DNA from: Streptomyces albofaciens JCM 4342
GTDB lineage: Bacteria; Actinomycetota; Actinomycetes; Streptomycetales; Streptomycetaceae
Length of the DNA: 64,000 bases
Direction of reading: 5' to 3'
Assembly (NCBI RefSeq): GCF_008634025.1
Contig: NZ_PDCM01000002.1
Span: 992,001 to 1,056,000 of the forward strand
This document shows positions 1 through 64,000 of the stretch, one piece after another. The position numbers and the translations under genes were made by a program. The notes below the pieces were generated by a model, which was not told the DNA's origin, ran no database searches, and was given only the letters and a program-made list of their open reading frames with translations. How positions within the stretch are numbered: position 1 is the stretch's first letter; every line of letters begins with the position of its first letter.

Positions 1-723
1 AACCTCTACCGCAAGAGCCACCCCTGGGTCGGCGACCACCCGGTGTCGCCGAAGTCGGTCATCCGCGACATGTACGAGCGGGCGATGACCTTCACCGAGT
101 TCACCTCGTTCTACGAGCTGGCGCGCACCGAGGGCATCGTCCTGCGCTACCTGGCGAGCGCGTACAAGGCGCTGGACCACACCGTGCCGGACGACCTGAA
201 GTCCGAGGACTTCGAGGACATCGTCGCCTGGCTGGGCGAGATGGTCCGCCAGGTGGACTCCAGCCTGCTGGACGAGTGGGAGCAGCTGGCCAACCCCGAG
301 GAGGAGACGGCCGAGGAGGCCATGGAGCACGCGGACGAGGTCAAGCCGGTCACCACGAACGTGCGCGCCTTCCGGGTGCTGGTCCGCAACGCCCTCTTCC
401 GGCGGGTCGAGCTGGCGGCGCTGGACCAGGTCGAGGAGCTGGGCGAGATGGACGCCGAGTCCGGCTGGGACGCGGACGCGTGGGGCGAGGCCATGGACGC
501 GTACTGGGACGAGTACGACGACCTGGGCACCGGTCCGGATGCGCGCGGCCCCAAGCTGTTGCAGATTCAGGAGGAGCCCGAGCACGGGCTGTGGAAGGTG
601 CGGCAGACGTTCGCCGACCCCAACGGCGACCACGACTGGGGCATCTCCGCGGAGGTGGACCTGGCGGCCTCCGACGAGGAGGGGCGCGCGGTGGTGCGCG
701 TCACCGATGTGGGGCAGCTCTGA
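1..723 (+). CDS. DUF3516-type DEAD/DEAH-box RNA helicase, C-terminal part
   Basis: The reading frame is open from the first base, so the gene begins upstream of the window and only its last 240 codons are seen. The visible part begins NLYRKSHPWVGDHPVSPKSV and is acidic, with repeated Glu/Asp-rich helices. This matches the C-terminal extension (DUF3516) that follows the helicase core in actinobacterial HelY-like proteins. The helicase motifs themselves are outside the window, so the ATPase assignment rests on the recognised extension. An internal GTG at position 43 is not a credible start because the coding frame continues upstream of it. The thioesterase gene follows 33 bases later on the same strand, so co-transcription is possible. 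Confidence 0.75.
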   Translation, partial: NLYRKSHPWVGDHPVSPKSVIRDMYERAMTFTEFTSFYELARTEGIVLRYLASAYKALDHTVPDDLKSEDFEDIVAWLGEMVRQVDSSLLDEWEQLANPEEETAEEAMEHADEVKPVTTNVRAFRVLVRNALFRRVELAALDQVEELGEMDAESGWDADAWGEAMDAYWDEYDDLGTGPDARGPKLLQIQEEPEHGLWKVRQTFADPNGDHDWGISAEVDLAASDEEGRAVVRVTDVGQL

Positions 724-756
724 GCTGGCGGAACACCTGACGGAGGACATACGGTC

Positions 757-1668
757 ATGACCAACCCCGCCGAGCGCCTGGTGGATCTGCTGGACCTGGA
801 GCAGATCGAGGTGAACATCTTCCGCGGCCGCAGCCCGCGGGAAAGCCTCCAGCGCGTCTTCGGCGGGCAGGTGGCCGGGCAGGCGCTGGTCGCGGCCGGG
901 CGGACCACGGAGGGCGACCGGCCCGTGCACTCGCTGCACGCGTACTTCCTGCGCCCCGGACGGCCCGGGGTGCCGATCGTGTACCAGGTCGAGCGGGTGC
1001 GGGACGGCCGGTCGTTCACCACCCGCCGGGTCGTCGCCGTCCAGCAGGGACGCACGATCTTCAACCTGACCGCCTCCTTCCACCGGCCCGAACCGGGCGT
1101 CGAGCACCAGCTGCCGATGCGCCGCGAGGTGCCGCCCCCGGAGGAACTGCCGACCGTCGCGGACGAGGTGCGCGGCCACCTGGGCGGGCTGCCCGAGGCG
1201 CTGGACCGGATGGCCCGCCGTATGCCGTTCGACATCCGCTATGTCGACCGGCTGCGCTGGACGCCGGAGGAGATCGAGGGCGCGGAGCCGCGCAGCGCGG
1301 TGTGGATGCGGGCGGTCGGGCCGCTGGGCGACGACCCGCTGGTCCACACGTGCGCGCTGACCTACGCGAGTGACATGACCCTGCTGGACGCCGTCCGCAT
1401 CCCGATCGAGCCGCTGTGGGGCCCGCGCGGCTTCGACATGGCCTCCCTCGACCACGCCATGTGGTTCCACCGCCCGTTCCGCGCCGACGAGTGGTTCCTC
1501 TACGACCAGGAGTCCCCGATCGCCACCGGGGGCCGCGGCCTGGCCCGCGGCCGCATCTACGACCGCAAGGGCGACCTCCTCGTCTCCGTCGTCCAGGAGG
1601 GCCTGCTCCGCCCCCACACCAACGCGCCGAGCCTGGAGCGGCCGTATGCGGAGGGGGCGGACGGATGA
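757..1668 (+). CDS. tesB: Acyl-CoA thioesterase II
   Basis: 303-residue double-hotdog acyl-CoA thioesterase of the TesB family, hydrolysing medium- or long-chain acyl-CoA to free acid and CoA in the cytoplasm. The N-terminal hotdog shows the family signature FGGQVAGQAL (about residues 34-43) and HSLHAYFLRPG. The second hotdog contains the family's conserved LDHAMWFHRPFRADEW segment with the active-site Asp near residue 231. Length is typical (about 290). The ATG is preceded by a GGAGGA ribosome binding site, 33 bases after the helicase stop. Confidence 0.93.
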   Translation: MTNPAERLVDLLDLEQIEVNIFRGRSPRESLQRVFGGQVAGQALVAAGRTTEGDRPVHSLHAYFLRPGRPGVPIVYQVERVRDGRSFTTRRVVAVQQGRTIFNLTASFHRPEPGVEHQLPMRREVPPPEELPTVADEVRGHLGGLPEALDRMARRMPFDIRYVDRLRWTPEEIEGAEPRSAVWMRAVGPLGDDPLVHTCALTYASDMTLLDAVRIPIEPLWGPRGFDMASLDHAMWFHRPFRADEWFLYDQESPIATGGRGLARGRIYDRKGDLLVSVVQEGLLRPHTNAPSLERPYAEGADG

Positions 1669-1731
1669 GGCGCTTCGGGCGGGCGTTCGACGGCGACGGT
1701 CAGCGGTGGTCACCAGTGGGTTCAGCGGTGG

Positions 1732-2382
1732 TCACCAGCCGGTGAGGTCGACCACGCGGGAACAGTGCGGGTCGTCGGTGTCGGTCTTTGTGAGCCGCTG
1801 TTCGTCGAGCAGTGACGGCAGGGCCGCCAGCAGCGCGGTGAGGGCGCCACCGGGACGTACGTCGGCGGCTGTCGTCCCGGGGAGATCCGGTTCGGTCCCG
1901 AAATAGAGCCGGAGCCGGTCCGGGGCCAGGAACAGAAAGCCGCACAAGCGCGCCGGCGGGTATTCCTCGGTGGACGGGGAGGCGAGACAGCGCAGGAGCG
2001 TGAAAGCCCAGTCGTCGTCGGTGAAGGGGGCCGGCGTCACGGTCGCGGGGTCCACGGTGAACAGGGTCATTCCCATGACGGTGCCGACCTTGTCGCGGGG
2101 ATAGATGTGGGTTCCCGTATGAACAGCGCGCAAGAGGGCAGCGACATCGTGCGGGGTGCGCGGTTCATCGCCCGCGCGCAGGGGGATTTCATAGGCGGTG
2201 AGCCGGTCGGGCGCGAACTCGCCTTTGTCGCCGAGGACGACGCGCACGGCATCCGTGGCGGGGGGTGCCGGGAGGACGCCCCGTACATGCTGGTCCTCGA
2301 CGAGAGGCGCGTAAACGTGGTGGAGCAGCAGGTCCGTGACGTCGGCCTGCTGCTCCACCATCTCTTCATGGTCGTACGTCAC
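1732..2382 (-). CDS. Hypothetical cytoplasmic protein; possible immunity partner of the secreted protein encoded before it
   Basis: 216-residue acidic soluble protein, with no signal peptide or membrane segment and no family that I recognise. I place the start at the GTG that overlaps the stop of the preceding gene (GTGA), giving VTYDHEEMVEQQADVTDLLL. An upstream in-frame GTG at 2403 would lie inside the preceding gene. The overlap means translation is probably coupled to the small secreted protein made just before it. A pair consisting of a small secreted basic protein and a coupled acidic cytoplasmic protein resembles toxin/immunity organisation, but this is inference from gene order and charge only. 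Confidence 0.6.
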   Translation of the reverse strand: MTYDHEEMVEQQADVTDLLLHHVYAPLVEDQHVRGVLPAPPATDAVRVVLGDKGEFAPDRLTAYEIPLRAGDEPRTPHDVAALLRAVHTGTHIYPRDKVGTVMGMTLFTVDPATVTPAPFTDDDWAFTLLRCLASPSTEEYPPARLCGFLFLAPDRLRLYFGTEPDLPGTTAADVRPGGALTALLAALPSLLDEQRLTKTDTDDPHCSRVVDLTGW

Positions 2383-2822
2383 TGATTGACCCAGTTCGGG
2401 CACTTCTGCATGCCCTTGCAGTATGCGGTGATCACACCGATCGTATTCCCCTTCCCGGCGTCGTAACGCTTGTCATCCGTCTTCCGCGCGTAGCGGGCCT
2501 TGACGATGATGGTCACCCGTCCGTACTGGCGGTTCGAGGCGATGCCCTCGTATTGCAGGTTGGCCCCGTTCTTCTTGTCGACCTTGCCGCCGATCGGAAT
2601 GTTCAGCAGGTCGCACTTGCGGATGTTGTGCCGACCGGTGAAGTGGTTCCAGCCCAGCTCCGCGTTGCCGATGCGCGTCGGTATCTCCCGGCCGTCGGGG
2701 TCGACCGCGCTGCACCTTTCCTTCTTGTTCCACCATGGTGCCGCGTTCGCGGGCGCAGCGGCTCCGGCGACGAGGACCGTTGCTGCCGCGACGGGCGACA
2801 GAAGCGCCGTGATCTTCTTCAT
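2379..2822 (-). CDS. Small secreted basic Cys-containing protein, candidate toxin
   Basis: 147 residues. The ATG at 2822 gives MKKITALLSPVAAATVLVAG followed by an AxA-type signal-peptidase site (ANA-APWW), so about 115 residues are exported. The mature part is strongly basic and has Cys residues near its start, at RKC, and in a terminal YCKGMQKCPNW motif, which could form two disulfides. It has a distinctive segment GWNHFTGRHNIRKC with two His and two Arg that could be catalytic. A longer in-frame extension to 3029 exists but would bury the signal peptide. I do not recognise the family. A nuclease- or RNase-like secreted toxin is only a guess, supported by the coupled downstream gene. Confidence 0.65.
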   Translation of the reverse strand: MKKITALLSPVAAATVLVAGAAAPANAAPWWNKKERCSAVDPDGREIPTRIGNAELGWNHFTGRHNIRKCDLLNIPIGGKVDKKNGANLQYEGIASNRQYGRVTIIVKARYARKTDDKRYDAGKGNTIGVITAYCKGMQKCPNWVNQ

Positions 2823-3051
2823 GACCTGACTGTGGCATGCCACACCCGCGGAATGCCACGCTCTCCCTGTCAGCAAATAACAAGGCTTCATGGGGCATTT
2901 CGTGGGCATGTCGTGCGGCATTTCGCAGGGCATTGTGTTGAGCGTCACTGTGGGGGTGGTTATCCGTGCCGCGGGTTCAGGCGCACGCAGCCGGTGCCCG
3001 CAGGCAGGGTGACTCACAGAAGGGACCACCAGGCGGCCTCTTCACCGAAAG

Positions 3052-3195
3052 GACGACTGTAAACAGCGGCACGTGGTCGAGTGCGGGATCAACCGCCTCA
3101 AGACATACCGCGACGTCGCCACGCGATACGACAAGCCGGCGTTCCGCTAGGAAGCGGCCGTCCTCATCGCCGCCATCAACGAGTGGCTGATCAGC
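3052..3195 (+). pseudogene. IS5-like transposase remnant
   Basis: Reading from 3052, the frame gives [20 protein letters not shown] followed by [12 protein letters not shown], then a TAG stop at 3148-3150, then EAAVLIAAINEWL. The motif QRHxVExxxNRLK...ATRYDK is the C-terminal signature of IS5/IS4-group DDE transposases (normally RNVVERxFNRLKxxRGIATRYDK). Only about 45 codons survive, an in-frame stop interrupts them, and no terminal inverted repeats are visible. This is a dead scar. It sits immediately beside the secreted-protein pair, which fits past insertion or gene gain there. Confidence 0.7.
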
Positions 3196-3213
3196 GCTTC
3201 CCCTGACGCCGTC

Positions 3214-4167
3214 CTACGCGACCCTGACCACGTACTTGCCCTGGACGCCGCCCGCCTCCAGCGCCCGGTGTGCCGCTGCTGTCTCCTCCAGAGGGAAGAC
3301 GGTGTCCACCGCGGGGCTCAGCTTGCCCTCGACCACATGGCGGGCGAGGTCGTCGAAGTCCGCCCGCGTGGGGTTGCCGCTGAAGAAGCGCACCCGGCCG
3401 TGTCCGTGGACCGTGCCGGCCGCGAGGTAGCCGAGCGACGCTACGGGCCGTTTCGGGTCGAAGGCGATGGTGACCATGCGCCCGCCGGGATTCAGGAGGC
3501 GCCGGAAGGCCCGCAGGTCGGTCCCCGCGGTGTCCAGGACCACGTCGAAGCGGCCCAGTCGAGCCGGCGGCACGGACCGGTGGTCGACGGCTTCGTGCGC
3601 GCCGAGCCCGCGGACGAAGTCGAGGTTGGCTGCGCGGGCGAGGGCCGTGACCTCGGCGCCGTACGCCCGTCCGAGCTGGACGGCGGCGTTGCCGACACCG
3701 CCCGCCGCGCCCCGGACGAGGAGTCGTTCCCCGGGACGCAGCCCGGCTTTGTCCCGCAGCGCGGTGATGGCCGTGGTGGCCACCGGTAGCGCGGCGGCGT
3801 CCACCGGGTCGAGCCCGTCGGGGAGCCGGCCGACCCGCTCGGCGGGCACCGCCACGTACTCGGCGGCGCTGCCGAAGCCGGAGGTGCGGCCCAAGATGCC
3901 CCATACGGGGTCGCCGGCCGCGAGCCGTGTGACTCCGGCACCCAGTGCGGCGACCTCGCCGGTGAAGTCCAAGCCGACGCGCTTGGGGAATCTCCGGCCG
4001 CTCAGGAGGCGGAACCGGCCGGCGCGGACTGTCAGTTCACCGCCGTTGACGCTGAACGCCCGCACTTTCACAAGGATCTCGCCGGGGGCCGGCTCGGGGC
4101 GTGGCAGGCGGCCCACGTAGAGCACATCGGGGCCGCCGTAGCGGTCGTAGAGCACTGCCTTCATCAT
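3214..4167 (-). CDS. NAD(P)-dependent zinc-free quinone oxidoreductase (MDR family)
   Basis: About 317 residues. It begins MMKAVLYDRYGGPDVLYVGR, the usual start of medium-chain quinone/alkene reductases. The N-terminal GroES-like domain (to about residue 120) is followed by a Rossmann domain with GAAGGVGNAAVQLGRAYGA at about 145-163. No structural- or catalytic-zinc Cys cluster is seen, so it is the zinc-independent QOR type. It probably reduces quinones or enones with NADPH. The start could be either of two adjacent ATGs (4167/4164); a GTG at 4176 with AGGCGG upstream is also possible. It is divergent from the TetR gene with an inverted repeat between them, so the TetR protein is the likely repressor. 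Confidence 0.88.
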   Translation of the reverse strand: MMKAVLYDRYGGPDVLYVGRLPRPEPAPGEILVKVRAFSVNGGELTVRAGRFRLLSGRRFPKRVGLDFTGEVAALGAGVTRLAAGDPVWGILGRTSGFGSAAEYVAVPAERVGRLPDGLDPVDAAALPVATTAITALRDKAGLRPGERLLVRGAAGGVGNAAVQLGRAYGAEVTALARAANLDFVRGLGAHEAVDHRSVPPARLGRFDVVLDTAGTDLRAFRRLLNPGGRMVTIAFDPKRPVASLGYLAAGTVHGHGRVRFFSGNPTRADFDDLARHVVEGKLSPAVDTVFPLEETAAAHRALEAGGVQGKYVVRVA

Positions 4168-4238
4168 GCGGTCGTTCACCGTTCCGCCTTTGCCGCCGGG
4201 GCCGTACAGGGATCTGGCACCGACCGTAAGCTCTTGAA

Positions 4239-4254
4239 CGGACGCGATCGTCCG
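4239..4254. promoter_or_regulatory. Inverted repeat between quinone oxidoreductase and TetR genes, candidate operator
   Basis: CGGACG-CGAT-CGTCCG, a perfect 6-bp inverted repeat with a 4-base centre, lies in the divergent intergenic region 26 bases before the TetR gene. TetR regulators usually bind such palindromes between themselves and a divergent target. Binding is inferred from position only. Confidence 0.45.
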
Positions 4255-4279
4255 ATTGGACCGGAAGCGAGAGACAGTG

Positions 4280-4960
4280 ATGGCGGAATCGTCTCGGATC
4301 ACAACCCGGGACCGGGTGCGGGCGGACGCCCGGCGCAACCGGGAGCGCGTCCTCGTCGCCGCCCGTGCGGTCTTCGCGGAGCACGGGATCGACGCCCCGA
4401 TGGCGACCGTGGCCCGTCGGGCCGGGGTCGGCGTGGCGACGCTGTACCGGCATTTCCCGACCCGGGACGCTCTGGTGCGGGGCGCGTTCGCGCAGCAGAT
4501 GGAGGCCTGTGAGCGGGCGCTCACCGAGGCCCTGGCCGACCCTGACCCGTGGCAGGGCTTCCAGCGGCTGGTCGAGACGGTCTGCGCTCTGCAACGGGAG
4601 GAACGCGGGTTCCCGGCCGCGTTCGCCGCGGCCTTCCCGGAAAGCACGTCCGAACACGCGCAGTCCCGGCGGCGAGCCGAGCGGGACTTCACGACCCTGG
4701 TACGCAGGGCCCAGGCGTCGGGCGCGCTGCGGGCGGACTTCCGCCCTTCCGACCTCGCCGTGGTCCTGCTGGCGCACTGTGGTCTGGTGACCGCCCTACC
4801 GGATGACGGTGCAGCGTCCCGGCGCCTGGTGGCCTACCTGCTCCAGTCGTTCCGCACCGACCCGGCCAACGAACCGCTGCCCCCGGCGACCGCGCTGTCA
4901 CTGCGCAGCCTCCCGATGGCAACCGACAGCCCCCAGGGGCGGCGGCCCCGCAGAGCCTGA
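4280..4960 (+). CDS. TetR family transcriptional regulator
   Basis: 226 residues from ATG 4280 (GTG at 4277 and TTG at 4256 are in-frame alternatives). Residues about 10-60 form the TetR helix-turn-helix: RERVLVAARAVFAEHGIDAP followed by VARRAGVGVATLYRHFPTRD, with the diagnostic TLYRHF. The C-terminal part is the variable ligand-binding domain, ending in a Pro/Arg-rich tail. It is transcribed divergently from the quinone oxidoreductase gene, its probable target, and is probably autoregulated through the shared inverted repeat. The ligand is unknown; such pairs often answer electrophiles or quinones. Confidence 0.9.
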   Translation: MAESSRITTRDRVRADARRNRERVLVAARAVFAEHGIDAPMATVARRAGVGVATLYRHFPTRDALVRGAFAQQMEACERALTEALADPDPWQGFQRLVETVCALQREERGFPAAFAAAFPESTSEHAQSRRRAERDFTTLVRRAQASGALRADFRPSDLAVVLLAHCGLVTALPDDGAASRRLVAYLLQSFRTDPANEPLPPATALSLRSLPMATDSPQGRRPRRA

Positions 4961-5020
4961 CATGAGCGGTACCTGCCGCAGGGCATGCCCAGTCCGACAA
5001 CTCCGCTTTCGCGACGGGTC

Positions 5021-5449
5021 CTACCCCTCATCGACCTCCTCAGCGGCGGCGTCATTGGCCCGGTCGATCTCGGCCATGTGCTCCTCCGCCCAGTTCCGCA
5101 GTACCGCGAGCGCGGCCTCCAGCGACAGCCCGAGTCCGGTGAGCCGGTAGAAGACCCGCGGCGGCACGGTCGGTTCGACCCGGCGCGACACCAGCCCGTC
5201 GCGGGTGAGGCTGCGCAGCGTCACGGACAGCATCTTCTGCGAGACGCCGGGCATCCGGCGTCTCAGCGCCGCGAAACGCACCTCGTCCGGTGCGGCATCG
5301 GCGAGCGCCTTGACGGCCATGGACGTCCACTTCGTGCCGATACGGTCCAGCAACTGCCGCGTCGGGCACTGAGGGTCGAACAGGTCGCCGCGCACCTCAC
5401 GGCCGGTGGCCGGGGCCTCCCGGGCGCCCCGATTCCCTCGGGTGGTCAC
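5021..5449 (-). CDS. HxlR family winged-helix transcriptional regulator
   Basis: 142 residues from a GTG at 5449 preceded by AAAGGTGGTGAG. It contains the HxlR signature: a single Cys early (DPQCPTRQLLDRIGTKWT), then ALRRRMPGVSQKMLSVTLRSL (winged helix, recognition helix) and the wing with PPRVFYRLTGLG. The Cys in the CPxxxxLxxIGxKW context is the residue often used for redox or electrophile sensing in this family. It is divergent from the alpha/beta hydrolase gene with a near-palindrome between them, so it likely controls that gene. Confidence 0.9.
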   Translation of the reverse strand: MTTRGNRGAREAPATGREVRGDLFDPQCPTRQLLDRIGTKWTSMAVKALADAAPDEVRFAALRRRMPGVSQKMLSVTLRSLTRDGLVSRRVEPTVPPRVFYRLTGLGLSLEAALAVLRNWAEEHMAEIDRANDAAAEEVDEG

Positions 5450-5515
5450 CTGTGGCTCACCACCTTTCTCGAAAGTGCCGCCTGGAAAGCGGGCGGGCGG
5501 TTACTTATCGTGTCG

Positions 5516-5534
5516 TGGTCACCAATGGTAACCA
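5516..5534. promoter_or_regulatory. Near-palindrome between HxlR and hydrolase genes, candidate operator
   Basis: TGGTCACC-AAT-GGTAACCA is an 8-bp inverted repeat with one mismatch, ending 15 bases before the hydrolase ATG and just before its GAGGAG ribosome binding site. HxlR regulators bind such sites in divergent promoters. The overlap with the leader of the hydrolase suggests repression. Inference from position and symmetry. Confidence 0.45.
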
Positions 5535-5548
5535 TCCGAGGAGCTGTC

Positions 5549-6406
5549 ATGCCCGTCACCACCGCACATCAACTGCGCCGCGTCACCACGAACGGCGTCC
5601 AACTCAACGTCGCCATCGCCGGGGACGGGCCCGCGGTGCTCCTGCTGCACGGCTTCCCGCACACCTGGCAACTCTGGAGCGGCATCATGGACCGGCTGGC
5701 CGGGCAGTACCGGGTCATCGCCCCGGACCTGCGGGGCTTCGGCGCCAGCACGCGTGCCGCCGAGGGTTACGACGCGGGCACCCTCGCCGCCGACGCCGAA
5801 GGACTGCTCGGCGCACTCGGCGAGCCTTCGGCGGCGGTGGTCGGCATCGACGCGGGCACCGCCCCCGCCGTCCTGCTCGCGCTGCGCCGGCCCGGCCTCG
5901 TCCGGCGCCTGGTCGTGATGGAGGGACTGCTCGGCCGCCTGCCCGGGGCCGAGCAGGTCTTCGCGGGCGGCGCCCCGTGGTGGTTCGGCTTCCATGCCGT
6001 CCCCGGCCTCGCCGAGACCGTCCTGGCCGGCAACGAGGCCCCGTACATCGACTGGTTCCTCGACGCGGGGACGCTGGGGCGAGGAGTACCCGACGACATC
6101 CGTGCGGCCTTCGTTCGCGCGTATACCGGGAGCGAGGCCCTGCGCTGCGCGTTCTCCTACTACCGGGCCCTGCCCATCAGCGCGCAGCAGATCCAGGACG
6201 CCGTCGCGACGGCTCGGCTGACCATGCCCACCATGGCCATCGGCTCGCACCCGATCGGCACCGGGCTCGAACGCCAGCTCCGTCCCCTCGCGGACGACCT
6301 GGTCGGACACCACCTCCAGGACTGCGGCCACATCATCCCTCTCGACCGCCCCGACGCATTGTTCGCGCTCCTCGCCCCCTTCCTCTCCGCCGATCTGCAT
6401 CGATGA
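5549..6406 (+). CDS. Alpha/beta-fold hydrolase, epoxide hydrolase/dehalogenase type
   Basis: 285 residues from ATG 5549 with GAGGAG just upstream (longer in-frame extensions lack support). The oxyanion-hole motif HGFPHTW is at residues 34-40. The nucleophile elbow reads VVGIDAGT, with Asp101 as nucleophile rather than Ser, which points to the epoxide hydrolase/haloalkane dehalogenase subgroup. The C-terminal His lies in LQDCGHIIPLDRP. The usual GHDWGG elbow is altered to GIDAGT, so substrate class is uncertain. Divergent from an HxlR regulator that probably controls it. Confidence 0.85.
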   Translation: MPVTTAHQLRRVTTNGVQLNVAIAGDGPAVLLLHGFPHTWQLWSGIMDRLAGQYRVIAPDLRGFGASTRAAEGYDAGTLAADAEGLLGALGEPSAAVVGIDAGTAPAVLLALRRPGLVRRLVVMEGLLGRLPGAEQVFAGGAPWWFGFHAVPGLAETVLAGNEAPYIDWFLDAGTLGRGVPDDIRAAFVRAYTGSEALRCAFSYYRALPISAQQIQDAVATARLTMPTMAIGSHPIGTGLERQLRPLADDLVGHHLQDCGHIIPLDRPDALFALLAPFLSADLHR

Positions 6407-6591
6407 CAGTGACGAGACGCGACGCTCGTAGCACCAACGGCCGTGCGGGCCTCGGATGGCACCCGGCCGGGCCGACCCCCGCCGCCCGGCCTTCGGGTGT
6501 TCGGCGGCTCGCCAGGCAGCCTCGCACGTCAGGCCCGCGGCCTATCGCCTGCTCATGACGTCCATGAATCTTGTCGCGTTCGACATCTCCG

Positions 6592-7584
6592 CTACCCGTC
6601 GGGCTCGATCCGGAAGGGTGACGCTGTGCGGGATGTCTGGATCGGAGCCGACGCCGGGGCGGTCGGGCGGAGGGGTGCGGGCGGGGTCGCGGAGGTTCGG
6701 ATGTGGGTGGGGGTGAGGCGCGGGCCCGGAAGGGTGGCGGGCCTCGTCGGGTGACGCAGGCGGTTCGCGGCTGGTTGGTGGCGGCGAGCCTGGTCCAGGG
6801 CACGCGTGAGGTTCACGCGATACCAGAGGACCTCGTCGAACTCCGCCGCCACGGTCGCCCACTCCACCGCCTGCTGCGCCGTCGGGCTGATCGCGGGCGG
6901 GGCCAGGGACGGGCGGAGGCGGCGGAGCACGGAGCGTTCCATGGGGTCTTCGGCGATCGAGGCCAACTCCTCCGGCGGCAGGACGGCGGCGATCACGGCG
7001 GCCGACTGCCAGCCGTCCGCCGCCCGGCCCATCAGCTGGGCGACCCGGCGGCTGCGCCACTTGCGGCCGCGCCAGTCCTGGCCGCCGTCGAGCATGACCC
7101 GCATCACCGCGGGGATGCGGCCCCGCAGCAGCTCCGGCTCGCGGTCGGCGAATTCCGTCAGCTCCGACGCCAGATAGAGCCAGACCACGACGCCGTAGCG
7201 GTTCACGTAGAAGCGGGCCGGGGCGAAGCAGCCCGCGCGGGCCAGTCGCAGGAATCGGCCCGGGCCGATGTCGAGCAGTCCGGCGGCTTCGGTCGCGCCG
7301 ACCGTTCGCAGGCGCTCACGCAGCGTGTCGGGAAAGCCCTCCTCCGACCGCAGCCGTCGGACCTCCTCCACCGGCACCCGGCGCCGCCCCCACGGTCCGG
7401 TCGGGCCGGGCCGCGCCTCGGGATCGGGCGCGACCGTGGCGATCTCCCCCAGCTGCACCGCCAGCTCGAACTCGCCGCCGCGAAGCTCCAGTTCGCGAGC
7501 AGCCTGCCCCGGCGAGAGCGTCTCCCCCGCGCCCGGGAGTTCGTCCGCCGCGGCCAACCGCCGCCCGTCACACATCACCGTCAT
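6592..7584 (-). CDS. DUF6397-like Streptomyces protein
   Basis: 330 residues from ATG 7584, chosen over the ATG at 7602 because GGGGGAG lies six bases upstream. The N-terminal half resembles a HTH-like/excisionase-type fold (LSPGQAARELELRGGEFELA) followed by a helical region. The C-terminal third is Pro/Thr/Arg-rich and likely disordered. It looks like the Streptomyces family that I remember as DUF6397, of unknown function. It has no signal peptide or membrane segment. The gene stands alone, and the roadblock gene upstream is separated by about 110 bases. Confidence 0.6.
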   Translation of the reverse strand: MTVMCDGRRLAAADELPGAGETLSPGQAARELELRGGEFELAVQLGEIATVAPDPEARPGPTGPWGRRRVPVEEVRRLRSEEGFPDTLRERLRTVGATEAAGLLDIGPGRFLRLARAGCFAPARFYVNRYGVVVWLYLASELTEFADREPELLRGRIPAVMRVMLDGGQDWRGRKWRSRRVAQLMGRAADGWQSAAVIAAVLPPEELASIAEDPMERSVLRRLRPSLAPPAISPTAQQAVEWATVAAEFDEVLWYRVNLTRALDQARRHQPAANRLRHPTRPATLPGPRLTPTHIRTSATPPAPLRPTAPASAPIQTSRTASPFRIEPDG

Positions 7585-7696
7585 GGCACACTCCCCCGTC
7601 ATCGTCCGTCACGGAATCCGGTGCGGATTCCCGCCGGTTCATTACCGACAGTGACGACGATAGCCGTGGGGTACGACAGTCCGTCAAGCCCCGGCT

Positions 7697-8104
7697 TCAG
7701 GGCTGTGGACAACCCTCCGGCCGGCGGGACGCGACCCCCAGGTGTTCCCCCACACGGTTGACCAACAGCGCCATTTCGTAAGCGATCTGTCCCATATCGG
7801 CCTCGGGACCCGCCAGCACACACAGGCAGCTGCCGGCCCCCGCCGCCGTCACGAACAGCACACCGTCCTCGAACTCGACCATCGTCTGCCGCACCCGCCC
7901 GGCCCCGAAGTGCCGTCCCGAACCCTTGGCGAGGCTGTGCAGGCCCGAGGCGACCGCCGCCAGGTGCTCGGCGTCCGCCCGCGCCAGCCGCTCGCTCGCG
8001 CTCGTCACGAGCCCGTCGTTGGACAGCACCAGGGCGTGCCGCACCTGGTCCACCCGCTCGGTCAGATCGTCCAGCAACCAGTCGAGCCCGCTGCTCGCCG
8101 CCAT
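7697..8104 (-). CDS. Roadblock/LC7 domain protein (CvnB-like)
   Basis: 135 residues from ATG 8104 with GGGAGGAAA upstream. SSGLDWLLDDLTERVDQVRHALVLSNDGL is split across the first two elements of the roadblock/LC7 fold, and GRHFGAGRVRQTMVEFEDG matches the second half of the domain as found in conservon CvnB proteins. These act with a small GTPase (CvnD), a DUF742 protein and a sensor kinase. Here only the GTPase is near (8711-9355), separated by an opposite-strand oxidoreductase, and no DUF742 or kinase gene is adjacent, so this is an orphan or dispersed conservon component. Confidence 0.9.
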   Translation of the reverse strand: MAASSGLDWLLDDLTERVDQVRHALVLSNDGLVTSASERLARADAEHLAAVASGLHSLAKGSGRHFGAGRVRQTMVEFEDGVLFVTAAGAGSCLCVLAGPEADMGQIAYEMALLVNRVGEHLGVASRRPEGCPQP

Positions 8105-8236
8105 CCCGTTTCCTCCCCGTGTCCCCGTGGGCAACTGCCGTGCCAGCCTGGCCCACCGGTGCCGTCCCGGCAAGCATCCCGGCCCTGCAGCGCGGTTCGC
8201 GGGGCCTGTTCGCGCCGGATGGCGCAGGATGGCGGC

Positions 8237-8665
8237 ATGGCACGCAAAATGAGCAAGGACGAGTGGCAGGGCTTCCTGTCCGAGGGCACCCGCACCGGCA
8301 AGCTCTCGACCGTACGGGCCGACGGCAGCCCGCACATCGCACCGGTGTGGTTCCTCCTGGACGGCGACGACCTCGTGTTCAACACCGGCGCCGACACGGT
8401 CAAGGGCCGCAATCTCGCCCGGGACGGCCGGGTCGCGCTCTGTGTGGACGACGACCGGCCGCCGTTCGGCTTCGTGATCGTGGAGGGCCGGGCCGAGACG
8501 AGCGACGACCTCCCCGAGGTGCGCGCCTGGGCGACCCGTATCGCGGCCCGTTACATGGGCCAGGAGCGCGCCGAGGAGTACGGGGCGCGCAACGGCGTCC
8601 CGGGGGAACTCCTGGTGCGGGTCCGGATCGGCAAGGTCGTGGCGGTCGCCGAGCTGGCCGACTGA
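8237..8665 (+). CDS. PPOX-class F420-dependent oxidoreductase
   Basis: 142 residues starting MARKMSKDEWQGFL. It has the split-barrel flavin/deazaflavin-binding fold: GKLSTVRADGSPHIAPVWF (residues about 22-40, the classic strand pair), followed by NTGADTVKGRNLARDGRVAL. This is the short F420-dependent pyridoxine-5-phosphate-oxidase-like type common in actinobacteria. It probably reduces small enones or tetrapyrrole-like substrates with F420H2; the substrate is unknown. The transcript may be leaderless: CAGGAT lies six bases before the ATG. Confidence 0.88.
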   Translation: MARKMSKDEWQGFLSEGTRTGKLSTVRADGSPHIAPVWFLLDGDDLVFNTGADTVKGRNLARDGRVALCVDDDRPPFGFVIVEGRAETSDDLPEVRAWATRIAARYMGQERAEEYGARNGVPGELLVRVRIGKVVAVAELAD

Positions 8666-8710
8666 CGTTCCGGTCGCGCTGCGGCCGCGGCGCCGGGACG
8701 CGGCACCTCC

Positions 8711-9355
8711 TCACCCGACCGAGTCCAGCAGCCGGGCGGTGTACACCCGCCCGGCGTGTTCGACCAGCCGTATGAGCACTTCCTTGCCCGAGTCGCGGTC
8801 GCGCGCGTCGCACAGCACCACGGGGGTGCCGCGGTCCAGGTCGAGCGCCCGCGCCACCTCGCCGGCCCCGTACGCGCGGGTCCCGGCGAAACAGTTGACG
8901 GCCACCAGGAAGGGGATGGAGCGGTTCTCGAAGTAGTCCACGGCAGGGAAGCAGTCCTCCAGCCGGCGCGTGTCCGCGAGCACGACGGCACCCAGGGCGC
9001 CGCGCGCCAGGTCGTCCCACAGGAACCAGAAGCGGTCCTGTCCGGGCGTCCCGAAGAGGTACAGGGACAGCCCGGACCTGATGGTGATGCGGCCGAAGTC
9101 CATCGCCACCGTGGTGGTGGTCTTGCGCACCACGTCCCCGGCGTCGTCCAGCGCGGCGCCCGCCTCGCTGAGCAGTTCCTCCGTACGCAGCGGCCGAATC
9201 TCGCTCACGGCTCCCACGAGGGTCGTCTTGCCGACCCCGAAGCCGCCCGCCACCAGGATCTTCAGGGCCATGAAGGTGTCGTCCGGGGTGTTCGCGGACT
9301 CGTCGGCAGGCGGTAGGGATACGTCGTGGGCTTCGTCGCGCGACTCGAAAACCAT
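8711..9355 (-). CDS. Small GTP-binding protein of the conservon CvnD type
   Basis: 214 residues from ATG 9355. Walker A/G1 is GGFGVGKTT at about residues 38-46, G3 is replaced by FGTPGQDRFWF, and the G4-like segment reads VAVNCF instead of NKxD, as in CvnD/MglA-like proteins. The N-terminal 28 residues are acidic and probably flexible; an internal ATG at 9271 would start just before the domain and is less likely because family members have such an extension. Partners are normally roadblock and DUF742 proteins; here a roadblock gene lies 0.6 kb downstream on the same strand. Confidence 0.88.
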   Translation of the reverse strand: MVFESRDEAHDVSLPPADESANTPDDTFMALKILVAGGFGVGKTTLVGAVSEIRPLRTEELLSEAGAALDDAGDVVRKTTTTVAMDFGRITIRSGLSLYLFGTPGQDRFWFLWDDLARGALGAVVLADTRRLEDCFPAVDYFENRSIPFLVAVNCFAGTRAYGAGEVARALDLDRGTPVVLCDARDRDSGKEVLIRLVEHAGRVYTARLLDSVG

Positions 9356-9514
9356 GGCGAGGACCGTACTCCGTTCGCTACACAGCGTGGCGTGGAGTTG
9401 ACAACTTCGTACGCTTCGGGGGCGAGCCCCGGCCACGTCCGGCCGGGCGCCTCCAGCGGGAAACCCGCGCCGCCCGCCGGTCGCCGCACCGGCGGGACGC
9501 GAGAAAGAAGGCTG

Positions 9515-9760
9515 ATGATGTCCACCCATGAGGCCACCGGTACCGGCGAGGACATCGCGGCCGTCCCCGCCGCGGGCGACAACGAGGCCGGTCCCTGGCA
9601 CAACGTCTGCCGGATCTGCCACCCGCGGGAGTCGCCCGTACGGCCGCTCGTCGCCATCTGCGGCGAGCCGCTGCTCGGCATCAGGGCCGCCCGTGACGCA
9701 CCGCGGTGCGAGCTGTGCGACCACCTCACACCGCTGCACGTACAGGGACACCGGACGTGA
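9515..9760 (+). CDS. Small zinc-ribbon-like hypothetical protein
   Basis: 81 residues from ATG 9515 with GAGAAAGAAGG upstream. Three Cys groups are present: CRIC near residue 32, a lone Cys in VAICGEP, and CELC near residue 69, spaced like a zinc ribbon or treble clef. The N-terminus is acidic and likely disordered. It has no recognised family. It is divergent from the CvnD-type GTPase with a shared intergenic region of about 160 bases. Confidence 0.6.
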   Translation: MMSTHEATGTGEDIAAVPAAGDNEAGPWHNVCRICHPRESPVRPLVAICGEPLLGIRAARDAPRCELCDHLTPLHVQGHRT

Positions 9761-9842
9761 CGCCGCGCCGGGGCGGGGCGGCAGCAGGTCCGCTCGGCAT
9801 CGGGTGTGATCCGATTTCACCCCGACAGCCGCACCCACCCTG

Positions 9843-9868
9843 CTAGTTTGATTAGCGAGTCTAACTAG
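9843..9868. promoter_or_regulatory. Inverted repeat upstream of the O-methyltransferase, candidate operator
   Basis: CTAGTT at 9843-9848 and AACTAG at 9863-9868 form a 6-bp inverted repeat flanking an AT-containing centre, directly upstream of the AAGGGG ribosome binding site of the O-methyltransferase. Its low GC stands out in this sequence. The spacing resembles MarR or TetR operators, but no adjacent regulator gene is seen, so the binding protein is unknown. Confidence 0.4.
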
Positions 9869-9885
9869 ACAGGCGAAGGGGCCGT

Positions 9886-10554
9886 ATGTCTCAGCAGCAG
9901 TGGAACACCGTCGACGACTACTTCAACTCCCTGCTCGTCCCGTCCGACGACGCACTGGAGGCCGCGCTGCGCGACAGCGAGGCGGCCGGTCTGCCCCGGA
10001 TCAACGTGACGCCCACCCAGGGCAAGCTGCTCCAGTTGCTCGCCCAGATACAGGGCGCCCGGCGCATCCTGGAGATCGGTACGCTCGGCGGCTACAGCAC
10101 CATATGGCTGGGCCGCGCCCTGCCCGCCGACGGCCTTCTGATCTCCCTGGAGGCCAACGCCTCCTACGCCGACATCGCCCGCGTCAATCTGGCCCGCGCC
10201 GGGCTCGCGGAGCGTACCGAGATCCGCGTCGGCCCGGCACTGGACAGCCTCGCCCAGCTGGCCGCCGAGGACACCGAACCGTTCGACCTGGTCTTCATCG
10301 ACGCGGACAAGGCCAACAACCCGCACTACCTGGAGCGGGTCCTCGGACTGACTCGCTCCGGCAGCCTGATCGTCGGCGACAACGTCGTACGCCACGGGGA
10401 CGTCGCCGACGCCGGCAGCACCGACCCCTCGATCCGCGGAATCCGCCGCTTCCTGGAACTCATCGCCGAACACCCGAAACTGACCGCGACCGCCGTGCAG
10501 ACCGTGGGCGCCAAGGGTTACGACGGCTTTTCCCTGGCCCGGGTGACCGGCTAG
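9886..10554 (+). CDS. Class I SAM-dependent O-methyltransferase
   Basis: 222 residues of the catechol/caffeoyl-CoA O-methyltransferase family. SAM motif I is ILEIGTLGGYSTIWLGRAL (about 62-80). The metal-binding Asp is in VFIDADKANN, with a second site in VGDNVVRHGDV, so a divalent cation is used. Length and motif order are standard. It transfers a methyl group from SAM to a phenolic or carboxylic hydroxyl; the acceptor cannot be read from sequence. Good AAGGGG ribosome binding site. Confidence 0.92.
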   Translation: MSQQQWNTVDDYFNSLLVPSDDALEAALRDSEAAGLPRINVTPTQGKLLQLLAQIQGARRILEIGTLGGYSTIWLGRALPADGLLISLEANASYADIARVNLARAGLAERTEIRVGPALDSLAQLAAEDTEPFDLVFIDADKANNPHYLERVLGLTRSGSLIVGDNVVRHGDVADAGSTDPSIRGIRRFLELIAEHPKLTATAVQTVGAKGYDGFSLARVTG

Positions 10555-10561
10555 CCGGCCT

Positions 10562-11770
10562 TCACCGCAAGCTGATCCTGTTTCCGGCGGACACCTCGGC
10601 GCCGACGATGCCCGAACCGGCGTAGCGGATGTTGTTGCCCGTGGCCGTTCCGCCGGAGCAGGAGGTGAACCGTATGGCGGCGCCGTCGCCCCCCTGGCTG
10701 TATTTCACGACGTTTCCGGTGACCACACCCTCGTGGACGTATTGCAGCGCGATGCCGTTCGAGCTGGCCCAGTCGCGGATGATGTTCCCGGTCACGACGA
10801 CGTTTTCCATGGGGGTGTCCGACATTCCGTAGACGCCTATGGTGGCGTACCGCGGCCCTTGTCCCGGCTGGTTCGTCAGGCCCATGTGGGTCAGGACGTT
10901 GTGCGCGACGATGATGTCCTCGGTCTGCGACCAGAACCATGACTGGTACTGCGCGGACGGGTCCACCTGTACCTGTATTCCGCTGTTGCAGTCCGCCATG
11001 ATGTTGTTCGCGATGACCGCGTGGCGCCAGTTCTGGGCGCGTACCGCATAGTTCTTGGCGTTGGTGATGCGGTTGTTCACCACGCGGATGCCGTCGTGGA
11101 ACCGGCCGGGGAACGTGGCCGTGTGCGTGCCCACCAGGGCTCCGAAGCCGTCCGCCGAGCAGCCGTCCACGACGATGTTGGTGCTGTGCGTCCCGTCGGG
11201 CGCCTCCTGCACCTCTATCGCCTCGGAGAAGAACCGTGTCGGTGTGGTGGCCTTGAAGCGGCGGAAGACGCAGTTGCGTGCCGTGCCGTTGCGGATCCCG
11301 TGGAACTCGATCGCGTGCCAGTCGGGGATGTTCTCCACCACCAGGTCCTCGTAGAGGATGTTCTCGGCGGAGCAGAAGGCGAACATGTCGAGGTGCCGCG
11401 CATTGTTGGCGCCGCCGTCCCACAGGCCGCCGCGGATGCTGATGTCGGACGCGCCGTTGTATCCGTCGTGCGAGAAACCGCCGCCCCAGAGCGTGTCGAT
11501 GGTGGACGTGTCGCTGCGGAAGACATGGGCGCCATGGGCGACCACGGTCAGGTTTCCGGAATCCGGTACCAGCACTCCCGTCCCCCGTACCGCCGTTCCC
11601 GGACTGTGCATCCGATAGCGCCCCGGAGGAATCACCAGCGTTCCGCCGCCGGCGTCGCAGATGGTGGTCACCGCGTGCTGCAACAGAGGCGCCGCGTCGG
11701 CCAGGCCCTGGGGATCGGCACCGAAATGGTCGACGAAATTCCACTTCCCCGTGTCCGTCATGCCAAGCAT
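10562..11770 (-). CDS. Right-handed parallel beta-helix repeat protein
   Basis: About 402 residues from ATG 11770 (ATG 11761 and upstream codons are possible; no strong ribosome binding site at any). The N-terminus FVDHFGADPQGLADAAPLLQ matches the start of pectate-lyase-like tail-spike and GH55-type proteins. The rest has repeated turns such as IVVDGCSADGFGA, VIANNIMADCNSG and VVVTGNIIRDWASSNG, typical of PbH1 coils. No signal peptide is visible, which is unusual for a carbohydrate-active beta-helix. It may be a polysaccharide lyase/hydrolase exported by another route or an intracellular protein. No phage structural genes are nearby. Confidence 0.8.
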   Translation of the reverse strand: MLGMTDTGKWNFVDHFGADPQGLADAAPLLQHAVTTICDAGGGTLVIPPGRYRMHSPGTAVRGTGVLVPDSGNLTVVAHGAHVFRSDTSTIDTLWGGGFSHDGYNGASDISIRGGLWDGGANNARHLDMFAFCSAENILYEDLVVENIPDWHAIEFHGIRNGTARNCVFRRFKATTPTRFFSEAIEVQEAPDGTHSTNIVVDGCSADGFGALVGTHTATFPGRFHDGIRVVNNRITNAKNYAVRAQNWRHAVIANNIMADCNSGIQVQVDPSAQYQSWFWSQTEDIIVAHNVLTHMGLTNQPGQGPRYATIGVYGMSDTPMENVVVTGNIIRDWASSNGIALQYVHEGVVTGNVVKYSQGGDGAAIRFTSCSGGTATGNNIRYAGSGIVGAEVSAGNRISLR

Positions 11771-11888
11771 GATTACGCCGGGCGGCCGGGAGCGTAAGAC
11801 ACCGAAAGGCAACGGTTGCCGCGCTGCTCCCCAGCCGTTCCCGGCACCACCGGCGGCCCGTGTCACCCGCGGCCCCTACAGTTCCGGT

Positions 11889-12521
11889 ATGAGTGACGAC
11901 ACCGCCGGCCCGCCCGGGCACGCTGATCAGGTCCATGACGTGCGGGAGTTCTTCGGCCCCCGCGCGCACGACTGGGACGCGCGGTTTCCCGACGACGGGC
12001 CCGCCTATCAGGCCGGCGTCGCCGCGCTGGGACTGCGCGCGGGTGACCGGGTGCTGGACGCGGGCTGCGGGACGGGACGGGCGCTGCCCGCCCTGCGGGC
12101 CGCCGTGGGTGCGGGCGGTACGGTGCTGGGCGCCGACCTGACGCCCGAGATGCTGGAGGCCGCCGTGCGGGCCGGACGGGGACGGCTGGCGCCCCTCCTG
12201 CTCGCGGACGCGCACCGGCTGCCGCTGCCGGACGCCGCGCTCGACGCGGTCTTCGCCGCCGGGCTGCTGTCCCACCTGGGCGACGCCGGCACGGGCCTCG
12301 CCGAGCTGGCCAGGGTCGTACGGCCCGGAGGGCGGCTGGCGCTGTTCCACCCGGTCGGCCGCGCCGCGCTGGCGGCGCGGAAGGGGCGCCCGCTCACCCC
12401 CGACGACATACGGGCCGAGCCCCGTCTGCGGCCCCTGCTGGCGCGTACCGGGTGGGACCTGGTGCGGTACGTGGACGAGGACGCGTGCTACCTGGCCCTG
12501 GCCGTGCGCCGGGACACCTGA
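11889..12521 (+). CDS. Class I SAM-dependent methyltransferase
   Basis: 210 residues from ATG 11889. SAM motif I is VLDAGCGTGRALPAL (about 56-70), followed by GADLTPEMLEAA and LLLADAHRLPLPDAALDAVF. Together these identify a UbiE/Methyltransf_11-type enzyme. The acceptor substrate is unknown. There is no ribosome binding site; instead TACAGT lies six bases before the ATG, so the mRNA may be leaderless. It is divergent from the beta-helix gene. Confidence 0.88.
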   Translation: MSDDTAGPPGHADQVHDVREFFGPRAHDWDARFPDDGPAYQAGVAALGLRAGDRVLDAGCGTGRALPALRAAVGAGGTVLGADLTPEMLEAAVRAGRGRLAPLLLADAHRLPLPDAALDAVFAAGLLSHLGDAGTGLAELARVVRPGGRLALFHPVGRAALAARKGRPLTPDDIRAEPRLRPLLARTGWDLVRYVDEDACYLALAVRRDT

Positions 12522-12531
12522 GCGGGCCGGC

Positions 12532-13407
12532 TCAGTGCGGCACGGGGCAGCCTCCCGTAGGGCGTCCCTGGGGGAAAGTGCCGAGGTCGGCGATGACGTA
12601 GCCGTTCGGGTAACCCTTGATCTCAGGGTTCTGGCGGGCGTAGTGCGGGCGGCGGCGCGGCGGGAGCAGGCGGACGGACTTGGCGCGCAGCCGCAGCGCG
12701 CCGCGCACCGCGGCGCGGACGGCGGGCCTGGGACGCTCGTACCGGAAGGCGTCCAGCAAGGTGTCGTCGAGCAGGGCCATGCTCGCGCCGCGCACCACCG
12801 GGGCCAGCGGGCCGTACCAGCCCGCCATCATGCCGAGCGTGGCGTCGGAGACGCGCCGCCCGCCCTCGTCCCAGCCGAAGTGCGCGTGCTCGTAGTCGTC
12901 CAGGCAGCGCTCGAACTCCTGGAAGTTCTGCGGAATGCCGGTGATGCCCATGTGGCGCCCGAGCGTGCGGTAGTAGACGGCCGTGGCGTGCTTCTCGTGC
13001 TCGCTCAGCCGCCGCCATCCGTACAGGTCCAGCCAGCGCTTCGGGGTCACCACGAAGGTGCAGAGGACATACCGCATGTCGTCGTTGGTGATGTCGTAAC
13101 TGCGGTGCATCTGGTTGATGCGGCGGATCGCCGTACGGCCGTCCTCGGAGTCGAAGCCGTGCTCGATCACCGTGTCCAGGAGGAGCGCGGTGTCGTCGTA
13201 GCGTTTTTGCGTACGGTCGGTCAGCTCCGCGGTTTCGGCGAGCAGGCGGCCGATGGCGGGAACGGCGTAGGTGCGGTAGAGCGCCAGTTCCAGGGCGCGG
13301 GCGACGTCCCACGGGAATTCGTACGTCGTGGTGATGCGGTGGATGCGCAGGAAGTCCCGCTCCGGGTCCAGCCGCTGGATTTCCCTCAGCCAGTCATATC
13401 GCCGCAC
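12532..13407 (-). CDS. MpaB/Lcp-type (DUF2236) oxygenase-like protein
   Basis: 291 residues from GTG 13407 with AAAGGGCGGG upstream. It has the helical bundle of the mpaB-type/latex-clearing family: DPERDFLRIHRI, RRINQMHRSYDITNDDMRYV (with the conserved H and NDDM) and FVVTPKRWLDLYGWRRLSEHE. The conserved His residues can ligate haem in this family. A Tat or Sec signal is absent, unlike rubber oxygenases, so it is probably an intracellular MpaB-like enzyme. Reaction unknown. Confidence 0.85.
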   Translation of the reverse strand: MRRYDWLREIQRLDPERDFLRIHRITTTYEFPWDVARALELALYRTYAVPAIGRLLAETAELTDRTQKRYDDTALLLDTVIEHGFDSEDGRTAIRRINQMHRSYDITNDDMRYVLCTFVVTPKRWLDLYGWRRLSEHEKHATAVYYRTLGRHMGITGIPQNFQEFERCLDDYEHAHFGWDEGGRRVSDATLGMMAGWYGPLAPVVRGASMALLDDTLLDAFRYERPRPAVRAAVRGALRLRAKSVRLLPPRRRPHYARQNPEIKGYPNGYVIADLGTFPQGRPTGGCPVPH

Positions 13408-13499
13408 CGAGCACCCGCCCTTTCGTCGTCGAAGTTCCCATCGTAAGCGTCCGGTGCACACTGGAACGACCGGAACGGGCACCGGGAATGGGGGACACG

Positions 13500-13838
13500 A
13501 TGACCGACTTCTTGCGCGGAATCTCCGATTTGTTCCGTGGTTTTCGGAACTTCTTCACCCGCGTCCGCGTCGCCGTACACCTGCCGGGCACGGACCCGCC
13601 CAGGGCACCCGGCACGATGCGGCGGTACAACATCTTCGAGGCCGCGGCGGCCCATGTGGCGGCGTGCGCGGAGGACGACGACGAACGCACCGCCGAGACG
13701 GCCGAGTGGGTCTCCCCCGAGGCGCTCGCCTTCGGCATCAACGAGCTGGCCTGCCGGGCGGTCATCGCGCTGGCCCGGGAGCGCAGCGAGTCACCGCAGA
13801 CGGTGGCCCGGGACCTGCTCAACCTGCCGGTGGCCTGA
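13500..13838 (+). CDS. Small helical hypothetical protein
   Basis: 112 residues from ATG 13500 (ATG 13488 is an alternative; GGGGGA fits 13500). The N-terminus TDFLRGISDLFRGFRNFFTR is amphipathic and aromatic/basic, suggesting a membrane-surface helix. The C-terminal half is Ala/Glu-rich helix. No recognised family. It is divergent from the MpaB-type gene with a shared promoter region of about 90 bases. Confidence 0.55.
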   Translation: MTDFLRGISDLFRGFRNFFTRVRVAVHLPGTDPPRAPGTMRRYNIFEAAAAHVAACAEDDDERTAETAEWVSPEALAFGINELACRAVIALARERSESPQTVARDLLNLPVA

Positions 13839-14002
13839 GGGCCGCACGGTACGGCTGGTGACAACCGGCTCCGGGCCAACTAGGGTGCGCCGACGACTGA
13901 TCGCATCGATCGGGCCGGCCACGGACCCGGCGCCCCGGCCCGGAAGAGGGCCGACGGCGACGTGCCCGGCCGGGCGGAGCGCATCGCATGGGGAGGCCCC
14001 GA

Positions 14003-14830
14003 GTGTCGACCGAGAGCGCCGGTACGTCCGCGGCAGGGTACCCGGGCGGGGCCGCGCCCCACAGCGCCGACGACGACCAGTTGCTGGTGCTGACGGCGGT
14101 GCTGCTCACGCCCGCGCGGTTCCCGGGCGTGCTGGGCGACGACTACCCCGAGGTGTGCGCCGGTCTCGGCCTGGAACCGTACGAGCAGGGCTACGGGCTC
14201 GTGCTCGGCCAGGACGGGCGGGGCGCGCGCTGGACGGTGGTGACGGACGACGTCTCGCTGGTCGCGTGCGCGATCGCGGCCTGGGACTGCGGGATGGAGT
14301 ACGACCTGTCGCCGCACGAGGACAGTGTGGTGGAGGCGCTCCCCGGCTGGCCGCTCGCGCTCGCCGTCGCCGCGCCGGGCGTGCCGGCGCCGCACGATCC
14401 CGAACCGGAGGAAGGCGGTCCGGCCGTGCTCAGGCCGCCGGACGCCGGGCGGTGGGGTCCCGCGCAGCGGCGGCTCGGCGCGGACGAGATCGCGCTCCAG
14501 TGGGCGGCCTGGCGCGAACAGGTCGCGGACGGGGTCACGTTCGTCGAGGCGGGGACCCGGCCGCACGCCGGGGTGCAGCGGGCGCTGGCCGAGGCCCGTG
14601 CGTACGTGGCGGCTCCTCCGCCGCCGGGACGAATCCGCTCGGCCTTCGCGGCGGGTGAGGCCCGTACGCTGCGGGTGGACGGGCCCGGCTGGAGCATGGT
14701 GGCCCGTACCGACGACATCGCGTTCGTCCTGCTGGACGACCGGCCGGGCGAGGTCCTGCCCGTCGGGCGCGGGCCCGAACTGCCCGGACTGCTCCGGTCG
14801 CTGGAGGCGCTGGCGGTACGGCCGGCCTGA
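14003..14830 (+). CDS. Hypothetical protein of Streptomyces type
   Basis: 275 residues from GTG 14003, chosen over ATG 13988 because GGGAGG sits six bases upstream of the GTG. It is acidic and rich in Ala, Pro and Gly, with no signal peptide or membrane segment. The central and C-terminal parts contain RTLRVDGPGWSMVARTDDIAF and VLLDDRPGEVLPVGRGPELP, which look like beta-rich domain strands. Codon use is coding-like throughout. I do not recognise the family. Confidence 0.6.
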   Translation: MSTESAGTSAAGYPGGAAPHSADDDQLLVLTAVLLTPARFPGVLGDDYPEVCAGLGLEPYEQGYGLVLGQDGRGARWTVVTDDVSLVACAIAAWDCGMEYDLSPHEDSVVEALPGWPLALAVAAPGVPAPHDPEPEEGGPAVLRPPDAGRWGPAQRRLGADEIALQWAAWREQVADGVTFVEAGTRPHAGVQRALAEARAYVAAPPPPGRIRSAFAAGEARTLRVDGPGWSMVARTDDIAFVLLDDRPGEVLPVGRGPELPGLLRSLEALAVRPA

Positions 14831-15379
14831 GACGGCACGGCACCGCCACCCGCGTGGGTCGTCGCCGTCTCCACGGGTGCGCTGACGGGGACGTCGTCGC
14901 GGCCTGCCGGCCGGGCGGCTCACGCCGCGGGCGCACGGTCACCGACCGGCTGCGTATCTGACGCTGGACCCCTCGCAGCGGAGCAGGCTGCGACGCTTGG
15001 CCCGTAAGGAGGTAAGGGAAGGCGATGTGACGCACTCCGGTGCTGCCTACGCGCTCTGCGAGAGCGTGGTGCCCGACCTGCTCGGCCGCCGTCGACGGGT
15101 GGCTGCCGAGACCGAGGCCGACCGTTGGCCAACGCCTCGCCCAGCGGGCCGCCAGCGCTTCATGGCGCGCTGGTGTCCCGCGCCACCAGTGTGCGGCCTA
15201 TTGCTGGTTGTCGGATCGTCAACCGGCGGCCCGCTTTCTGCGCCTCATCCCGGTGTGGTGATCCGGACGTGAACTCCCGTGCCTTCGCGCGGAAGCTCTC
15301 AGTCCGCTGCGGCACGATTTTCCGCCAGGCTGCGGGGCGGGGCGGCCTCCAGCCGAACCAGCGAGGACTTCCGAGCCGA
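14831..15379. other. Gene-poor stretch with a possible decayed reading frame
   Basis: No confident gene. On the plus strand the frame around 14955-15150 reads like protein (TLDPSQRSRLRRLARKEVRE, then GDVTHSGAAYALCESVVPDLL) with a Shine-Dalgarno-like AAGGAGG inside it. It lacks a convincing start codon and loses coding character after about 15150. It may be a truncated regulator-like gene. The rest shows nothing recognisable. Confidence 0.3.
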
Positions 15380-16015
15380 TCACGATCGAGTCACCAGCCT
15401 GTCGATGCGGGCGGCGAGATCGGGGTGGGCGGCGGCCAGGTGGGGGCGGGCAGCGGTCAGGGGGGCGATGAGGCAGAAGGGGTCGTCGTGGGCGAGGGCC
15501 GCGTGGAGTTCGCCCAGGGGATGGCGGGCGGCCGGGGGAAGGTCGGTGAGGGCGGTGATCTGGCCGGCGAGGCGGCGCAGGTCGGCGGCGTTGGCGCGGG
15601 CCCGGGCGGCGGTCGTGCGCGCGGCGGCCCGGGCCTGGCGGGTGGCCGTCACGCGCTGCTCGCCGGTGGTTCCGGCCGGGCCGGGACGGCCGCGCAGATA
15701 GCGGCGCTCGGCGGCCTGGCGGCTGGCGACGCCGAGGGGACGGGCGAGGTCCGCCCAACTGGCGCCCGCGTTCCGGGCCGTTTCGATCAGACCGGTCTCC
15801 CACCCGGCGAGTTGCTCGCGCACCTGCCGCAGCAACATCAGGGAGGCCAGCGCCTGCTCCGGTCCCGGTCCGGGGTCCTCGGGCGCGTCCGGGGACTCTC
15901 GCTGGGCGTCGCGCAGGGCGTCGTCTATGGCGCTGAGAGCCGCCGCGGCGGCGAGAAATGACGCCGGGCTGTGGGCGTTCGTGCTGGTGGCGGACGGCTG
16001 GTCGGCTGCGGTCAC
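15380..16015 (-). CDS. rheA: RheA-type heat-shock repressor of hsp18
   Basis: 211 residues from GTG 16015, chosen because GGGAGG lies five to six bases upstream (GTG 16021 would abut it). The protein has a central segment ETARNAGASWADLARPLGV followed by SRQAAERRYLRGR, a helix-turn-helix, and long Ala/Arg-rich helices. It is divergent from hsp18 across a region carrying TGTCATC-N5-GATGACA, the operator known for the thermosensing repressor RheA of Streptomyces albus. Gene order, operator and HTH together support the assignment. RheA is known to repress both genes at low temperature and to release them on heating. Confidence 0.78.
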   Translation of the reverse strand: MTAADQPSATSTNAHSPASFLAAAAALSAIDDALRDAQRESPDAPEDPGPGPEQALASLMLLRQVREQLAGWETGLIETARNAGASWADLARPLGVASRQAAERRYLRGRPGPAGTTGEQRVTATRQARAAARTTAARARANAADLRRLAGQITALTDLPPAARHPLGELHAALAHDDPFCLIAPLTAARPHLAAAHPDLAARIDRLVTRS

Positions 16016-16032
16016 GGGCACCTCCCTCGGGT

Positions 16033-16048
16033 TGTCATCGTGATGACG
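16033..16048. promoter_or_regulatory. Secondary imperfect RheA-like half-site pair
   Basis: TGTCATC-GT-GATGACG repeats the RheA arm sequence with a 2-base instead of 5-base centre, just upstream of the rheA start. It may be a second, weaker binding site or an evolutionary duplicate of the main operator at 16059-16077. Confidence 0.4.
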
Positions 16049-16058
16049 ACATCATGTT

Positions 16059-16077
16059 TGTCATCCATTGGATGACA
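16059..16077. promoter_or_regulatory. RheA operator, TGTCATC-N5-GATGACA
   Basis: TGTCATC at 16059-16065, CATTG spacer, GATGACA at 16071-16077: an exact inverted repeat located between divergent rheA and hsp18, 67 bases before the hsp18 ATG. The same motif and spacing are established as the RheA binding site in S. albus. It explains coordinated heat induction of hsp18 and autoregulation of rheA. Confidence 0.85.
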
Positions 16078-16143
16078 TGTTACAACGGTGTCCGTGAGGC
16101 GCATTGGCAGCAACGGCCTGGACTCGCTGGAGGTGTTTTCACG

Positions 16144-16575
16144 ATGTTGATGCGCACTGACCCCTTTCGTGAGCTGGACCGGCTGGAGCAGCAGCTGATG
16201 GGCCCGGGCACCTGGTCCCGGCCGTGGGCGCCGCCGATGGACGCCTACCGAGAAGGCGACGAGTTCGTGATGGCCTTCGACCTTCCGGGCGTCACCGCGG
16301 ACGCGATCGACATCGACGTCGAGCGGAACAGGCTGTCCATCAAGGCCGAGCGGCGGCCGGTGGCGGAGGCCGGCGACGTGCGGACGGAGGTGTCCGAACG
16401 GCCGCTGGGCGTCTTCTCCCGCCAGATCGCGCTCGCCGACACCCTCGACACCGAGCGCATCCAGGCCGACTACGACGCGGGCGTGCTCACCCTGCGCATC
16501 CCGATCACCGAGCGCGCCAAGCCCCGCAAGATCTCCATCGGTGCCGGATCCGGCCGCAAGGAGGTCTCCGGCTGA
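16144..16575 (+). CDS. hsp18: Small heat-shock protein Hsp18 (Hsp20/alpha-crystallin)
   Basis: 143 residues with the alpha-crystallin domain from about residue 30 to 125: PPMDAYREGDEFVMAFDLPG, VERNRLSIKAERR, the P-L-G-V-F-S-R-Q strand, and GVLTLRIPITERAKPRKI. Length is right for a class A small HSP that forms oligomers and holds unfolding proteins. GGAGGT lies upstream; MLM offers two starts (16144/16150). It is controlled by the RheA operator upstream, and two DUF2267 genes follow on the same strand, possibly in the same heat-shock operon. Confidence 0.95.
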   Translation: MLMRTDPFRELDRLEQQLMGPGTWSRPWAPPMDAYREGDEFVMAFDLPGVTADAIDIDVERNRLSIKAERRPVAEAGDVRTEVSERPLGVFSRQIALADTLDTERIQADYDAGVLTLRIPITERAKPRKISIGAGSGRKEVSG

Positions 16576-16663
16576 CATCAGCCGGACGGGTGCGGAGGGC
16601 GGGCACCTGATCTCCCCCTCACTCCGCTCTCCGCACCTCCGTGAGCAGTCCGAAGGAAAAGGG

Positions 16664-17071
16664 GTGGCGGCCGAGATGACTCTGCGATGCGAAGCGTTCC
16701 TCGGCCACGTCAAGGAACGCGGCGAATACGACACCTTGAAGGAAGCCGAGCGCGCGGCCCGTGTGGTGCTCGCCCTCCTCGGCGCACATCTGATCGGCGA
16801 CGTCCGCGCCCAGCTGGCGACGCGCCTGCCCGAGGCGTTCGCCCTGATCCTGCTCAACCCGCTGCAGAGCGCCGAGCCGCTGTCCCCGGAGCGGTTCGTC
16901 CGGGCGACCGCCGCGTGGATCGAAGGCGCCACCGAGCAGACCGCGGCCTGGGACGTCAGCGCCGTGCTGTCCACCGTCGCCGACGCCGCCGGCGAGGACC
17001 TGCTGCGCCAGATCCTGCTCCAGCTCCCGGACGGCTACGACCTGCTCTTCGGCCGCCCCCAGCCCATCTGA
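16664..17071 (+). CDS. DUF2267 domain protein
   Basis: 135 residues from GTG 16664 with AAGGA upstream (ATG 16676 is an alternative). It carries the full DUF2267 pattern: FLGHVKERGEYDTLKEAERA, a helical region, LLNPLQSAEPLSPERFV, and the tail LLQLPDGYDLLFGRPQ. Function of the family is not established; it often accompanies small heat-shock proteins. It follows hsp18 by about 90 bases and precedes a paralogue. Confidence 0.85.
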   Translation: MAAEMTLRCEAFLGHVKERGEYDTLKEAERAARVVLALLGAHLIGDVRAQLATRLPEAFALILLNPLQSAEPLSPERFVRATAAWIEGATEQTAAWDVSAVLSTVADAAGEDLLRQILLQLPDGYDLLFGRPQPI

Positions 17072-17127
17072 CCATCCCGCACGCCGGTGCCCGGACACCG
17101 GCCACAACAAGAAAGGCAACCACTTCA

Positions 17128-17565
17128 GTGCTCTCCGACCAGTGCGCACCGCCCCAGCAGCTGTACGGGACGGCATACGTGCAGATGCTGGAGAAGGTCC
17201 GTTACGAGGGCGCCTACCCCACCCGCGAGCGAGCCGACCAAGCCGTCCGCCTGGTTCTCGCCGGACTGGGGCGCCAGCTCACCGGCGACGAACGCGTCGA
17301 TCTGGCCGCCTGCCTGCCCTGGGAAGCCGCACGCGTGCTGACCGAACAGATCCCCGACCCCCAACCGCTGACCGGCTGGGCCTTCGTCAAAGACCTCGCC
17401 GCCCGCACCGGCGCCTCCCTGGCCACCACCCGCTGGGACACCGGCTCCGTCTTCTCCGCCGTCGCCGCCTACGCCGGACCCGACCTGATCACCCGCGTCA
17501 TCCAGCAGCTACCCACCGGTTACGCCCTGCTCTTCGGCCGCGCCGAACTCACTCCGGCCGCGTAG
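17128..17565 (+). CDS. DUF2267 domain protein, second copy
   Basis: 145 residues from GTG 17128 with GAAAGG upstream, 56 bases after the first DUF2267 gene. It aligns with that gene end to end: YVQMLEKVRYEGAYPTRERA corresponds to FLGHVKERGEYDTLKEAERA, and LPTGYALLFGRAEL to LPDGYDLLFGRPQP. This is a tandem duplication with considerable divergence. It probably belongs to the same heat-shock transcript as hsp18. The N-terminus has an extra 10-15 residues. Confidence 0.85.
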   Translation: MLSDQCAPPQQLYGTAYVQMLEKVRYEGAYPTRERADQAVRLVLAGLGRQLTGDERVDLAACLPWEAARVLTEQIPDPQPLTGWAFVKDLAARTGASLATTRWDTGSVFSAVAAYAGPDLITRVIQQLPTGYALLFGRAELTPAA

Positions 17566-18199
17566 ACGGCGGCGTGCGTGCCCGGGGGGGCCGCGACGCC
17601 GCCGCGTCGCGGCCCGCCCTGGATGCTTCCGGCGAAATGCGGCCACACGAAGGGCGCGCCACATCGAAGGCAGGCTGAACCCACTTCCTCCGCTGCTGCT
17701 TCCAGGACGAGCACTCGGCGCACGTGCCGTCCGTAGCCGCGCCAGGGACTTCGCCGACCCGGTTCGCGACGCTGAACACCGGCATTGAGGCTGCACGCCA
17801 GCGGCTCCGGCAGTTGGTGGAGCCGGACGAGCCGGAGGCGGACCCGGCCGCGACGGCGTCCGCGCTCGCCCTCGCCGCGCTCCGGCCGTGGAGCAGGCCC
17901 TGCCGGAAAACAGCAGCAGCACGCCGACCGGGCCGGGCCGAGCCAGACCGAGGAGGCCGGAACCGAGGCGCGGCGGGCGAACCAGACCGAGCAGGGGCGC
18001 CGTTGGCGCCGGTATAGCCCGAAGGGCGCGGAGCCGGGGCGCGGGCGCCGATGGTCGGGTGGTGGTGGGGAGCGGGAGGGAAGCCGGTTCCGGGTGGTGG
18101 TGAGGTGTTGTTTGGGACCGCGGTGGCCAGGGCGCTCCGCGTGACCCGACGACCCTGTCTTTGATATGGACATGCTCAAATCGTCGGGCTAGCCTCGAA
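17566..18199. other. Non-coding stretch between heat-shock locus and LPMO gene
   Basis: No reading frame here has convincing start, ribosome binding site or protein-like composition; the open frames are low-complexity Arg/Pro shadows. Near the 3' end, AT-rich sequence (about 18161-18182) precedes the DasR box and may hold the LPMO promoter. Confidence 0.5.
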
Positions 18200-18215
18200 C
18201 TTGGTCTAGACCGCG
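18200..18215. promoter_or_regulatory. DasR-responsive element (dre)
   Basis: The core TGGTCTAGACC at 18202-18212 matches the palindromic dre consensus for DasR, the GntR-family repressor of N-acetylglucosamine and chitin genes in Streptomyces. The outer positions match partly. It lies 137 bases before the ATG of the chitin-active LPMO gene, which is exactly the gene class DasR controls. Derepression by glucosamine-6-phosphate is known for DasR. Confidence 0.8.
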
Positions 18216-18348
18216 TCGGACGTGTGCCTTCCGGTTGTCCCCCGTTGCCTCCGTTGTCTCCGTGGCGCGACCTCGTCACCGTCCGCCCCGGCAGTGCATC
18301 GAGGTGCACGTCCGTCCCATCCGTACCCCCGGAACTTGGGAGCCCATC

Positions 18349-18939
18349 ATGCGCAGGAAGCTCACCTCGTTACTCCTCGGGCTCGGCCTCGCCGGAACGG
18401 CCCTGCTCGCCACCAGCGGCAGTGCTCAGGGCCACGGCTACACCGACTCGCCCGTCAGCCGCCAGCAGTTGTGCGGCAACGGCACCGTCCGAAACTGCGG
18501 ACAGATCCAGTGGGAGCCGCCGAGCGTGGAGGGGCCCAAGGGGTTCCCCGCGCGCGGGCCCGCCGACGGGCGCATCTGCGCGGGTGGCATCGGGCGCTTC
18601 TCCGAACTGGACGACCCGCGGGGCGGCAACTGGCCGGCCACCAAGCTGACCGCGGGCCAGAGCCACAACTTCACCTGGCGGATCACCGCCCGCCACGCCA
18701 CCACCGACTTCCGCTACTACATCACCAAGGACGGCTGGGACCCCACCAAGCCGCTGACCAGGGCCGACCTGGACCCGCAGCCCTTCCTCACGGTGCCCTT
18801 CGGCGGCCGTCTGCCCGGCTCCACGGTCACCCACGCCGGCGTCCTGCCCCACAAGACCGGCCGGCACCTCATCCTCGGCGTCTGGACCATCGCCGACACC
18901 GGCAACGCCTTCTACGCCTGCTCCGACGTGCGCTTCTGA
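18349..18939 (+). CDS. AA10 lytic polysaccharide monooxygenase, chitin-active
   Basis: 196 residues. The signal peptide MRRKLTSLLLGLGLAGTALL continues to SAQG and is cut before HGYTDSP, leaving His29 as the mature N-terminus, the first ligand of the copper histidine brace. The second brace His is in VTHAGV, and the axial Phe is in GNAFYACSDVRF. RQQLCGNG and CAGG supply disulfide Cys. Single-domain length (about 168 mature residues) fits CHB/CBP21-type enzymes that oxidatively cleave crystalline chitin outside the cell. GGGAG ribosome binding site. A DasR box upstream supports a chitin role. Confidence 0.93.
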   Translation: MRRKLTSLLLGLGLAGTALLATSGSAQGHGYTDSPVSRQQLCGNGTVRNCGQIQWEPPSVEGPKGFPARGPADGRICAGGIGRFSELDDPRGGNWPATKLTAGQSHNFTWRITARHATTDFRYYITKDGWDPTKPLTRADLDPQPFLTVPFGGRLPGSTVTHAGVLPHKTGRHLILGVWTIADTGNAFYACSDVRF

Positions 18940-19146
18940 CCCGCCCCCGGGCCGGGGTGCACACGGCACCAGCCACCTTCCCGCCCTTCCCGGCCCGGAA
19001 GGCGAACGCCAGGACCTGGTCCCGGGCCGGCTGCCGGCCCGGGACCGGCGCGGTACGAGCACGGTGCCGACTGCACCAGGTGTTGGGTGCCTTTGCCCTG
19101 CCCAGGGAGTCAAACGTGCTGTTTACCAGCATTTATGATCTTGGGC

Positions 19147-19995
19147 ATGGGACGGATACCGGAAGTGGTGTTGCGGGGGCGAGGCATCGACTTCCGACTG
19201 GAGGCGTATGTGGTGCGGGTGGTGCGCGGTCGCACCACTTGGACGGTGCCGCTGGCGGCGATCGACCGCGTCGAGTACACGGGTCGGCGCGTCCTTCTGG
19301 AACTGTCCGGCGATGCCACCCAGGACGGCGCTTTCACGCTCATCACGCGCAACGCCACCGCCGCCGATGCCTTCGTCCGGCGGCTGCGTACAGCCCTGAC
19401 GCGCCTGCCGGCTCCGGGGCAGGGCCCCACCCACGTGGTGAGAGAGACCGTCGGCCGTCGCATTCCGCGGCTGTCGAACCTGCCGACGGGCGCGAAGATC
19501 GCCCTGGGTGTCGTCCCCTATCTCGCGTTCTTCTCCGTGGCCGGGGACAAGGGCGCCGAAGCCGGGATCGGCGACCTGGTGGGCTTCATCATGCTCTACG
19601 GCCCTGCGGGCTGGCTGATGCTGTACTTCGGCTGGACCGAGGTGGTGCGCGACGCCCTGATCCTGCGACGACGCGGCATCACCGTCCCCGGCCGCATCCG
19701 CGACTACACGTGGCGCAGCGCCGGGGAGGACTCGGGAGAGTGGCACCCCGTGTACGAGTTCCGGACCCTGGAGGGCCAGCGCATGGTCGTCACCCAGACG
19801 GCCGGCCACGGGCGCAAGGGCGAAAGAGGGCCGGTGGACGTGACCTACGACCCGCTGTCCCCGACCCGCGTCAGGGGACTGCGCGACAAGTGGCTCACCG
19901 TGCGCGGCATCGTGCTGACGTTCTTCGGTGTTCTCTCGGTCCTCTTGATGCTCATCCCGCTGTGGCTGTTCATCTCCGCGCTTCTGACGGCCTGA
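19147..19995 (+). CDS. Membrane protein with DUF3592-like domain
   Basis: 282 residues. The N-terminal 85 residues are a soluble PH-like region (RTTWTVPLAAIDRVEYTGRR). Transmembrane segments are at about residues 115-135 and 140-162 (IALGVVPYLAFFSVAG; LVGFIMLYGPAGWLMLYFGW) and a last one near the C-terminus (GIVLTFFGVLSVLLMLIPLW). Between them lies a DUF3592-type domain ending VDVTYDPLSPTRVRG. ATG 19147 is chosen; ATG 19135 is in frame. TATGAT ends seven bases before 19147, so the mRNA may be leaderless. Function unknown. Confidence 0.7.
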   Translation: MGRIPEVVLRGRGIDFRLEAYVVRVVRGRTTWTVPLAAIDRVEYTGRRVLLELSGDATQDGAFTLITRNATAADAFVRRLRTALTRLPAPGQGPTHVVRETVGRRIPRLSNLPTGAKIALGVVPYLAFFSVAGDKGAEAGIGDLVGFIMLYGPAGWLMLYFGWTEVVRDALILRRRGITVPGRIRDYTWRSAGEDSGEWHPVYEFRTLEGQRMVVTQTAGHGRKGERGPVDVTYDPLSPTRVRGLRDKWLTVRGIVLTFFGVLSVLLMLIPLWLFISALLTA

Positions 19996-20062
19996 CACGG
20001 GCCCGGCCCGCTGCCTCGACAACCGTTGGTCCTCTCCTGAGCCACCGCGCAGCCGATCAGGA

Positions 20063-20194
20063 TCACCGTGACCGGCGCACGAGACGCTGCCGCTGTGACA
20101 GCAGTTCGGACCGGCGGATCGAGGTCTGCGGCGGCAGTGAGTCCGCGCGGCGGCCCCCGGCCGCCTTCTTCTTCACTACCGTCTTCTTCGCCAT
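20063..20194 (-). CDS. Possible small Lys-rich basic protein or gene remnant
   Basis: 43 residues: MAKKTVVKKKAAGGRRADSL followed by PPQTSIRRSELLSQRQRLV and RRSR, then TGA. GGAGGACGG lies upstream. The N-terminus looks like the Lys/Ala tails of HU- or DksA-type actinobacterial proteins, but no folded domain follows. It could be a truncated gene. Tentative. Confidence 0.3.
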   Translation of the reverse strand: MAKKTVVKKKAAGGRRADSLPPQTSIRRSELLSQRQRLVRRSR

Positions 20195-20352
20195 GGTCTT
20201 CTTGCCGCCGTCCTCCCTCGGCGTGTGGGCGCTTCCATCGGCGTCGGCGAGCGGAGCGGTGGGCTGCGGGGGGGCGTTCGCCGTTACGCCCGGTCATGCT
20301 GTACCCTCGGGCGGCCCGGTCGCAGTAGTCAAACTTGAGGAGCTAGCTGCAC

Positions 20353-23300
20353 GTGGTCACCCTTCCCGCTGCACCATCCGCTCCGCCGCCCGCGCTCGCG
20401 CGCCGGGCCGCGGTCTTCCTCCCGGCCGATCCGCCCCGTACGGGACGGATCGCGTTCTGGCGGCCGGACGGCGGACCCGTCGACGTCAGCACCCATGCCA
20501 CCGGAAGCCCCCGGACCACCGAAAGCACCGGGACCGCCGGGCCGCCGGTGCAGTCGCTGACCGTCGCCGTGCCCGTTCCCGGCGCGGGAACCACCACCGG
20601 AAGCACGGACCACCGCACGGGCCACAGCACCGACCACCGCACGGACCACGGCATCGAACTCCGTGACGTACCCGCCGTCGTCCTGCCCGTCGCCGCCGCC
20701 CTGCCCGTCCTCACCCGCGCCCGTACGGCCGCCGCCGCCGACCCGGCCGCGGCCTTCTGGGGCTCGGCCGCCGTGCTGGCGCTGCAACTGGCCGCCCGTG
20801 GGCGGCTGCTGCCCGGAGTGAGCCGTTCCGGTCACGACGCCTGGCGTGTGGGCCCGCTCGACCCGGCCGACACCGAGCGGCTGCGCGAGCTGGCCGCGTC
20901 GCTGCCGCCCCAGGCGCACGCCGTACCGCTCCCGGGCACCACCGGTCCCGTACTGCTGCCGGAACCGGAGCGCCTGGTACGGGAGTTCCTGGACGCGGTG
21001 GCGGACGGGCTGCCCCGCTCCCCCGCCGCCCCCTTCGTCACCGGCGGGCCGGCCTTCGCCGCGCCGGAGCCGCAGCACATCCCCGAACAGCGCCCGTGGG
21101 CGGCGGACGTGGCGGCCGGGCACGACGCGGGCGTACGGATCTCCCTGCGCATCGAAGTCACGGGCCTGTCCGGGCCGGACGGTGACCGGCCCACCGTCCC
21201 GGAGAACGTCGGCTTCACCGCCGTCCTCCAACTGCACGACCTCGCCGACCCCGCCCGGGTCGCCGACGCGTCCGAGGCGTGGGCGGGCACCACGCCCGCG
21301 GGGCAGGCGTTCGGCCCGCGGGCCCGGATGGACACCCTGCTCACGCTGCGCCGCGCCGCCGCGGCCTGGGCGCCGCTCACGCCCCTGCTGTCCGCCGCCG
21401 TACCGGACTCCGTCGGCCTCGCGGACGAGGAGATCGCCGAACTGCTCGGACCGGCGTCCCGCGCGCTGGCCGCGGCCGGTGTGGAGGTGCACTGGCCCAC
21501 GGATCTGGTACGCGGGCTCAGCACCCGGGCCGTGGTGGGGCCGCCCGATGAGGATGGCGCGCCGTACGGCACAGGAGGAAGCGGGAATCGCACCGATCCG
21601 GAACCCGGCTCCGACCGTACGGCGTCCGACACTCCGTCCTTCCTCTCCGCCGACGCGCTGCTCTCCTTCAGCTGGCGCTTCGCCGTCGGCGACCAGGAGG
21701 TCAGCAAAGCGGAACTGGACCGGCTGGCGGAGGCGGGGCGGCCGCTCGTACGGCTCCGCGACCGGTGGGTGCTGGTCGATCCGGAGGCGCTGCGCACGGC
21801 CCGGGACCGTCAGGACCGCAAGGTGACGCCCATCGACGCGCTCGGCGCGGCCCTGACCGGGACCGCCGAGACCGACGACGGCGCCCGGGTGGAGGTACAG
21901 GCGTCCGGCTGGCTGGCCCGCCTCCACTACCGGCTCACCGCGGCGGACACGGCCGGTCCGGCGGTGGCGGACGGGGACGCGGCCGGCCGTACGCATCCGG
22001 AACCCCCCGTCGCCCAGCCCCCCGCCCTGGCCGCCACCCTGCGCGACTACCAGTTGCGCGGCCTCGGCTGGCTGCACCGGATGACTTCGCTCGGCCTCGG
22101 CGGCTGCCTCGCCGACGACATGGGCCTGGGCAAGACCGTCACCCTCATCGCGCTGCACCTGCACCGGCAGGGCGATCCGGCCGCCGCCGGCCCCACGCTC
22201 GTCGTCTGCCCGGCGTCCCTGATGGGCAACTGGCAGCGGGAGATCGAGAAGTTCGCGCCCGGCACACCGGTCCGGCGCTTCCACGCGGACCGGCGCAGCC
22301 TCGACGGTCTGGCGGACGGCGAGTTCGTGCTGACCACGTACGGCACGATGCGGCTGGACGCGGCGAAGCTGGCGGGCACCCGGTGGGGACTGGTCGTCGC
22401 CGACGAGGCCCAGCATGTGAAGAACCCTTTCTCGGCCACGGCCAGGGCGCTGCGCACCCTCCCGGCGGGCGCCCGGGTGGCGCTCACCGGCACCCCGGTC
22501 GAGAACAACCTGTCCGAGCTGTGGGCCGTCCTCGACTGGACCACGCCGGGCCTGCTCGGCCCGCTGGGCCGCTTCCGCAAGCACTACGCCACGGCCGTCG
22601 AGGGCGGCGCCGACCCGGCCGCCGCCGACCGGCTGGCCCGGCTGGTCCGGCCCTTCCTGCTGCGCCGCCGCAAGTCGGACCCGGGCATCGCGCCCGAGCT
22701 GCCGCCGAAGACGGAGACCGACCGCGCGGTGGCGCTGACCGGCGAGCAGGCCGGGCTGTACGAGGCGGTGGTGCGCGAGGGGCTCGGCGAGATCGCGGCG
22801 GCGGACGGTCTGGCGCGGCGCGGCCTGGTGGTCAAGCTGCTGACCTCCCTCAAGCAGATCTGCAACCACCCGGCGCAGTTCCTGAAGGAGGAGCGGCCGC
22901 GGATCGCGGGCCGGTCCGGGAAGGTGGAGCTGCTGGACGAGTTGCTGGAGACGATCCTCGCCGAGGACGACGCGGGCGTGCTGGTGTTCACGCAGTACGT
23001 ACGGATGGCGCGGCTGCTCGAAACGCACCTGGCGGCGCGCGGGGTGCCGACGCAGCTGCTGCACGGAGGCACCCCGGTCGCGCGGCGCGAGGAGATGGTG
23101 CGGCGCTTCCAGGGCGGTGACGTACCGGTGTTCCTGCTGTCGCTGAAGGCGGCGGGCACGGGCCTGAACCTGACCAGGGCGTCCCATGTCGTGCACTTCG
23201 ACCGCTGGTGGAACCCGGCGGTCGAGGCGCAGGCCACCGACCGCGCGTACCGCATCGGCCAGACCCGTCCGGTGCAGGTCCACCGGATGGTCACCGAGGG

Positions 23301-23445
23301 CACGGTCGAGGACCGGATCGCCGGGATGCTCGCGCGCAAGCAGCGGCTGGCGGACGCGGTGCTCGGCTCCGGCGAGGCCGCCCTGACCGAACTCACCGAC
23401 GCCGAGCTGGCGGACCTGGTCGCACTGCGAGGGAGCGAGCGATGA
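20353..23445 (+). CDS. SNF2/SWI2-family DNA-dependent ATPase (helicase-like)
   Basis: 1030 residues from GTG 20353 with GAGGAG upstream. The first ~570 residues are the poorly conserved bacterial SNF2-associated region, with a Ser/Thr/His-rich low-complexity stretch near residues 50-100. The SNF2 core follows: DDMGLGKTVT (Walker A), a DEAQ box (VVADEAQHVKNP), LTGTPVENNLSELW (motif III), and helicase C motifs VFTQYVRMARLL and RAYRIGQTRPVQVH (motif VI). It is a double-strand DNA translocase. The stop overlaps the SWIM gene start (ATGA), so the two proteins are made together. Confidence 0.93.
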   Translation: MVTLPAAPSAPPPALARRAAVFLPADPPRTGRIAFWRPDGGPVDVSTHATGSPRTTESTGTAGPPVQSLTVAVPVPGAGTTTGSTDHRTGHSTDHRTDHGIELRDVPAVVLPVAAALPVLTRARTAAAADPAAAFWGSAAVLALQLAARGRLLPGVSRSGHDAWRVGPLDPADTERLRELAASLPPQAHAVPLPGTTGPVLLPEPERLVREFLDAVADGLPRSPAAPFVTGGPAFAAPEPQHIPEQRPWAADVAAGHDAGVRISLRIEVTGLSGPDGDRPTVPENVGFTAVLQLHDLADPARVADASEAWAGTTPAGQAFGPRARMDTLLTLRRAAAAWAPLTPLLSAAVPDSVGLADEEIAELLGPASRALAAAGVEVHWPTDLVRGLSTRAVVGPPDEDGAPYGTGGSGNRTDPEPGSDRTASDTPSFLSADALLSFSWRFAVGDQEVSKAELDRLAEAGRPLVRLRDRWVLVDPEALRTARDRQDRKVTPIDALGAALTGTAETDDGARVEVQASGWLARLHYRLTAADTAGPAVADGDAAGRTHPEPPVAQPPALAATLRDYQLRGLGWLHRMTSLGLGGCLADDMGLGKTVTLIALHLHRQGDPAAAGPTLVVCPASLMGNWQREIEKFAPGTPVRRFHADRRSLDGLADGEFVLTTYGTMRLDAAKLAGTRWGLVVADEAQHVKNPFSATARALRTLPAGARVALTGTPVENNLSELWAVLDWTTPGLLGPLGRFRKHYATAVEGGADPAAADRLARLVRPFLLRRRKSDPGIAPELPPKTETDRAVALTGEQAGLYEAVVREGLGEIAAADGLARRGLVVKLLTSLKQICNHPAQFLKEERPRIAGRSGKVELLDELLETILAEDDAGVLVFTQYVRMARLLETHLAARGVPTQLLHGGTPVARREEMVRRFQGGDVPVFLLSLKAAGTGLNLTRASHVVHFDRWWNPAVEAQATDRAYRIGQTRPVQVHRMVTEGTVEDRIAGMLARKQRLADAVLGSGEAALTELTDAELADLVALRGSER

Positions 23446-24815
23446 CCGAGACGAACGGCATGCGGGGGAACCCGGGCCGCCAGGAGGACGCGCACCGGGA
23501 CGCGCGCCGGCCGGAACCCGCCCGGGAGCGCACCTTCGCCGCTCTGCCGCCGGCCCGCGGCCGTGCGTTCGCGCAGACCTGGTGGGGTCTGGCCTGGCTG
23601 AAGGCGCTGGCCGACAGCGCGCTCGACGGCCAGCAGGTCAAGCAGGGCCGCCGGCACGCGCGGGCGGGCGCGGTGGGGGCGGTGTCCGTACGGCCCGGCC
23701 GCATCACCGCGGTCGTCCAGGACCGCGACGGTACGCGGCACCGCTGTGACGTGCTGCTCCAGGAGCTGGACGGTGCGGACTGGGACCGGTTCCTGGACCT
23801 GGTCGCGGACCGGGCCGGGCACATCGCGGCGCTGCTGGACCACGACATGCCTCCGCACCTGGTGGAGGACGCGACAGCGGCTGGCATCGAACTCCTGCCG
23901 GGAATCGGCGACTTGGAGGCGGAGTGCGGCTGCGGGGCATGGGACCACTGTGCTCACACCGCCGCGCTCTGCCATCAGGTGGCGCGCTTGCTGGACGAGG
24001 ACCCGTTCGTGCTGCTGCTGATGCGCGGACGAGGTGAACGGGAGCTGCTGGACGAGCTTCAGGCCCGTACCGCCTCGCGCGCGCGGGAAGCCGCGGAGGA
24101 GTACGCGTCCAGTGGGGAGGCCGCGGAACCGGCGGAAGCCGACGGCATACCGGCGGCGGAGGCGTACGCGGCCCGGGACATCCTGCCGCCGCTGCCCGCG
24201 CCTCCGCCCTATGTGGACGAGCCGGGCACCGCGCCCGCCCTCGGTGGCGGAACCGATCCCGCGCCCGGAGTGGAGGTGGCGGCGCTGGAGTTTCTGATCA
24301 GCGATACGGCGGCGCGCGCTCAGCGCATGCTCGTCGGCGCGCTGTCTCCCGGCCATGCCGACAGCCCACCGCAGGCGCCGCTGACCTGCGCGCAGGACGC
24401 CGTACGCCTGGCTGCGGCCGGTCCGGACCCCCGGATCGCGGCGCGACTGGCGGCCGGTTCCGGACGTACGGCTAAGGGGCTGGCTCTGGCCGTACGGGCG
24501 TGGGAGTACGGCGGCGTCAAGGCACTCGCGGTCCTGGAGGAGGAGTGGACGCCGGAGCCGGCAGTCCTGGCGCGCGCCGCGGCCCAGCTCACCGCCGCCT
24601 GGGAGGACGAGCCGCCGCCACGCCTGCGCCGCGACCGCAACCGGTGGACCGTGACCGGCGACGACGCCCAGCTCAGGTACGGGCGCGACGGGTGCTGGTG
24701 GCCGTACCGGAAGGAGCGCGGACAGTGGGCACCGGCGGGCCCGGCGGCCGAGGATCCGGCCGCCGCGCTCGCGGCGCTGCGCGGCGGGACGGAGGACTCC
24801 GCGGGCTCCCCGTGA
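23442..24815 (+). CDS. SWIM zinc-finger protein
   Basis: 457 residues, starting at the ATG within the ATGA overlap with the SNF2 gene. FAQTWWGLAWLKALADSALD (residues about 40-60) is the conserved N-terminal region of this family. The SWIM motif CxCxnCxH is CGCGAWDHCAH near residue 165. The middle is Pro/Ala/Glu-rich linker, and the C-terminus has WTVTGDDAQLRYGRDGCWWPY. Conserved SNF2-SWIM gene pairs are common in actinobacteria; the SWIM protein probably gives DNA or protein contacts to the translocase. The pathway is not established. Confidence 0.9.
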   Translation: MTETNGMRGNPGRQEDAHRDARRPEPARERTFAALPPARGRAFAQTWWGLAWLKALADSALDGQQVKQGRRHARAGAVGAVSVRPGRITAVVQDRDGTRHRCDVLLQELDGADWDRFLDLVADRAGHIAALLDHDMPPHLVEDATAAGIELLPGIGDLEAECGCGAWDHCAHTAALCHQVARLLDEDPFVLLLMRGRGERELLDELQARTASRAREAAEEYASSGEAAEPAEADGIPAAEAYAARDILPPLPAPPPYVDEPGTAPALGGGTDPAPGVEVAALEFLISDTAARAQRMLVGALSPGHADSPPQAPLTCAQDAVRLAAAGPDPRIAARLAAGSGRTAKGLALAVRAWEYGGVKALAVLEEEWTPEPAVLARAAAQLTAAWEDEPPPRLRRDRNRWTVTGDDAQLRYGRDGCWWPYRKERGQWAPAGPAAEDPAAALAALRGGTEDSAGSP

Positions 24816-24935
24816 GAGGGCCGCTGCCCGTGCACCCGTACGGCTGACTCTCCGCGCGGCGCGGCGCTACGCTGCTCGGCGTCAGGGGGCCGGCGCACGG
24901 ACCGCCGGCCCGGTGTGCGGCCGATCGGAGGGACC

Positions 24936-25325
24936 GTGCCTGCTGTGAGCCCCTTGGACGTTCTGGAACAGCGGCGCGCCGCCGTCACGGGGCAGGACGC
25001 GGACGCCTTCGCCGACCTGTTCGCGCCGGACGGAGTGATCGAACTGCCCTTCGCGGGCCCGGACGTGCCCGACCGCATCGAGGGCCGGGAGGCGATCCGG
25101 GCCTTCGCGCGGGCCGCGATGGGCGCGCTGCGCGTCGACACGCTGGTGACGCTCGCGGTGCACCGCACCGAGGACCCGGAGGTCGTCGTCGCGGAGACGC
25201 TCAGCAAGGGGGTGGGGCGCGGCGACGCGTTCGAGGGCCGCTCGGTGCAGTTCTTCCGCATTCGGGACGGCCGGATCCTGCTGTTCCGGGACTACACGGG
25301 ACCGCTGCGCAAGCCGTCCGCCTGA
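24936..25325 (+). CDS. SnoaL/NTF2-like polyketide-cyclase-fold protein
   Basis: 129 residues from GTG 24936 with CGGAGGG upstream. LDVLEQRRAAVTGQDADAFA, DLFAPDGVIELPFAGP and ETLSKGVGRGDAFEGRS followed by VQFFRIRDGRILLFRDY are the strands and helices of the NTF2-like alpha+beta cone. Members include isomerases, small hydrolases and binding proteins, so activity cannot be assigned. It stands alone. Confidence 0.82.
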   Translation: MPAVSPLDVLEQRRAAVTGQDADAFADLFAPDGVIELPFAGPDVPDRIEGREAIRAFARAAMGALRVDTLVTLAVHRTEDPEVVVAETLSKGVGRGDAFEGRSVQFFRIRDGRILLFRDYTGPLRKPSA

Positions 25326-25389
25326 CGCGGGCGCGCCGCGGCCGGGTGCGTACCGTACGGTCCGTGCCCGGCTGCGGCGGCTCGGCGGC

Positions 25390-25623
25390 CTACGCGCCCC
25401 AGATGCGGGCGATGAAGAAGGCCGCGACGAGGACGACCACGACGGCGAGCACCAGCAGCGGCCCCTTGGACCAGCCCCGGGTCGGGTTGTGGGTCTCCAG
25501 CGGCCCGGCGTCCGGGGTGCTGCCCTCGGCGGGCGGCGTCTCGCCCGGCGGCACGCCGCCGCCCGGCTCCAGGCCGGCGGTGCTCTCCGGTGCCGGGTCC
25601 GGGTTCTTCGGTGAATCGTTCAT
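25390..25623 (-). CDS. DUF6480-type small membrane protein
   Basis: 77 residues. The N-terminal 50 residues are Pro/Gly/Glu-rich (TAGLEPGGGVPPGETPPAEG), followed by ETHNPTRGWSKGP and one C-terminal transmembrane helix (LLVLAVVVVLVAAFFIARIW). This is the Streptomyces family that I remember as DUF6480. Function unknown; likely a single-pass inner membrane protein with the Pro-rich part in the cytoplasm. Confidence 0.72.
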   Translation of the reverse strand: MNDSPKNPDPAPESTAGLEPGGGVPPGETPPAEGSTPDAGPLETHNPTRGWSKGPLLVLAVVVVLVAAFFIARIWGA

Positions 25624-25669
25624 GCTGCCCGGGTGCCCGGGGACGGCGAATTCTCACGCCGGGTGCGGA

Positions 25670-25830
25670 ACGAGCCGGTCGGGTCCGTACCGCCGGGTAC
25701 GCGACGAGCCGGTCGGGCCCGTACCGCCGGGTCCCTGACAAGTCCGTCGGCCCGTACCGCCGGGTCCCGGCCGGGTCGGTTCCGCCGGACTCCGGACCAG
25801 CCCGACGGCCCCGTACCGCCGGGCTGCCGG
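25670..25830. repeat. Imperfect tandem repeats, period about 33-34 bp
   Basis: The core CCGTACCGCCGGG occurs at about 25685, 25719, 25752 and 25811, with a degenerate copy (GGTTCCGCCGG) in the gap before the last. Units share flanking GTCGGG and CCGGGT sequence. The array lies in the stretch between the DUF6480 gene and the GH2 pseudogene, which holds no gene. There are no unique spacers, so it is not CRISPR. Possibly replication-slippage expansion of a GC-rich element. Confidence 0.7.
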
Positions 25831-25992
25831 ACCCCGTCCGACGGCACGAATGCGGGCGCTCGGGACAAGGTACGCCCCCGTACGAATACTTCACCGGTCA
25901 ATCACCCGTATCCGGTCGCGGCGACGGCGCCGCGCGTGGATCGCTGGCGTGATCCCCCACGCCCCTGCCGTGCCACGCAGCGAGGAGGACCC

Positions 25993-26906
25993 TTGCCCCC
26001 GCCCGACGCCGAGCACGTCGGCCGCCGCTCCGCCGCCGGCGCCGAGCACCCCGTCACCGGAACACCGCACCCCCTCCCGTACTACGAGGACCCGTCCCCC
26101 GGCAGCGGCTGCCGTCCGCCGCGCGCCTGGACGCCCGCTCCGACGCGCGGCGGACGTCGCTGCACGGGGCGTGGCGCTTCCGGCTCTCGCCCACCGCCCG
26201 CGGCGCGGACACCTCCTTCGCCCGGCCCGACTTCGACGACGCGGACTGGGACGACCTGCGCGTACCGGGTCACTTGCGGCACCGGGTGGCGGCGGTCGAA
26301 TGCGGACGGGACGCGCTGGTGGTACGGACCCGGGTGGCACCGGCCGGCTCCGGGCCGGCCCTGGACGCGGACTACCGGTGGAGCGCGGACGGCGGGCGGC
26401 TGCGGCTGGAGGTGTCGGTGCGGCCGTACGGGGACTGGCCTTGCCCGCTGCCCCGGCTCGGCGTCCGGATGGGCCTGTGCGGCAGCCTGGTGACGGCGCG
26501 GTGGTACGGCGGCGGGCCGGGCGAGGCGTACCCGGACACCAGGGCGGCGGCGCGGACCGGGCTGTGGACCATGCCGGTGGACGCCTTGCAGACGCCGTAC
26601 GTGCGTCCGCGGGAGAACGGGGCGCGGATCGGCACCCGGTGGGTGGAGCCGGCCCGCAGCGACGGCTCGGGACTGCGGGTCGAGGGCGAGCCGGCGTTCT
26701 GGTTCACCGCGCGCCGCTGGACGGGCGAGCAGCCGGACGCGGCCCGGCACACCACCGACCTGACGCCGGGCGACCGGGTCCGGCTCCACCTCGACCACGC
26801 CCAGCACGGCATCGGCAGCCGGTCGTGCGGTCCCGGAGTGCTGCCGGAGTACGAGCTGACGGTGGCGCCGGCCCGGTTCGCCGTCGCCCTGCGGACGATG
26901 CGATGA
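25993..26906 (+). pseudogene. GH2 beta-galactosidase (LacZ type) with the catalytic core deleted
   Basis: A TTG at 25993 with GAGGAGGAC upstream begins PPPDAEHVGRRSAAG and reaches PYYEDPSPGSG, the usual LacZ-type N-terminus. A frameshift near 26103 moves the reading frame (frame 1 to frame 3), which continues TSLHGAWRFRLSPTARG and ends the sugar-binding start at DWDDLRVPGHL. The next residues are already the small-chain C-terminal domain: RWYGGGPGEAYPDTRAA, TPYVRPRENGARIGTRWV and HAQHGIGSRSCGPGVLPEY. The TIM barrel with both catalytic Glu (roughly 650 residues) is missing. So both a frameshift and a large internal deletion are present; the gene cannot make an active enzyme. Confidence 0.88.
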
Positions 26907-26926
26907 ATTTCACGTTTTGGCGGGTA

Positions 26927-26955
26927 TTGACAGGTGTCGTCCTCAGCGGTCTAAA
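26927..26955 (+). promoter_or_regulatory. Vegetative-type promoter before the YceI gene
   Basis: TTGACA at 26927-26932, 17-base spacer, TCTAAA at 26950-26955. This is a good match to the principal sigma (HrdB) consensus with ideal spacing, giving a 5' leader of about 55 bases before the ATG at 27017. Confidence 0.6.
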
Positions 26956-27016
26956 CCAATGACAGGATGGAGATGCACCTTTTTCGACACAACTGACCGA
27001 GAGGCCCCGTCCTGCC

Positions 27017-27895
27017 ATGGCGCTCGCCATCCTCACCCGCCTTCGTGACCGCTCCGCCCGCAGTGCCCCCGCCCCGGCCCCGATCCCGCGCGGCGCCGGG
27101 GCGCTGGACCTGAGCGTCCAGGACCCCGTCGGGCTGCCGATGGCCGGGGCGGGCATATCGGTGCGCAACGCCGAGGGCACCGAGGTCACCCGCGGCCAGA
27201 CGGACCCCAACGGCATGTTCACCGCCACGCTGGCGCCCGCCGCGTACCACGTGGTGGTCACCTGCGACGGCTTCCGGCCCGAGCGGTTCGACAGCGTGGT
27301 CACCGCGGGCGAGCGGACCGCGCCCCGGACGCTGGAACTGGAGCCGGCCCCGGTGCCGTCGCTGCCCGCCCCTGGGCAGTGGCGGCTGGACCCCGACCAT
27401 TCGTCGATCCGCTTCACCGCCCGGCACATCGGGCTGGCCGAGATCCACGGCCGCTTCAACCACTTCGAGGGCGGCCTGTGGATCGCGCCGGACATGCGGA
27501 ACTCGCGGGTGGAGGTGACCATCGACGCGGCGAGCATCGACTCGGGCGTCAAGATGCGCGACGACCACCTGCGCTCGGCCGAGTTCCTGGACGTGGCGCG
27601 CTTTCCGTACCTCCAGTTCGCCGGGGACCGGTTCGTGCACAAGGGCGGCTCCCGGTGGGCCGTGCAGGGGGTGCTGCACCTGCACGGCGTGAGCCGGTCG
27701 GTGCAGCTGGACACCCGCTACCTGGGCATCGGCACCGGGATCGGCGGCGAGACGCGGACGGCGTGCAGCGCGGTGACCGAGCTGCACCGCGAGGACTTCA
27801 CGCTCGACTGGCGCAAGATGCTCGCCCGGGGCATCGCCGCCATCGGCGCCACGATCCGCGTCGAGCTGGACATCCAGGCCGTACCGGCGGAGTGA
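27017..27895 (+). CDS. YceI family protein with N-terminal carboxypeptidase-regulatory-like domain
   Basis: 292 residues. Residues about 30-110 form a beta-sandwich of the carboxypeptidase-regulatory type (LDLSVQDPVGLPMAGAGISV; GMFTATLAPAAYHVVVTCDG). Residues about 120-290 are the YceI lipocalin-like barrel: WRLDPDHSSIRFTARHIGLA, HGRFNHFEGG, LRSAEFLDVARFPYLQF. YceI barrels bind isoprenoid or fatty-acyl lipids. No signal peptide is seen, so it is probably cytoplasmic, unlike the periplasmic E. coli protein. The two-domain fusion is common in Streptomyces. Confidence 0.9.
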   Translation: MALAILTRLRDRSARSAPAPAPIPRGAGALDLSVQDPVGLPMAGAGISVRNAEGTEVTRGQTDPNGMFTATLAPAAYHVVVTCDGFRPERFDSVVTAGERTAPRTLELEPAPVPSLPAPGQWRLDPDHSSIRFTARHIGLAEIHGRFNHFEGGLWIAPDMRNSRVEVTIDAASIDSGVKMRDDHLRSAEFLDVARFPYLQFAGDRFVHKGGSRWAVQGVLHLHGVSRSVQLDTRYLGIGTGIGGETRTACSAVTELHREDFTLDWRKMLARGIAAIGATIRVELDIQAVPAE

Positions 27896-27922
27896 GCCGG
27901 GCGGGGTGAGAGGCTGGGCGGC

Positions 27923-28846
27923 ATGAGCACCGCTGCCGCCCCTTCGTTCACCGACGCCCTCGCCGCGGGCCCGCTCGTCCTGGACGGCGGGCTCTCCAAC
28001 CAGCTGGAGTCCGCCGGACACGACCTGAGCGACGCGCTGTGGTCGGCCCGGCTGCTGGCCGAGGACCCGGCCGCCGTGGTCGCGGCGCACCGCGCGTACT
28101 ACGAGGCGGGAGCGCGCGTGGCGATCACCGCCAGCTACCAGGCGACCTTCGAGGGCTTCGCCGCGCGCGGCGTCGGGGCGGCGGAGGCGGCCGAGCTGCT
28201 GCGCCGCAGTGTGGAGCTGGCGCGCGAGGCGGCGCGGCAGGCGATGGCGGCCGGCGCCGCGGGACCCCTGTACGTCGCCGCGTCGGCCGGTCCGTACGGC
28301 GCGATGCTCGCCGACGGCTCCGAATACCGGGGCCGCTACGGGCTGTCGGTGGACGGCCTGGAGCGCTTCCACCGCCCGCGCCTGGAGGTGCTGGCGGCCG
28401 CCGGGCCCGATGTGCTGGCGCTGGAGACCGTACCGGACGCGGACGAGGCGCGCGCGCTGCTGCGGGCGGTCCGCGGGCTGGGCGTACCGGCCTGGCTGTC
28501 CTTCAGCGCGGCCGGGGAGCACACCCGGGCCGGGCAGCCGCTGGCGGATGCCTTCGCGCTCGCCTCGGACGTCCCGGAGGTGATCGCGGTGGGTGTCAAC
28601 TGCTGCACCCCCGAGGACGCGGACCGGGCCGTGGCCGTGGCGGCCCGCGCGTCCGGCAAGCCGGTGGTCGTCTACCCGAACAGCGGCGAGAGCTGGGACG
28701 CGCAGGCACGCGCGTGGTGCGGCACGCCCGCCTTCACCGCGGACCGCGTCGCGTCCTGGACCGCCGCGGGGGCCCGGCTCGTCGGCGGCTGCTGCCGGGT
28801 GGGGCCGGACGCGGTGGCCGCGCTGGCCCGGCAATTGGCGGGCTGA
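27923..28846 (+). CDS. mmuM: Homocysteine S-methyltransferase
   Basis: 307 residues. The (beta/alpha)8 homocysteine-methyltransferase fold begins at PLVLDGGLSNQLESAG. The zinc ligands are the Cys in VGVNCCTPEDA and the two Cys in LVGGCCRVGPDAV. ITASYQATFEGF and LALETVPDADEARALL are conserved barrel segments. It uses S-methylmethionine or SAM to methylate homocysteine to methionine without cobalamin. It lies 27 bases after the YceI gene. GAGGCT seven bases before the ATG could be a -10 box of a leaderless transcript. Confidence 0.92.
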   Translation: MSTAAAPSFTDALAAGPLVLDGGLSNQLESAGHDLSDALWSARLLAEDPAAVVAAHRAYYEAGARVAITASYQATFEGFAARGVGAAEAAELLRRSVELAREAARQAMAAGAAGPLYVAASAGPYGAMLADGSEYRGRYGLSVDGLERFHRPRLEVLAAAGPDVLALETVPDADEARALLRAVRGLGVPAWLSFSAAGEHTRAGQPLADAFALASDVPEVIAVGVNCCTPEDADRAVAVAARASGKPVVVYPNSGESWDAQARAWCGTPAFTADRVASWTAAGARLVGGCCRVGPDAVAALARQLAG

Positions 28847-28994
28847 TCCCCAAAGCCGTACGCCCCTGGACGGCGGCGGGTCGTTACCCGGTCGCAACCG
28901 CCGGTGGCGGCGACAGCGGCCCTGGTCGGTGGCAGGATGCAGCCAACTCACCACCGACCGGTAGGTGTTGGCCGCGTCCTGATCCGGAGGACCT

Positions 28995-29810
28995 GTGTCC
29001 GTTCGCGCATCGATGTCCGCCACCGCCGCGCTCGTCGCGGCCACCGCCCTCCTCGCCGCGGGGTGCACGAGCACCAAGGCTCCGGCGGGCTCCAGCGGGA
29101 AGTCGGCCTCCGGCATCCAGCTCGTCTCCCCCGGCACCCTCAAGACCTGCACCCACCTGCCGTACGCGCCGTTCCAGGTGAAGAAGGGCGGCAAGATCGT
29201 CGGCTTCGACGTGGACCTGGTCGACCTGGTCGCCAAGGAACTGAAGGTGCCGCAGGAGATCGTCAACACGCCCTTCGAAGGCATCGAGACCGGGCAGGAC
29301 TTCAACATCCGCAAGTGCGACCTGGCCGCCGCGGGCATGACGATCACCGACCGGCGCAAGAAGGTGATGGACTTCTCCGACCCGTACTTCGAGGCCACCC
29401 AGGCGCTGATCACCAAGAAGGGGAAGTCCTACAAGAAGGTCGAGGACCTCAAGGGCAGGAAGCTGGGCTACCAGAAGGCGACCACCGGCGCCGAGTACGC
29501 CAAGAAGCACGGACAGGGCGTCGACCTGGTGGAGTTCGAGGACCTGGGGCTGCTGCTGACCGCCGTGAAGACGGGGCAGGTGGACGCGGGCATCAACGAC
29601 AACGGGGTGCTGTTCGACTATGTCAGGCAGAACCCGGACACCGCGGTGACGGCCGAGTTCCACACCGGCGAGCACTACGGGATCGGCGTGCGCAAAGGTG
29701 ACGACGCGCTGCGCAAGAAGATCAACGAAGTGCTCAAGAAAGCACGCGCGGACGGCAGTTACGACAAGATCTACAAGAAGTGGTTCGGTACCGCGCCCCA
29801 GCAGGGCTGA
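28995..29810 (+). CDS. Amino-acid ABC transporter substrate-binding lipoprotein
   Basis: 271 residues from GTG 28995 with CCGGAGGACC upstream. The lipobox is LLAAGCTST, with Cys acylated near residue 24. The rest is a family 3 periplasmic-binding-type fold: [90 protein letters not shown]. This is the polar/basic amino-acid type. First gene of a three-gene importer with the next two genes. Confidence 0.93.
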
Positions 29811-29839
29811 CCGCAGCCAGGATGAGGAGCCGCACACCG

Positions 29840-30625
29840 ATGCCCCTGTCCCGACGCAAGCGGGCCCGCCTCGTGCGCGGCGTCCAGTACGCCGTGCTGG
29901 CCGCCGCCGTGCTCGTGCTCGCCCTGGTCGCCGACTGGGGAACGCTGCGCCACGCGTTCTTCGACATCGACGTCGCCAAGGCGCTGTTCCCCGACATCAT
30001 CACGACCGCACTGGTCAACACCGTCAAGTACACCCTGCTCGGCTTCGGGTTCGGGCTGGGGCTCGGACTGGTGCTGGCGCTGATGCGGCTCTCACAGGTG
30101 CCGCCGTACCGCTGGCTGGCCATCGTCTACATCGAGTTCTTCCGCGGGGTGCCGGCGCTGCTGGTGTTCATCGCGCTGGGCTTCGGTGTGCCGCTCGCCT
30201 TCGAGGTCGCGCTCGACATGAACATCACCGTGATGCTGTCGCTCGGCCTGGTCGGCGCCGCGTACATGGCGGAGACCATCCGGGCCGGCATCCAGGCCGT
30301 GCCCAAGGGGCAGACCGAGGCGGCCCGTTCGCTGGGGATGTCGCCGGGCCGCGCGATGCGGTCGATCGTCATCCCGCAGGCGTTCCGGATCGTGCTGCCA
30401 CCGCTCACCAACGAACTGATCCTGCTCACCAAGGACTCCTCGCTGGTCTATCTGCTGGGCCTGTCGCTCGGCCAGTTCGAGCTGGCCAACTTCGGGCGGG
30501 ACGCCCTCAACGAACACAAGAGCCTGACGCCGATCCTCATCGCCGGCCTGCTCTACCTCGTCATCACCCTCCCCCTGGGCCACCTGGTCCGGCGGCTGGA
30601 GGCCCGTACCGCGAAGGCCAGGTGA
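29840..30625 (+). CDS. Amino-acid ABC transporter permease
   Basis: 261 residues from ATG 29840, 29 bases after the binding-protein stop. It has the HisM/GlnP fold with about five transmembrane helices ([48 protein letters not shown]). The EAA loop is [20 protein letters not shown] followed by [15 protein letters not shown]. It contacts the ATPase through this loop and probably works as a homodimer. The stop overlaps the ATPase start by GTGA. Confidence 0.92.
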
Positions 30626-31449
30626 CCGCCGTGCACACCGACCAGGAGCCGGTGACGGCACGCCGGGCGATCGAGGTCGAGGGGCTGCACAAGTCCTTCG
30701 GCGCGCTGGAGGTCCTCAAGGGCATCGACTTCTCGGTGGACCGGGGCGAGGTGGTGTGCGTCATCGGCCCGTCCGGGTCGGGCAAGTCGACGCTGCTGCG
30801 CTGCGTGAACCTGCTGGAGGAGCCGACCGCGGGCCGGGTCACCGTGGCGGGCACCGAGGTCACCGACCCGGACGTGGACATCGACCGGGTCCGCCGCCGT
30901 ATCGGGATGGTCTTCCAGTCCTTCAACCTCTTCCCGCACCTGACCGCGCTGGAGAACCTGACGATCGCGCAGCGGCGGGTGCTGCGCCGCGACCGGGCGG
31001 CGGCCGAACGGGTGGCGCGCGCCAATCTCGAACGGGTGGGTCTGAGCGACAAGGAGTCCGCGTATCCGGCGCAGCTCTCGGGCGGCCAGCAGCAGCGGGT
31101 GGCCATCGCCCGCGCCCTGTCCATGGAGCCGGAGCTGATGCTCTTCGACGAGCCGACCTCGGCGCTCGACCCGGAGCTGGTCGGCGACGTGCTGGCGGTG
31201 ATGCGCGGGCTCGCGCAGGAGGGCATGACGATGCTGGTCGTCACGCACGAGATGAGCTTCGCGCGGGAGGTCGCGGACCGGGTGGTGTTCATGGACGGCG
31301 GGGTCATCGTCGAGGAAGGCGTGCCGGAGCGGGTGATCGCCGATCCGCAGCACGAGCGGACCCGGACGTTCCTGGCCCGGGTGCTCGATCCGGCGGCCGC
31401 CGGGATCAGCGAGGTGGCGGAGCCGGAGACCGGGGAGCAGCAGCCGTAA
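30622..31449 (+). CDS. Amino-acid ABC transporter ATP-binding protein
   Basis: 275 residues from a GTG overlapping the permease stop. Walker A is GPSGSGKST at residues 49-57; the Q-loop is [14 protein letters not shown]; the signature is [15 protein letters not shown]; Walker B is [13 protein letters not shown]; the switch His is in VVTHEMSFA. The GlnQ/HisP family energises polar amino-acid uptake. The ~20-residue C-terminal tail is acidic. Completes the operon 28995-31449. Confidence 0.95.
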
Positions 31450-31556
31450 CCCTTCGACGGTTCCGGACCGTGACTCACCGACAGGTTGCACGCCCGGTAC
31501 GCGGCGGGGCCGGGCGGTTCCCCTCCCGCCGCACGCACCCGACCTGGAGGCACCGC

Positions 31557-32522
31557 TTGTTCGTCGACCTGCCCCTGGACCAGCTGCGCGCCTACCGGCC
31601 CCCGCTGCCCGAGCCCGAAGACTTCGACGCGTTCTGGCGGCGCACGCTGGACGAGACCGCCGCGTACGGCCTGGACGCGTGCTTCACGGAGACCGACGCG
31701 GGCCTGGCCCTGCTGCACACCTGCGACGCGGAGTTCTCGGGCTTCGGCGGGCACCGCGTCAAGGGCTGGTTCCTGATGCCGCGCGCGGCGGACGGGCCGC
31801 TGCCGTGCGTCGTGCAGTACCTCGGGTACGGCGGCGGCCGCATGCACCCGCACGACTGGCTGCTGTGGCCGGCCGCGGGCTACGCGACGCTGGTCATGGA
31901 CACCCGGGGTCAGAGCGGCCCGAACCGCCCCGGCGACACGCCCGACCCGGTCGCCGCCGCCAACCCGGGCGTGCCCGGGAAGCTGACCGAGGGGCTGCTC
32001 GACCCCGAGGGCTACTACTACCGCCGCGTCTACACCGACGGCGTACGGGCCGTGGCGGCGGCACGCGGGCACGCGGCGGTGGACGCCGGGCGCGTCGTGG
32101 TGGCGGGCGGCAGCCAGGGCGGCGCCATCGCGCTGGCCGTGGCCGGGCTGGTGCCGGGGCTCGCGGGCGCGCTGATCGACGTGCCGTTCCTGACCCACAT
32201 CCGGCGTGCCGTCGAGATCACCGACGAGGGCCCGTACGGCGAGCTGACCCGCTACCTCGCGGGCGCCCGCACCGAGGTGGACGCCGCCCTGCACACGCTC
32301 GACCACTTCGACGGCCTGAACTTCGCGGCGCGCGCGAGCGCCCCCGCTCTCTTCGGGACCGCGCTGCGCGACCCGGTCACGCCCGCCTCCACCGGCTTCG
32401 CCGCGTACCACCACTACGCGGGCGCGAAGGAGCTGCGGCTGTGGCGGTTCAACGGGCACGAGGGCGGGGGCGGGCACCAGCGGGCGGCGGAGATCCGCTT
32501 CCTGCGGGAGCTGTTCGGGTGA
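31557..32522 (+). CDS. CE7 acetyl-xylan esterase
   Basis: 321 residues from TTG 31557, chosen because GGAGG lies six bases upstream and the next residues [28 protein letters not shown] (two adjoining pieces) are the family start. The CE7/AXE1 motifs follow: the oxyanion-hole Tyr in [19 protein letters not shown], the nucleophile in [10 protein letters not shown], the Asp near DPVTP, and the His in [11 protein letters not shown]. It removes acetyl groups from xylo-oligosaccharides, probably inside the cell since no signal peptide is present. It converges on xylA and so links to the xylose genes beside it. Confidence 0.92.
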
Positions 32523-32555
32523 GTCCGCCTCGCGCGCCGATGGGCTCCCAGGCGG

Positions 32556-33719
32556 TCAGCGCGCCCGCAGCAGGTGGTCCATCGCGAGCTGGTCGAGCCG
32601 TTCGAAGGCCATTCCGCGGGCGGCGGCCGCTTCCGGGTCGAAGGACTCGTACGCCGTACGGTCCGCGAGCAGGGCGGCGAGCCCGTCACCGGCGGTGGGC
32701 CGGGCCAGCTCGTCCAGCCGGGACGCGCGCAGCGCCTCCTGGACGGCCGGGTCGGCGCGGAACGCCGCGGCGCGCTCCTTGAGGATCAGGTATGTGCGCA
32801 TGCAGCCGGCCGCGGAGTCCCACACGCCGTCCAGGTCCTCGGTGCGCGGCGGCTTGAAGTCGAAGTGCCGCGGGCCGTCGTAGCCCGCGGTCTCCAGCAG
32901 GTCCACCAGCCAGAAGGCGGCCCGCAGGTCGCCGGCGCCGAAGCGCAGGTCCTGGTCGTACTTGACGCCGGACTGCCCGTTCAGGTCGATGTGGAAGAGC
33001 TTGCCCGCCCACAGGGCCTGCGCGATGCCGTGCGGGACGTTCAGCCCGGCCATCTGCTCGTGGCCGACCTCCGGGTTGACGCCGTACAGCTCCGGCCGTT
33101 CCAGCCGCTCGATGAACGCGAGGGCGTGGCCGACGGTCGGCAGCAGGATGTCGCCGCGCGGCTCGTTGGGCTTCGGTTCGATGGCGAACCGCAGGTCGTA
33201 GCCCTGTTCGACGACATACTGGCCGAGCAGGTCGAACGCCTCCTTCATCCGGTCCAGGGCCGCGCGCACGTCCTTGGCCGCGCCGGACTCCGCGCCTTCG
33301 CGCCCGCCCCACGCCACAAACGTACGGGCGCCCAGCTCGGCCGCCAGGTCGATGTTCCGCAGGGTCTTGCGCAGCGCGTAGCGCCGCACGCCGCGGTCGT
33401 TGGCGGTGAAGGCGCCGTCCTTGAAGACCGGATGGGTGAAGAGGTTGGTCGTCGCCATCGGGACGGTCAGCCCGGTGGCGTCCAGCGCCTGGCGGAAGCG
33501 CTTGACGGCCGCCTCGCGGGCGACGTCGCCGGACCCGGAGGGGATCAGGTCGTCGTCGTGGAAGGTGACGCCGTACGCGCCCAGGTCCGCCAGCCGGTGG
33601 ACGGTCTCGACCGGGTCGAGCGGGCGGCGGGTGGCGTCCCCGAACGGGTCGCGGCCCTGCCAGCCGACCGTCCACAGACCGAAACTGAACTTGTCCTCGG
33701 GCACGGGCTGGTAGCTCAT
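32556..33719 (-). CDS. xylA: Xylose isomerase
   Basis: 387 residues, the size of actinobacterial class I xylose isomerases. Near the N-terminus [20 protein letters not shown] is invariant. The catalytic His is in [12 protein letters not shown], and the metal ligands are in [26 protein letters not shown] (Glu/His), [22 protein letters not shown] (Asp residues; shown here as two adjoining pieces [12 protein letters not shown] and [10 protein letters not shown]) and [11 protein letters not shown]. It interconverts D-xylose and D-xylulose with Mg/Mn/Co. GAGGGAG ribosome binding site. Divergent from xylB, probably controlled by the ROK repressor encoded nearby. Confidence 0.97.
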
Positions 33720-33742
33720 CGCTGCTCCCTCGGCCGGTTCAC

Positions 33743-33769
33743 CAATTCGTCATGGCGCTTTACAAATTG
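33743..33769. promoter_or_regulatory. AT-rich inverted repeat in the xylA-xylB intergenic region, candidate XylR operator
   Basis: CAATT at 33743-33747 and AATTG at 33765-33769 are mirrored, and TTTACA at 33759 with TAATAT at 33784 could be the -35/-10 of xylB (19-base spacing). The low GC is local. This divergent region is where a ROK xylose repressor would act. Assignment is by position. Confidence 0.4.
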
Positions 33770-33791
33770 CGGCGGGCCCAAACTAATATGC

Positions 33792-33830
33792 GGCAGCACG
33801 CCGGGAAAGCCCTCCGACGGGCGTGCTGCC
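33792..33830 (+). promoter_or_regulatory. Perfect 11-bp stem-loop in the xylB leader
   Basis: GGCAGCACGCC at 33792-33802 pairs exactly with GGCGTGCTGCC at 33820-33830 across a 17-base loop. It lies between the likely xylB promoter and the GGAAGGAG ribosome binding site, 43 bases before the ATG. It could be a 5' UTR structure that stabilises or attenuates the message, or an operator. No U-tract follows, so it is not a standard terminator. Confidence 0.5.
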
Positions 33831-33873
33831 CGGCGACCGGCGAGGCCGCCCCGCGGTCCGGAAGGAGAACGCG

Positions 33874-35394
33874 ATGGGCACACAGGCAGCGGGACCGCTG
33901 GTCGTCGGCGTGGACAGTTCCACCCAGTCCGCCAAGGCGCTCGTGGTGGATGCCGCGACCGGCGAGGTCGTCGCCCGCGGGCAGGCGCCGCACGTGGTCG
34001 GCGGCGGTACGGGCGCCGGTGGCCCGGACTCCGGCGCGGGTTCCGGCGGCGCGGGTTCCGGCGCGGGCAAGGAGAGCGATCCCGAGCAGTGGTGGCAGGC
34101 GCTCGGCGAGGCGCTGCGCCAGTGCGGTGACGCCGCGCGGCAGGCGGCGGCCGTCTCCGTCGGCGGCCAGCAGCACGGCCTGGTCACCCTCGACGCGTCG
34201 GGGCGTCCGGTGCGTCCGGCGCTGCTGTGGAACGACGTACGGTCGGCGCCCCAGCAGCGGCGCCTGCTGGCCGAGTTCGGCGGGCCCCGGGCGTGGGCGC
34301 GGCGGGTGGGCAGCGTGCCGCTGCCCGCGTTCACCGTGACCAAATGGGCCTGGCTGCGCGAGACCGAGCCCGCGGCGGCCGACGCGACGGCCGCGGTACG
34401 GCTGCCGCACGACTACCTCACCGAGCGCCTGACCGGCGAGGCGGTCACCGACCGCGGTGACGCGTCCGGTACGGGCTGGTGGTCACCGGCCGACGAGGCG
34501 TACGACGAGGAGATCCTGCGGCACGTCGGCCTGGACCCGAAGGCCCTGCCGCGGGTGGCGCGGCCGGGCGAGGCCGCGGGCACCGTACGGTCCGGTGAAC
34601 TGCCGCTGCCGAAGGGCGCGTTGGTCGCGGCGGGTACCGGCGACAACATGGCGGCGGCGCTGGGGCTCGGCCTGCGCCCCGGCCGGCCCGTACTGAGCCT
34701 GGGCACCTCGGGCACGGTCTACGCGGTGTCCGACCGGCGCCCGCCCGGCGACCCCACGGGCACGGTCGCCGGATTCGCCGACGCGCGCGGCGGCTGGCTG
34801 CCGCTGGCCTGCACCCTGAACTGCACGCTGGCCGTGGACCGGGTCGCCGCCCTGCTCGGCCTGGAGCGGGAGGACGTGGAGCCCGGCGGATCGGCGGTGA
34901 TGCTGCCCTTCCTGGACGGCGAGCGCACACCGGACCTGCCGCACGCGTCCGGGCTGCTGCACGGCCTGCGGCACGACACGACACGCGGTCAGGTACTCCA
35001 AGCGGCGTACGACGGAGCGGTTTTCGCGCTGCTCCAGGCGCTGGACCGGATCGTGGACGAGGAACTGCCGGCCGATGTGCCGCTGCTGCTGATCGGCGGC
35101 GGGGCGCGCGGCCGGGCCTGGCGGGACACCGTACGCCGGCTTTCGGGGCGCCCTGTGGTGGTGCCCGAGGCCCGCGAACTGGTCGCTCTGGGCGCGGCGG
35201 CGCAGGCGGCGGGGCTGCTGCTGGGCGAGGACCCGGCGGCGGTGGCCAGGCGGTGGGGGACGGCCCGCGGTGCCGAATACCCGGCGGTGCCGTGCGACAC
35301 GGCGGCTCGGGAACGGCTGGCGGAGACGCTCGCTGCGGGAGAAGGGCTGCTGGGGATGTACGGGACCGGTGATGGGCCCGCTGCCGGAGCATGA
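33874..35394 (+). CDS. xylB: Xylulokinase with a Gly/Ser/Ala-rich insertion; candidate encapsulin cargo
   Basis: 506 residues from ATG 33874 with GGAAGGAG upstream. FGGY kinase fold: VVGVDSSTQSAKALVVD at the N-terminus, SVGGQQHGLVTLD, GTGDNMAAALGLG, LSLGTSGTVYAVS (phosphate-binding) and LLIGGGARGRAWRD near the C-terminus. It phosphorylates D-xylulose to xylulose-5-phosphate. Oddity: residues about 43-66 are almost purely Gly/Ser/Ala (GGGTGAGGPDSGAG and SGGAGSGAGK), inserted before the conserved DPEQWWQAL. That loop is normally short. Encapsulin Family 2 cargos are loaded through disordered segments, and two shell genes lie downstream, so the loop may target the enzyme into a shell. Divergent from xylA. 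Confidence 0.93.
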   Translation: MGTQAAGPLVVGVDSSTQSAKALVVDAATGEVVARGQAPHVVGGGTGAGGPDSGAGSGGAGSGAGKESDPEQWWQALGEALRQCGDAARQAAAVSVGGQQHGLVTLDASGRPVRPALLWNDVRSAPQQRRLLAEFGGPRAWARRVGSVPLPAFTVTKWAWLRETEPAAADATAAVRLPHDYLTERLTGEAVTDRGDASGTGWWSPADEAYDEEILRHVGLDPKALPRVARPGEAAGTVRSGELPLPKGALVAAGTGDNMAAALGLGLRPGRPVLSLGTSGTVYAVSDRRPPGDPTGTVAGFADARGGWLPLACTLNCTLAVDRVAALLGLEREDVEPGGSAVMLPFLDGERTPDLPHASGLLHGLRHDTTRGQVLQAAYDGAVFALLQALDRIVDEELPADVPLLLIGGGARGRAWRDTVRRLSGRPVVVPEARELVALGAAAQAAGLLLGEDPAAVARRWGTARGAEYPAVPCDTAARERLAETLAAGEGLLGMYGTGDGPAAGA

Positions 35395-35447
35395 CAGGTT
35401 TCGGGCTCCGCCCGCCGCCAGGAGCATGACGGATTCCGGATTCCGCC
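35386..35447. repeat. Two-copy direct repeat at the end of xylB
   Basis: A 27-base unit beginning GGAGCATGAC and ending TCCGCC occurs at 35386-35412 and 35421-35447 with 22 of 27 positions equal, period 35. The first copy includes the last codons and stop of xylB. It is a local duplication, perhaps of the gene end, now in the untranslated region. Confidence 0.6.
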
Positions 35448-35536
35448 TGGAGAACGGTGGCCGGAAATCCGGATCCGCAGAACGGATTCGGACGCCGCCG
35501 TACCGCCGGCGCGGGAGTTGTGATGGGGTGCCGGGC

Positions 35537-35839
35537 ATGAGCATCTTTGTTCGTGCCCGGTTCGATGTCCGCGACCGCCGGCAGGACGGCATCGAGCGGA
35601 GTGCCACCGCGCTGCACGAGGCGGCCGGACCGGAGCCGGTGAGCCCGACCTACCGCTGGTTCACCCTCCCCGAGCCCGGCGCCTACCTGGTACTGGAGGA
35701 GTACGCCGACCCCGCCGCACCCGGGGCGGCCCCGGAGAGCTGCACCGGGCTGCTGACGAGCCTGGGAAGGTGTGCCGACATGACGATCGCCGAGATGTAC
35801 GGGGCGCTCGGGCCCGGGCGGCCGGATGCGGCCGGCTGA
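35537..35839 (+). CDS. Small ferredoxin-like-fold (antibiotic biosynthesis monooxygenase-type) protein
   Basis: 100 residues from ATG 35537. MSIFVRARFDVRDRRQDGIE, then PTYRWFTLPEPGAYLVLEEY and ADPAAPGAA match the ABM-like alpha/beta barrel pattern with the usual W/Y core. Family members are small cofactor-free quinone-type monooxygenases or stress proteins. It lies between xylB and xylR; its role there is unknown. The upstream region has few ribosome binding features. Confidence 0.6.
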   Translation: MSIFVRARFDVRDRRQDGIERSATALHEAAGPEPVSPTYRWFTLPEPGAYLVLEEYADPAAPGAAPESCTGLLTSLGRCADMTIAEMYGALGPGRPDAAG

Positions 35840-35902
35840 CGGCCGTTCCGCCCGCCTACCCAGCTCTCCTCACCCGACGTCCCCGGGAGAACCCCGACCC
35901 AC

Positions 35903-35953
35903 ATGATCGACACGCTCGCCCCGTCCATACCGCCCGTCACAGCTGCCCCGTGA
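35903..35953 (+). CDS. 16-codon leader ORF overlapping the xylR start
   Basis: ATG at 35903 reads MIDTLAPSIPPVTAAP and stops at TGA 35951-35953, which overlaps the GTG start of xylR (35950-35952) as GTGA. A GGGAG lies about 13 bases upstream of the ATG. Such an overlap would couple xylR translation to this peptide. It may equally be a chance short frame; the coupling geometry is the only support. Confidence 0.4.
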   Translation: MIDTLAPSIPPVTAAP

Positions 35954-37227
35954 CCGCTCCCGGCGCCGACACACAGCACGGCATCCGCCGCCGCAACCTG
36001 GCGCGGGTCCTGGGAGCCGTGGCCGCCGACGGGCCCGTGTCGCGGGCGGGTGTCGCGGCACGGGTCGGGCTGACCAGGACGGCCGTCTCCACGCTGGTCG
36101 ACGCCCTGCTGCGGGCCGGTCTGCTGGTCGAGACGGGTCCGGCGGCGACCGGCGGACGCGGGCGGCCGGGCAGCGGACTGGCCGTCAGCGGCACCGGGCC
36201 CGCGGGGATCGGCGCCGAGATCGGTGTGGACCACCTCGCGGTGTGCGCCGTCGACCTGCGCGGGCGGATACGGGCCCGGGTGGCGGCCGATGCCGCCGAC
36301 GGGAGCGGCGAGCCGGGGCCCGTACTGCGCCGTCTGGCCGGGATGATCACAGAGGTCACGGACCGGATCGCGGCGCTGGACCTGCGGCCCGCCGGACTCA
36401 CGGTCGCGGTTCCGGGGCTGGTGGCGCGCGGTACGACGACCGTGGTGCACGCTCCCAACCTCGGCTGGCGGAACGTCGATCCGGCTCCGGTGCTCCGTGC
36501 CCTGGCCGACGCGCCCGAGCCGCTCACCGTCGAGAACGAGGCCAACCTCGGCGCACTGGCCGAGCTGTGGCTCGGCGGCGGACCGGATGGCGATGGAGCG
36601 CCGCCGCCCGGCTTCCTCCACGTCTCGGCGGAGGTGGGCATCGGCGCCGCGGTTGTCGTGGACGGTCAGCTGCTGCGCGGGGTACGGGGTTTCGCGGGCG
36701 AGCTGGGGCACGTACCGGTGTATCCCGGTGGGCGGCCGTGCGGCTGCGGTGCGCGGGGATGCCTGGAGCAGTACGCGGGGGAAGCTGCGGTACTACGGGC
36801 GGCCGGTCTCGACCCCGGGCGTGCGGCGGCCGGCCACCCCGGTCCGCGGGCGCGCGTCGAACTCCTCGCCCAGCGCGCCGCCGCCGGTGACCGAGCCACC
36901 TCGGCCGCCTTGCGGGACGCGGGGGCGGCGCTCGGGATCGCGCTCGCGGGCGCCGTGCAGCTCCTCGACCCGGAGGCGGTGCTGCTCGGCGGGGCGCTGG
37001 CGCGGCTGACGCCCTGGCTCCTGCCGTCGCTGGAGGGGGAACTGACGGCCCGTACGGCCCTCGCGCCGCACGCGGGGGCCGCGCCGCGGATACGGGTGGC
37101 CGCCGCCCGCCACGGCGCCGACGGGCCGCTGCTCGGCGCGGCGCACACCGCCCTGCGCGCCGTCCTCGACGATCCGCTGGGCCGGCCCTGGTCACCCGCC
37201 GTTTCCCGGCAGCTCTCCGGAGAATAA
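35950..37227 (+). CDS. xylR: ROK family transcriptional repressor, probable XylR
   Basis: 425 residues from GTG 35950. The N-terminal HTH is RRRNLARVLGAVAADGPVSR followed by AGVAARVGLTRTAVSTLVDA and LLRAGLL. The ROK domain has EIGVDHLAVCAVDLRGR, VENEANLGALAELWLGGG, the ROK motif HVSAEVGIGAAVVVDGQLLR followed by GVRGFAGELGHV, and the zinc motif CGCGARGCLEQY. The catalytic Asp of ROK kinases is altered, as expected for a repressor. It sits beside xylA/xylB and very probably represses them in the absence of xylose. A 260-base intergenic region separates it from the encapsulin genes. Confidence 0.92.
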   Translation: MTAPGADTQHGIRRRNLARVLGAVAADGPVSRAGVAARVGLTRTAVSTLVDALLRAGLLVETGPAATGGRGRPGSGLAVSGTGPAGIGAEIGVDHLAVCAVDLRGRIRARVAADAADGSGEPGPVLRRLAGMITEVTDRIAALDLRPAGLTVAVPGLVARGTTTVVHAPNLGWRNVDPAPVLRALADAPEPLTVENEANLGALAELWLGGGPDGDGAPPPGFLHVSAEVGIGAAVVVDGQLLRGVRGFAGELGHVPVYPGGRPCGCGARGCLEQYAGEAAVLRAAGLDPGRAAAGHPGPRARVELLAQRAAAGDRATSAALRDAGAALGIALAGAVQLLDPEAVLLGGALARLTPWLLPSLEGELTARTALAPHAGAAPRIRVAAARHGADGPLLGAAHTALRAVLDDPLGRPWSPAVSRQLSGE

Positions 37228-37350
37228 CCCGGTCCGTCACCTCGACGCCTTTTCCCGCCGCTGGCCGACGGGTGCGCGACCGGAATCACCCCGGCACACT
37301 TTCCAGCAACGGCTTCCATTAAACCTGTCCATCTCCATTATTTTTCATGC

Positions 37351-37364
37351 CACTCGTTCGAGTG
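37351..37364. promoter_or_regulatory. Inverted repeat in the AT-rich leader of the encapsulin locus
   Basis: CACTCG-TT-CGAGTG is a perfect 6-bp inverted repeat in the unusually AT-rich stretch 37313-37390, about 125 bases before the first shell gene. It may be an operator or promoter element for the encapsulin genes. Nothing else in the 260-base intergenic region is recognised. Confidence 0.4.
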
Positions 37365-37487
37365 ATTGCCCGGATTAAAACGACACGCCTATGTTCAGTG
37401 CGACGAGCGGCACGGACCTCGTCTCGCGAACGGCCGTGGCCCCGGCCGCCGTCCTCTTTCCAACCTTCCAAGATTGGTGGCACAGCC

Positions 37488-38897
37488 GTGACGGTTACGG
37501 ACGAGACCATTTCCGGCCCCGAGGGCGAAACGCAGAATTCCAGCCTCACGACGGCCGCGGCCCGCAATCTGGCCACGACCACCAAGACCGTGCCGCAGAT
37601 GCAGGGCGTCTCCTCGCGCTGGCTGCTGCGGCTGCTGCCCTGGGTGCAGGTCTCCGGCGGCACGTACCGCGTCAACCGGCGGCTGACCTACACGGTCGGC
37701 GACGGCCGGGTGGACTTCGCCGTCTCCGGCACCGCAGTAACGATCATCCCTGACGAACTGCGCGAACTGCCCGCGCTGCGCGACTTCACCGACACCGCGG
37801 TGCTCGGCGCGCTCGGCGAGCGCTTCGTCCAGCGCGAGTACGCGCCGGGCGACGTGATCGCGGCCGCCGGCACGCCCGCCGACCGCCTGGTGCTGATCGC
37901 GCACGGCCGGGTGGACCGGATCGGCGCCGGGAAATACGGCGACGAAACGGTCCTGGAGGCACTCGCCGGCGGCGACCACCTCGGCGACGCTCCGCTCACC
38001 GACACCGCCGCGTCATGGGAGTACACCTACCGCGCGGTGACGCGGGTGACCGTCATGGAGCTGCCCCGGCAGGACGCGCAGGAGGTCACGGACGGCTCGC
38101 GGGAGCTGCGCGACCACCTCGCGACGGCCGGCGCGGGCAGCGCTCCGCCGCGCAACGCCAGCGGCGAGTCGGCCATCGAGGTCGCCTCCGGCCACCACGG
38201 CGAGCCGCGGGTGCCCGGCACCTTCGTCGACTACGAGCTGAAACCCCGGGAGTACGAACTCAGCGTGGCGCAGACGGTGCTGCGGGCCCACACCCGGGTC
38301 GGCGACCTCTACAGCGACCCGATGAACCAGGTCGAGCAGCAGTTGCGGCTGACCATCGAGGCGCTGCGCGAGCGTCAGGAGCACGAGATGGTCAACAACC
38401 GCGGGTTCGGCCTGCTGCACAACGCCGACCTGACGCAGCGCGTCCGTACCCGCAGCGGCCCGCCCACCCCCGACGACCTGGACGAGTTGCTCGCGACGGT
38501 GTGGAAGGACCCGACGTTCCTGCTCGCCCACCCGAAGGCGATCGCCGCCTTCGGCCGGCAGTGCAGCGCCCGTGGCCTGTATCCGACGGCGGTCGACTTC
38601 ATGGGGCATTCGCTGCCCTCCTGGCGCGGGGTCCCGATCTTTCCGTGCAACAAGATTCCGGTCGGCGCGGACGGCACCAGTTCGTTCCTGGTGATGCGTA
38701 CCGGCGAGGAGAAGCAGGGTGTCGTCGGGCTGCACCAGACGGGAATCCCGGACGAATACGAGCCGGGGCTCTCGGTCCGGTTCATGGGCGTCAACGACCA
38801 GGCCATCGCCAACTATCTCGTGAGCGCCTATTACTCCACCGCGATCCTGGTGCCGGACGCGCTGGGAATTCTGGAGGACGTGCAGACCGGCCAATGA
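37488..38897 (+). CDS. Family 2B encapsulin shell protein, copy 1
   Basis: 469 residues from GTG 37488. The N-terminal arm [20 protein letters not shown] followed by [21 protein letters not shown] is the hallmark of Family 2B encapsulins, which have the HK97 phage capsid fold. A CRP/FNR-type cyclic-nucleotide-binding-like domain is inserted at about residues 85-200 ([40 protein letters not shown]). The rest is the capsid core: [53 protein letters not shown] and [20 protein letters not shown]. It probably forms a closed 60-mer nanocompartment (T=1). The phosphate-binding cassette reads LGDAPLT rather than the LGExAL seen in CRP-type domains. Confidence 0.95.
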
Positions 38898-39113
38898 ACC
38901 ACCCCCGTTCGAGCCATGGGAATCGGTTGAAGAACCGTTTGCCGAGAAATGACGCTCCCGCGTTTCCCATGGCCGACACCCCGTGAATCCCGGCGCGACC
39001 TCCGCGGCCCCGCGCGCGGTCCCCGTGCCCTCCCCGGCCGCGTACCGCGGGACGGTCGCGTCCGTCCCGCGGCCCTGACCGTCCCACGACCCACAGGAAC
39101 AGGTGAAACCCCC

Positions 39114-40532
39114 ATGACCACATCGGCGGACCCGACGTCCGGACCCGGCGCCACCCCGGACACCGACCCGGCGCGCACCAGCCTGGCGACAGCCGCGGCA
39201 CGCAATCTGGCCACCACGACCAAGACCGTGCCGCAGATGCAGGGGATCTCCTCCCGCTGGCTGCTGCGCGTGCTGCCGTGGGTGCAGGTCTCCGGCGGCA
39301 CGTACCGCGTCAACCGGCGCCTGACGCACACCCTCGGAGACGGCCGGGTCGAGTTCACCAGCACCGGTTCCGACGTCCGGGTCATCCCCGCGGAACTGCG
39401 GGAACTGCCGCCGCTGCGCGACTTCGACGACCAGGAGGTGCTGGAGGCGCTGGCCGGCCGATTCGTCCAGGAGGAGCACGCGCCCGGTGACGTCCTGGTG
39501 GAGCAGGGGCGCCCGGCCGACCGGGTCGTCCTGGTCGCGCACGGCAAGCTGAACCGTATCGGCACCGGCAAGTACGGCGACGAAACGGTCCTCGGCGTCC
39601 TCGCGGACGGCGACCACCTGGGCGAAACGGCACTGCTGGCACCGGACGCGGTCTGGGAGCACACGGTCCGGGCGGTCACGCGGGTGACCGTACTGACGCT
39701 GCCCCGCGCCGCGTACGAAGAGTTCGCGGACCGCTCCCCCGGCCTGCGCGACCACCTGGAGCGCCACCGCGGTGCCCAGATCCCGCCGCAGAACAAACAC
39801 GGCGAGGCGGCCATCGACGTGACCTCGGGCCACATCGGCGAGCCCGCGCTGCCGGGCACCTTCGTCGATTACGAAGTGGCGCCGCGGGAGTACGAACTGA
39901 GCGTCGCGCAGACCGTGCTGAAGATCCACACCCGGGTCGCCGACCTCTACAACGACCCGATGAACCAGCTGGACCAGCAGCTGCGGCTGACCATCGAGGC
40001 GCTGCGCGAGCGCCAGGAGCACGAAATGGTCAACAACCGCGAGTTCGGCCTGCTGCACAACGCCGACCTCAAGCAGCGCATCCACACCCGCAGCGGCCCG
40101 CCCACCCCCGACGACCTGGACGACCTCATCTCCCGGCGCCGCAAGACGCAGTTCCTGCTGGCCCACCCGCGCACCATCGCCGCCATCGGCCGCGAGTGGA
40201 ACGCCCGCGGCATCTACCCCGCCACCACGGAGCTCGGCGGCACCGCCGTGCGCGCCTGGCGCGGCATCCCGCTGCTCCCCTGCAACAAGATCCCCGTCAA
40301 CCCCGACCAGACCAGCTCGATCATCGCCATGCGCGTCGGCGAGGAGAACCAGGGCGTCGTCGGCCTCCACCAGACCGGCATCCCCGACGAGTACCGCCCC
40401 GGCCTCTCCGTCCGCTTCATGGGCATCAACGAACAGGCGGTCATCAACTACCTGGTGAGCGCCTACTACTCGGCAGCCGTACTCGTCCCGGACGCCCTGG
40501 GCGTGCTGGAGGACGTGGAGATCGGCCACTAG
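39114..40532 (+). CDS. Family 2B encapsulin shell protein, copy 2
   Basis: 472 residues from ATG 39114, 216 bases after copy 1. It aligns with copy 1 over its full length without large gaps: the same [20 protein letters not shown] arm, the same CBD-like insertion ([20 protein letters not shown]), the same core motifs (VPGTFVDYE counterpart [36 protein letters not shown]). Here the cassette is LGETALL, closer to CRP. The N-terminal ~25 residues are different and disordered-looking (Ser/Thr/Pro/Asp-rich). Two related shells may co-assemble into a mixed shell. Terminated by a strong hairpin. Confidence 0.95.
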
Positions 40533-40553
40533 CCGACGCCGCCGACCGACATC

Positions 40554-40590
40554 CGCCCGCCGCCCCGCCACCGTGGTGGGGCGGCGGGCG
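40554..40590 (+). terminator. Strong terminator after the encapsulin genes
   Basis: CGCCCGCCGCCCC at 40554-40566 pairs with GGGGCGGCGGGCG at 40578-40590: a perfect 13-bp stem with an 11-base loop, 21 bases after the shell-2 stop. There is no T-tract, as is common in Streptomyces. It marks the end of the encapsulin transcript. Confidence 0.85.
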
Positions 40591-41260
40591 GCGTGCGTCG
40601 GTCCCGGCTCGTCTTCAGGCCGTCGACGACCTGACCCGTAAGGCGCGTTGAGCCTGGAAGACCATGTCGCACGGAAGGTGACGGGGTGTCAGGAGAGGGG
40701 GGTGGGGCAGGAGACCGCGGTTTCCGGCTCTGTGGTGTGGTGGGTTTCCGCCAGGCCGGGTGAGGCCCCGGGTGTACCGGTGGGCGGACAAGGGTTCATC
40801 GGTCCACCGCGCCTCGGCTTCCGGTGCCGCCGCGCTGCGCGGGTGCGGTGGTGTGGGGATGTGGCGGAGGCTGTCACTCACTGTCGCGCGTCCGGTGCTG
40901 TCGCTGTAGGCCCGCTCGGCACACCGGACACATGCGTCACAGGCGGAGCGGCGTTGCCGCGTACGGCCTGGGATTTCGCCTTGGCCGGTGGGCGCAACGG
41001 CGATGCCGGGTCTGGGTGCTCACCGTCGCTGTCCGTTCAGGGAGGCTCGGTTGCGGAGCGTCCGGCGCGCTTCGGGGGATGGTGTGCCGCGCCCGGTGGT
41101 GGCCGTTCCGGTCGGCGGTGCCCGGCATCCGTATTCGGCCGCTTCGCGGAAATCCAGCCGCGACCACGCCATTTGGGGCATGGCCAGAGCTTTTCGGTCG
41201 AAAAAACAGGTTCTCCCGGAACCGCCCCAAAGAGCGGATCACGCCTTACGCTCCCTGGTC
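40591..41260. other. 670-base region without a convincing gene
   Basis: Several open frames on both strands lack start-site signals and protein-like composition. No terpene-cyclase or prenyltransferase Asp-rich motif and no encapsulin-targeting peptide is seen here. The 3' end carries TACGCT eight bases before the ATG of the next gene, a possible -10 box of a leaderless message. Confidence 0.5.
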
Positions 41261-41803
41261 ATGCGCAGAACAACGAGCATCTTCAGCAGGGCCGGCCTCG
41301 CCGCCCTCCTCGCCCTCGTCGTCTCCGTCCTCGGCCTGGGCGCCGCCTCCCCCGCGTCCGCAGCCGACACCCCGGCGCTGGCCTTCACCGTCGACAAGAC
41401 GCAGGCCACGCCCGGCTCGGACGTCACGCTGACCATGACGTTCACCAACACCGGCACCGCCGATGTGCGCTTCGTGTGGCAGTCCTTCCAGCCCACGTGG
41501 GAGACCTCTTCGACGAGCGGTCTGAAGTACACCTGGAAGACCTGTACGGCCGACCCCGGTGTGACCTGCAAGGCGGGCGCGGGCGCCACGTACTCCGTGC
41601 CGATCGCCCCCGGTGCCACCCGTAAGGTCACCATGACCTACACCATCGGCGCCGACTCCTCCTGCGGCTACCCCGACGTCGCCTTCTACTCGTACATCTA
41701 CACCGAGTTCGCCGGCGGCCTGCCCGCCAAGGAGGGCACCTTCTTCACCCCCGCCACCCGTGTGATCTGCCCGACCACCCCCCCGGCGGGTGCCCAGGCC
41801 TGA
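41261..41803 (+). CDS. Secreted beta-sandwich protein
   Basis: 180 residues. The signal peptide MRRTTSIFSRAGLAALLALV continues to SPASA, cut before ADTPA. The mature part begins LAFTVDKTQATPGSDVTLTM, the typical start of a DUF11/CARDB-like immunoglobulin-type repeat, with NTGTADVRFVWQSFQPTWE and two possible disulfides (KTCTADPGVTC; SSCG...VIC). It is probably released or attached to the cell surface; the function is unknown. No membrane anchor or sortase motif is seen. Confidence 0.72.
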   Translation: MRRTTSIFSRAGLAALLALVVSVLGLGAASPASAADTPALAFTVDKTQATPGSDVTLTMTFTNTGTADVRFVWQSFQPTWETSSTSGLKYTWKTCTADPGVTCKAGAGATYSVPIAPGATRKVTMTYTIGADSSCGYPDVAFYSYIYTEFAGGLPAKEGTFFTPATRVICPTTPPAGAQA

Positions 41804-42088
41804 CCCGGGCCGCACCACCCGCGCGTTCCGCACGGTCCGGCCCCGCCGCGCCGGTGCGGCCCCCCAGACGCGCCCCGTCCCCGTTCAGCTTCCCGCTCCT
41901 TCGGTCCAGGGCCGTGGCCACGCCCCTGGACCGGAGGAGCGGTCGTCGTTCCCGGCGCGAACGTGCGGCATCCGGGTGACGGGAGGCGACACGGCGACCG
42001 TTCGGTGGTTGTACGGATTTCTGATACCCGGGGGCCATAGTGGGCGTCTCGCACCCATGGGACCGTTACCGGAACGTCTGGGGGGATC

Positions 42089-43327
42089 GTGAAGAATCGA
42101 TTCGTTCGCGCACGGGCGGTACTGACGGCGCTGACGGCATGGGGCGTACTGGCCGGAAGCGGAGTGGCGGCCGGTGCCACCGCCACGCACGGCGGCGCCC
42201 CGCGCCTGGGGCCGGCAGTCGGCGTCGCGCCCGGGGTGACGTACCGCGCCTTCGACGTAGCGGTGGGGCGGGGCACCGCGCACGGCCACCTCGTGGAAGT
42301 GGATCTGACCGACCGCCGGGTCAGGGTGGACCTGCTGTACCCCGGTGCGGTCGGGGCGCGCTCCCCGGTCTCCCGGCTGGCCGACGCGCGGGCCGCGGTG
42401 GCCGCCGTCAACGCGGACTTCTTCAACATCTCCGAGGCCCAGCACCCCGGTGTGGAGGCGACCGGCGCCCCGGTGGGCCCGGCCATCGCCGCCGGGCGGC
42501 ACCTGAAGGCGGCGGTGCCCGACGGACAGCGCTTCGGCCCGGCACTGCCGCCCGGCACCGACACCCGGGACGTCATCGGCGTCGGTTACGACCGCCGCGC
42601 CCGGCTGGACCGGCTGTCCCTGCGCGGCTCCGCGCTGACCGCCGACGGCGCGCTGCCGCTGAAAGGCCTGAACCAGTACGCGCTGCCGGTGAACGGCATC
42701 GGCGCGTTCACCGACAAGTGGGGGACCACCTCGCGCGTCCGGGCGACCTGCGGCACGGACACCGACCGGGCGGCACCGTGCAGTACGGAGACGTACGAGG
42801 TCACGGTCCGGCGCGGCCGGGTGGCCGGGGTCGCGCAGATCCCGGGCCGAGGCGGCATCGCCCGGGGTACGACGGCGCTCGTCGGCCGGGAGGAGGGCGC
42901 CCGGCAGCTGCGCAAGCTGCACGTCGGCGACCCGGTGCGGATCAGCCACCGGCTGACCGCCCGTCGGCCCGTACCGCTGCGCTTCGCCGTCGGCGGCTTC
43001 CCCATCGTCCGCGACGCGGAGCCGCTGGCCGGCCTGGACACCGTCACCCCGGCCGTCCGCACCTCGGCGGGCGTCGGCGCGCACGGCCGCCGGCTGCTGC
43101 TGCTCGCACTGGACGGCGCGCCCGGGCGGGCGGGTATGACCGTACGCGAACTGGCCGACCTGATGGACCGGCTGGGCGCCCGGGACGCGGTCAACCTGGA
43201 CGGCGGCGGCTCCTCCACCCTGGTCACCCGCGAACCGGGCAGCCCCGGCGCGACGGTACGCAACCACCCCTCGGGCGGCGCGGAACGGCCGGTACCGAAC
43301 GCCATCGGGGTCTTCGCGCGAGGCTGA
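42089..43327 (+). CDS. Phosphodiester glycosidase (NAGPA) family protein, secreted
   Basis: 412 residues from GTG 42089 with TGGGGGGATC upstream. The N-terminus (FVRARAVLTALTAWGVLAGS) is a Sec-type signal peptide. The NAGPA domain spans about 110-410, with AAVNADFFNISEAQHPG at its start, then FAVGGFPIVRDAEP, VRTSAGVGAHGRRLLLLALD and AVNLDGGGSSTLVTREPG. The family cleaves GlcNAc-1-phosphodiesters; in bacteria it may process cell-wall sugar phosphodiesters such as teichoic acid. The substrate is unknown here. Confidence 0.88.
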   Translation: MKNRFVRARAVLTALTAWGVLAGSGVAAGATATHGGAPRLGPAVGVAPGVTYRAFDVAVGRGTAHGHLVEVDLTDRRVRVDLLYPGAVGARSPVSRLADARAAVAAVNADFFNISEAQHPGVEATGAPVGPAIAAGRHLKAAVPDGQRFGPALPPGTDTRDVIGVGYDRRARLDRLSLRGSALTADGALPLKGLNQYALPVNGIGAFTDKWGTTSRVRATCGTDTDRAAPCSTETYEVTVRRGRVAGVAQIPGRGGIARGTTALVGREEGARQLRKLHVGDPVRISHRLTARRPVPLRFAVGGFPIVRDAEPLAGLDTVTPAVRTSAGVGAHGRRLLLLALDGAPGRAGMTVRELADLMDRLGARDAVNLDGGGSSTLVTREPGSPGATVRNHPSGGAERPVPNAIGVFARG

Positions 43328-43435
43328 CGGGGGCACGGGGCACGGGGTGCGGGCGCGCTCGGGGCGTTCGGGGGGCGGCCCGGCTTTCGATCACACGCGT
43401 ACAGGCTCGGCGGGGCGCTCAGTAGGATCACGGCC

Positions 43436-43711
43436 ATGAGCAAGTCAAAGGGGCGGTGGCCCGAGCTCGACCCCGACAGCGGTGTCGAGGAGGTGACCCT
43501 GCTCATCCTGGAATGGCTCGGCGAGCAGGGTGTGGGGGCCATGATCCGGGTGGATGCGGAGCGCCTGCGGGAAGGTCGGCCGGCGTGGACCTTCGCCGCC
43601 GGTGGTGGCCCGTTGTCCATGGGGCTGCGGGCCGACGGGGCCTCGGCTGCCGCATGTATGAACCTGGCGCTGCTTCGACTGCGCGAGGCCGGGCTGGCCG
43701 TTCCGTTCTGA
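43436..43711 (+). CDS. Small conserved-looking hypothetical protein
   Basis: 91 residues: SKSKGRWPELDPDSGVEEVT, then LLILEWLGEQGVGAMIRVDA, with a central beta-rich region and a C-terminal helix (ACMNLALLRLREAGLAVPF). Acidic N-terminal half. No family recognised. TAGGAT, the most common Streptomyces -10 form, ends seven bases before the ATG, so this message may be leaderless. Confidence 0.65.
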   Translation: MSKSKGRWPELDPDSGVEEVTLLILEWLGEQGVGAMIRVDAERLREGRPAWTFAAGGGPLSMGLRADGASAAACMNLALLRLREAGLAVPF

Positions 43712-43775
43712 GCCTGTTCCGCGCACCGGTCGGGCGGCCCGGAGCCCTCGTCGGACGTGACCTCGCGGAACAAGC

Positions 43776-43970
43776 TCAGGGCCGGACGCTGCTGACCACG
43801 TCCGCCGCGCCGGACAGGCCGTTCTGGATGTCCGGGGCCAGGCTGCTGCCCGCCAGGTAGAAACCGAGCAGCATGCAGACGAGGGCGTGTGTGAATTTCA
43901 GCCGCCCGCTGCGCAGGAAGACGACGGTCAGCACGACGAGCAGCACGACGACCGAGATCGAAATTGCCAC
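43776..43970 (-). CDS. Small membrane protein
   Basis: 64 residues from GTG 43970, where GGAGG lies six bases upstream. Two hydrophobic helices: AISISVVVLLVVLTVVFL (residues 3-20) and HALVCMLLGFYLAGSSL (about 27-44), separated by RSGRLKF, then a polar tail. The pattern resembles a small Streptomyces membrane protein seen repeatedly, without known function. An upstream extension to 44075 lacks a ribosome binding site. Confidence 0.65.
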   Translation of the reverse strand: MAISISVVVLLVVLTVVFLRSGRLKFTHALVCMLLGFYLAGSSLAPDIQNGLSGAADVVSSVRP

Positions 43971-44244
43971 GACAAACCTCCTCACCCGCCGCCCGAACGG
44001 ACGACAACGGGCGCCAGTTTGGCGTATTCGGGCCCTTTTCCCCGGTTTTCGCGGGTGCGCCATACAGGTGATCACTGCGGGTCACCGGGCGGCGGCCGTC
44101 GTTTCCGGGCGCATTCCGCTTTCCGTACGGGCCGGTGACGGGGGCCGATCGTGGTCTTCCGAGGCGGCCGACCTCGGATTTCGGGCCGTTGGTCCCGGCC
44201 CTTCGGCAGCCCGGCCCGGCTTGCGCACCCCATATATTCGTGGC

Positions 44245-45015
44245 ATGAGCACATCGCGGGGGCGGCGCGTGCTGCGCCGCTGGATACCGAACCAGCACGG
44301 CGCCTGGGCCATGCTGCTCGTACCTTTCCTGGCAGGCGCCCTGCTGGGCGGGTTCGTCGGTTGGCACGCCCTGCTGTTGCCCGCGTGGCTGCTGGCCTAT
44401 TGCACGGCGTTCCACGGCCAGCAATACGTGCGGCTGCGCCGCCTTTCCCGCAATCCCCGTGCGCCGCGCCGGCACCTGGCGCCGCTGGCCGGATTCGGTA
44501 CGGCATTCGTCCTGTGCGCCGTGCCGCTCGCCGTGGCGCATCCCTGGCTGTTGCTCGCCGCGTTGTGCGCGGCACCGTTCTTCGCCGTGAATATCGTGTA
44601 CGCGTACCGCAACGAGGAACGCGCCACGGTCAACGGAATCATCGCGGTGGTGCCCGCCTGCGGAATGCTGCTCGTCTCGTACCGGCTGGGCAGCGGCACG
44701 ATCGATTCCGGCGCCTGGCCGGCCGCCGCGGCCTGTCTGCTGTATTTCACCGGGACCGTGCTCTACGTGAAGACGATGATCCGCGAGCGCGGGAGCGAGG
44801 CCTTCCGGGTGGCGTCGGCCGTCTACCACGGGCTCGCGGTGGTGGCCGCCGTCTTCCTGGGCCCGTGGCTGGCGGTGCCGTTCGTGGTGTTCCTGCTGCG
44901 GGCCGTGGTGCTGCCCGGGCGCGACGTGCGGGTGGCGGTGGTCGGTGCGATCGAGGTGCTGTGCTCGGTGCTGCTGTTGGCCTTCATCGTGTGCGGTGAT
45001 CTGTTTCCCTGCTGA
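44245..45015 (+). CDS. YwiC-like integral membrane protein
   Basis: 256 residues. The start RRWIPNQHGAWAMLLVPFLA is the family signature. About seven to eight transmembrane helices follow (ALLLPAWLLAYCTAFHGQQY, LLAALCAAPFFAVNIVYAY, VAAVFLGPWLAVPFVVFLL). The function is unproven; the fold resembles UbiA-type prenyltransferases but the NDxxD motifs are missing. TATATT lies six bases before the ATG, so the message may be leaderless. Its 3' end overlaps the convergent ABC ATPase gene by 32 bases. Confidence 0.85.
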   Translation: MSTSRGRRVLRRWIPNQHGAWAMLLVPFLAGALLGGFVGWHALLLPAWLLAYCTAFHGQQYVRLRRLSRNPRAPRRHLAPLAGFGTAFVLCAVPLAVAHPWLLLAALCAAPFFAVNIVYAYRNEERATVNGIIAVVPACGMLLVSYRLGSGTIDSGAWPAAAACLLYFTGTVLYVKTMIRERGSEAFRVASAVYHGLAVVAAVFLGPWLAVPFVVFLLRAVVLPGRDVRVAVVGAIEVLCSVLLLAFIVCGDLFPC

Positions 45016-45913
45016 GGTCCCGTGGCGCGGGCGCGGGGGAAGGCGAGGGGGAAGGCGCCTGCCGGGCCGGGGTGGTCTCTTCGGCCGTCCGCCGGTCCTC
45101 TGCCGTCCGGTCCTCCGCCGTCCGGTCCTCCGCCGTCCGGTCCTTCGCCGTCCGGTCCTTCGCCTGCTTGATCTGCGCGTAGACGTGGGCGCGCAGCTCG
45201 GCGAAGCGCGGGGCGGAGCGGGTGGTGATCTGGTCGCGGTCGGCCGGCAGGTCGACGGCGATGTCCTCCTGGACGACGGTGGGCGCCGAGGACAGTACGA
45301 TCACCCGCCGCCCCAGATAGACCGCCTCGTCGATGTCGTGGGTGACCAGCAGCGTCGTCACCCCGAGCCGCCGCCACAGGGTGAGCAGCAGATCCTCCAG
45401 CTCGGCGCGGGTCTGCGCGTCCACGGCGGCGAACGGCTCGTCCATCAGGAGCACCTGGGGCTCGTACGCGATGGCACGGGCGATGGCGACACGCTGCTGC
45501 ATGCCGCCGGACAGCTGCCACGGGTGGGCCGCCGCCGCGTCGGCCAGGCCGACGGCGGCCAGCGCCCCTTCGACCAGTTCGCGGCGGCGCGGCGCGGGGA
45601 CCTTCTTCTCGCGCAGGGGGAGTTCGACGTTCTTGCGCACCGTCAACCAGGGGAAGAGGCTGCGTCCGTACTCCTGGAAGACGACGGCCAGGCCCGGCGG
45701 CGGGCCGGTGACGCGGCGGCCCGCGACCCGCACCTCGCCCGTCGTCGGCGACAGCAGCCCGGCGACGCACTTGAGCAGGGTCGTCTTGCCGCATCCGGAC
45801 GGCCCCACGACACAGACGAGGTCGCCGCCGTCGACCCGGAAGCCGATCTCGCGCAGTGCCTCGACGCCGCCGCGCCCCTCGTACGTCTTGCCCAGGCCGG
45901 TGATCTCAAGCAT
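44984..45913 (-). CDS. ABC transporter ATP-binding protein (SsuB/TauB type)
   Basis: 309 residues. Walker A is GPSGCGKTT; the Q-loop is VVFQEYGRSLFPWLTV; the signature is [15 protein letters not shown]; Walker B is VLLMDEPFAAVDAQT; the switch His is in LVTHDIDEA. The SsuB/TauB/NrtD class takes up nitrate, taurine, sulfonates or pyrimidine precursors. The C-terminal ~40 residues carry repeats TAKDR/TAEDR and a Pro-rich tail. The gene is last in a four-gene operon and its start overlaps the preceding permease stop by 8 bases. Confidence 0.93.
   Translation of the reverse strand: MLEITGLGKTYEGRGGVEALREIGFRVDGGDLVCVVGPSGCGKTTLLKCVAGLLSPTTGEVRVAGRRVTGPPPGLAVVFQEYGRSLFPWLTVRKNVELPLREKKVPAPRRRELVEGALAAVGLADAAAAHPWQLSGGMQQRVAIARAIAYEPQVLLMDEPFAAVDAQTRAELEDLLLTLWRRLGVTTLLVTHDIDEAVYLGRRVIVLSSAPTVVQEDIAVDLPADRDQITTRSAPRFAELRAHVYAQIKQAKDRTAKDRTAEDRTAEDRTAEDRRTAEETTPARQAPSPSPSPAPAPRDLSRETDHRTR
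45102..45164. repeat. 15-bp tandem repeats in the ATPase C-terminus
   Basis: Four copies of GCCGTCCGGTCCTCC or its one-base variants (TTC for CTC) encode the pentapeptide repeat (RTAxD) of the ATPase tail on the opposite strand. The in-frame unit length means copy number can change without a frameshift. Confidence 0.75.
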
Positions 45914-46925
45914 GCCGCCCCCGCTCCTCGCCGCGCGCCAAGTGCCAGAACAGTATGCGGCGTTCGGCGGCCCGGAAGGCGAGCGAGAGGCCGAATCCGA
46001 GCAGTCCGAGGACGACGATGCCGCTCCACATCTCGGGGATGGCGAAGCCGCGCTGGAAGAGGACGACGGTGTGGCCGATGCCCGAGGTGCTGGCGAACAT
46101 CTCCCCGATGACCATGAGGATGATGCCGATGGACAGGGCCTGCCGCAGGCCCGCCATGATCTGCGGGCTCGCCGCCGGCAGCACCAGGTGGCGCAGCCGG
46201 GCGGGCCCGCGCAGCCCGAAGCAGCGGCCGGTGTCGGCCAGCACCTCGTCCACGGCGCGGACGCCCTCCACGGTGTTCAGCAGGACGGGCCATACGCAGC
46301 CGGAGACGATGACCAGCACCTTCATCGTGGTGTCCAGGCCCGCGAGCAGCATGATCAGGGGCACCAGGACCGGCGGCGGCACGGCGCGGAAGAACTCCAG
46401 GACGGGTTCGGCGGCGGCCCGCAGGGGGCGCGAGGAGCCGATGGCCACGCCGAGACCGACGCCGAGCAGCCCCGCCAGCGTGTAGCCGGTGAGCAGCCGG
46501 CCCACGCTGGGCAGCACGTCCTCGGTGATCCGGGCGGAGAACCACACCTCGGTGAAGGCGGTGGCGACCCGGCCGGGCGTCGGGAGATAGAAGGTGGGCT
46601 CGGCCACGCTGTAGCCCCACCAGCCGAGGATCAGCAGCACGGGCAGGCCCAGGACGCGCAGCAGGCGCCGGGCCGCGCGTTCCAGCAGCCCCGCACGCCG
46701 CGGCGAATCCGCGCGCCTCGGCAGACTTTCGCGCCGCAGCGGGCCCGCACGCCTCAGCAGCCCCGCGCGCCGCAGCGAGCCCGCGGACCGCTTCCCTGCC
46801 GCGTTCCCCGGCCTCTCCGCGCTCCCCGAACTCCCCGAACTTCCCGCGCTCGCCGAACTTCGCGAACTTCCCGCGTTCCCCGAACTTCCCGCGCCCTCAG
46901 GCCCCTCCGCGCTCCCCCGACTCAC
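45906..46925 (-). CDS. ABC transporter permease with a low-complexity N-terminus
   Basis: 339 residues from GTG 46925, whose start overlaps the previous stop as GTGA. About 90 N-terminal residues are Ser/Gly/Ala runs and repeats of LRRAG/RRAG/RRESL, with no folded domain; the SsuC-type permease follows (LLRVLGLPVLLILGWWGYSV; GRLLTGYTLAGLLGVGLGVA; EFFRAVPPPVLVPLIMLLAG). The EAA-like loop is ADTGRCFGLRGPARLRHLVL followed by PAASPQIMAGLRQAL. Expected length without the extension is about 250. It may form a heterodimer with the second permease. Confidence 0.9.
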   Translation of the reverse strand: MSRGSAEGPEGAGSSGNAGSSRSSASAGSSGSSGSAERPGNAAGKRSAGSLRRAGLLRRAGPLRRESLPRRADSPRRAGLLERAARRLLRVLGLPVLLILGWWGYSVAEPTFYLPTPGRVATAFTEVWFSARITEDVLPSVGRLLTGYTLAGLLGVGLGVAIGSSRPLRAAAEPVLEFFRAVPPPVLVPLIMLLAGLDTTMKVLVIVSGCVWPVLLNTVEGVRAVDEVLADTGRCFGLRGPARLRHLVLPAASPQIMAGLRQALSIGIILMVIGEMFASTSGIGHTVVLFQRGFAIPEMWSGIVVLGLLGFGLSLAFRAAERRILFWHLARGEERGRHA

Positions 46926-47731
46926 CGCGCCACCTCGCCCCGTACGGACGGATGCCAGGCCAGCACCCGGCGCTCCACCGCGCGGACCACCCCGTTCACC
47001 GCGACCCCGACCAGCCCGGCCAGCACGATCAGCGCGTACACCTCGGTGACCGCGCCGCCGGACTGGGCGAGCTGGATGCGCAGCCCGAGCCCCGGACTGC
47101 CGATGACCAGTTCGGCGGTGACGGCGAGGATGAACGCCACCGCGGCGGCCAGCCGTACGCCGGTCATCACGTACGGCAGGGCCGTCGGCCACACCAGGTG
47201 GCGCAGGTGGGCCCAGCGGCCGAGGCGGTAGCTGCGGGCGGTCTCCCGGGCGACCGGGTCCACGTCGGCCACGCCGTACAGCACCTGGATGAGCACCTGC
47301 CAGAAGGAGGCGTAGACCACCAGGAGCAGGGTGGAGCCGCTCTCGGCGCCGAAGAGCAGGGTGGCCAGCGGGATCAGCGCCACGGACGGGATGGGGCGCA
47401 GGAACTCGATGGTGGAGGCGGTGGCCGCGCGCAGCCCCGGTACGGCGTCGATGAGCACGCCGAGGGCGACGGCCAGGCAGCAGGCGAGGGCGAGTCCGAC
47501 GGCCCAGGACCGCAGGGTCTCGCCGAGCGCCGTCCACAGCGCCGCGTCGCCCAGCTCGGTGACCAGGCGGCGCACGATGGCGGTGGCCGGCGGCAGGTGG
47601 CGCGGGTCGACCAGGCCGAGCCGGGGCACCGCCTCGGCGACGGCGAAGAGGCACGCCAGGCCCAGGAGCCCGAGCCCGGCGGCGCGCGGCGCGCTCATCG
47701 GCGCCCCGGCGCGCGCCTCGCGACGGGTCAC
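46922..47731 (-). CDS. ABC transporter permease (SsuC/TauC type)
   Basis: 269 residues from GTG 47731, overlapping the preceding stop as GTGA. Six or so transmembrane helices (AAGLGLLGLACLFAVAEAV; LRSWAVGLALACCLAVALGV; STLLLVVYASFWQVLIQVLY). The EAA-like loop is ETARSYRLGRWAHLRHLVWP followed by TALPYVMTGVRLAAA. This operon has two different permeases, so the membrane part may be a heterodimer, unlike typical Ssu systems with one. Confidence 0.9.
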   Translation of the reverse strand: MTRREARAGAPMSAPRAAGLGLLGLACLFAVAEAVPRLGLVDPRHLPPATAIVRRLVTELGDAALWTALGETLRSWAVGLALACCLAVALGVLIDAVPGLRAATASTIEFLRPIPSVALIPLATLLFGAESGSTLLLVVYASFWQVLIQVLYGVADVDPVARETARSYRLGRWAHLRHLVWPTALPYVMTGVRLAAAVAFILAVTAELVIGSPGLGLRIQLAQSGGAVTEVYALIVLAGLVGVAVNGVVRAVERRVLAWHPSVRGEVAR

Positions 47732-48690
47732 GGCAGCAGGGCGCCGACGTCGGCGGGCCGCTTGAGGATGCCGTCCTTACGGGCCAGGTCGGCGACGGTC
47801 TGCACGGAGGCGCGGTTGATCTCGGTGGGCCACTTCGGCAGCACGATGCGGTGGATGACCGAGGGCGGGATCTTGGTGTATTTGCGGAGTTCCTCGCGTA
47901 CCGCCTCGGGGTGCGTCCGGGCGTGGGACAGTGCCTGGTTGATGGCGGTCGTGAAGCGTTTGACCAGGTCCGGGTTCTCGCGGAGCAGCTTTTCGCTGGT
48001 GAAGTACATGGCGACGGAGAGGTTGTCGACGGCCTCGGCGAAGGGCCAGCACACGGCCCGGGCGCCCTGGTCCAGGGTCTGGGTCTGGAACGGCTCGACG
48101 GTCCAGATCGCGTCCACCCGTCCGGCGGCGAGCGCGGCGGCCATGTCGGGCAGCGGGATCTCGGTGAAGCGCAGCTTGCCGGGGTCGCCGCCGGCCTTGC
48201 GCACCGCGGCCCGGATGGTGGTGTCGCCGATGTTCTGGAGCTGGTTGACGGCGATGTTGTGGCCGGGCAGGTCCCTGGCGGACCGGATGGAGCTGTCCTT
48301 CGGGACGAGGATGGCGCTGTAGTCCTTGCCGGGCCCGGCCTGCCCGGTGGAGGACACGCCGTTGGCCACGGCCTTCAGCGGCAGTCCCTGTTCACGGGCG
48401 GTGAGCAGGGTGGTGGTGTTGCTGAAGCCGAAGTCGAACTGGCCGCTGACGACGCCGGGGGCGCTGTTCGCGCCGCCCTGGACGGGAGTGATCTTCGCGG
48501 AGATGCCGTTCCTGGCGAAGAAGCCGTGCGACACCGCGAGGTGGACGGGGGCGGTGTCGACGATGGAGAGCGCGCCGATCTCGATGCTGTCGGGCCCGTC
48601 GCCGCCCGCCTTGGCGCCGTCGTCCCCGCACGCCGTGAGAGTGAGGAGGAGTGCTGCTGTCGCCGCCAGAGCGGCCCGTAAGCGATACAC
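47728..48690 (-). CDS. NMT1/SsuA-like substrate-binding lipoprotein
   Basis: 320 residues from GTG 48690. The N-terminus RLRAALAATAALLLTLTACG has a lipobox (LTAC), so it is a membrane-anchored lipoprotein. The fold is the NMT1/THI5-like type: IEIGALSIVDTAPVHLAVSH, GFFARNGISAKITPVQGGAN, SGQFDFGFSNTTTLLTAREQ, IAVNQLQNIGDTTIRAAV, VDAIWTVEPFQTQTL. This family binds sulfonates, nitrate or pyrimidine precursors; the substrate cannot be assigned. First gene of the importer operon. Confidence 0.9.
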   Translation of the reverse strand: MYRLRAALAATAALLLTLTACGDDGAKAGGDGPDSIEIGALSIVDTAPVHLAVSHGFFARNGISAKITPVQGGANSAPGVVSGQFDFGFSNTTTLLTAREQGLPLKAVANGVSSTGQAGPGKDYSAILVPKDSSIRSARDLPGHNIAVNQLQNIGDTTIRAAVRKAGGDPGKLRFTEIPLPDMAAALAAGRVDAIWTVEPFQTQTLDQGARAVCWPFAEAVDNLSVAMYFTSEKLLRENPDLVKRFTTAINQALSHARTHPEAVREELRKYTKIPPSVIHRIVLPKWPTEINRASVQTVADLARKDGILKRPADVGALLP

Positions 48691-48966
48691 GCGGGAACCG
48701 TAGGGGCGGGCGGGGTCGTCGTCAACGGTGCGGGAACAACAGGACGCATGGGGTACGGGGACAACAGGACGACCGACGGAGCGGTGGACGGGAGGAGCCG
48801 ACGGGAGCGCGCCGAAGACACCGGACAGGATCACGCCACCGCGCGGACGCGCCGCGCGCCGGTGGCGCGGGCGTGTCGTGGATCACGTCACGCAGCGCAA
48901 CGCATCGGCGATGGTTCGCGTCTTAGCGGCCGACATCGCCGGACCCGCTCTCCGAAAGCTCCCCCC

Positions 48967-50178
48967 ATGAGTCCTGCCCCCACTCCGCACCGCCGTCGGC
49001 CGCCGCGCGCCGCGCGGGCCGCGCTGGCACTGGTGCCGCTGCTCGGCGTCGGTGCGCTCGCCGCCTGCGGGGGCCCGGCGGCGTCCGCGTCCAAGGGCGC
49101 TCCGGTGCGGGTGACGCTGGGCGCGGCGAACGGTACGAAAACCGTGCAGGCGGGCGACAAACTCCAGGTCAGCGCGGCCGGCGGCAGCCTGACCAAGGTG
49201 GTCGTGACCGACCCGAAGGGCCGCCGGCTGCCCGGCGGGCTCGGCGACGGCGGCCGGGTGTGGACCTCCCACGAGCCGACCGCGCCGGACACCAGGTACT
49301 CCGTCGCGGCCGAGGCCCGCAACGCGCGGGGCGGCACGAACGAGGTCAAGGAGTCACTGACCACCGCCAAGGCGGACAAGCTCAACAAGGTCGTGCTCAG
49401 CCCCGGCTCGCAGGGTGCCGTCGTGGGGATCGCCCAGCCGGTCTCGATCACCTTCGACTTCCCGGTGACCGACCGGGCCGCCGTCGAGAAGCACCTGAAG
49501 GTGACCACCGACAACGGCACGCCCGGCGCCTGGGGCTGGGTCAAGGACTGGTCCGGCAAGGACCGGGTGGACTGGCGTCCGAAGGAGTACTGGAAGCCGG
49601 GCACCAAGGTGGGGCTGCGCGCCGACCTGAACGGCGTGGACTCCGGCGGCGGCCGGTACTTCGCCAAGGACTACGACCTGAACTTCACCATCGGCGCCGG
49701 CCATGTGATCAAGGTGGACCTGGACAGCAAGCGCCTGACGTTCACCGAGAACGGAAAGGAGGTGAAGACCATGCCTTTCTCCGCCGGGCGGCCGGACGCG
49801 CAGCACTCCACCTGGACGGGCGTCTTCCCGCTCATGGCGAAGGAGGGCACGATCAACATGAACTCCGAGACCGTGGGGCTGGGTGACGCGTACGACAAGA
49901 CGGTCCGCGATTCCATGAAGCTCACCGACTCCGGGACCTATGCGCACGCCGCGCCGTGGAACGCCGGCAAGGTGGGCCGGGTCAACGACAGTTCCGGCTG
50001 CATCGGGCTGACCGACGCCGACGCCGACTGGCTCTACGCCAGGGTCCGCGTCGGCGACCCGTTCGAGGTCACCGGTTCCTCCGTACGGGGGAGGGCGGCC
50101 GAGAACAACGGTCTCGGGGACTGGATGGTCGACTGGACCCAGTGGCAGAAGAAGAGCGCTTTCCCATCGAGCACCTGA
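48967..50178 (+). CDS. L,D-transpeptidase lipoprotein
   Basis: 403 residues. The lipobox is LGVGALAAC with Cys34. Ig-like beta domains follow (KVVLSPGSQGAVVGIAQPVS, ITFDFPVTDRAAVEKHLKVT), as in LdtMt2. The YkuD catalytic domain (about residues 255-375) has IKVDLDSKRLTFTENGKEVK, the His in YAHAAPWNAG, and the catalytic Cys in NDSSGCIGL. The residue before GC is Ser where the textbook motif has His (SHGC). It forms 3-3 peptide cross-links in peptidoglycan outside the membrane. It directly precedes lysX (27 bases). Confidence 0.92.
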   Translation: MSPAPTPHRRRPPRAARAALALVPLLGVGALAACGGPAASASKGAPVRVTLGAANGTKTVQAGDKLQVSAAGGSLTKVVVTDPKGRRLPGGLGDGGRVWTSHEPTAPDTRYSVAAEARNARGGTNEVKESLTTAKADKLNKVVLSPGSQGAVVGIAQPVSITFDFPVTDRAAVEKHLKVTTDNGTPGAWGWVKDWSGKDRVDWRPKEYWKPGTKVGLRADLNGVDSGGGRYFAKDYDLNFTIGAGHVIKVDLDSKRLTFTENGKEVKTMPFSAGRPDAQHSTWTGVFPLMAKEGTINMNSETVGLGDAYDKTVRDSMKLTDSGTYAHAAPWNAGKVGRVNDSSGCIGLTDADADWLYARVRVGDPFEVTGSSVRGRAAENNGLGDWMVDWTQWQKKSAFPSST

Positions 50179-50204
50179 CCCCCTACAGAGCCTAATGTGA
50201 CGGA

Positions 50205-53200
50205 ATGAGCACCGTGCAGGACCAGGACCAAATAACGGCGTGGGCGCGCTTCAGTCGCCGCGTGCCCAACGGCTTCGCCATTTTCTTCAGCCTTCTGGGG
50301 CTGTTCTGCGCCGTCACGGCGCTGATCGGGCCGCTGCGCCGCGGCCTGAAACCGGTCATCTACTGGCTGGACACCCTGACCATCGTCGTCGAGCCGAACC
50401 TCGCGTACGCGGTCTTCCTCTTCCTGCTGGCCGCGGCCATGACCGCGCGCAAACGGGTCGCCCTGTGGTTCGCCGTCGTCTACATGGTGCTGGTGACGCT
50501 GACCGACGCGCTGCTCGTGCTCGACGGCTACCCGGAGTACTACTTCTCCCTGGTGCTGTGCACGGCCGCGCTGGTGCTGCTGCTGGTCACGCACCGCGAG
50601 TTCTACGCGGTCACCCGCCGCGGCGCGTTCTGGCGCGCCGCGGGCGTACTGGTCGCCGGGCTCGCGGTGTCGATCCTCGTCGGCTGGGGTCTGGTCTCGC
50701 TCTTCCCGGGCAGCCTGGAGCACGGCGCCGCCAACCGGCTGCTGTGGGCGGCCGACCGGGTCTGCGGCGGTACGCTCAGCGGCCGGCAGTTCCACGGGCA
50801 CCCGCCGCACTGGATCATCTTCCTGCTCGGACTGTTCGGCGCGCTGGCGCTGCTGAACGCGGCCCTGACGCTCTTCCGGTCGCAGCGCATGGAGGCCGCG
50901 CTGCACGGTGACGAGGAGACCCGTATCCGGGCGCTGCTGGCCCGCTACGGCGGCCGGGACTCGCTCGGCTACTTCGCCACCCGCCGCGACAAGGCCGTGG
51001 TCTTCTCCCCCAGCGGCAAGGCCGCCGTCACCTACCGTGTGGAGGCCGGCGTCTGCCTGGCCAGCGGTGACCCGGTCGGTGACCGCGAGGCGTGGGGCCC
51101 GGCCATCGAGGAGTGGCTCAAGGTCGCCGGGCGCTACGGCTGGCAGCCGGCCGTCATGGGCGCCAGCGAGGACGGCGCGAAGGCGTTCGCGCGCAGCGGT
51201 CTGAGCGCGCTGCAACTCGGTGACGAGGCGATCCTGCACGTCAAGGAGTTCGACCTGGACGGCCGCGAGATGCGGGTGACCCGGCAGGCGGTCAACCGTG
51301 TCGAGCGCACCGGCGCCACCTTCCGGGTGCGCCGCCACTCCGAGCTGTCCGACGCGGAGATGCAGGAGGTCATCCACCGGGCCGACGCGTGGCGCGACAC
51401 CGAGACCGAGCGCGGCTTCTCGATGGCGCTGGACCGGCTCGGCGACCCCGAGGACGGCGACTGCCTGCTGGCCGAGGCGTTCGACGGCGACGGCAACATG
51501 ATGGCGCTGCTGTCGTTCGTGCCGTGGGGCAAGGACGGCATCTCGCTGGACGTGATGCGCCGGGACCGCAGCGCCCCGAACGGCGTGATGGAGTACATGG
51601 TCGCGCAGCTGTGCGCGCACGCCGGCGCGCTCGGCGTGCGCCGCATCTCGCTGAACTTCGCGGTCTTCCGGTCCGCCTTCGAGGAGGGCGCGCGCATCGG
51701 CGCCGGGCCGATCCTGAAGGTCTGGCGCAAGCTGCTGCTGTTCTTCTCCAAGTGGTGGCAGCTCGAAGCGCTGTACCGCTCCAACGCGAAGTACGCCCCC
51801 GAGTGGTACCCGCGCTTCCTGTGCTACGCGGACACCGGCGCCCTGGCCCGGATCGGTCTGGCCTCCGGCATCGCCGAGGGCTTCGTGGCCGTGCCGAGCC
51901 TGGGCAAGCTGTGGGGCAAGGGCCGCAAGAAGCGGGTGCTGACCCCGGCGACCACCGCCCACCTGCCGTCGCTGGACGAGCTGGGCCTGGTCGAGCAGCC
52001 CCCGGCGACCGAGGAGGAGCTGCGTCAGCGGGAGCTGGCGGCGCTGCCGGAGCAGGTGCGCGTGCGGCACCGCAAGCTGGAGCGGCTGCGCGACGAGGGC
52101 GTCGACCCGTACCCGGTCGGTGTGCAGCGCACCCACACGCTGGGCGACGTCCGCGACGAGCACCCGGACCTGGAGTCCGGTACGCGTACGGGCAAGGTCG
52201 TACGGATCGCCGGCCGGGTGCTGCTCACCCGGGACCACGGCGGCGTGCTGTTCGCCGTGCTGCGCGACTGGTCGGGCGACCTCCAGGTGGCGCTGACCCG
52301 TGAGGGCACCGGCGCCGACGAGCTGGCGCGGTTCGGCTCGGACATCGACCTGGGCGACCACATCGAGGCCGAGGGCGAGGTCGGCGCGAGCGACCGCGGC
52401 GAGCTGACGGTCTTCGTGACCCACTGGCGGCTGACGGCCAAGTGCCTGCGCCCGCTGCCCGACAAGCGGCGCGGTCTGTCGGACCCGGAGGCCAAGGTCC
52501 GCCAGCGCTACGTGGACCTGGTCGTCTCGCCGGACTCGCGGGACAACCTGCGGGCCCGCAGCACCGCGGTGCAGGCGCTGCGCCAGGGTCTGATCGAGCG
52601 CGGCTACCTGGAGGTCGAGACGCCGATGCTCCAGCAGATCCACGGCGGCGCCAACGCCCGCCCGTTCCAGACCCACATCAACGCCTACGACCTCGATCTG
52701 TACCTGCGCATCGCCCCCGAGCTGTATCTGAAGCGGCTGTGCGTGGGCGGTATGGAGAAGGTCTTCGAGATGGGACGCACGTTCCGCAACGAGGGCATCT
52801 CCTACAAGCACAACCCCGAGTTCACGATGCTGGAGGCGTACCAGGCGTTCGCCGACTACGACGTGATGCTCGACCTGACGCGGGAGCTGATCCAGGGGGC
52901 GGCGGTCGCCGCGTTCGGCAGCGCCACGGCGCGCAAGGCGGACGCGAACGGCAAGCTCGTCGAGCACGACATCTCGGGCATCTGGCCGGTCAAGACGGTC
53001 TACGGCGCGATCTCCGAGGCCCTGGGCGAGGAGGTCGACGCGGACACGAACCCGGACACGCTGCGCCGTCTGTGCGGGCGCTCCGGGGTGCCGGTGAAGC
53101 CGGAGATGGGCCGCGGTGACATCGTCCTGGAGATGTACGAGCGGCTGGTCGAGGAGAAGACCACGCTGCCCACTTTCTACAAGGACTTCCCCACCGACGT

Positions 53201-53522
53201 CTCGCCGCTGACCCGCCAGCACCGCAAGGACCCGCGGGTCGCCGAGCGCTGGGACCTGGTGGCGTTCGGTACGGAGCTGGGCACCGCCTACTCGGAGCTG
53301 ACCGACCCGGTCGAGCAGCGGCGCCGGCTGACCGCCCAGTCGCTGCTGGCGGCGGGCGGCGACCCGGAGGCCATGGAGCTGGACGAGGACTTCCTCCAGG
53401 CCCTGGAGTACGCGATGCCGCCGACCGGTGGTCTGGGCATCGGCGTGGACCGGCTGGTCATGTTCCTCACCGGTCTGTCGATCCGCGAGACGCTGCCGTT
53501 CCCGCTGGTGCGGCGCCGGTAG
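50205..53522 (+). CDS. lysX: LysX: bifunctional lysylphosphatidylglycerol synthetase / lysyl-tRNA synthetase
   Basis: 1105 residues. The N-terminal ~230 residues have six to seven transmembrane helices ([40 protein letters not shown]). Residues about 240-570 are the DUF2156 MprF-type lysyl-transferase domain ([40 protein letters not shown]). The C-terminal ~500 residues are class II lysyl-tRNA synthetase: OB fold ([20 protein letters not shown]), motif 2 [20 protein letters not shown], motif 3 [15 protein letters not shown]. It charges tRNA-Lys and transfers lysine to phosphatidylglycerol, lowering surface negative charge against cationic peptides. TAATGT seven bases upstream may make it leaderless. 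Confidence 0.97.
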
Positions 53523-53538
53523 GCACGCCGACACGAAA

Positions 53539-53570
53539 GGAGGGCCGTCCCCTGGCGGGGGCGGCCCTCC
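53539..53570. terminator. Bidirectional terminator between lysX and the convergent dehydrogenase operon
   Basis: GGAGGGCCG at 53539-53547 pairs with CGGCCCTCC at 53562-53570 (9-bp perfect stem, 14-base loop), 17 bases after the lysX stop and 12 before the end of the opposite-strand dehydrogenase gene. It probably serves both directions. Confidence 0.75.
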
Positions 53571-53582
53571 GGCGTATCCAGG

Positions 53583-54632
53583 TCAGTTGCCCAGCACCGC
53601 CGGGTTGGCGCAGTGGGCGAGGGGTTCGCCGCGCAGGAAGCGGGCGGCCTCGGCGGCGACGATACGGGCGGCCTTGTGCGCGACCTGGCGGCTGCCGCCC
53701 GCGATGTGCGGGGTGAGGACGACGCCGGGCGCGGTCAGCAGGCGGGACGTGGCCGGGACGGGCTCCTCGGGGAAGACGTCGAAACCGGCGCCCCTGAGGT
53801 GGCCCGATTCCAGCGCGTCGCAGACCGCCTCGTAGTCCAGGAGCGCGCCGCGGGCGCAGTTGACCAGGACGGAGCCGCGCGGCATGGCGGCGAGCTGCGC
53901 GCGGCCGATCATGCCGCGGGTCTCGTCGGTGAGGCGGGCGTGCAGGGAGACGATGCGCGAGCGGCCGAGCAGTTCGTCCAGGCCGACCTGCTCGGCGATG
54001 CCGGCCAGCGCCTCGGGGGCGGCGTACGGGTCGTGGACGAGGACGTGGGCGCCCATGGCGGCGAGCACCTTCGCGACGCGGCTGCCGATCGCCCCGTAGC
54101 CGATCAGGCCGACGGTGGTGCCCTCGATCTCGATGCCGCACTTGTCGTAGTCGTAGTAGTCGCCGCGCCAGACGCCCTGCCGCAGGTCGGTGTGGGTGTC
54201 GCCGACGCCGCGGGCGGCCGCGAGGAGCAGGGTCAGGGTGTGTTCGGCGGTGGCGGTGGCGTTGCGGCCGGGGGCGTAGCAGACGGCGACGCCGTGCCGG
54301 GTGGCGGCGTCCAGGTTGGCGTTGACCGGGCCGCCGCGCCCGACGCAGAACAGTTCCAGCTCGGGGCAGTGGGCGAGGATGCGCTCGGTGAGCGCGGCGT
54401 GCTCGGTGACGCAGATCCGGACGCCCCGGAGCGCCTCGATGAGCTGGTCCTCCGTACCGGACGCCTCGTCGACCTCGGCGACCTTGCCGAGCGGGGTGTG
54501 CGGCCAGGGCAGTCGCAGCTCCCGGATCTGTCCGGCGGTCACCGCGCCGCCGGTGGCCTCGGTGACCGCCTCGGTGAGCAGGCTCGGGAGGATGAAGTGG
54601 TTGCCGGCGGCGAGGACGGTGGGGCTGCTCAT
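53583..54632 (-). CDS. D-isomer-specific 2-hydroxyacid dehydrogenase
   Basis: 349 residues. The NAD-binding fold has GLIGYGAIGSRVAKVLAAMG at about 175-194. The catalytic Arg is in VLVNCARGALLDYEAV, the Glu in FPEEPVPA, and the His in LTPHIAGGS, all present. It reduces or oxidises a 2-hydroxy acid with NAD(P). It is the last gene of a five-gene polyol operon; ATG 54632 has AGGAG upstream, 39 bases after the phosphatase stop. Substrate unknown; a sugar acid or phosphorylated acid is plausible. Confidence 0.92.
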   Translation of the reverse strand: MSSPTVLAAGNHFILPSLLTEAVTEATGGAVTAGQIRELRLPWPHTPLGKVAEVDEASGTEDQLIEALRGVRICVTEHAALTERILAHCPELELFCVGRGGPVNANLDAATRHGVAVCYAPGRNATATAEHTLTLLLAAARGVGDTHTDLRQGVWRGDYYDYDKCGIEIEGTTVGLIGYGAIGSRVAKVLAAMGAHVLVHDPYAAPEALAGIAEQVGLDELLGRSRIVSLHARLTDETRGMIGRAQLAAMPRGSVLVNCARGALLDYEAVCDALESGHLRGAGFDVFPEEPVPATSRLLTAPGVVLTPHIAGGSRQVAHKAARIVAAEAARFLRGEPLAHCANPAVLGN

Positions 54633-54671
54633 GGGGTGTTTCTCCTGGGGTGTGTGCGGGGGCGGTGCGGC

Positions 54672-55304
54672 TCAGTGCAGCGGTGCGGTGACCGGCGCGG
54701 GGACGGCGGGAACGTTCAGGCGCAGCAGCGCCGCCTGGCCGTCGCGGAGGCGCAGTTCGGTCAGCGCGCCGTTGAGGAGCTGGGGGAAGACGCGCCGGTA
54801 GTCGGCGAGCGGGATGCCCAGCAGGTGGCAGAGGAGGACCCGGACGAGGGTGGAGTGGGCGACGATCAGGACGCGGCCGTCCGGGTGGTCGCGCTCGATG
54901 TCGGCGAGGCAGTCGGCGGCGCGTACGGCGGCGGCCCGCGGGTCCTCGCCGCCGGGCAGGTGGTGGCCGACCGGGTCGGCGAGGAACGCCGCCAGCTCCT
55001 CGGGGAAGCGGCGTCGCATCTCGTCCCTGGTCAGGCCCTCGCCGCGGCCGAAGTCCACCTCGTAGAGGCGTGCGTCGACGTGCGGGGTCAGGCCGCAGGC
55101 CGCGGCGGCGGGCCCGGCGGTGCGGCGGGCGCGGGACAGCGGGGAGCACCAGACGGCGTCCAGGCGGGCGGTGACGGCCCAGTCGGCGAGGGCCGCCGCC
55201 TGTGCCTCGCCGCGGCCGGTCAGCGCCACGTCGGTGAGCCCGGCGTAGCGGTTCTCGGCGTGCCACTCGGTCTCGCCGTGGCGTACGAGGATGAAGTCGG
55301 TCAC
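54672..55304 (-). CDS. Histidine phosphatase family protein
   Basis: 210 residues from GTG 55304 that overlaps the kinase stop (GTGA). Catalytic motif LVRHGETEW at residues 6-14; second His in [14 protein letters not shown]. The phosphoglycerate-mutase-like (GpmB/PhoE) fold is present ([27 protein letters not shown]). It dephosphorylates or isomerises small phosphate esters. Being co-translated with two sugar kinases suggests it acts on their product or relieves sugar-phosphate stress. Confidence 0.92.
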
Positions 55305-56803
55305 TGTGCGGTCCTCCTGCGGGCGTGGTCGGCCACGGTCTGGTCGAGCCAGCCACGGCGGGTCAGTTCGTCGAGGAAGCGGAGGTAGGCGGGGAGCAGG
55401 CGGGCGGTGCGGGCCGGGTCGGGGGTGACGGGGGCGCCGGTGCGGACCATGGCCGCGGCGGCCTCCTGGAGGGTGACGCCGCCGGAGGTGGCGGCGAGGA
55501 CGGCCATGCCGAGGGCGCCTTCGGCCTGTTCGGGCAGGTGGACGGGGCGGCCGAGCAGGTCGGCGCGCAGCTGCGACCAGTACGCGTTGCGGGCGCCGCC
55601 GCCGGTGAAGGTCAGCGGTCCGTCGACGGGGGCGCCGAGGTGGTCGAGGTAGTCGAAGCAGAGGCGTTCGACGCAGGCGACGCCGAGCAGGAAGGCGTGG
55701 AATTCCTGGGCGCGGGTGGGGACGTCGCCGAGGGTGAAGGGCTCGGCGTCGGGGGCGCGGAAGGGGAAGCGCTCCCCCGCCGACACCAGGGGGTAGGTGA
55801 TCGCGTCCCAGTCCTGTCCGCGGCGCTCGGCCTCGGCGGTGAGCGCGTCGAGGTCGTCGCCGTTCTCCGGGGTGAAGTGCCGTGCCAGCACACCCGCGCC
55901 GGAGCTGGAGGCGCCGCCGGGCAGCCAGGTGCCGTCCGGGCCGCGGTGGCAGTAGACGACGCCGTGCGGGTCGCGGATCAGGTGCGGGCTGACGCCCTTG
56001 AGGACGAGTGTGGTGCCCAGGACCGAGTTCCAGGCGCCGGGGGCGAGGGCGCCGGCGCCGATCTGGGCGGCGCAGCCGTCGGTCGTCCCGGCGACGACGG
56101 CGGTGCCCTCGGGGATGCCGGTGGCTTCGGCCGCGGCGGCGCAGACCGTACCGAGGACGGTGCCGGGCCGTACGACCTGCGGCAGTACGCGCTCGGGCAC
56201 GCCGAGCCGGGCCAGTTCGGCGGACGGCCAGCGCTCCTCGGCGAGGTGGTAGCCGGTCTTGAGGGCGTGGCCGGCGTCGGAGGGGACCTGGCGGCCGGTC
56301 AGCCGCCAGGTGATGAGGTCGGGCTGGTGCAGCAGCCGGGCCCGCCGGCCCCGTTCGGGGTCCTGCCGCAGCAGCCACAGCAGTTTCGGCAGCGCCCAGG
56401 AAGGCTGCATGCTGCGGTAGCCGAGGTCCCGCCACACCGCTCCCCCGGCCTCGTTGACGGCCGCGGCCTCGTCGGCGGCGCGGCCGTCGTCGTACATCAG
56501 GCCGGGCGTGAGCGGCGTCCCGTCGGCGTCGGCGAGGAGGATCGTGCCGGAGGTGGCGTCGAGGGCGAGGCCGCGTACGCGGGACGGATCGATGCCGTCG
56601 AGGGCTTCGCTGCAGGCGGCCGACAGCGCGCTCCACCACTCCTCGGGCCGCTGCTCGTGGCGCCTGCCGTCGCGGTGGCCGGTCAGCGGCCAGGAGGCGG
56701 CGGCGAGCAGCTGCCCGGTCCCGTCCACGGCGACGCAGCGGGCGCTCTGCGTACCGAGGTCGAGACCGAGCCAGACGGCGTCGGCGGTCAGGGCGTCAGA
56801 CAC
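55301..56803 (-). CDS. FGGY family carbohydrate kinase, second in the operon
   Basis: 500 residues from GTG 56803, which overlaps the upstream kinase stop by 8 bases. [16 protein letters not shown] is the phosphate-1 region; [20 protein letters not shown] and [16 protein letters not shown] are the phosphate-2 and adenosine regions. The family phosphorylates pentuloses, polyols or glycerol. Being distinct from the other kinase in the operon (different active-site sequence, no close identity) it probably has a different substrate or acts on a second step. Confidence 0.92.
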
Positions 56804-58385
56804 GGTGCGGAACTCCTAGGGCGGGGGTTTCTGGTGGTGCGACTGTCCGGGGCGGCAGGGCCGGGGGCCGGTCGGGTGCTGCCGCGGTGCGGCCGGCCCG
56901 GGGGCGCCAGCCCGCCTCGCGGGCGAGGGCGCGCCAGTGCAGGAAGTCCTCGTACAGCTCGGCGTACTGGGCGGTGCGCTCCGGGTCGGGCTCCCAACTA
57001 GCGCGCATCCGTACGTACTTGGAGGCTGCGCTGTGCATGCTGGACTCGGCGCCGGACAGCACCAGGCCGGTGAGGAAGGCGCCCTTGGCGCCCAGTTCGG
57101 TGTCGCCGGAGCGGGCGGTCGGCACGCCCGTCGCGTCGGCGATGAGCGCGCACCACGCGTCGCTGTTGGCGCCGCCGCCGCACAGCCGCAGCTCGGTGAC
57201 CTCCGTACGGGAGGCGGCCAGCGAGTCGCGCAGCACCAGCGACAGGCCGTCGAAGACCGCGCGGGCCATGTCGGCGCGGGTGTGTTCCAGGGACAGGCCC
57301 CAGAATCCGCCGCGGGCGTGCGCGTCGAGGAACGGCGCCCGCTCGCCCGCCGGGGAGAGGTACGGCAGGAACATCAGCCCGCGGGCGCCCGGCTCCGACT
57401 CGAAGGCCAGCCGGGCCAGTTCCGGCGGCCCGGACAGGTGCAGGGTGCGCGCGGCCCAGCCGAGCACCTCGGCGCCGTTGAGGGTCGGGAAGGCGCGCAG
57501 GACGCGTTCCCGGCCGCGGTAGGCGATGTTGATGCCGGACGGCTCGCCGGTGGTGTCCACGCTCGTACGGACGATCTCGGTGCACAGCGTGGTGCCGAGG
57601 ATGCTGCACGCCTGGCCGGGGTTGACGACGCCGACGCCGCGCGCCGTGGCGGCGATGTCGTACGGGGCCATCACGACCGGCAGCCCGGCGGGCAGCCCGA
57701 GCTGGCCGGCCGCCTCGGAGGTGATCTCGGCGATCCGCTCGTGCTCGCCCAGCACCTTCGGCAGCAGCCGCTCGTGGGCGGTCAGTCCGAAGAGTTCGAG
57801 GAGGTACGGGTCGTACGCGCCGGTGGCGTGGTCGAGGAAGGGCGCCGAGGCGTCGGACTCGTCGATGGCGGTGACCCCGGTCAGGCGCAGGAAGAGCCAG
57901 CCGGCGGCGGTGAGCGCGGAGCGGGAGCGGGCGAGCCGGTCCGGGTCGTGCCGGGCCAGCCAGGCGAAGATCGCGTTGGGCATGCCGGCGCAGGTCAGCG
58001 AGCCGTTGCGGCGGAAGGCCGTCTCCAGGACGCCGTCCTGCTGCCACCGGCCGACGAGGTCGCCCGCGCGGCCGTCGGACCACAGGATGGCGGGGCCGGT
58101 CGGGCGGCCGCGGTCGTCCACCAGCCAGGCGCCGTCGCCCTGGGCGGTGAAGGAGACCAGCCACACCGGGTCGGCGGGGCCGGGCCGGGCGGCGAGTTCG
58201 GACAGCGCGTTGCGGACGGTGAAGACGACGGCGTTCCAGACGGCGTCCATGTCCTGTTCGGCCCAACCCGGGCGGGGGCGCAGCACTTCGGTGGCCAGCC
58301 GGGAGACGGCGATCTCCCGGCCGCGGTCGTCGAAGACCACGGACTTGATCATCGTGGTGCCGACATCGATGGTCAGTACGGACAT
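56796..58385 (-). CDS. FGGY family carbohydrate kinase, first in the operon
   Basis: 529 residues from ATG 58385 with GAAAGGACG upstream. VLTIDVGTTMIKSVVFDDRG is the phosphate-1 region; CSILGTTLCTEIVRTSVDTT and ELRLCGGGANSDAWCALIAD follow. The pattern is closer to erythritol- or ribulokinase-like members than to XylB. A C-terminal extension is Pro/Ala-rich and disordered. It lies 13 bases after the MFS transporter gene. Substrate unknown; a four- or five-carbon polyol fits the transporter. Confidence 0.92.
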   Translation of the reverse strand: MSVLTIDVGTTMIKSVVFDDRGREIAVSRLATEVLRPRPGWAEQDMDAVWNAVVFTVRNALSELAARPGPADPVWLVSFTAQGDGAWLVDDRGRPTGPAILWSDGRAGDLVGRWQQDGVLETAFRRNGSLTCAGMPNAIFAWLARHDPDRLARSRSALTAAGWLFLRLTGVTAIDESDASAPFLDHATGAYDPYLLELFGLTAHERLLPKVLGEHERIAEITSEAAGQLGLPAGLPVVMAPYDIAATARGVGVVNPGQACSILGTTLCTEIVRTSVDTTGEPSGINIAYRGRERVLRAFPTLNGAEVLGWAARTLHLSGPPELARLAFESEPGARGLMFLPYLSPAGERAPFLDAHARGGFWGLSLEHTRADMARAVFDGLSLVLRDSLAASRTEVTELRLCGGGANSDAWCALIADATGVPTARSGDTELGAKGAFLTGLVLSGAESSMHSAASKYVRMRASWEPDPERTAQYAELYEDFLHWRALAREAGWRPRAGRTAAAPDRPPALPPRTVAPPETPALGVPHRV

Positions 58386-58398
58386 CGGGTGCGTCCTT

Positions 58399-59706
58399 TC
58401 ACGCCGCTGCCGAGGCGGACGGCGCGGTGGCGGCGGTGGGCGCCGGTGCCGGGCCCGGCTCGTCCGGCAGCTTCAGGAAGACGGTGAGCGCGGTACTGAC
58501 CGCGTACATCCCCGCGAAGATCCAGACCACCCCTTCGACGCCGAGCGGCCCGGCGAACGCCGCGACGACGGCCGGTCCGACGAAGGTGCTGGCGCCCGCG
58601 CCCAGGTTGAGCGCCGCCAGCGCCTGGCCCTTGTGCCGCGGCTCCAGGGAGGGCATCAGGGCCGATATCGGGACGTACCCTGCCAGCGTAGCGCCGTAGA
58701 AGGCGGCCACCGCCAGGGCCAGGGGGAAGTTCGCGCCCGCCGCCTGCGGTACGTAGAACAGCAGCAGCGTGCTGACCGTGCAGCCGGCGCCGCCGAACCA
58801 GGCGATGGTGCGGCGCCAGCCGATCCGGTCGCCGATCAGGCCGCACAGCAGGTTGGCGACGATGTTGGTGGCGAACATGGCGCTGAGCAGGTGCAGCCAC
58901 TGGGTGAGGGTGAAGCCGACGGTGCGGGTGAAGTGCACCGGCATGATGACGAAGAACCCGAACTGCGAGGCCGTGTTGATGGTCCGCACCAGGGCGCCGG
59001 TGCCGACCCGGGGGTTGCGCCACAGGATGGTGACGCTGCCGGCCAAGGTGGCCAGCGGGCCGTCGCCCTCGGTGCGGGGCCGCTTGCCGCCGTGCTCGTC
59101 GCGGACCAGCAGTAGGGCGATCAGGCCGCCGGCGGCGACCAGGACGAGGGCGGCCCACAGCGTGGCGTACGCGCCGATGTGCGGGATGAGGCCGCCGGCG
59201 ACCAGCGAGCCGAGGGTGGGCAGGCCGCCGGTGAAGGCGAACCAGAACCAGCCCATGGCGGTGCCGAGCCGGGCCCGCGGCGCGACCCCGGCGATCCACA
59301 CGAGGAACCCGTACGCGAACAGCGGGTATCCCAGGCCGCGCAGGCCGTAGCCCAGCATCATCAGCGGATAGCTGCCCAGCGGGACGGCCGCGGCGAGGAA
59401 GACGATCTGGAAGGCGCCCCAGATGACGAGGCCGGCCCACATCACGCGCCGCGGGCCCCACAGCTCGGCCAGCACACCGGAGAGCCAGGCGGCCACGGCG
59501 GCCGCGATGCCGTAGACGGTGAACAGCAGCGCCACCCGGGGCTCGGGGACGCCCCGGTCGATCAGGTACGGCGAGAGGTAGCCCGACTCGACCCCGTCGC
59601 CGATCATGAACAGCAGCAGGCCCAGGTAGCCCCGGGCGAGGGTCGGCGGGATGCCCACACGGGTGATCACCCGTGTGATCGGTGAACGCGGGAGAGGGTT
59701 CTTCAT
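58399..59706 (-). CDS. MFS transporter, pentitol/polyol (RbtT/DalT/CsbX) type
   Basis: 435 residues from ATG 59706 with GGGGAG five bases upstream. Twelve helices, with GYLGLLLFMIGDGVESGYLS at the first helix, a signature of the ribitol/arabinitol transporter group (RbtT, DalT, CsbX), then WLSGVLAELWGPRRVMWAG and GYGLRGLGYPLFAYGFLVWI. It probably imports a pentitol or related polyol by proton symport. First gene of the operon and divergent from the DeoR regulator. Confidence 0.87.
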   Translation of the reverse strand: MKNPLPRSPITRVITRVGIPPTLARGYLGLLLFMIGDGVESGYLSPYLIDRGVPEPRVALLFTVYGIAAAVAAWLSGVLAELWGPRRVMWAGLVIWGAFQIVFLAAAVPLGSYPLMMLGYGLRGLGYPLFAYGFLVWIAGVAPRARLGTAMGWFWFAFTGGLPTLGSLVAGGLIPHIGAYATLWAALVLVAAGGLIALLLVRDEHGGKRPRTEGDGPLATLAGSVTILWRNPRVGTGALVRTINTASQFGFFVIMPVHFTRTVGFTLTQWLHLLSAMFATNIVANLLCGLIGDRIGWRRTIAWFGGAGCTVSTLLLFYVPQAAGANFPLALAVAAFYGATLAGYVPISALMPSLEPRHKGQALAALNLGAGASTFVGPAVVAAFAGPLGVEGVVWIFAGMYAVSTALTVFLKLPDEPGPAPAPTAATAPSASAAA

Positions 59707-59800
59707 CGAATCTCCCCTTTCTACGGCGGCAGGAGGCCTGCGTGCACGGCGGCAGGCGGTGGCAGGAGGGCTGCGGAGCGGACGCAGCCGATGCAACAGT

Positions 59801-59830
59801 CCGGCCGAAACCATGGTCAATGGTGGCCGG
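59801..59830. promoter_or_regulatory. Inverted repeat in the MFS-DeoR intergenic region, candidate DeoR operator
   Basis: CCGGCC-gaa-ACCAT-ggtca-ATGGT-GGCCGG: a nested inverted repeat (5-bp inner, 5-6-bp outer arms) between the divergent operon and the regulator. DeoR proteins bind such repeats near their own genes. By position it would control both promoters. Confidence 0.45.
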
Positions 59831-60007
59831 AAATCTTCGCATCGGGCCGGTGGCCTGCCATGTTGCGTCGTACGGGAACCGCTTGTGGGGGCCGCGTCCG
59901 GCACGCGCGCCACGTTAAGTCCGTGCGAACATAACGCGGCGAATTCACACGGCTTGACGGTGCGCGCCGCCCGCCACGCGCACCCGTACGGCACCGGAAG
60001 GGGCACC

Positions 60008-60787
60008 ATGGACCGGCTCGAAGTCCAGGAGGAGCGGCGGCGGCGCCTGCGCGAGGCGGTCATCGCCCGCGGTTTCGTGCGCACCGCGGACCTCGCCGAG
60101 GAGTTCGGGATCAGCCTGATGACGGCCCACCGCGACCTGGACGCGCTCCAGGCACAGGGCTGGCTGCGCAAGGTGCGCGGCGGCGCCACGGGGTTGCCGT
60201 CGGCGCAGTTCCACGGGAGCGTGGCCGACCGGATGGCGGTCATGGCGCCGGTCAAACAGGCCCTCGCGCGCGCGGCGGCGACGCTGCTGGTGCCCGGCCA
60301 GACCGTCCTGCTCGACGACAGCACCACCTGTCTGCTGCTGGCGCACCGGTTCGCCGAGCACACGCCGCTGACCGTCATCACCAACTCGCTGCCGGCCGTC
60401 ACCACCCTCGCCAAGGAGCCCGGCATCTCACTGATCACGCTGGGCGGCGCCTACTTCCCGGCGTACGACGCGTTCATGGGCCCGCACACGGCGGACGCGG
60501 TACGGGAGTTCCGCGCCGATGTGCTGTTCCTGTCCACCACCGCCGTCACCAACGGCCGCTGCTACCACACCTCGCCGGAGACCGTGCAGGTCAAGCGGGC
60601 GATGATGGCGAGCGCCGGGCGGCGGGTGCTGGTCGCCGACCACACCAAGTTCACCAAGGGCGGGCTGTACGCGCTGGCGCCGCTGACCGACTTCGACCTG
60701 CTGGTGGTGGACGACGGGCTGCCGGCGTCGGAAGTGCGGGCCGTACGGGCGCGCGGCACCGAGGTGATGGTGGTGCCGCGGCCCTGA
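60008..60787 (+). CDS. DeoR/GlpR family transcriptional repressor
   Basis: 259 residues. The N-terminal winged helix has RTADLAEEFGISLMTAHRDL followed by DALQAQGWLRKVRGGA, the DeoR signature. The C-terminal DeoRC sensor domain contains LLDDSTTCLLLAHRFAEHTP, LTVITNSLPAV and VKRAMMASAGRRVLVADHTK. It senses a sugar phosphate and probably derepresses the divergent polyol operon. The TAL gene that follows is convergent, so it is unlikely to be in the same unit. Confidence 0.94.
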   Translation: MDRLEVQEERRRRLREAVIARGFVRTADLAEEFGISLMTAHRDLDALQAQGWLRKVRGGATGLPSAQFHGSVADRMAVMAPVKQALARAAATLLVPGQTVLLDDSTTCLLLAHRFAEHTPLTVITNSLPAVTTLAKEPGISLITLGGAYFPAYDAFMGPHTADAVREFRADVLFLSTTAVTNGRCYHTSPETVQVKRAMMASAGRRVLVADHTKFTKGGLYALAPLTDFDLLVVDDGLPASEVRAVRARGTEVMVVPRP

Positions 60788-60796
60788 GACGGACGG

Positions 60797-62284
60797 TCAG
60801 CAGGCGCGGTCGAGCACGTCGGCGGCTTCCCGTACGGACACCGCCCACGGCCGGTCCGGCGCCACGGTCGGTTCGAGGGCGTCCAGGAGGCGGGCGCAGG
60901 CGTCGGCGGTGGGGCGCCGGGCACCGACGCGCACGGCCTGGTACAGGGCGACGGCGAGCGAGCCGTGCAGCAGGCGCAGCGTCCGGGCCTGCCGGAGCGC
61001 GGTGAACGCGGCCTGGATGCCGAACGGGACGATGTCCTGGTTGTGCCAGTTGGTGGGGACGCTCTGCATGGCGGCGGGCGTGGCCGCCCGGCGCATCGCG
61101 ACGACGAGGGAGGTCGCGGCGAGCTGGACGCCCTGGACGCCGTGGTCGCGGCCGGGGTCCTCGGCGAGCATGGGGTTGAGGCCGCCGTTGCGCCGGGTGT
61201 CGATCAGCAGGTCCAGCTGGCGTTCGGCGAGGTTGGCCAGCTGGGCGGCGGTGATGGACATCAGGTCGGCGACGAAGGCGACCTGCTGGCCGAAGAAGTT
61301 GCCGCCGTGGACGACGACATCGCGCTCGGGGAAGAAGAGCGGGTTGTCGCTGATGCCGTTGAGGTCGTCGGTGACGACCTGGCGGGCGTGGCGCAGACTG
61401 CTCTCCGCCGCTCCGAGGATGTGCGGCGCGCAGCGCAGGGTGTACGGCTCCTGGAGCGCGCGGGTTCCGCTCGGCTCATGGCCGGTGAGCCGATCGCGCA
61501 GGTCGGCGGCGCGGTGCGCGGTGTCGTCGTGGCCCAGCGCCTCGAAGATCTCGGGGGCGGTGAAGTCGGGGCGGCAGCCGAGGACACCGGCGAGCAGGGC
61601 GGTCAGCGCGGTTCCGGCGGCGACCGAGCGGTGCAGCGAGGCGAGCGCGAGGCCGGCGCCCGCCACGGTCACGGAGGTGCCGTTGACCAGGCCGAGGGCG
61701 TCCCGGCCGGTCAGCTCCAGCGGCCGCAGCCCGGCCGCGGCGAGGGCCTCGGCGGCGGGCATGCGCATGGCGCCGAGATAGGCGTTGCCGCGCCCCTGGA
61801 GGGAGCGGATGGCGTGGGCCAGGGGCGCGAGGTCGCCGCTGGCGCCGACCGAGCCGTACTCGGGCATGACCGGCGCAAAGGACGTGCCGAGCATGTCCAC
61901 CAGGGCGTCCACGGCGGCGGGGGCCACGCCGGAGTGGCCCCGGGCCAGGCTCCACAGGCGGGCGAGCAGCGTGGCCCGGGCCACCGGCGGGTCCAGGTCC
62001 GGGCCCTGGCCGACTTCCAGGTGGCTGAGCACGTTCTCGCACTGGTCCGTGCCCTCGTCCTGGCCCGCGAAGACGACCAGGGGCCCGAAGCCGGTGGTGG
62101 TGCCGTAGATCTCACGGCCCTCGTTCATGCAGGCGTGTAGGTAGTCGTGGCAGCGCGCGACGGCCTTACGGGAGTCGTCGTCGAGCCGTACGGTGACGGG
62201 CCCGGCGGCGGTTTCGAGCGCCTCGGGGGTCAGGCGCGAGGGGAACGTCAGCTCGGCGGTGGGGGGTCGCAGGGTCGAGGGCAT
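60797..62284 (-). CDS. MIO-type aromatic ammonia-lyase, tyrosine-type (TAL)
   Basis: 495 residues from ATG 62284 with AAGGAAG upstream. The MIO triad Ala-Ser-Gly is at residues 148-150 in GSVGASGDLAPLAHAIRSL. The catalytic Tyr60 is in REIYGTTTGFGPL. The substrate-selectivity pair, aligned with Rhodobacter TAL (NLVHHLASG), is His-Leu in NVLSHLEVG (about 88-89), the tyrosine-selective pattern; histidase would have Ser-His. The enzyme therefore most likely makes p-coumarate from tyrosine. It lies 46 bases after the ketosynthase-like gene. Confidence 0.9.
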   Translation of the reverse strand: MPSTLRPPTAELTFPSRLTPEALETAAGPVTVRLDDDSRKAVARCHDYLHACMNEGREIYGTTTGFGPLVVFAGQDEGTDQCENVLSHLEVGQGPDLDPPVARATLLARLWSLARGHSGVAPAAVDALVDMLGTSFAPVMPEYGSVGASGDLAPLAHAIRSLQGRGNAYLGAMRMPAAEALAAAGLRPLELTGRDALGLVNGTSVTVAGAGLALASLHRSVAAGTALTALLAGVLGCRPDFTAPEIFEALGHDDTAHRAADLRDRLTGHEPSGTRALQEPYTLRCAPHILGAAESSLRHARQVVTDDLNGISDNPLFFPERDVVVHGGNFFGQQVAFVADLMSITAAQLANLAERQLDLLIDTRRNGGLNPMLAEDPGRDHGVQGVQLAATSLVVAMRRAATPAAMQSVPTNWHNQDIVPFGIQAAFTALRQARTLRLLHGSLAVALYQAVRVGARRPTADACARLLDALEPTVAPDRPWAVSVREAADVLDRAC

Positions 62285-62330
62285 CGTCTTCCTTGGAGAG
62301 GTTCGGTGCGGGACGCCGGGACGGTGGGGT

Positions 62331-62909
62331 TCAGGGACCGCCGGTCGTGTACAGGCGGGCCCAGGCCCTGCCGGGTGCCTCCGGGCTGTCGGCAGGGTCG
62401 GCGGCGATGGCCAGGACCTGGCCGGCGTCGCCCGTCGCGAGGAGGCGGGCCGCGGTCGCACGGGCCGCGGCGAGCGGGTCGCCGATGGCGAGGGTGGCGA
62501 CGAGCGGGCCGGTCAGGCCCCATACGACGCTGAGGTGGCCGAGCGCCGTGGAGGGCACGTTCTGGAACAGCAGCGGTTTGGGCACCTGGCGCCGTTCGGT
62601 CACCGCGTGGTCGATGGCGGCCTGGGTGACCAGGTCGCCGCGGGTGGCAGCGAGGACGAGCGCGGTGCGCGGGCCGGTGTCCGGGGGCAGCGGGGGCGTG
62701 CCGTACCGGTCGGTGAGGCAGCGCTCGCCGACGGCCACCAGCAGCGGCGCGAAGGCGGAGGTCTCGAAGCGCGGCACCTCCGGCAGGCGGGCCTCCGGGT
62801 CGTCCGGGGGCGGCCACTGGGCACGGGTTTCGACGGTCGGTTCCATGGCGTCCTCGGGGGCTCTGCCCGCACGCATGACGTCGTGCGGCACGGGGCGGAC
62901 TTCGGTCAC
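62331..62909 (-). CDS. Chain-length-factor-like beta-ketoacyl synthase homologue
   Basis: 192 residues from GTG 62909, overlapping the ketosynthase stop as GTGA. TALVLAATRGDLVTQAAIDH and PKPLLFQNVPSTALGHLSVV are the markers of the short N-terminal-type ketosynthase partner found in aryl polyene gene sets. It has no active-site Cys and only half the length of a ketosynthase, so it is probably a non-catalytic partner of the ketosynthase encoded just before it. Acts in type II polyketide chain elongation. Confidence 0.8.
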   Translation of the reverse strand: MTEVRPVPHDVMRAGRAPEDAMEPTVETRAQWPPPDDPEARLPEVPRFETSAFAPLLVAVGERCLTDRYGTPPLPPDTGPRTALVLAATRGDLVTQAAIDHAVTERRQVPKPLLFQNVPSTALGHLSVVWGLTGPLVATLAIGDPLAAARATAARLLATGDAGQVLAIAADPADSPEAPGRAWARLYTTGGP

Positions 62910-63970
62910 GGCATCGCCAGGAGGAGGGCCGTGCAGACGCCGCCGAAGCCGCTGTTGAGGCTGAGGGCGTAGCGGGACTGCGGGGCGCGGCCCGGGTCGA
63001 GCACGAGGTCGAGGGGGCAGTCCTCGTCCGGGCCGAGGTGGTTGGCGTTGACGGGCAGCTCGCCGTGGCGGAAGGCGAGGGCGCAGACGGCCAGTTCGAC
63101 CAGGCCGGAGGCTTCCAGGCAGTGCCCGTGCAGGGCCTTGGTGGAGCTGACCGGGATCCGTGCGCCGTGCGGGGCCAGCGCGCCGACGATGGCGGCGGCC
63201 TCGCCCGCGTCGAAGGCCGGGGTGGCGGTGGCGTGGGCGTTCACATAACCGATCCGGTCGCCGGTGAGCCCGGCGCGGCGCAGCGCGGTGGCGACGGCCG
63301 CGGCGGGGCCCCGGCCGTCGGGGTGCGGGCGGCAGATGTGGTGGGCCTCGGCGGCGTTGCCCCAGCCGCGGACGACGGCCCACGGCGGTGCGGTGCCGGT
63401 GCGTTCGAGGACCACGGCGGCGGCGCCGTCGCCGAGCACCGGGCCGTCGCGGCCCGCGCTGAAGGGGCGGCAGACACCGCTGGGGGCGAGGATGCCGGCG
63501 CTGTCGAAGGCGGCGAACATGCTCGCGTCGACGAAACTGGCGCCGGCCACCACGGCCCGCCGCTCGGCGGTGGCCGCGATGAGATGGGACGCCTCGGCGA
63601 CGGCGGTGTTGGAGGCCGCGCAGGCGGCGGTGTGGACGGTGAGCGCCTCGCGCAGGCCGCAGGCGCCCGCCAGCTCGACGGCCAGGGCCGCCGTGTCGGG
63701 GCCCGCGTGCAGGGCGAGGACCAGGGGTGTGGCGGCCCGGTCGGCCGGGGTCAGCTCCGCCTGGTCGCAGGCCTCGCCGATGAGGTGGGCCAGCTCCGCG
63801 AACGGGTCGGGGGTGCCGGGGACGGTGGCGGCGTGGTGGGCGCTGTGCCGTGCGGTGTCGAAGCGGGTGACCGGTGTGGTGGCGGGGGTCGCGGAGGTCA
63901 GGCCCTTCCAGAGGGCGTCCGGGCCGTGGCCGTACGCGGTGAGGACCGACAGGCCGGTGACGCGCGCCAT
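62906..63970 (-). CDS. Beta-ketoacyl synthase (ketosynthase), FabF-like
   Basis: 354 residues, shorter than standard FabF (about 410). The nucleophile Cys117 is in VHTAACAASNTAV; the first His is in VNAHATATPAFD (normally NAHGTST) and the second His in STKALHGHCLEASGLVE. So the Cys-His-His triad is present. It makes C-C bonds in a type II polyketide assembly line. Its start shares a base with the stop of the upstream gene (TGATG), so it is part of a longer operon running off the window. Confidence 0.87.
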   Translation of the reverse strand: MARVTGLSVLTAYGHGPDALWKGLTSATPATTPVTRFDTARHSAHHAATVPGTPDPFAELAHLIGEACDQAELTPADRAATPLVLALHAGPDTAALAVELAGACGLREALTVHTAACAASNTAVAEASHLIAATAERRAVVAGASFVDASMFAAFDSAGILAPSGVCRPFSAGRDGPVLGDGAAAVVLERTGTAPPWAVVRGWGNAAEAHHICRPHPDGRGPAAAVATALRRAGLTGDRIGYVNAHATATPAFDAGEAAAIVGALAPHGARIPVSSTKALHGHCLEASGLVELAVCALAFRHGELPVNANHLGPDEDCPLDLVLDPGRAPQSRYALSLNSGFGGVCTALLLAMP

Positions 63971-64000
63971 CAGGAGGCCACCGCATGCCGGGGCTGGAAG
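63970..64000 (-). CDS. C-terminal end of an upstream polyketide-cluster gene
   Basis: Only the last nine codons and stop are present (FQPRHAVAS, stop shared with the next start as TGATG). Too short to identify. The tight coupling indicates that it belongs to the same biosynthetic operon as the ketosynthase. Confidence 0.6.
   Translation of the reverse strand, partial: FQPRHAVAS

Follow-up and report, generated by a model that had tools for sequence, protein, structure and literature searches.

Two-component Family 2B encapsulins of the xylulose-kinase (XK) type have been described before: 124 Streptomyces XK systems are published in PMC8346489, whose account of them names xylulose kinase as a candidate cargo type, as stated in the original prediction, and describes the kinases as having neither a targeting peptide nor a disordered loading domain. 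XK systems are reported as the ones always having two shells, and for the mixed shells of S. lydicus the relevant part of PMC12407261 states "no native cargo yet determined". Here we analysed such a locus in a 64,000-nt stretch of Streptomyces albofaciens JCM 4342 (NZ_PDCM01000002.1), hereafter the window, with coordinates counted from its position 1. The EshA/2-MIB (terpene cyclase) encapsulins, EshA being presumably a Family 2B shell, share the shell family and the CBD insertion with the XK type, whereas the cargo gene differs; the same genome also carries a locus of the 2-MIB type (L007, identified by eye in the sequences), whose shell is related. Cysteine-desulfurase Family 2 encapsulins belong to the same superfamily. 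One copy was found in this genome (L003/L006, 47% to Enc1), and its desulfurase has, by eye, a long low-complexity N-terminal region, whereas XylB has none.

Profile searches against Pfam and NCBIfam confirmed the predicted gene set of acetyl-xylan esterase (AXE), xylA, xylB, ROK repressor and two full-length Family 2B shells (Table 1), the AXE product having no NCBIfam match. The divergent orientation of xylA relative to xylB was missing from the original prediction. The xylB ORF spans 33823-35394, and the likely starts of xylB (33874), Enc1 (GTG at 37488) and Enc2 (ATG at 39114) were assigned by eye. Both shells matched PF19307 and PF00027, in keeping with the Family 2B layout, in which the E-loop of an HK97-type shell domain carries an inserted cNMP-type domain. 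Diagnostic motif 1, used as Enc1/Enc2 marker in PMC12407261, reads TVWK in Enc1 (38496-38507) and RRRK in Enc2 (40134-40145). The adjacent shell genes, these motifs and the placement of the two shells in separate clades identify a two-component Family 2B system, and a shell gene cluster that includes xylB, accompanied by AXE, xylA and xylR as accessory genes, identifies an XK-type operon. The nearest solved chains are 9bje_A for Enc1 and 9bix_A for Enc2. In our trees the window shells fell into the XK Enc1 and XK Enc2 clades, together with those of the S. lydicus locus (L019). As far as the accounts in PMC8346489 and PMC12407261 describe them, XK systems match the window in gene content, in their two shells with the shared motif 1 and in a XylB without disordered tail; the sole difference found was a Gly-rich insert in the window's XylB.

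Table 1. Features of the XK encapsulin locus in the window.
Feature	Coordinates	Strand	Support
AXE1-type acetyl-xylan esterase gene, start uncertain	31557..32522	+	PF05448, E 2e-95
xylA, xylose isomerase	32556..33719	-	TIGR02631, 717 bits (cut-off 447)
Conserved element in the xylA-xylB intergenic region, XylR/ROK operator-like	33759..33790	+	1 match vs 0 in 100 shuffles
xylB, xylulokinase, proposed cargo	33874..35394	+	TIGR01312 XylB, 435 bits (cut-off 380)
ROK-family repressor ORF, xylR-like, start uncertain	35770..37227	+	PF00480 and MarR_2 (Pfam)
Inverted repeat CCACTCG-TT-CGAGTGA, Enc1 promoter region	37350..37365	+	like repeat in XK loci
Enc1, Family 2B shell	37488..38897	+	NF041163 encap_f2b, 752 bits (cut-off 400)
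Enc1 CBD patch codons, unusually conserved in XK Enc1	37911..37940	+	window conservation scan
Codons of the ten-residue Enc1 loop (diagnostic motif 2), predicted to dock cargo in the lumen	38589..38618	+	conservation; luminal position per PMC12407261
Enc2, Family 2B shell	39114..40532	+	NF041163 encap_f2b, 788 bits (cut-off 400)
Hairpin after Enc2, perfect 18-bp stem, likely terminator without U-run	40553..40591	+	fold z -5.2

The terminator predicted to close the shell genes was borne out in part: none of 200 shuffles was as stable as the hairpin after Enc2, which was not listed by the terminator scan and has no U-run. As predicted, the 21 different ORFs scanned with Pfam or NCBIfam, a subset of those in the window, included no recognisable terpene cyclase, prenyltransferase or cysteine desulfurase.

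We compared 33 distinct XK loci, 28 studied in full and five further held out. XylB lay upstream of Enc1 in all of them (28/28 and 5/5), with at most ROK and one small ORF in between. In contrast, xylA was missing beside XylB in 13 of the 28 loci and still beside it in 15. Nine of these 13 loci belong to genomes without any xylA (8 of 26 genomes searched at E 1e-60, plus G089 at 1e-110), two of them closed or single-contig (L041, of the S. noursei type, and G089); the other four have xylA elsewhere. In a tree built from 38 XK and NEAR loci (NEAR, XylB 3-6 kb from the shells; trees by the 'quick' method, with SH-aLRT and no bootstrap support), absence of xylA from the locus took at least five changes, five being forced by starred branches. 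Several branches had XylB and shells but neither xylA nor ROK, and we infer that the pattern of xylA and ROK reflects loss rather than gain. For a genome-level comparison we took 126 genomes in which XylB matched at E 1e-180 or better (about 70% identity), leaving out G149, whose contig is cut. Of the 17 that have a shell pair no more than 10 kb from XylB, five had no xylA (2/9 XK, 3/8 NEAR), versus 4 of the 109 with no shell pair near XylB among the matches listed (Fisher p 0.0023, uncorrected for kinship).

For XylB, pairwise NG86 dN/dS lay at 0.118-0.228 in 6/6 sister pairs taken from xylA-less XK loci and at 0.142-0.261 in three NEAR pairs that likewise lack xylA; shell-free pairs gave 0.071-0.147, the XK values being no lower. 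By these ratios, XylB is under purifying selection where xylA is gone.

The linkage is not reciprocal. A related shell pair was present in 15/15 verticillate-type genomes searched, all of which lacked xylA and any orthologue of XylB. Since shells persist there without XylB, the two are separable, and the synteny of xylB with Family 2B shells expected in relatives held in the 33 XK loci and failed in these 15 genomes. Enc1 and Enc2 form two separate clades, each also including pairs without nearby xylB, and a common set of neighbour genes (named by eye, except NAGPA and lysX, which were profile-matched in the window) recurs around shells with and without xyl genes. The NAGPA gene (c2) itself was rejected as cargo by eye, on its secreted-type N-terminus.

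No conserved cargo tag or shell-linked tail was seen among 58 XylBs. XylB thus has neither the targeting peptide nor the disordered loading domain of a dedicated cargo, so its cargo status stays inferred. One true alignment column, 66 (K vs R/H), separated 28 XK from 17 shell-free rows; K was also found in 9 of 13 NEAR rows. These 13 rows include L120 (G149), assigned to NEAR by likeness because its contig ends before any shell. An apparently XK-specific N-terminal window and column 1 were set aside because the NEAR and shell-free (FREE) rows are cut at the tblastn hit start. The Gly-rich insert was rejected as a loading tag since it is not conserved; it adds 20 residues to the window's XylB compared with that of its relative L009, and 30 compared with the usual length of 476.

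XylB could be a neighbour rather than a cargo, the shells loading one or more proteins encoded elsewhere and the xyl genes being adjacent through a conserved chromosomal slot. The shared neighbour set, the verticillate-type genomes and the untagged XylB all fit this explanation, which we nevertheless hold to be rather unlikely: one would hardly expect a gene with no tie to the shells to be the only one retained by Enc1 in 33/33 loci, with xylA and ROK variably present. Furthermore, GPTGLGT, the one known cargo motif sought, had no match anywhere in the genome with the single codon pattern used (Leu as CTN only).

The Enc1 loop, proposed in PMC12407261 as a luminal cargo-loading candidate, had a nonsynonymous/synonymous difference ratio of 0.38 in XK Enc1 (28 rows) versus 1.38-3.50 in seven other shell groups, counted as raw pairwise differences that ignore shared ancestry, whereas the rest of the HK97 part gave 0.64 and 0.34-0.70, respectively. 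In NEAR loci the loop was not conserved (ratio 1.81). Its conservation percentile was 50 among HK97 windows (0-3 in other groups) and 64 over the whole protein (2-19 in other groups), and it ranked 5 of 459 windows for XK-Enc1-specific conservation. The loop does vary within XK, most in L017 and L020; it was present, with at most two changes, in 5/5 held-out distinct XK loci.

The esterase, alone or with XylB, is another candidate for the contents, the shell then sequestering the deacetylation step on acetylated xylo-sugars. AXE was found in 23/27 XK loci (L024, whose contig starts too late, being uncounted) and in 9/9 stretches of the further held-out set, and not in the NEAR or shell-free stretches fetched (a few kb each side); it was also retained in 11 of the 13 XK loci without xylA. 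However, the AXE-less loci L014, L023 and L031 keep the loop and XylB is never missing from XK loci, which makes an esterase cargo improbable.

The top window for XK-Enc1-specific conservation was not the loop but the CBD patch, which lies outside the lumen; with conservation even more striking there, some change in this clade besides that of cargo may play a part. That XylB binds outside, shell and patch forming a regulatory surface with no enzyme enclosed, would suit this patch and Family 2B CBDs, which face outward (PMC12407261) and are reported not to bind cyclic nucleotides (work cited there), but is very improbable given that the luminal loop is conserved too, and only in the XK Enc1 clade.

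We also examined regulation of the locus. The operator pattern was derived from xylA-xylB intergenic regions, the window's own included, and we take the element between these genes to be akin to a XylR/ROK operator. Upstream of Enc1, the exact XylR-like half-site CAAACTAA was found in 0/28 XK loci (exact form only); the shells thus lack this mark of a XylR-controlled xylose operon. Instead, a repeat like that of the window was present about 100-140 bases before Enc1 in 28/28 XK loci, and before Enc2 in 1/28. It resembles the BldM Group I box consensus TCACcCgnncGgGTGA (given in PMC4125116), and BldM control of Enc1 was kept as a resemblance only. With up to 3 mismatches, the consensus occurred 12 times in the window versus 10.4 expected, not above chance. 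With up to 4, it was found upstream of Enc1 and Enc2 in 21/28 and 8/28 XK, 6/12 and 2/11 NEAR, 15/18 and 14/18 verticillate-type (VERT), and 2/11 and 2/11 OTH regions, respectively. An Enc1 promoter-region element of its own and no exact XylR-like half-site do not indicate xylose induction of the shells, which appear to be regulated separately from the xylose genes. The EshA system differs here too: eshA-mibA-mibB of S. venezuelae is described in PMC6428758 as a BldC-activated operon.

Taken together, XylB and the shells are linked even without xylA, and the loop is unusually conserved, which makes the kinase the likely contents: the Enc1/Enc2 shell may well package the neighbouring xylulokinase, docked on the predicted Enc1 luminal loop. 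Cargo status for XylB, as originally proposed, thus gains from the 33/33 linkage, from retention where xylA is gone and from a loop conserved only in XK Enc1, and falls short on the cargo tag. Our findings weaken the proposal that the compartment isolates or regulates the phosphorylation of xylulose as part of xylose catabolism: XylB stays with the shells in genomes without XylA, and the exact half-site is absent before Enc1. Four findings appear new relative to the accounts of XK systems in PMC8346489 and PMC12407261: a linkage that does not depend on xylA, relatives of the shells without xylB, conservation of the Enc1 loop, and a promoter-region element of the shells' own.

With XylB as cargo, the following course can be envisaged. 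As the Enc1 and Enc2 clades include pairs without nearby xylB, the shell pair is most simply taken to predate its link to xylB; a new cargo would then have been recruited in one Streptomyces clade, where the pair sits right beside xylB and the Enc1 loop is conserved. If the homologous S. lydicus system is a guide, the ~28 nm T=1 shell would be built by Enc2, with Enc1, which builds none alone, mixed in. Enc1 may be the docking subunit, and the constant presence of two shells in XK systems would then be accounted for. Since XylB and shells occur without xylA, an enclosed XylB would do its work independently of xylose isomerase, and might phosphorylate a ketose arriving by another route. The fullest version is a long shot: Enc1 as cargo-receptor subunit of an ancient, development-timed two-part shell that recruited xylulokinase via the luminal loop, the kinase having left xylose catabolism to phosphorylate another ketose, for example 1-deoxyxylulose to DXP. 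If true, this conversion would link the kinase to isoprenoids, the theme of other Family 2B cargos. PMC12407261 treats the native cargo of XK encapsulins as still to be settled; our comparison hints at why these systems are reported always to have two shells, and implies that the compartment may be worth studying beyond xylose induction.

The gene order described in the original prediction is real, its genes having been re-identified by Pfam and NCBIfam profile searches, in which the two shell genes, Enc1 and Enc2, exceeded the NCBI Family 2B cut-off by a wide margin. The top-matching solved chains were 9bje_A for Enc1 and 9bix_A for Enc2, both of which we take to be probably S. lydicus structures. 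The cluster ends in a perfect 18-bp hairpin lacking a U-run, within a genome of 9.25 Mb on 2 contigs; of the named loci, the one most closely related to the window is L009 from Streptomyces rimosus, at 95% in each shell. XylB of the window carries a Gly/Ser/Ala-rich insert and is 20 residues longer than its L009 relative. For the small ORF lying between xylB and ROK, counterparts (cluster c63, alike by eye) were called in L009-L011 alone. The two adjoining FGGY-kinase ORFs have the XylB model as best match, yet below its cut-off.

Features of the cluster and of its surroundings in the window
Feature	Position	Strand	Remark
AXE1-type esterase	ends 32522	+	
xylA	32556-33719	-	divergent from xylB
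xylB	33874-35394	+	
Small ORF	35270-35839		between xylB and ROK gene
ROK regulator (xylR-like)	ends 37227	+	
Enc1	37488-38897	+	
CBD patch	37911-37940		in Enc1
Luminal loop	38589-38618		in Enc1
Enc2	39114-40532	+	
Two FGGY-kinase ORFs	55301-58385	-	adjoining

The system is of a known kind, and XylB as its cargo is not a new idea, since both are already in the accessible text of PMC8346489 and PMC12407261. The former counts 124 xylulose kinase-linked (XK) systems, all in Streptomyces and always with two shells, in which acetylxylan esterase, xylR and xylA are frequent and the kinases have no consistent disordered stretches. The latter reports that T=1 shells of S. lydicus are built by Enc2 and not by Enc1 alone, and that the two mix irregularly; it proposes the luminal loop (diagnostic motif 2) as a possible cargo-loading site, and states that no native cargo of XK systems has been determined so far. 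We show patterns of gene content, linkage, presence and absence, loop and promoter region; our findings on linkage, xylA-independence, loop conservation and control regions had no match in the accessible text of the literature on XK encapsulins, these two papers included.

An Enc2 scan of species-representative genomes yielded 79 distinct loci from the best 80 of 577 listed relatives, so that distant shell types are under-sampled. Together with later fetches, this gave 28 XK loci (the window, L009-L031, L041, L046, L072 and L127), and XylB lay upstream of Enc1 in all of them. The gap measured 210-357 bases in the 14 loci without a ROK match, except in L011 (808 bases, with a small ORF inside), and 1.4-2.2 kb in the other 14, where ROK lies in between. 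A wider search of the genus found XK Enc1 in 16 of 382 genomes. Nine were fetched around the locus, giving four repeats of earlier loci and five distinct ones (L145, L146, L148, L150 and L151), all five with XylB upstream of Enc1; the remaining seven were, by place, the window or earlier loci. The predicted synteny of xylB with Family 2B shells thus held throughout the 28 and the five XK loci, but not in 15 verticillate-type (VERT) loci, which keep shells without a nearby xylB. In L046, Enc2 of a complete genome (10001-11412) aligns in its best frame only from base 10126 onward, and a frameshift near the start is possible.

On a tree of 175 shells, five short pieces being left out, Enc1-type and Enc2-type copies formed two clades (support 95 and 83), each with XK, VERT, NEAR and another Streptomyces group, OTH; outside both fell four copies, namely the sole shell of L058 and the first copy in each of L047, L052 and L113. 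In the 12 NEAR loci 3.2-6.3 kb separate the end of xylB from the first shell, and genes of GNAT, GDPD and NAGPA type (named by eye) lie in this interval or close to it. In the 15 VERT loci (label from species names) no xylB was found within the fetched stretch; just upstream of the shell pair a NAGPA-type gene was called in 12, and 14 have a lysX-type gene downstream. None of the 15 VERT genomes searched (L032-L040, L042-L045, L049 and L053) gave a XylA match at E 1e-60; the kinases that matched XylB best in them reached no more than 58% identity, and no more than 45% in 13 genomes. VERT shells are kept without a XylB orthologue in these genomes, and therefore the shell pair does not need XK-type XylB everywhere; a loss of xylB in VERT, or its absence there from the start, would be read from the tree only.

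Further Streptomyces shell pairs without nearby xylB occur in L061, L062, L074, L077, L082, L083, L116, L121, L122, L125 and L126; in six of the clustered loci, a gene of beta-helix/AAA type (cluster c31, by eye) is close to the shells. The genome of the window itself has a 2-MIB-type locus, L007 (9049-10602; ~833 kb on C2), in which an unbroken terpene-synthase ORF adjoins a Family 2B shell gene split over two frames, with two separate matches to PF19307; this reflects either a true frameshift or an error of sequencing. In the same genome L006 (6443-9605; ~1760 kb on C1) holds a further shell of 460 aa, a length that fits a CBD (cNMP-type domain), beside a cysteine desulfurase whose N-terminal region is long and, by eye, of low complexity.

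XylB is also found without xylA. The latter adjoins XylB in 15 of 28 XK loci, and for nine of the other 13 a XylA match was absent genome-wide (8/26 XK genomes at E 1e-60; G089 at 1e-110); most of the genomes concerned are drafts, but they include the complete chromosome of L041 and the single contig of G089. For the remaining four (L013, L015, L018 and L072) xylA is elsewhere in the genome, and a second XylB of 62-63% identity adjoins it in three and lies on another short contig in the L018 genome. Absence of xylA from the locus took at least five changes on a tree of 38 XK and NEAR loci (the incomplete L046, L050 and L058 left out). In a genus sample, 127 of 199 genomes had XylB at E 1e-180 or better, 17 of them with a shell pair within 10 kb (9 XK, 8 NEAR). 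With G149 dropped because its contig is cut short, xylA was missing from 5/17 genomes with the shell pair (2/9 XK, 3/8 NEAR; about four lineages) versus 4/109 without (G021, G088, G120 and G132; p 0.0023, kinship ignored). XylB is still under purifying selection in loci without xylA, its dN/dS (0.118-0.228 in 6/6 XK pairs; 0.142-0.261 in three NEAR pairs) being like that of six XK pairs with xylA (0.108-0.220) and somewhat above that of four shell-free pairs (0.071-0.147).

Among ten-residue windows of the HK97 part, the loop stood at conservation percentile 50 in XK Enc1 and 0-3 in XK Enc2 and in NEAR, VERT and OTH Enc1 and Enc2 (over the whole protein, 64 versus 2-19), overall identity being 0.863 in XK Enc1 versus 0.862 in NEAR Enc1. 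Per codon pair the loop of XK Enc1 showed 0.115 nonsynonymous and 0.301 synonymous differences, a ratio of 0.38; seven other shell groups gave 1.38-3.50. The loop is maintained in XK loci without AXE, xylA or ROK (greatest departures L017 and L020), and is present with at most two changes in the five held-out distinct loci. In a ranking of 459 windows by XK-Enc1-specific conservation it came fifth, behind four that overlap the CBD patch. This patch, GRVDRIG(T/A)GKYG, is kept in XK Enc1 but varies in the other groups, pointing to a ligand or partner that is specific to the clade and lies outside the shell; more than one thing has therefore changed in Enc1. The plain reading of the loop would be a clade-specific luminal partner of Enc1, for which we infer XylB to be the best candidate, because it alone among the xyl genes and AXE is found in every XK locus.

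The xylA-xylB intergenic region contains a conserved element with CAAACTAATATG, presumably resembling a XylR half-site. Exact CAAACTAA occurred upstream of xylB in 13/15 XK loci with xylA and 2/13 without, and upstream of Enc1 in none of the 28. An inverted repeat of CACTC-N4-GAGTG type lies ~100-140 bases before Enc1 in 28/28 XK loci (loose pattern) and upstream of Enc2 in one, with occasional chance matches elsewhere; it also fits the Enc1 regions of 10/12 NEAR and 9/18 VERT. eshA, we assume, is a related shell gene. It is under developmental control in the accessible text of PMC6428758 and PMC3878966, an analogy suggesting that XK shells may be developmentally timed. Identifying the Enc1 repeat as a BldM box (accessible text of PMC4125116) was rejected: it is alike, but shows no excess over chance in the window.

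By homology, Enc1 and Enc2 would build a mixed shell. XylB is its likely content, and would dock on the Enc1 loop and work without XylA. In a bold reading only, inspired by the accessible text of a review (PMC8791446), which reports that xylulose kinase promiscuously phosphorylates 1-deoxyxylulose in an engineered E. coli route, 1-deoxyxylulose may be a substrate of XylB.
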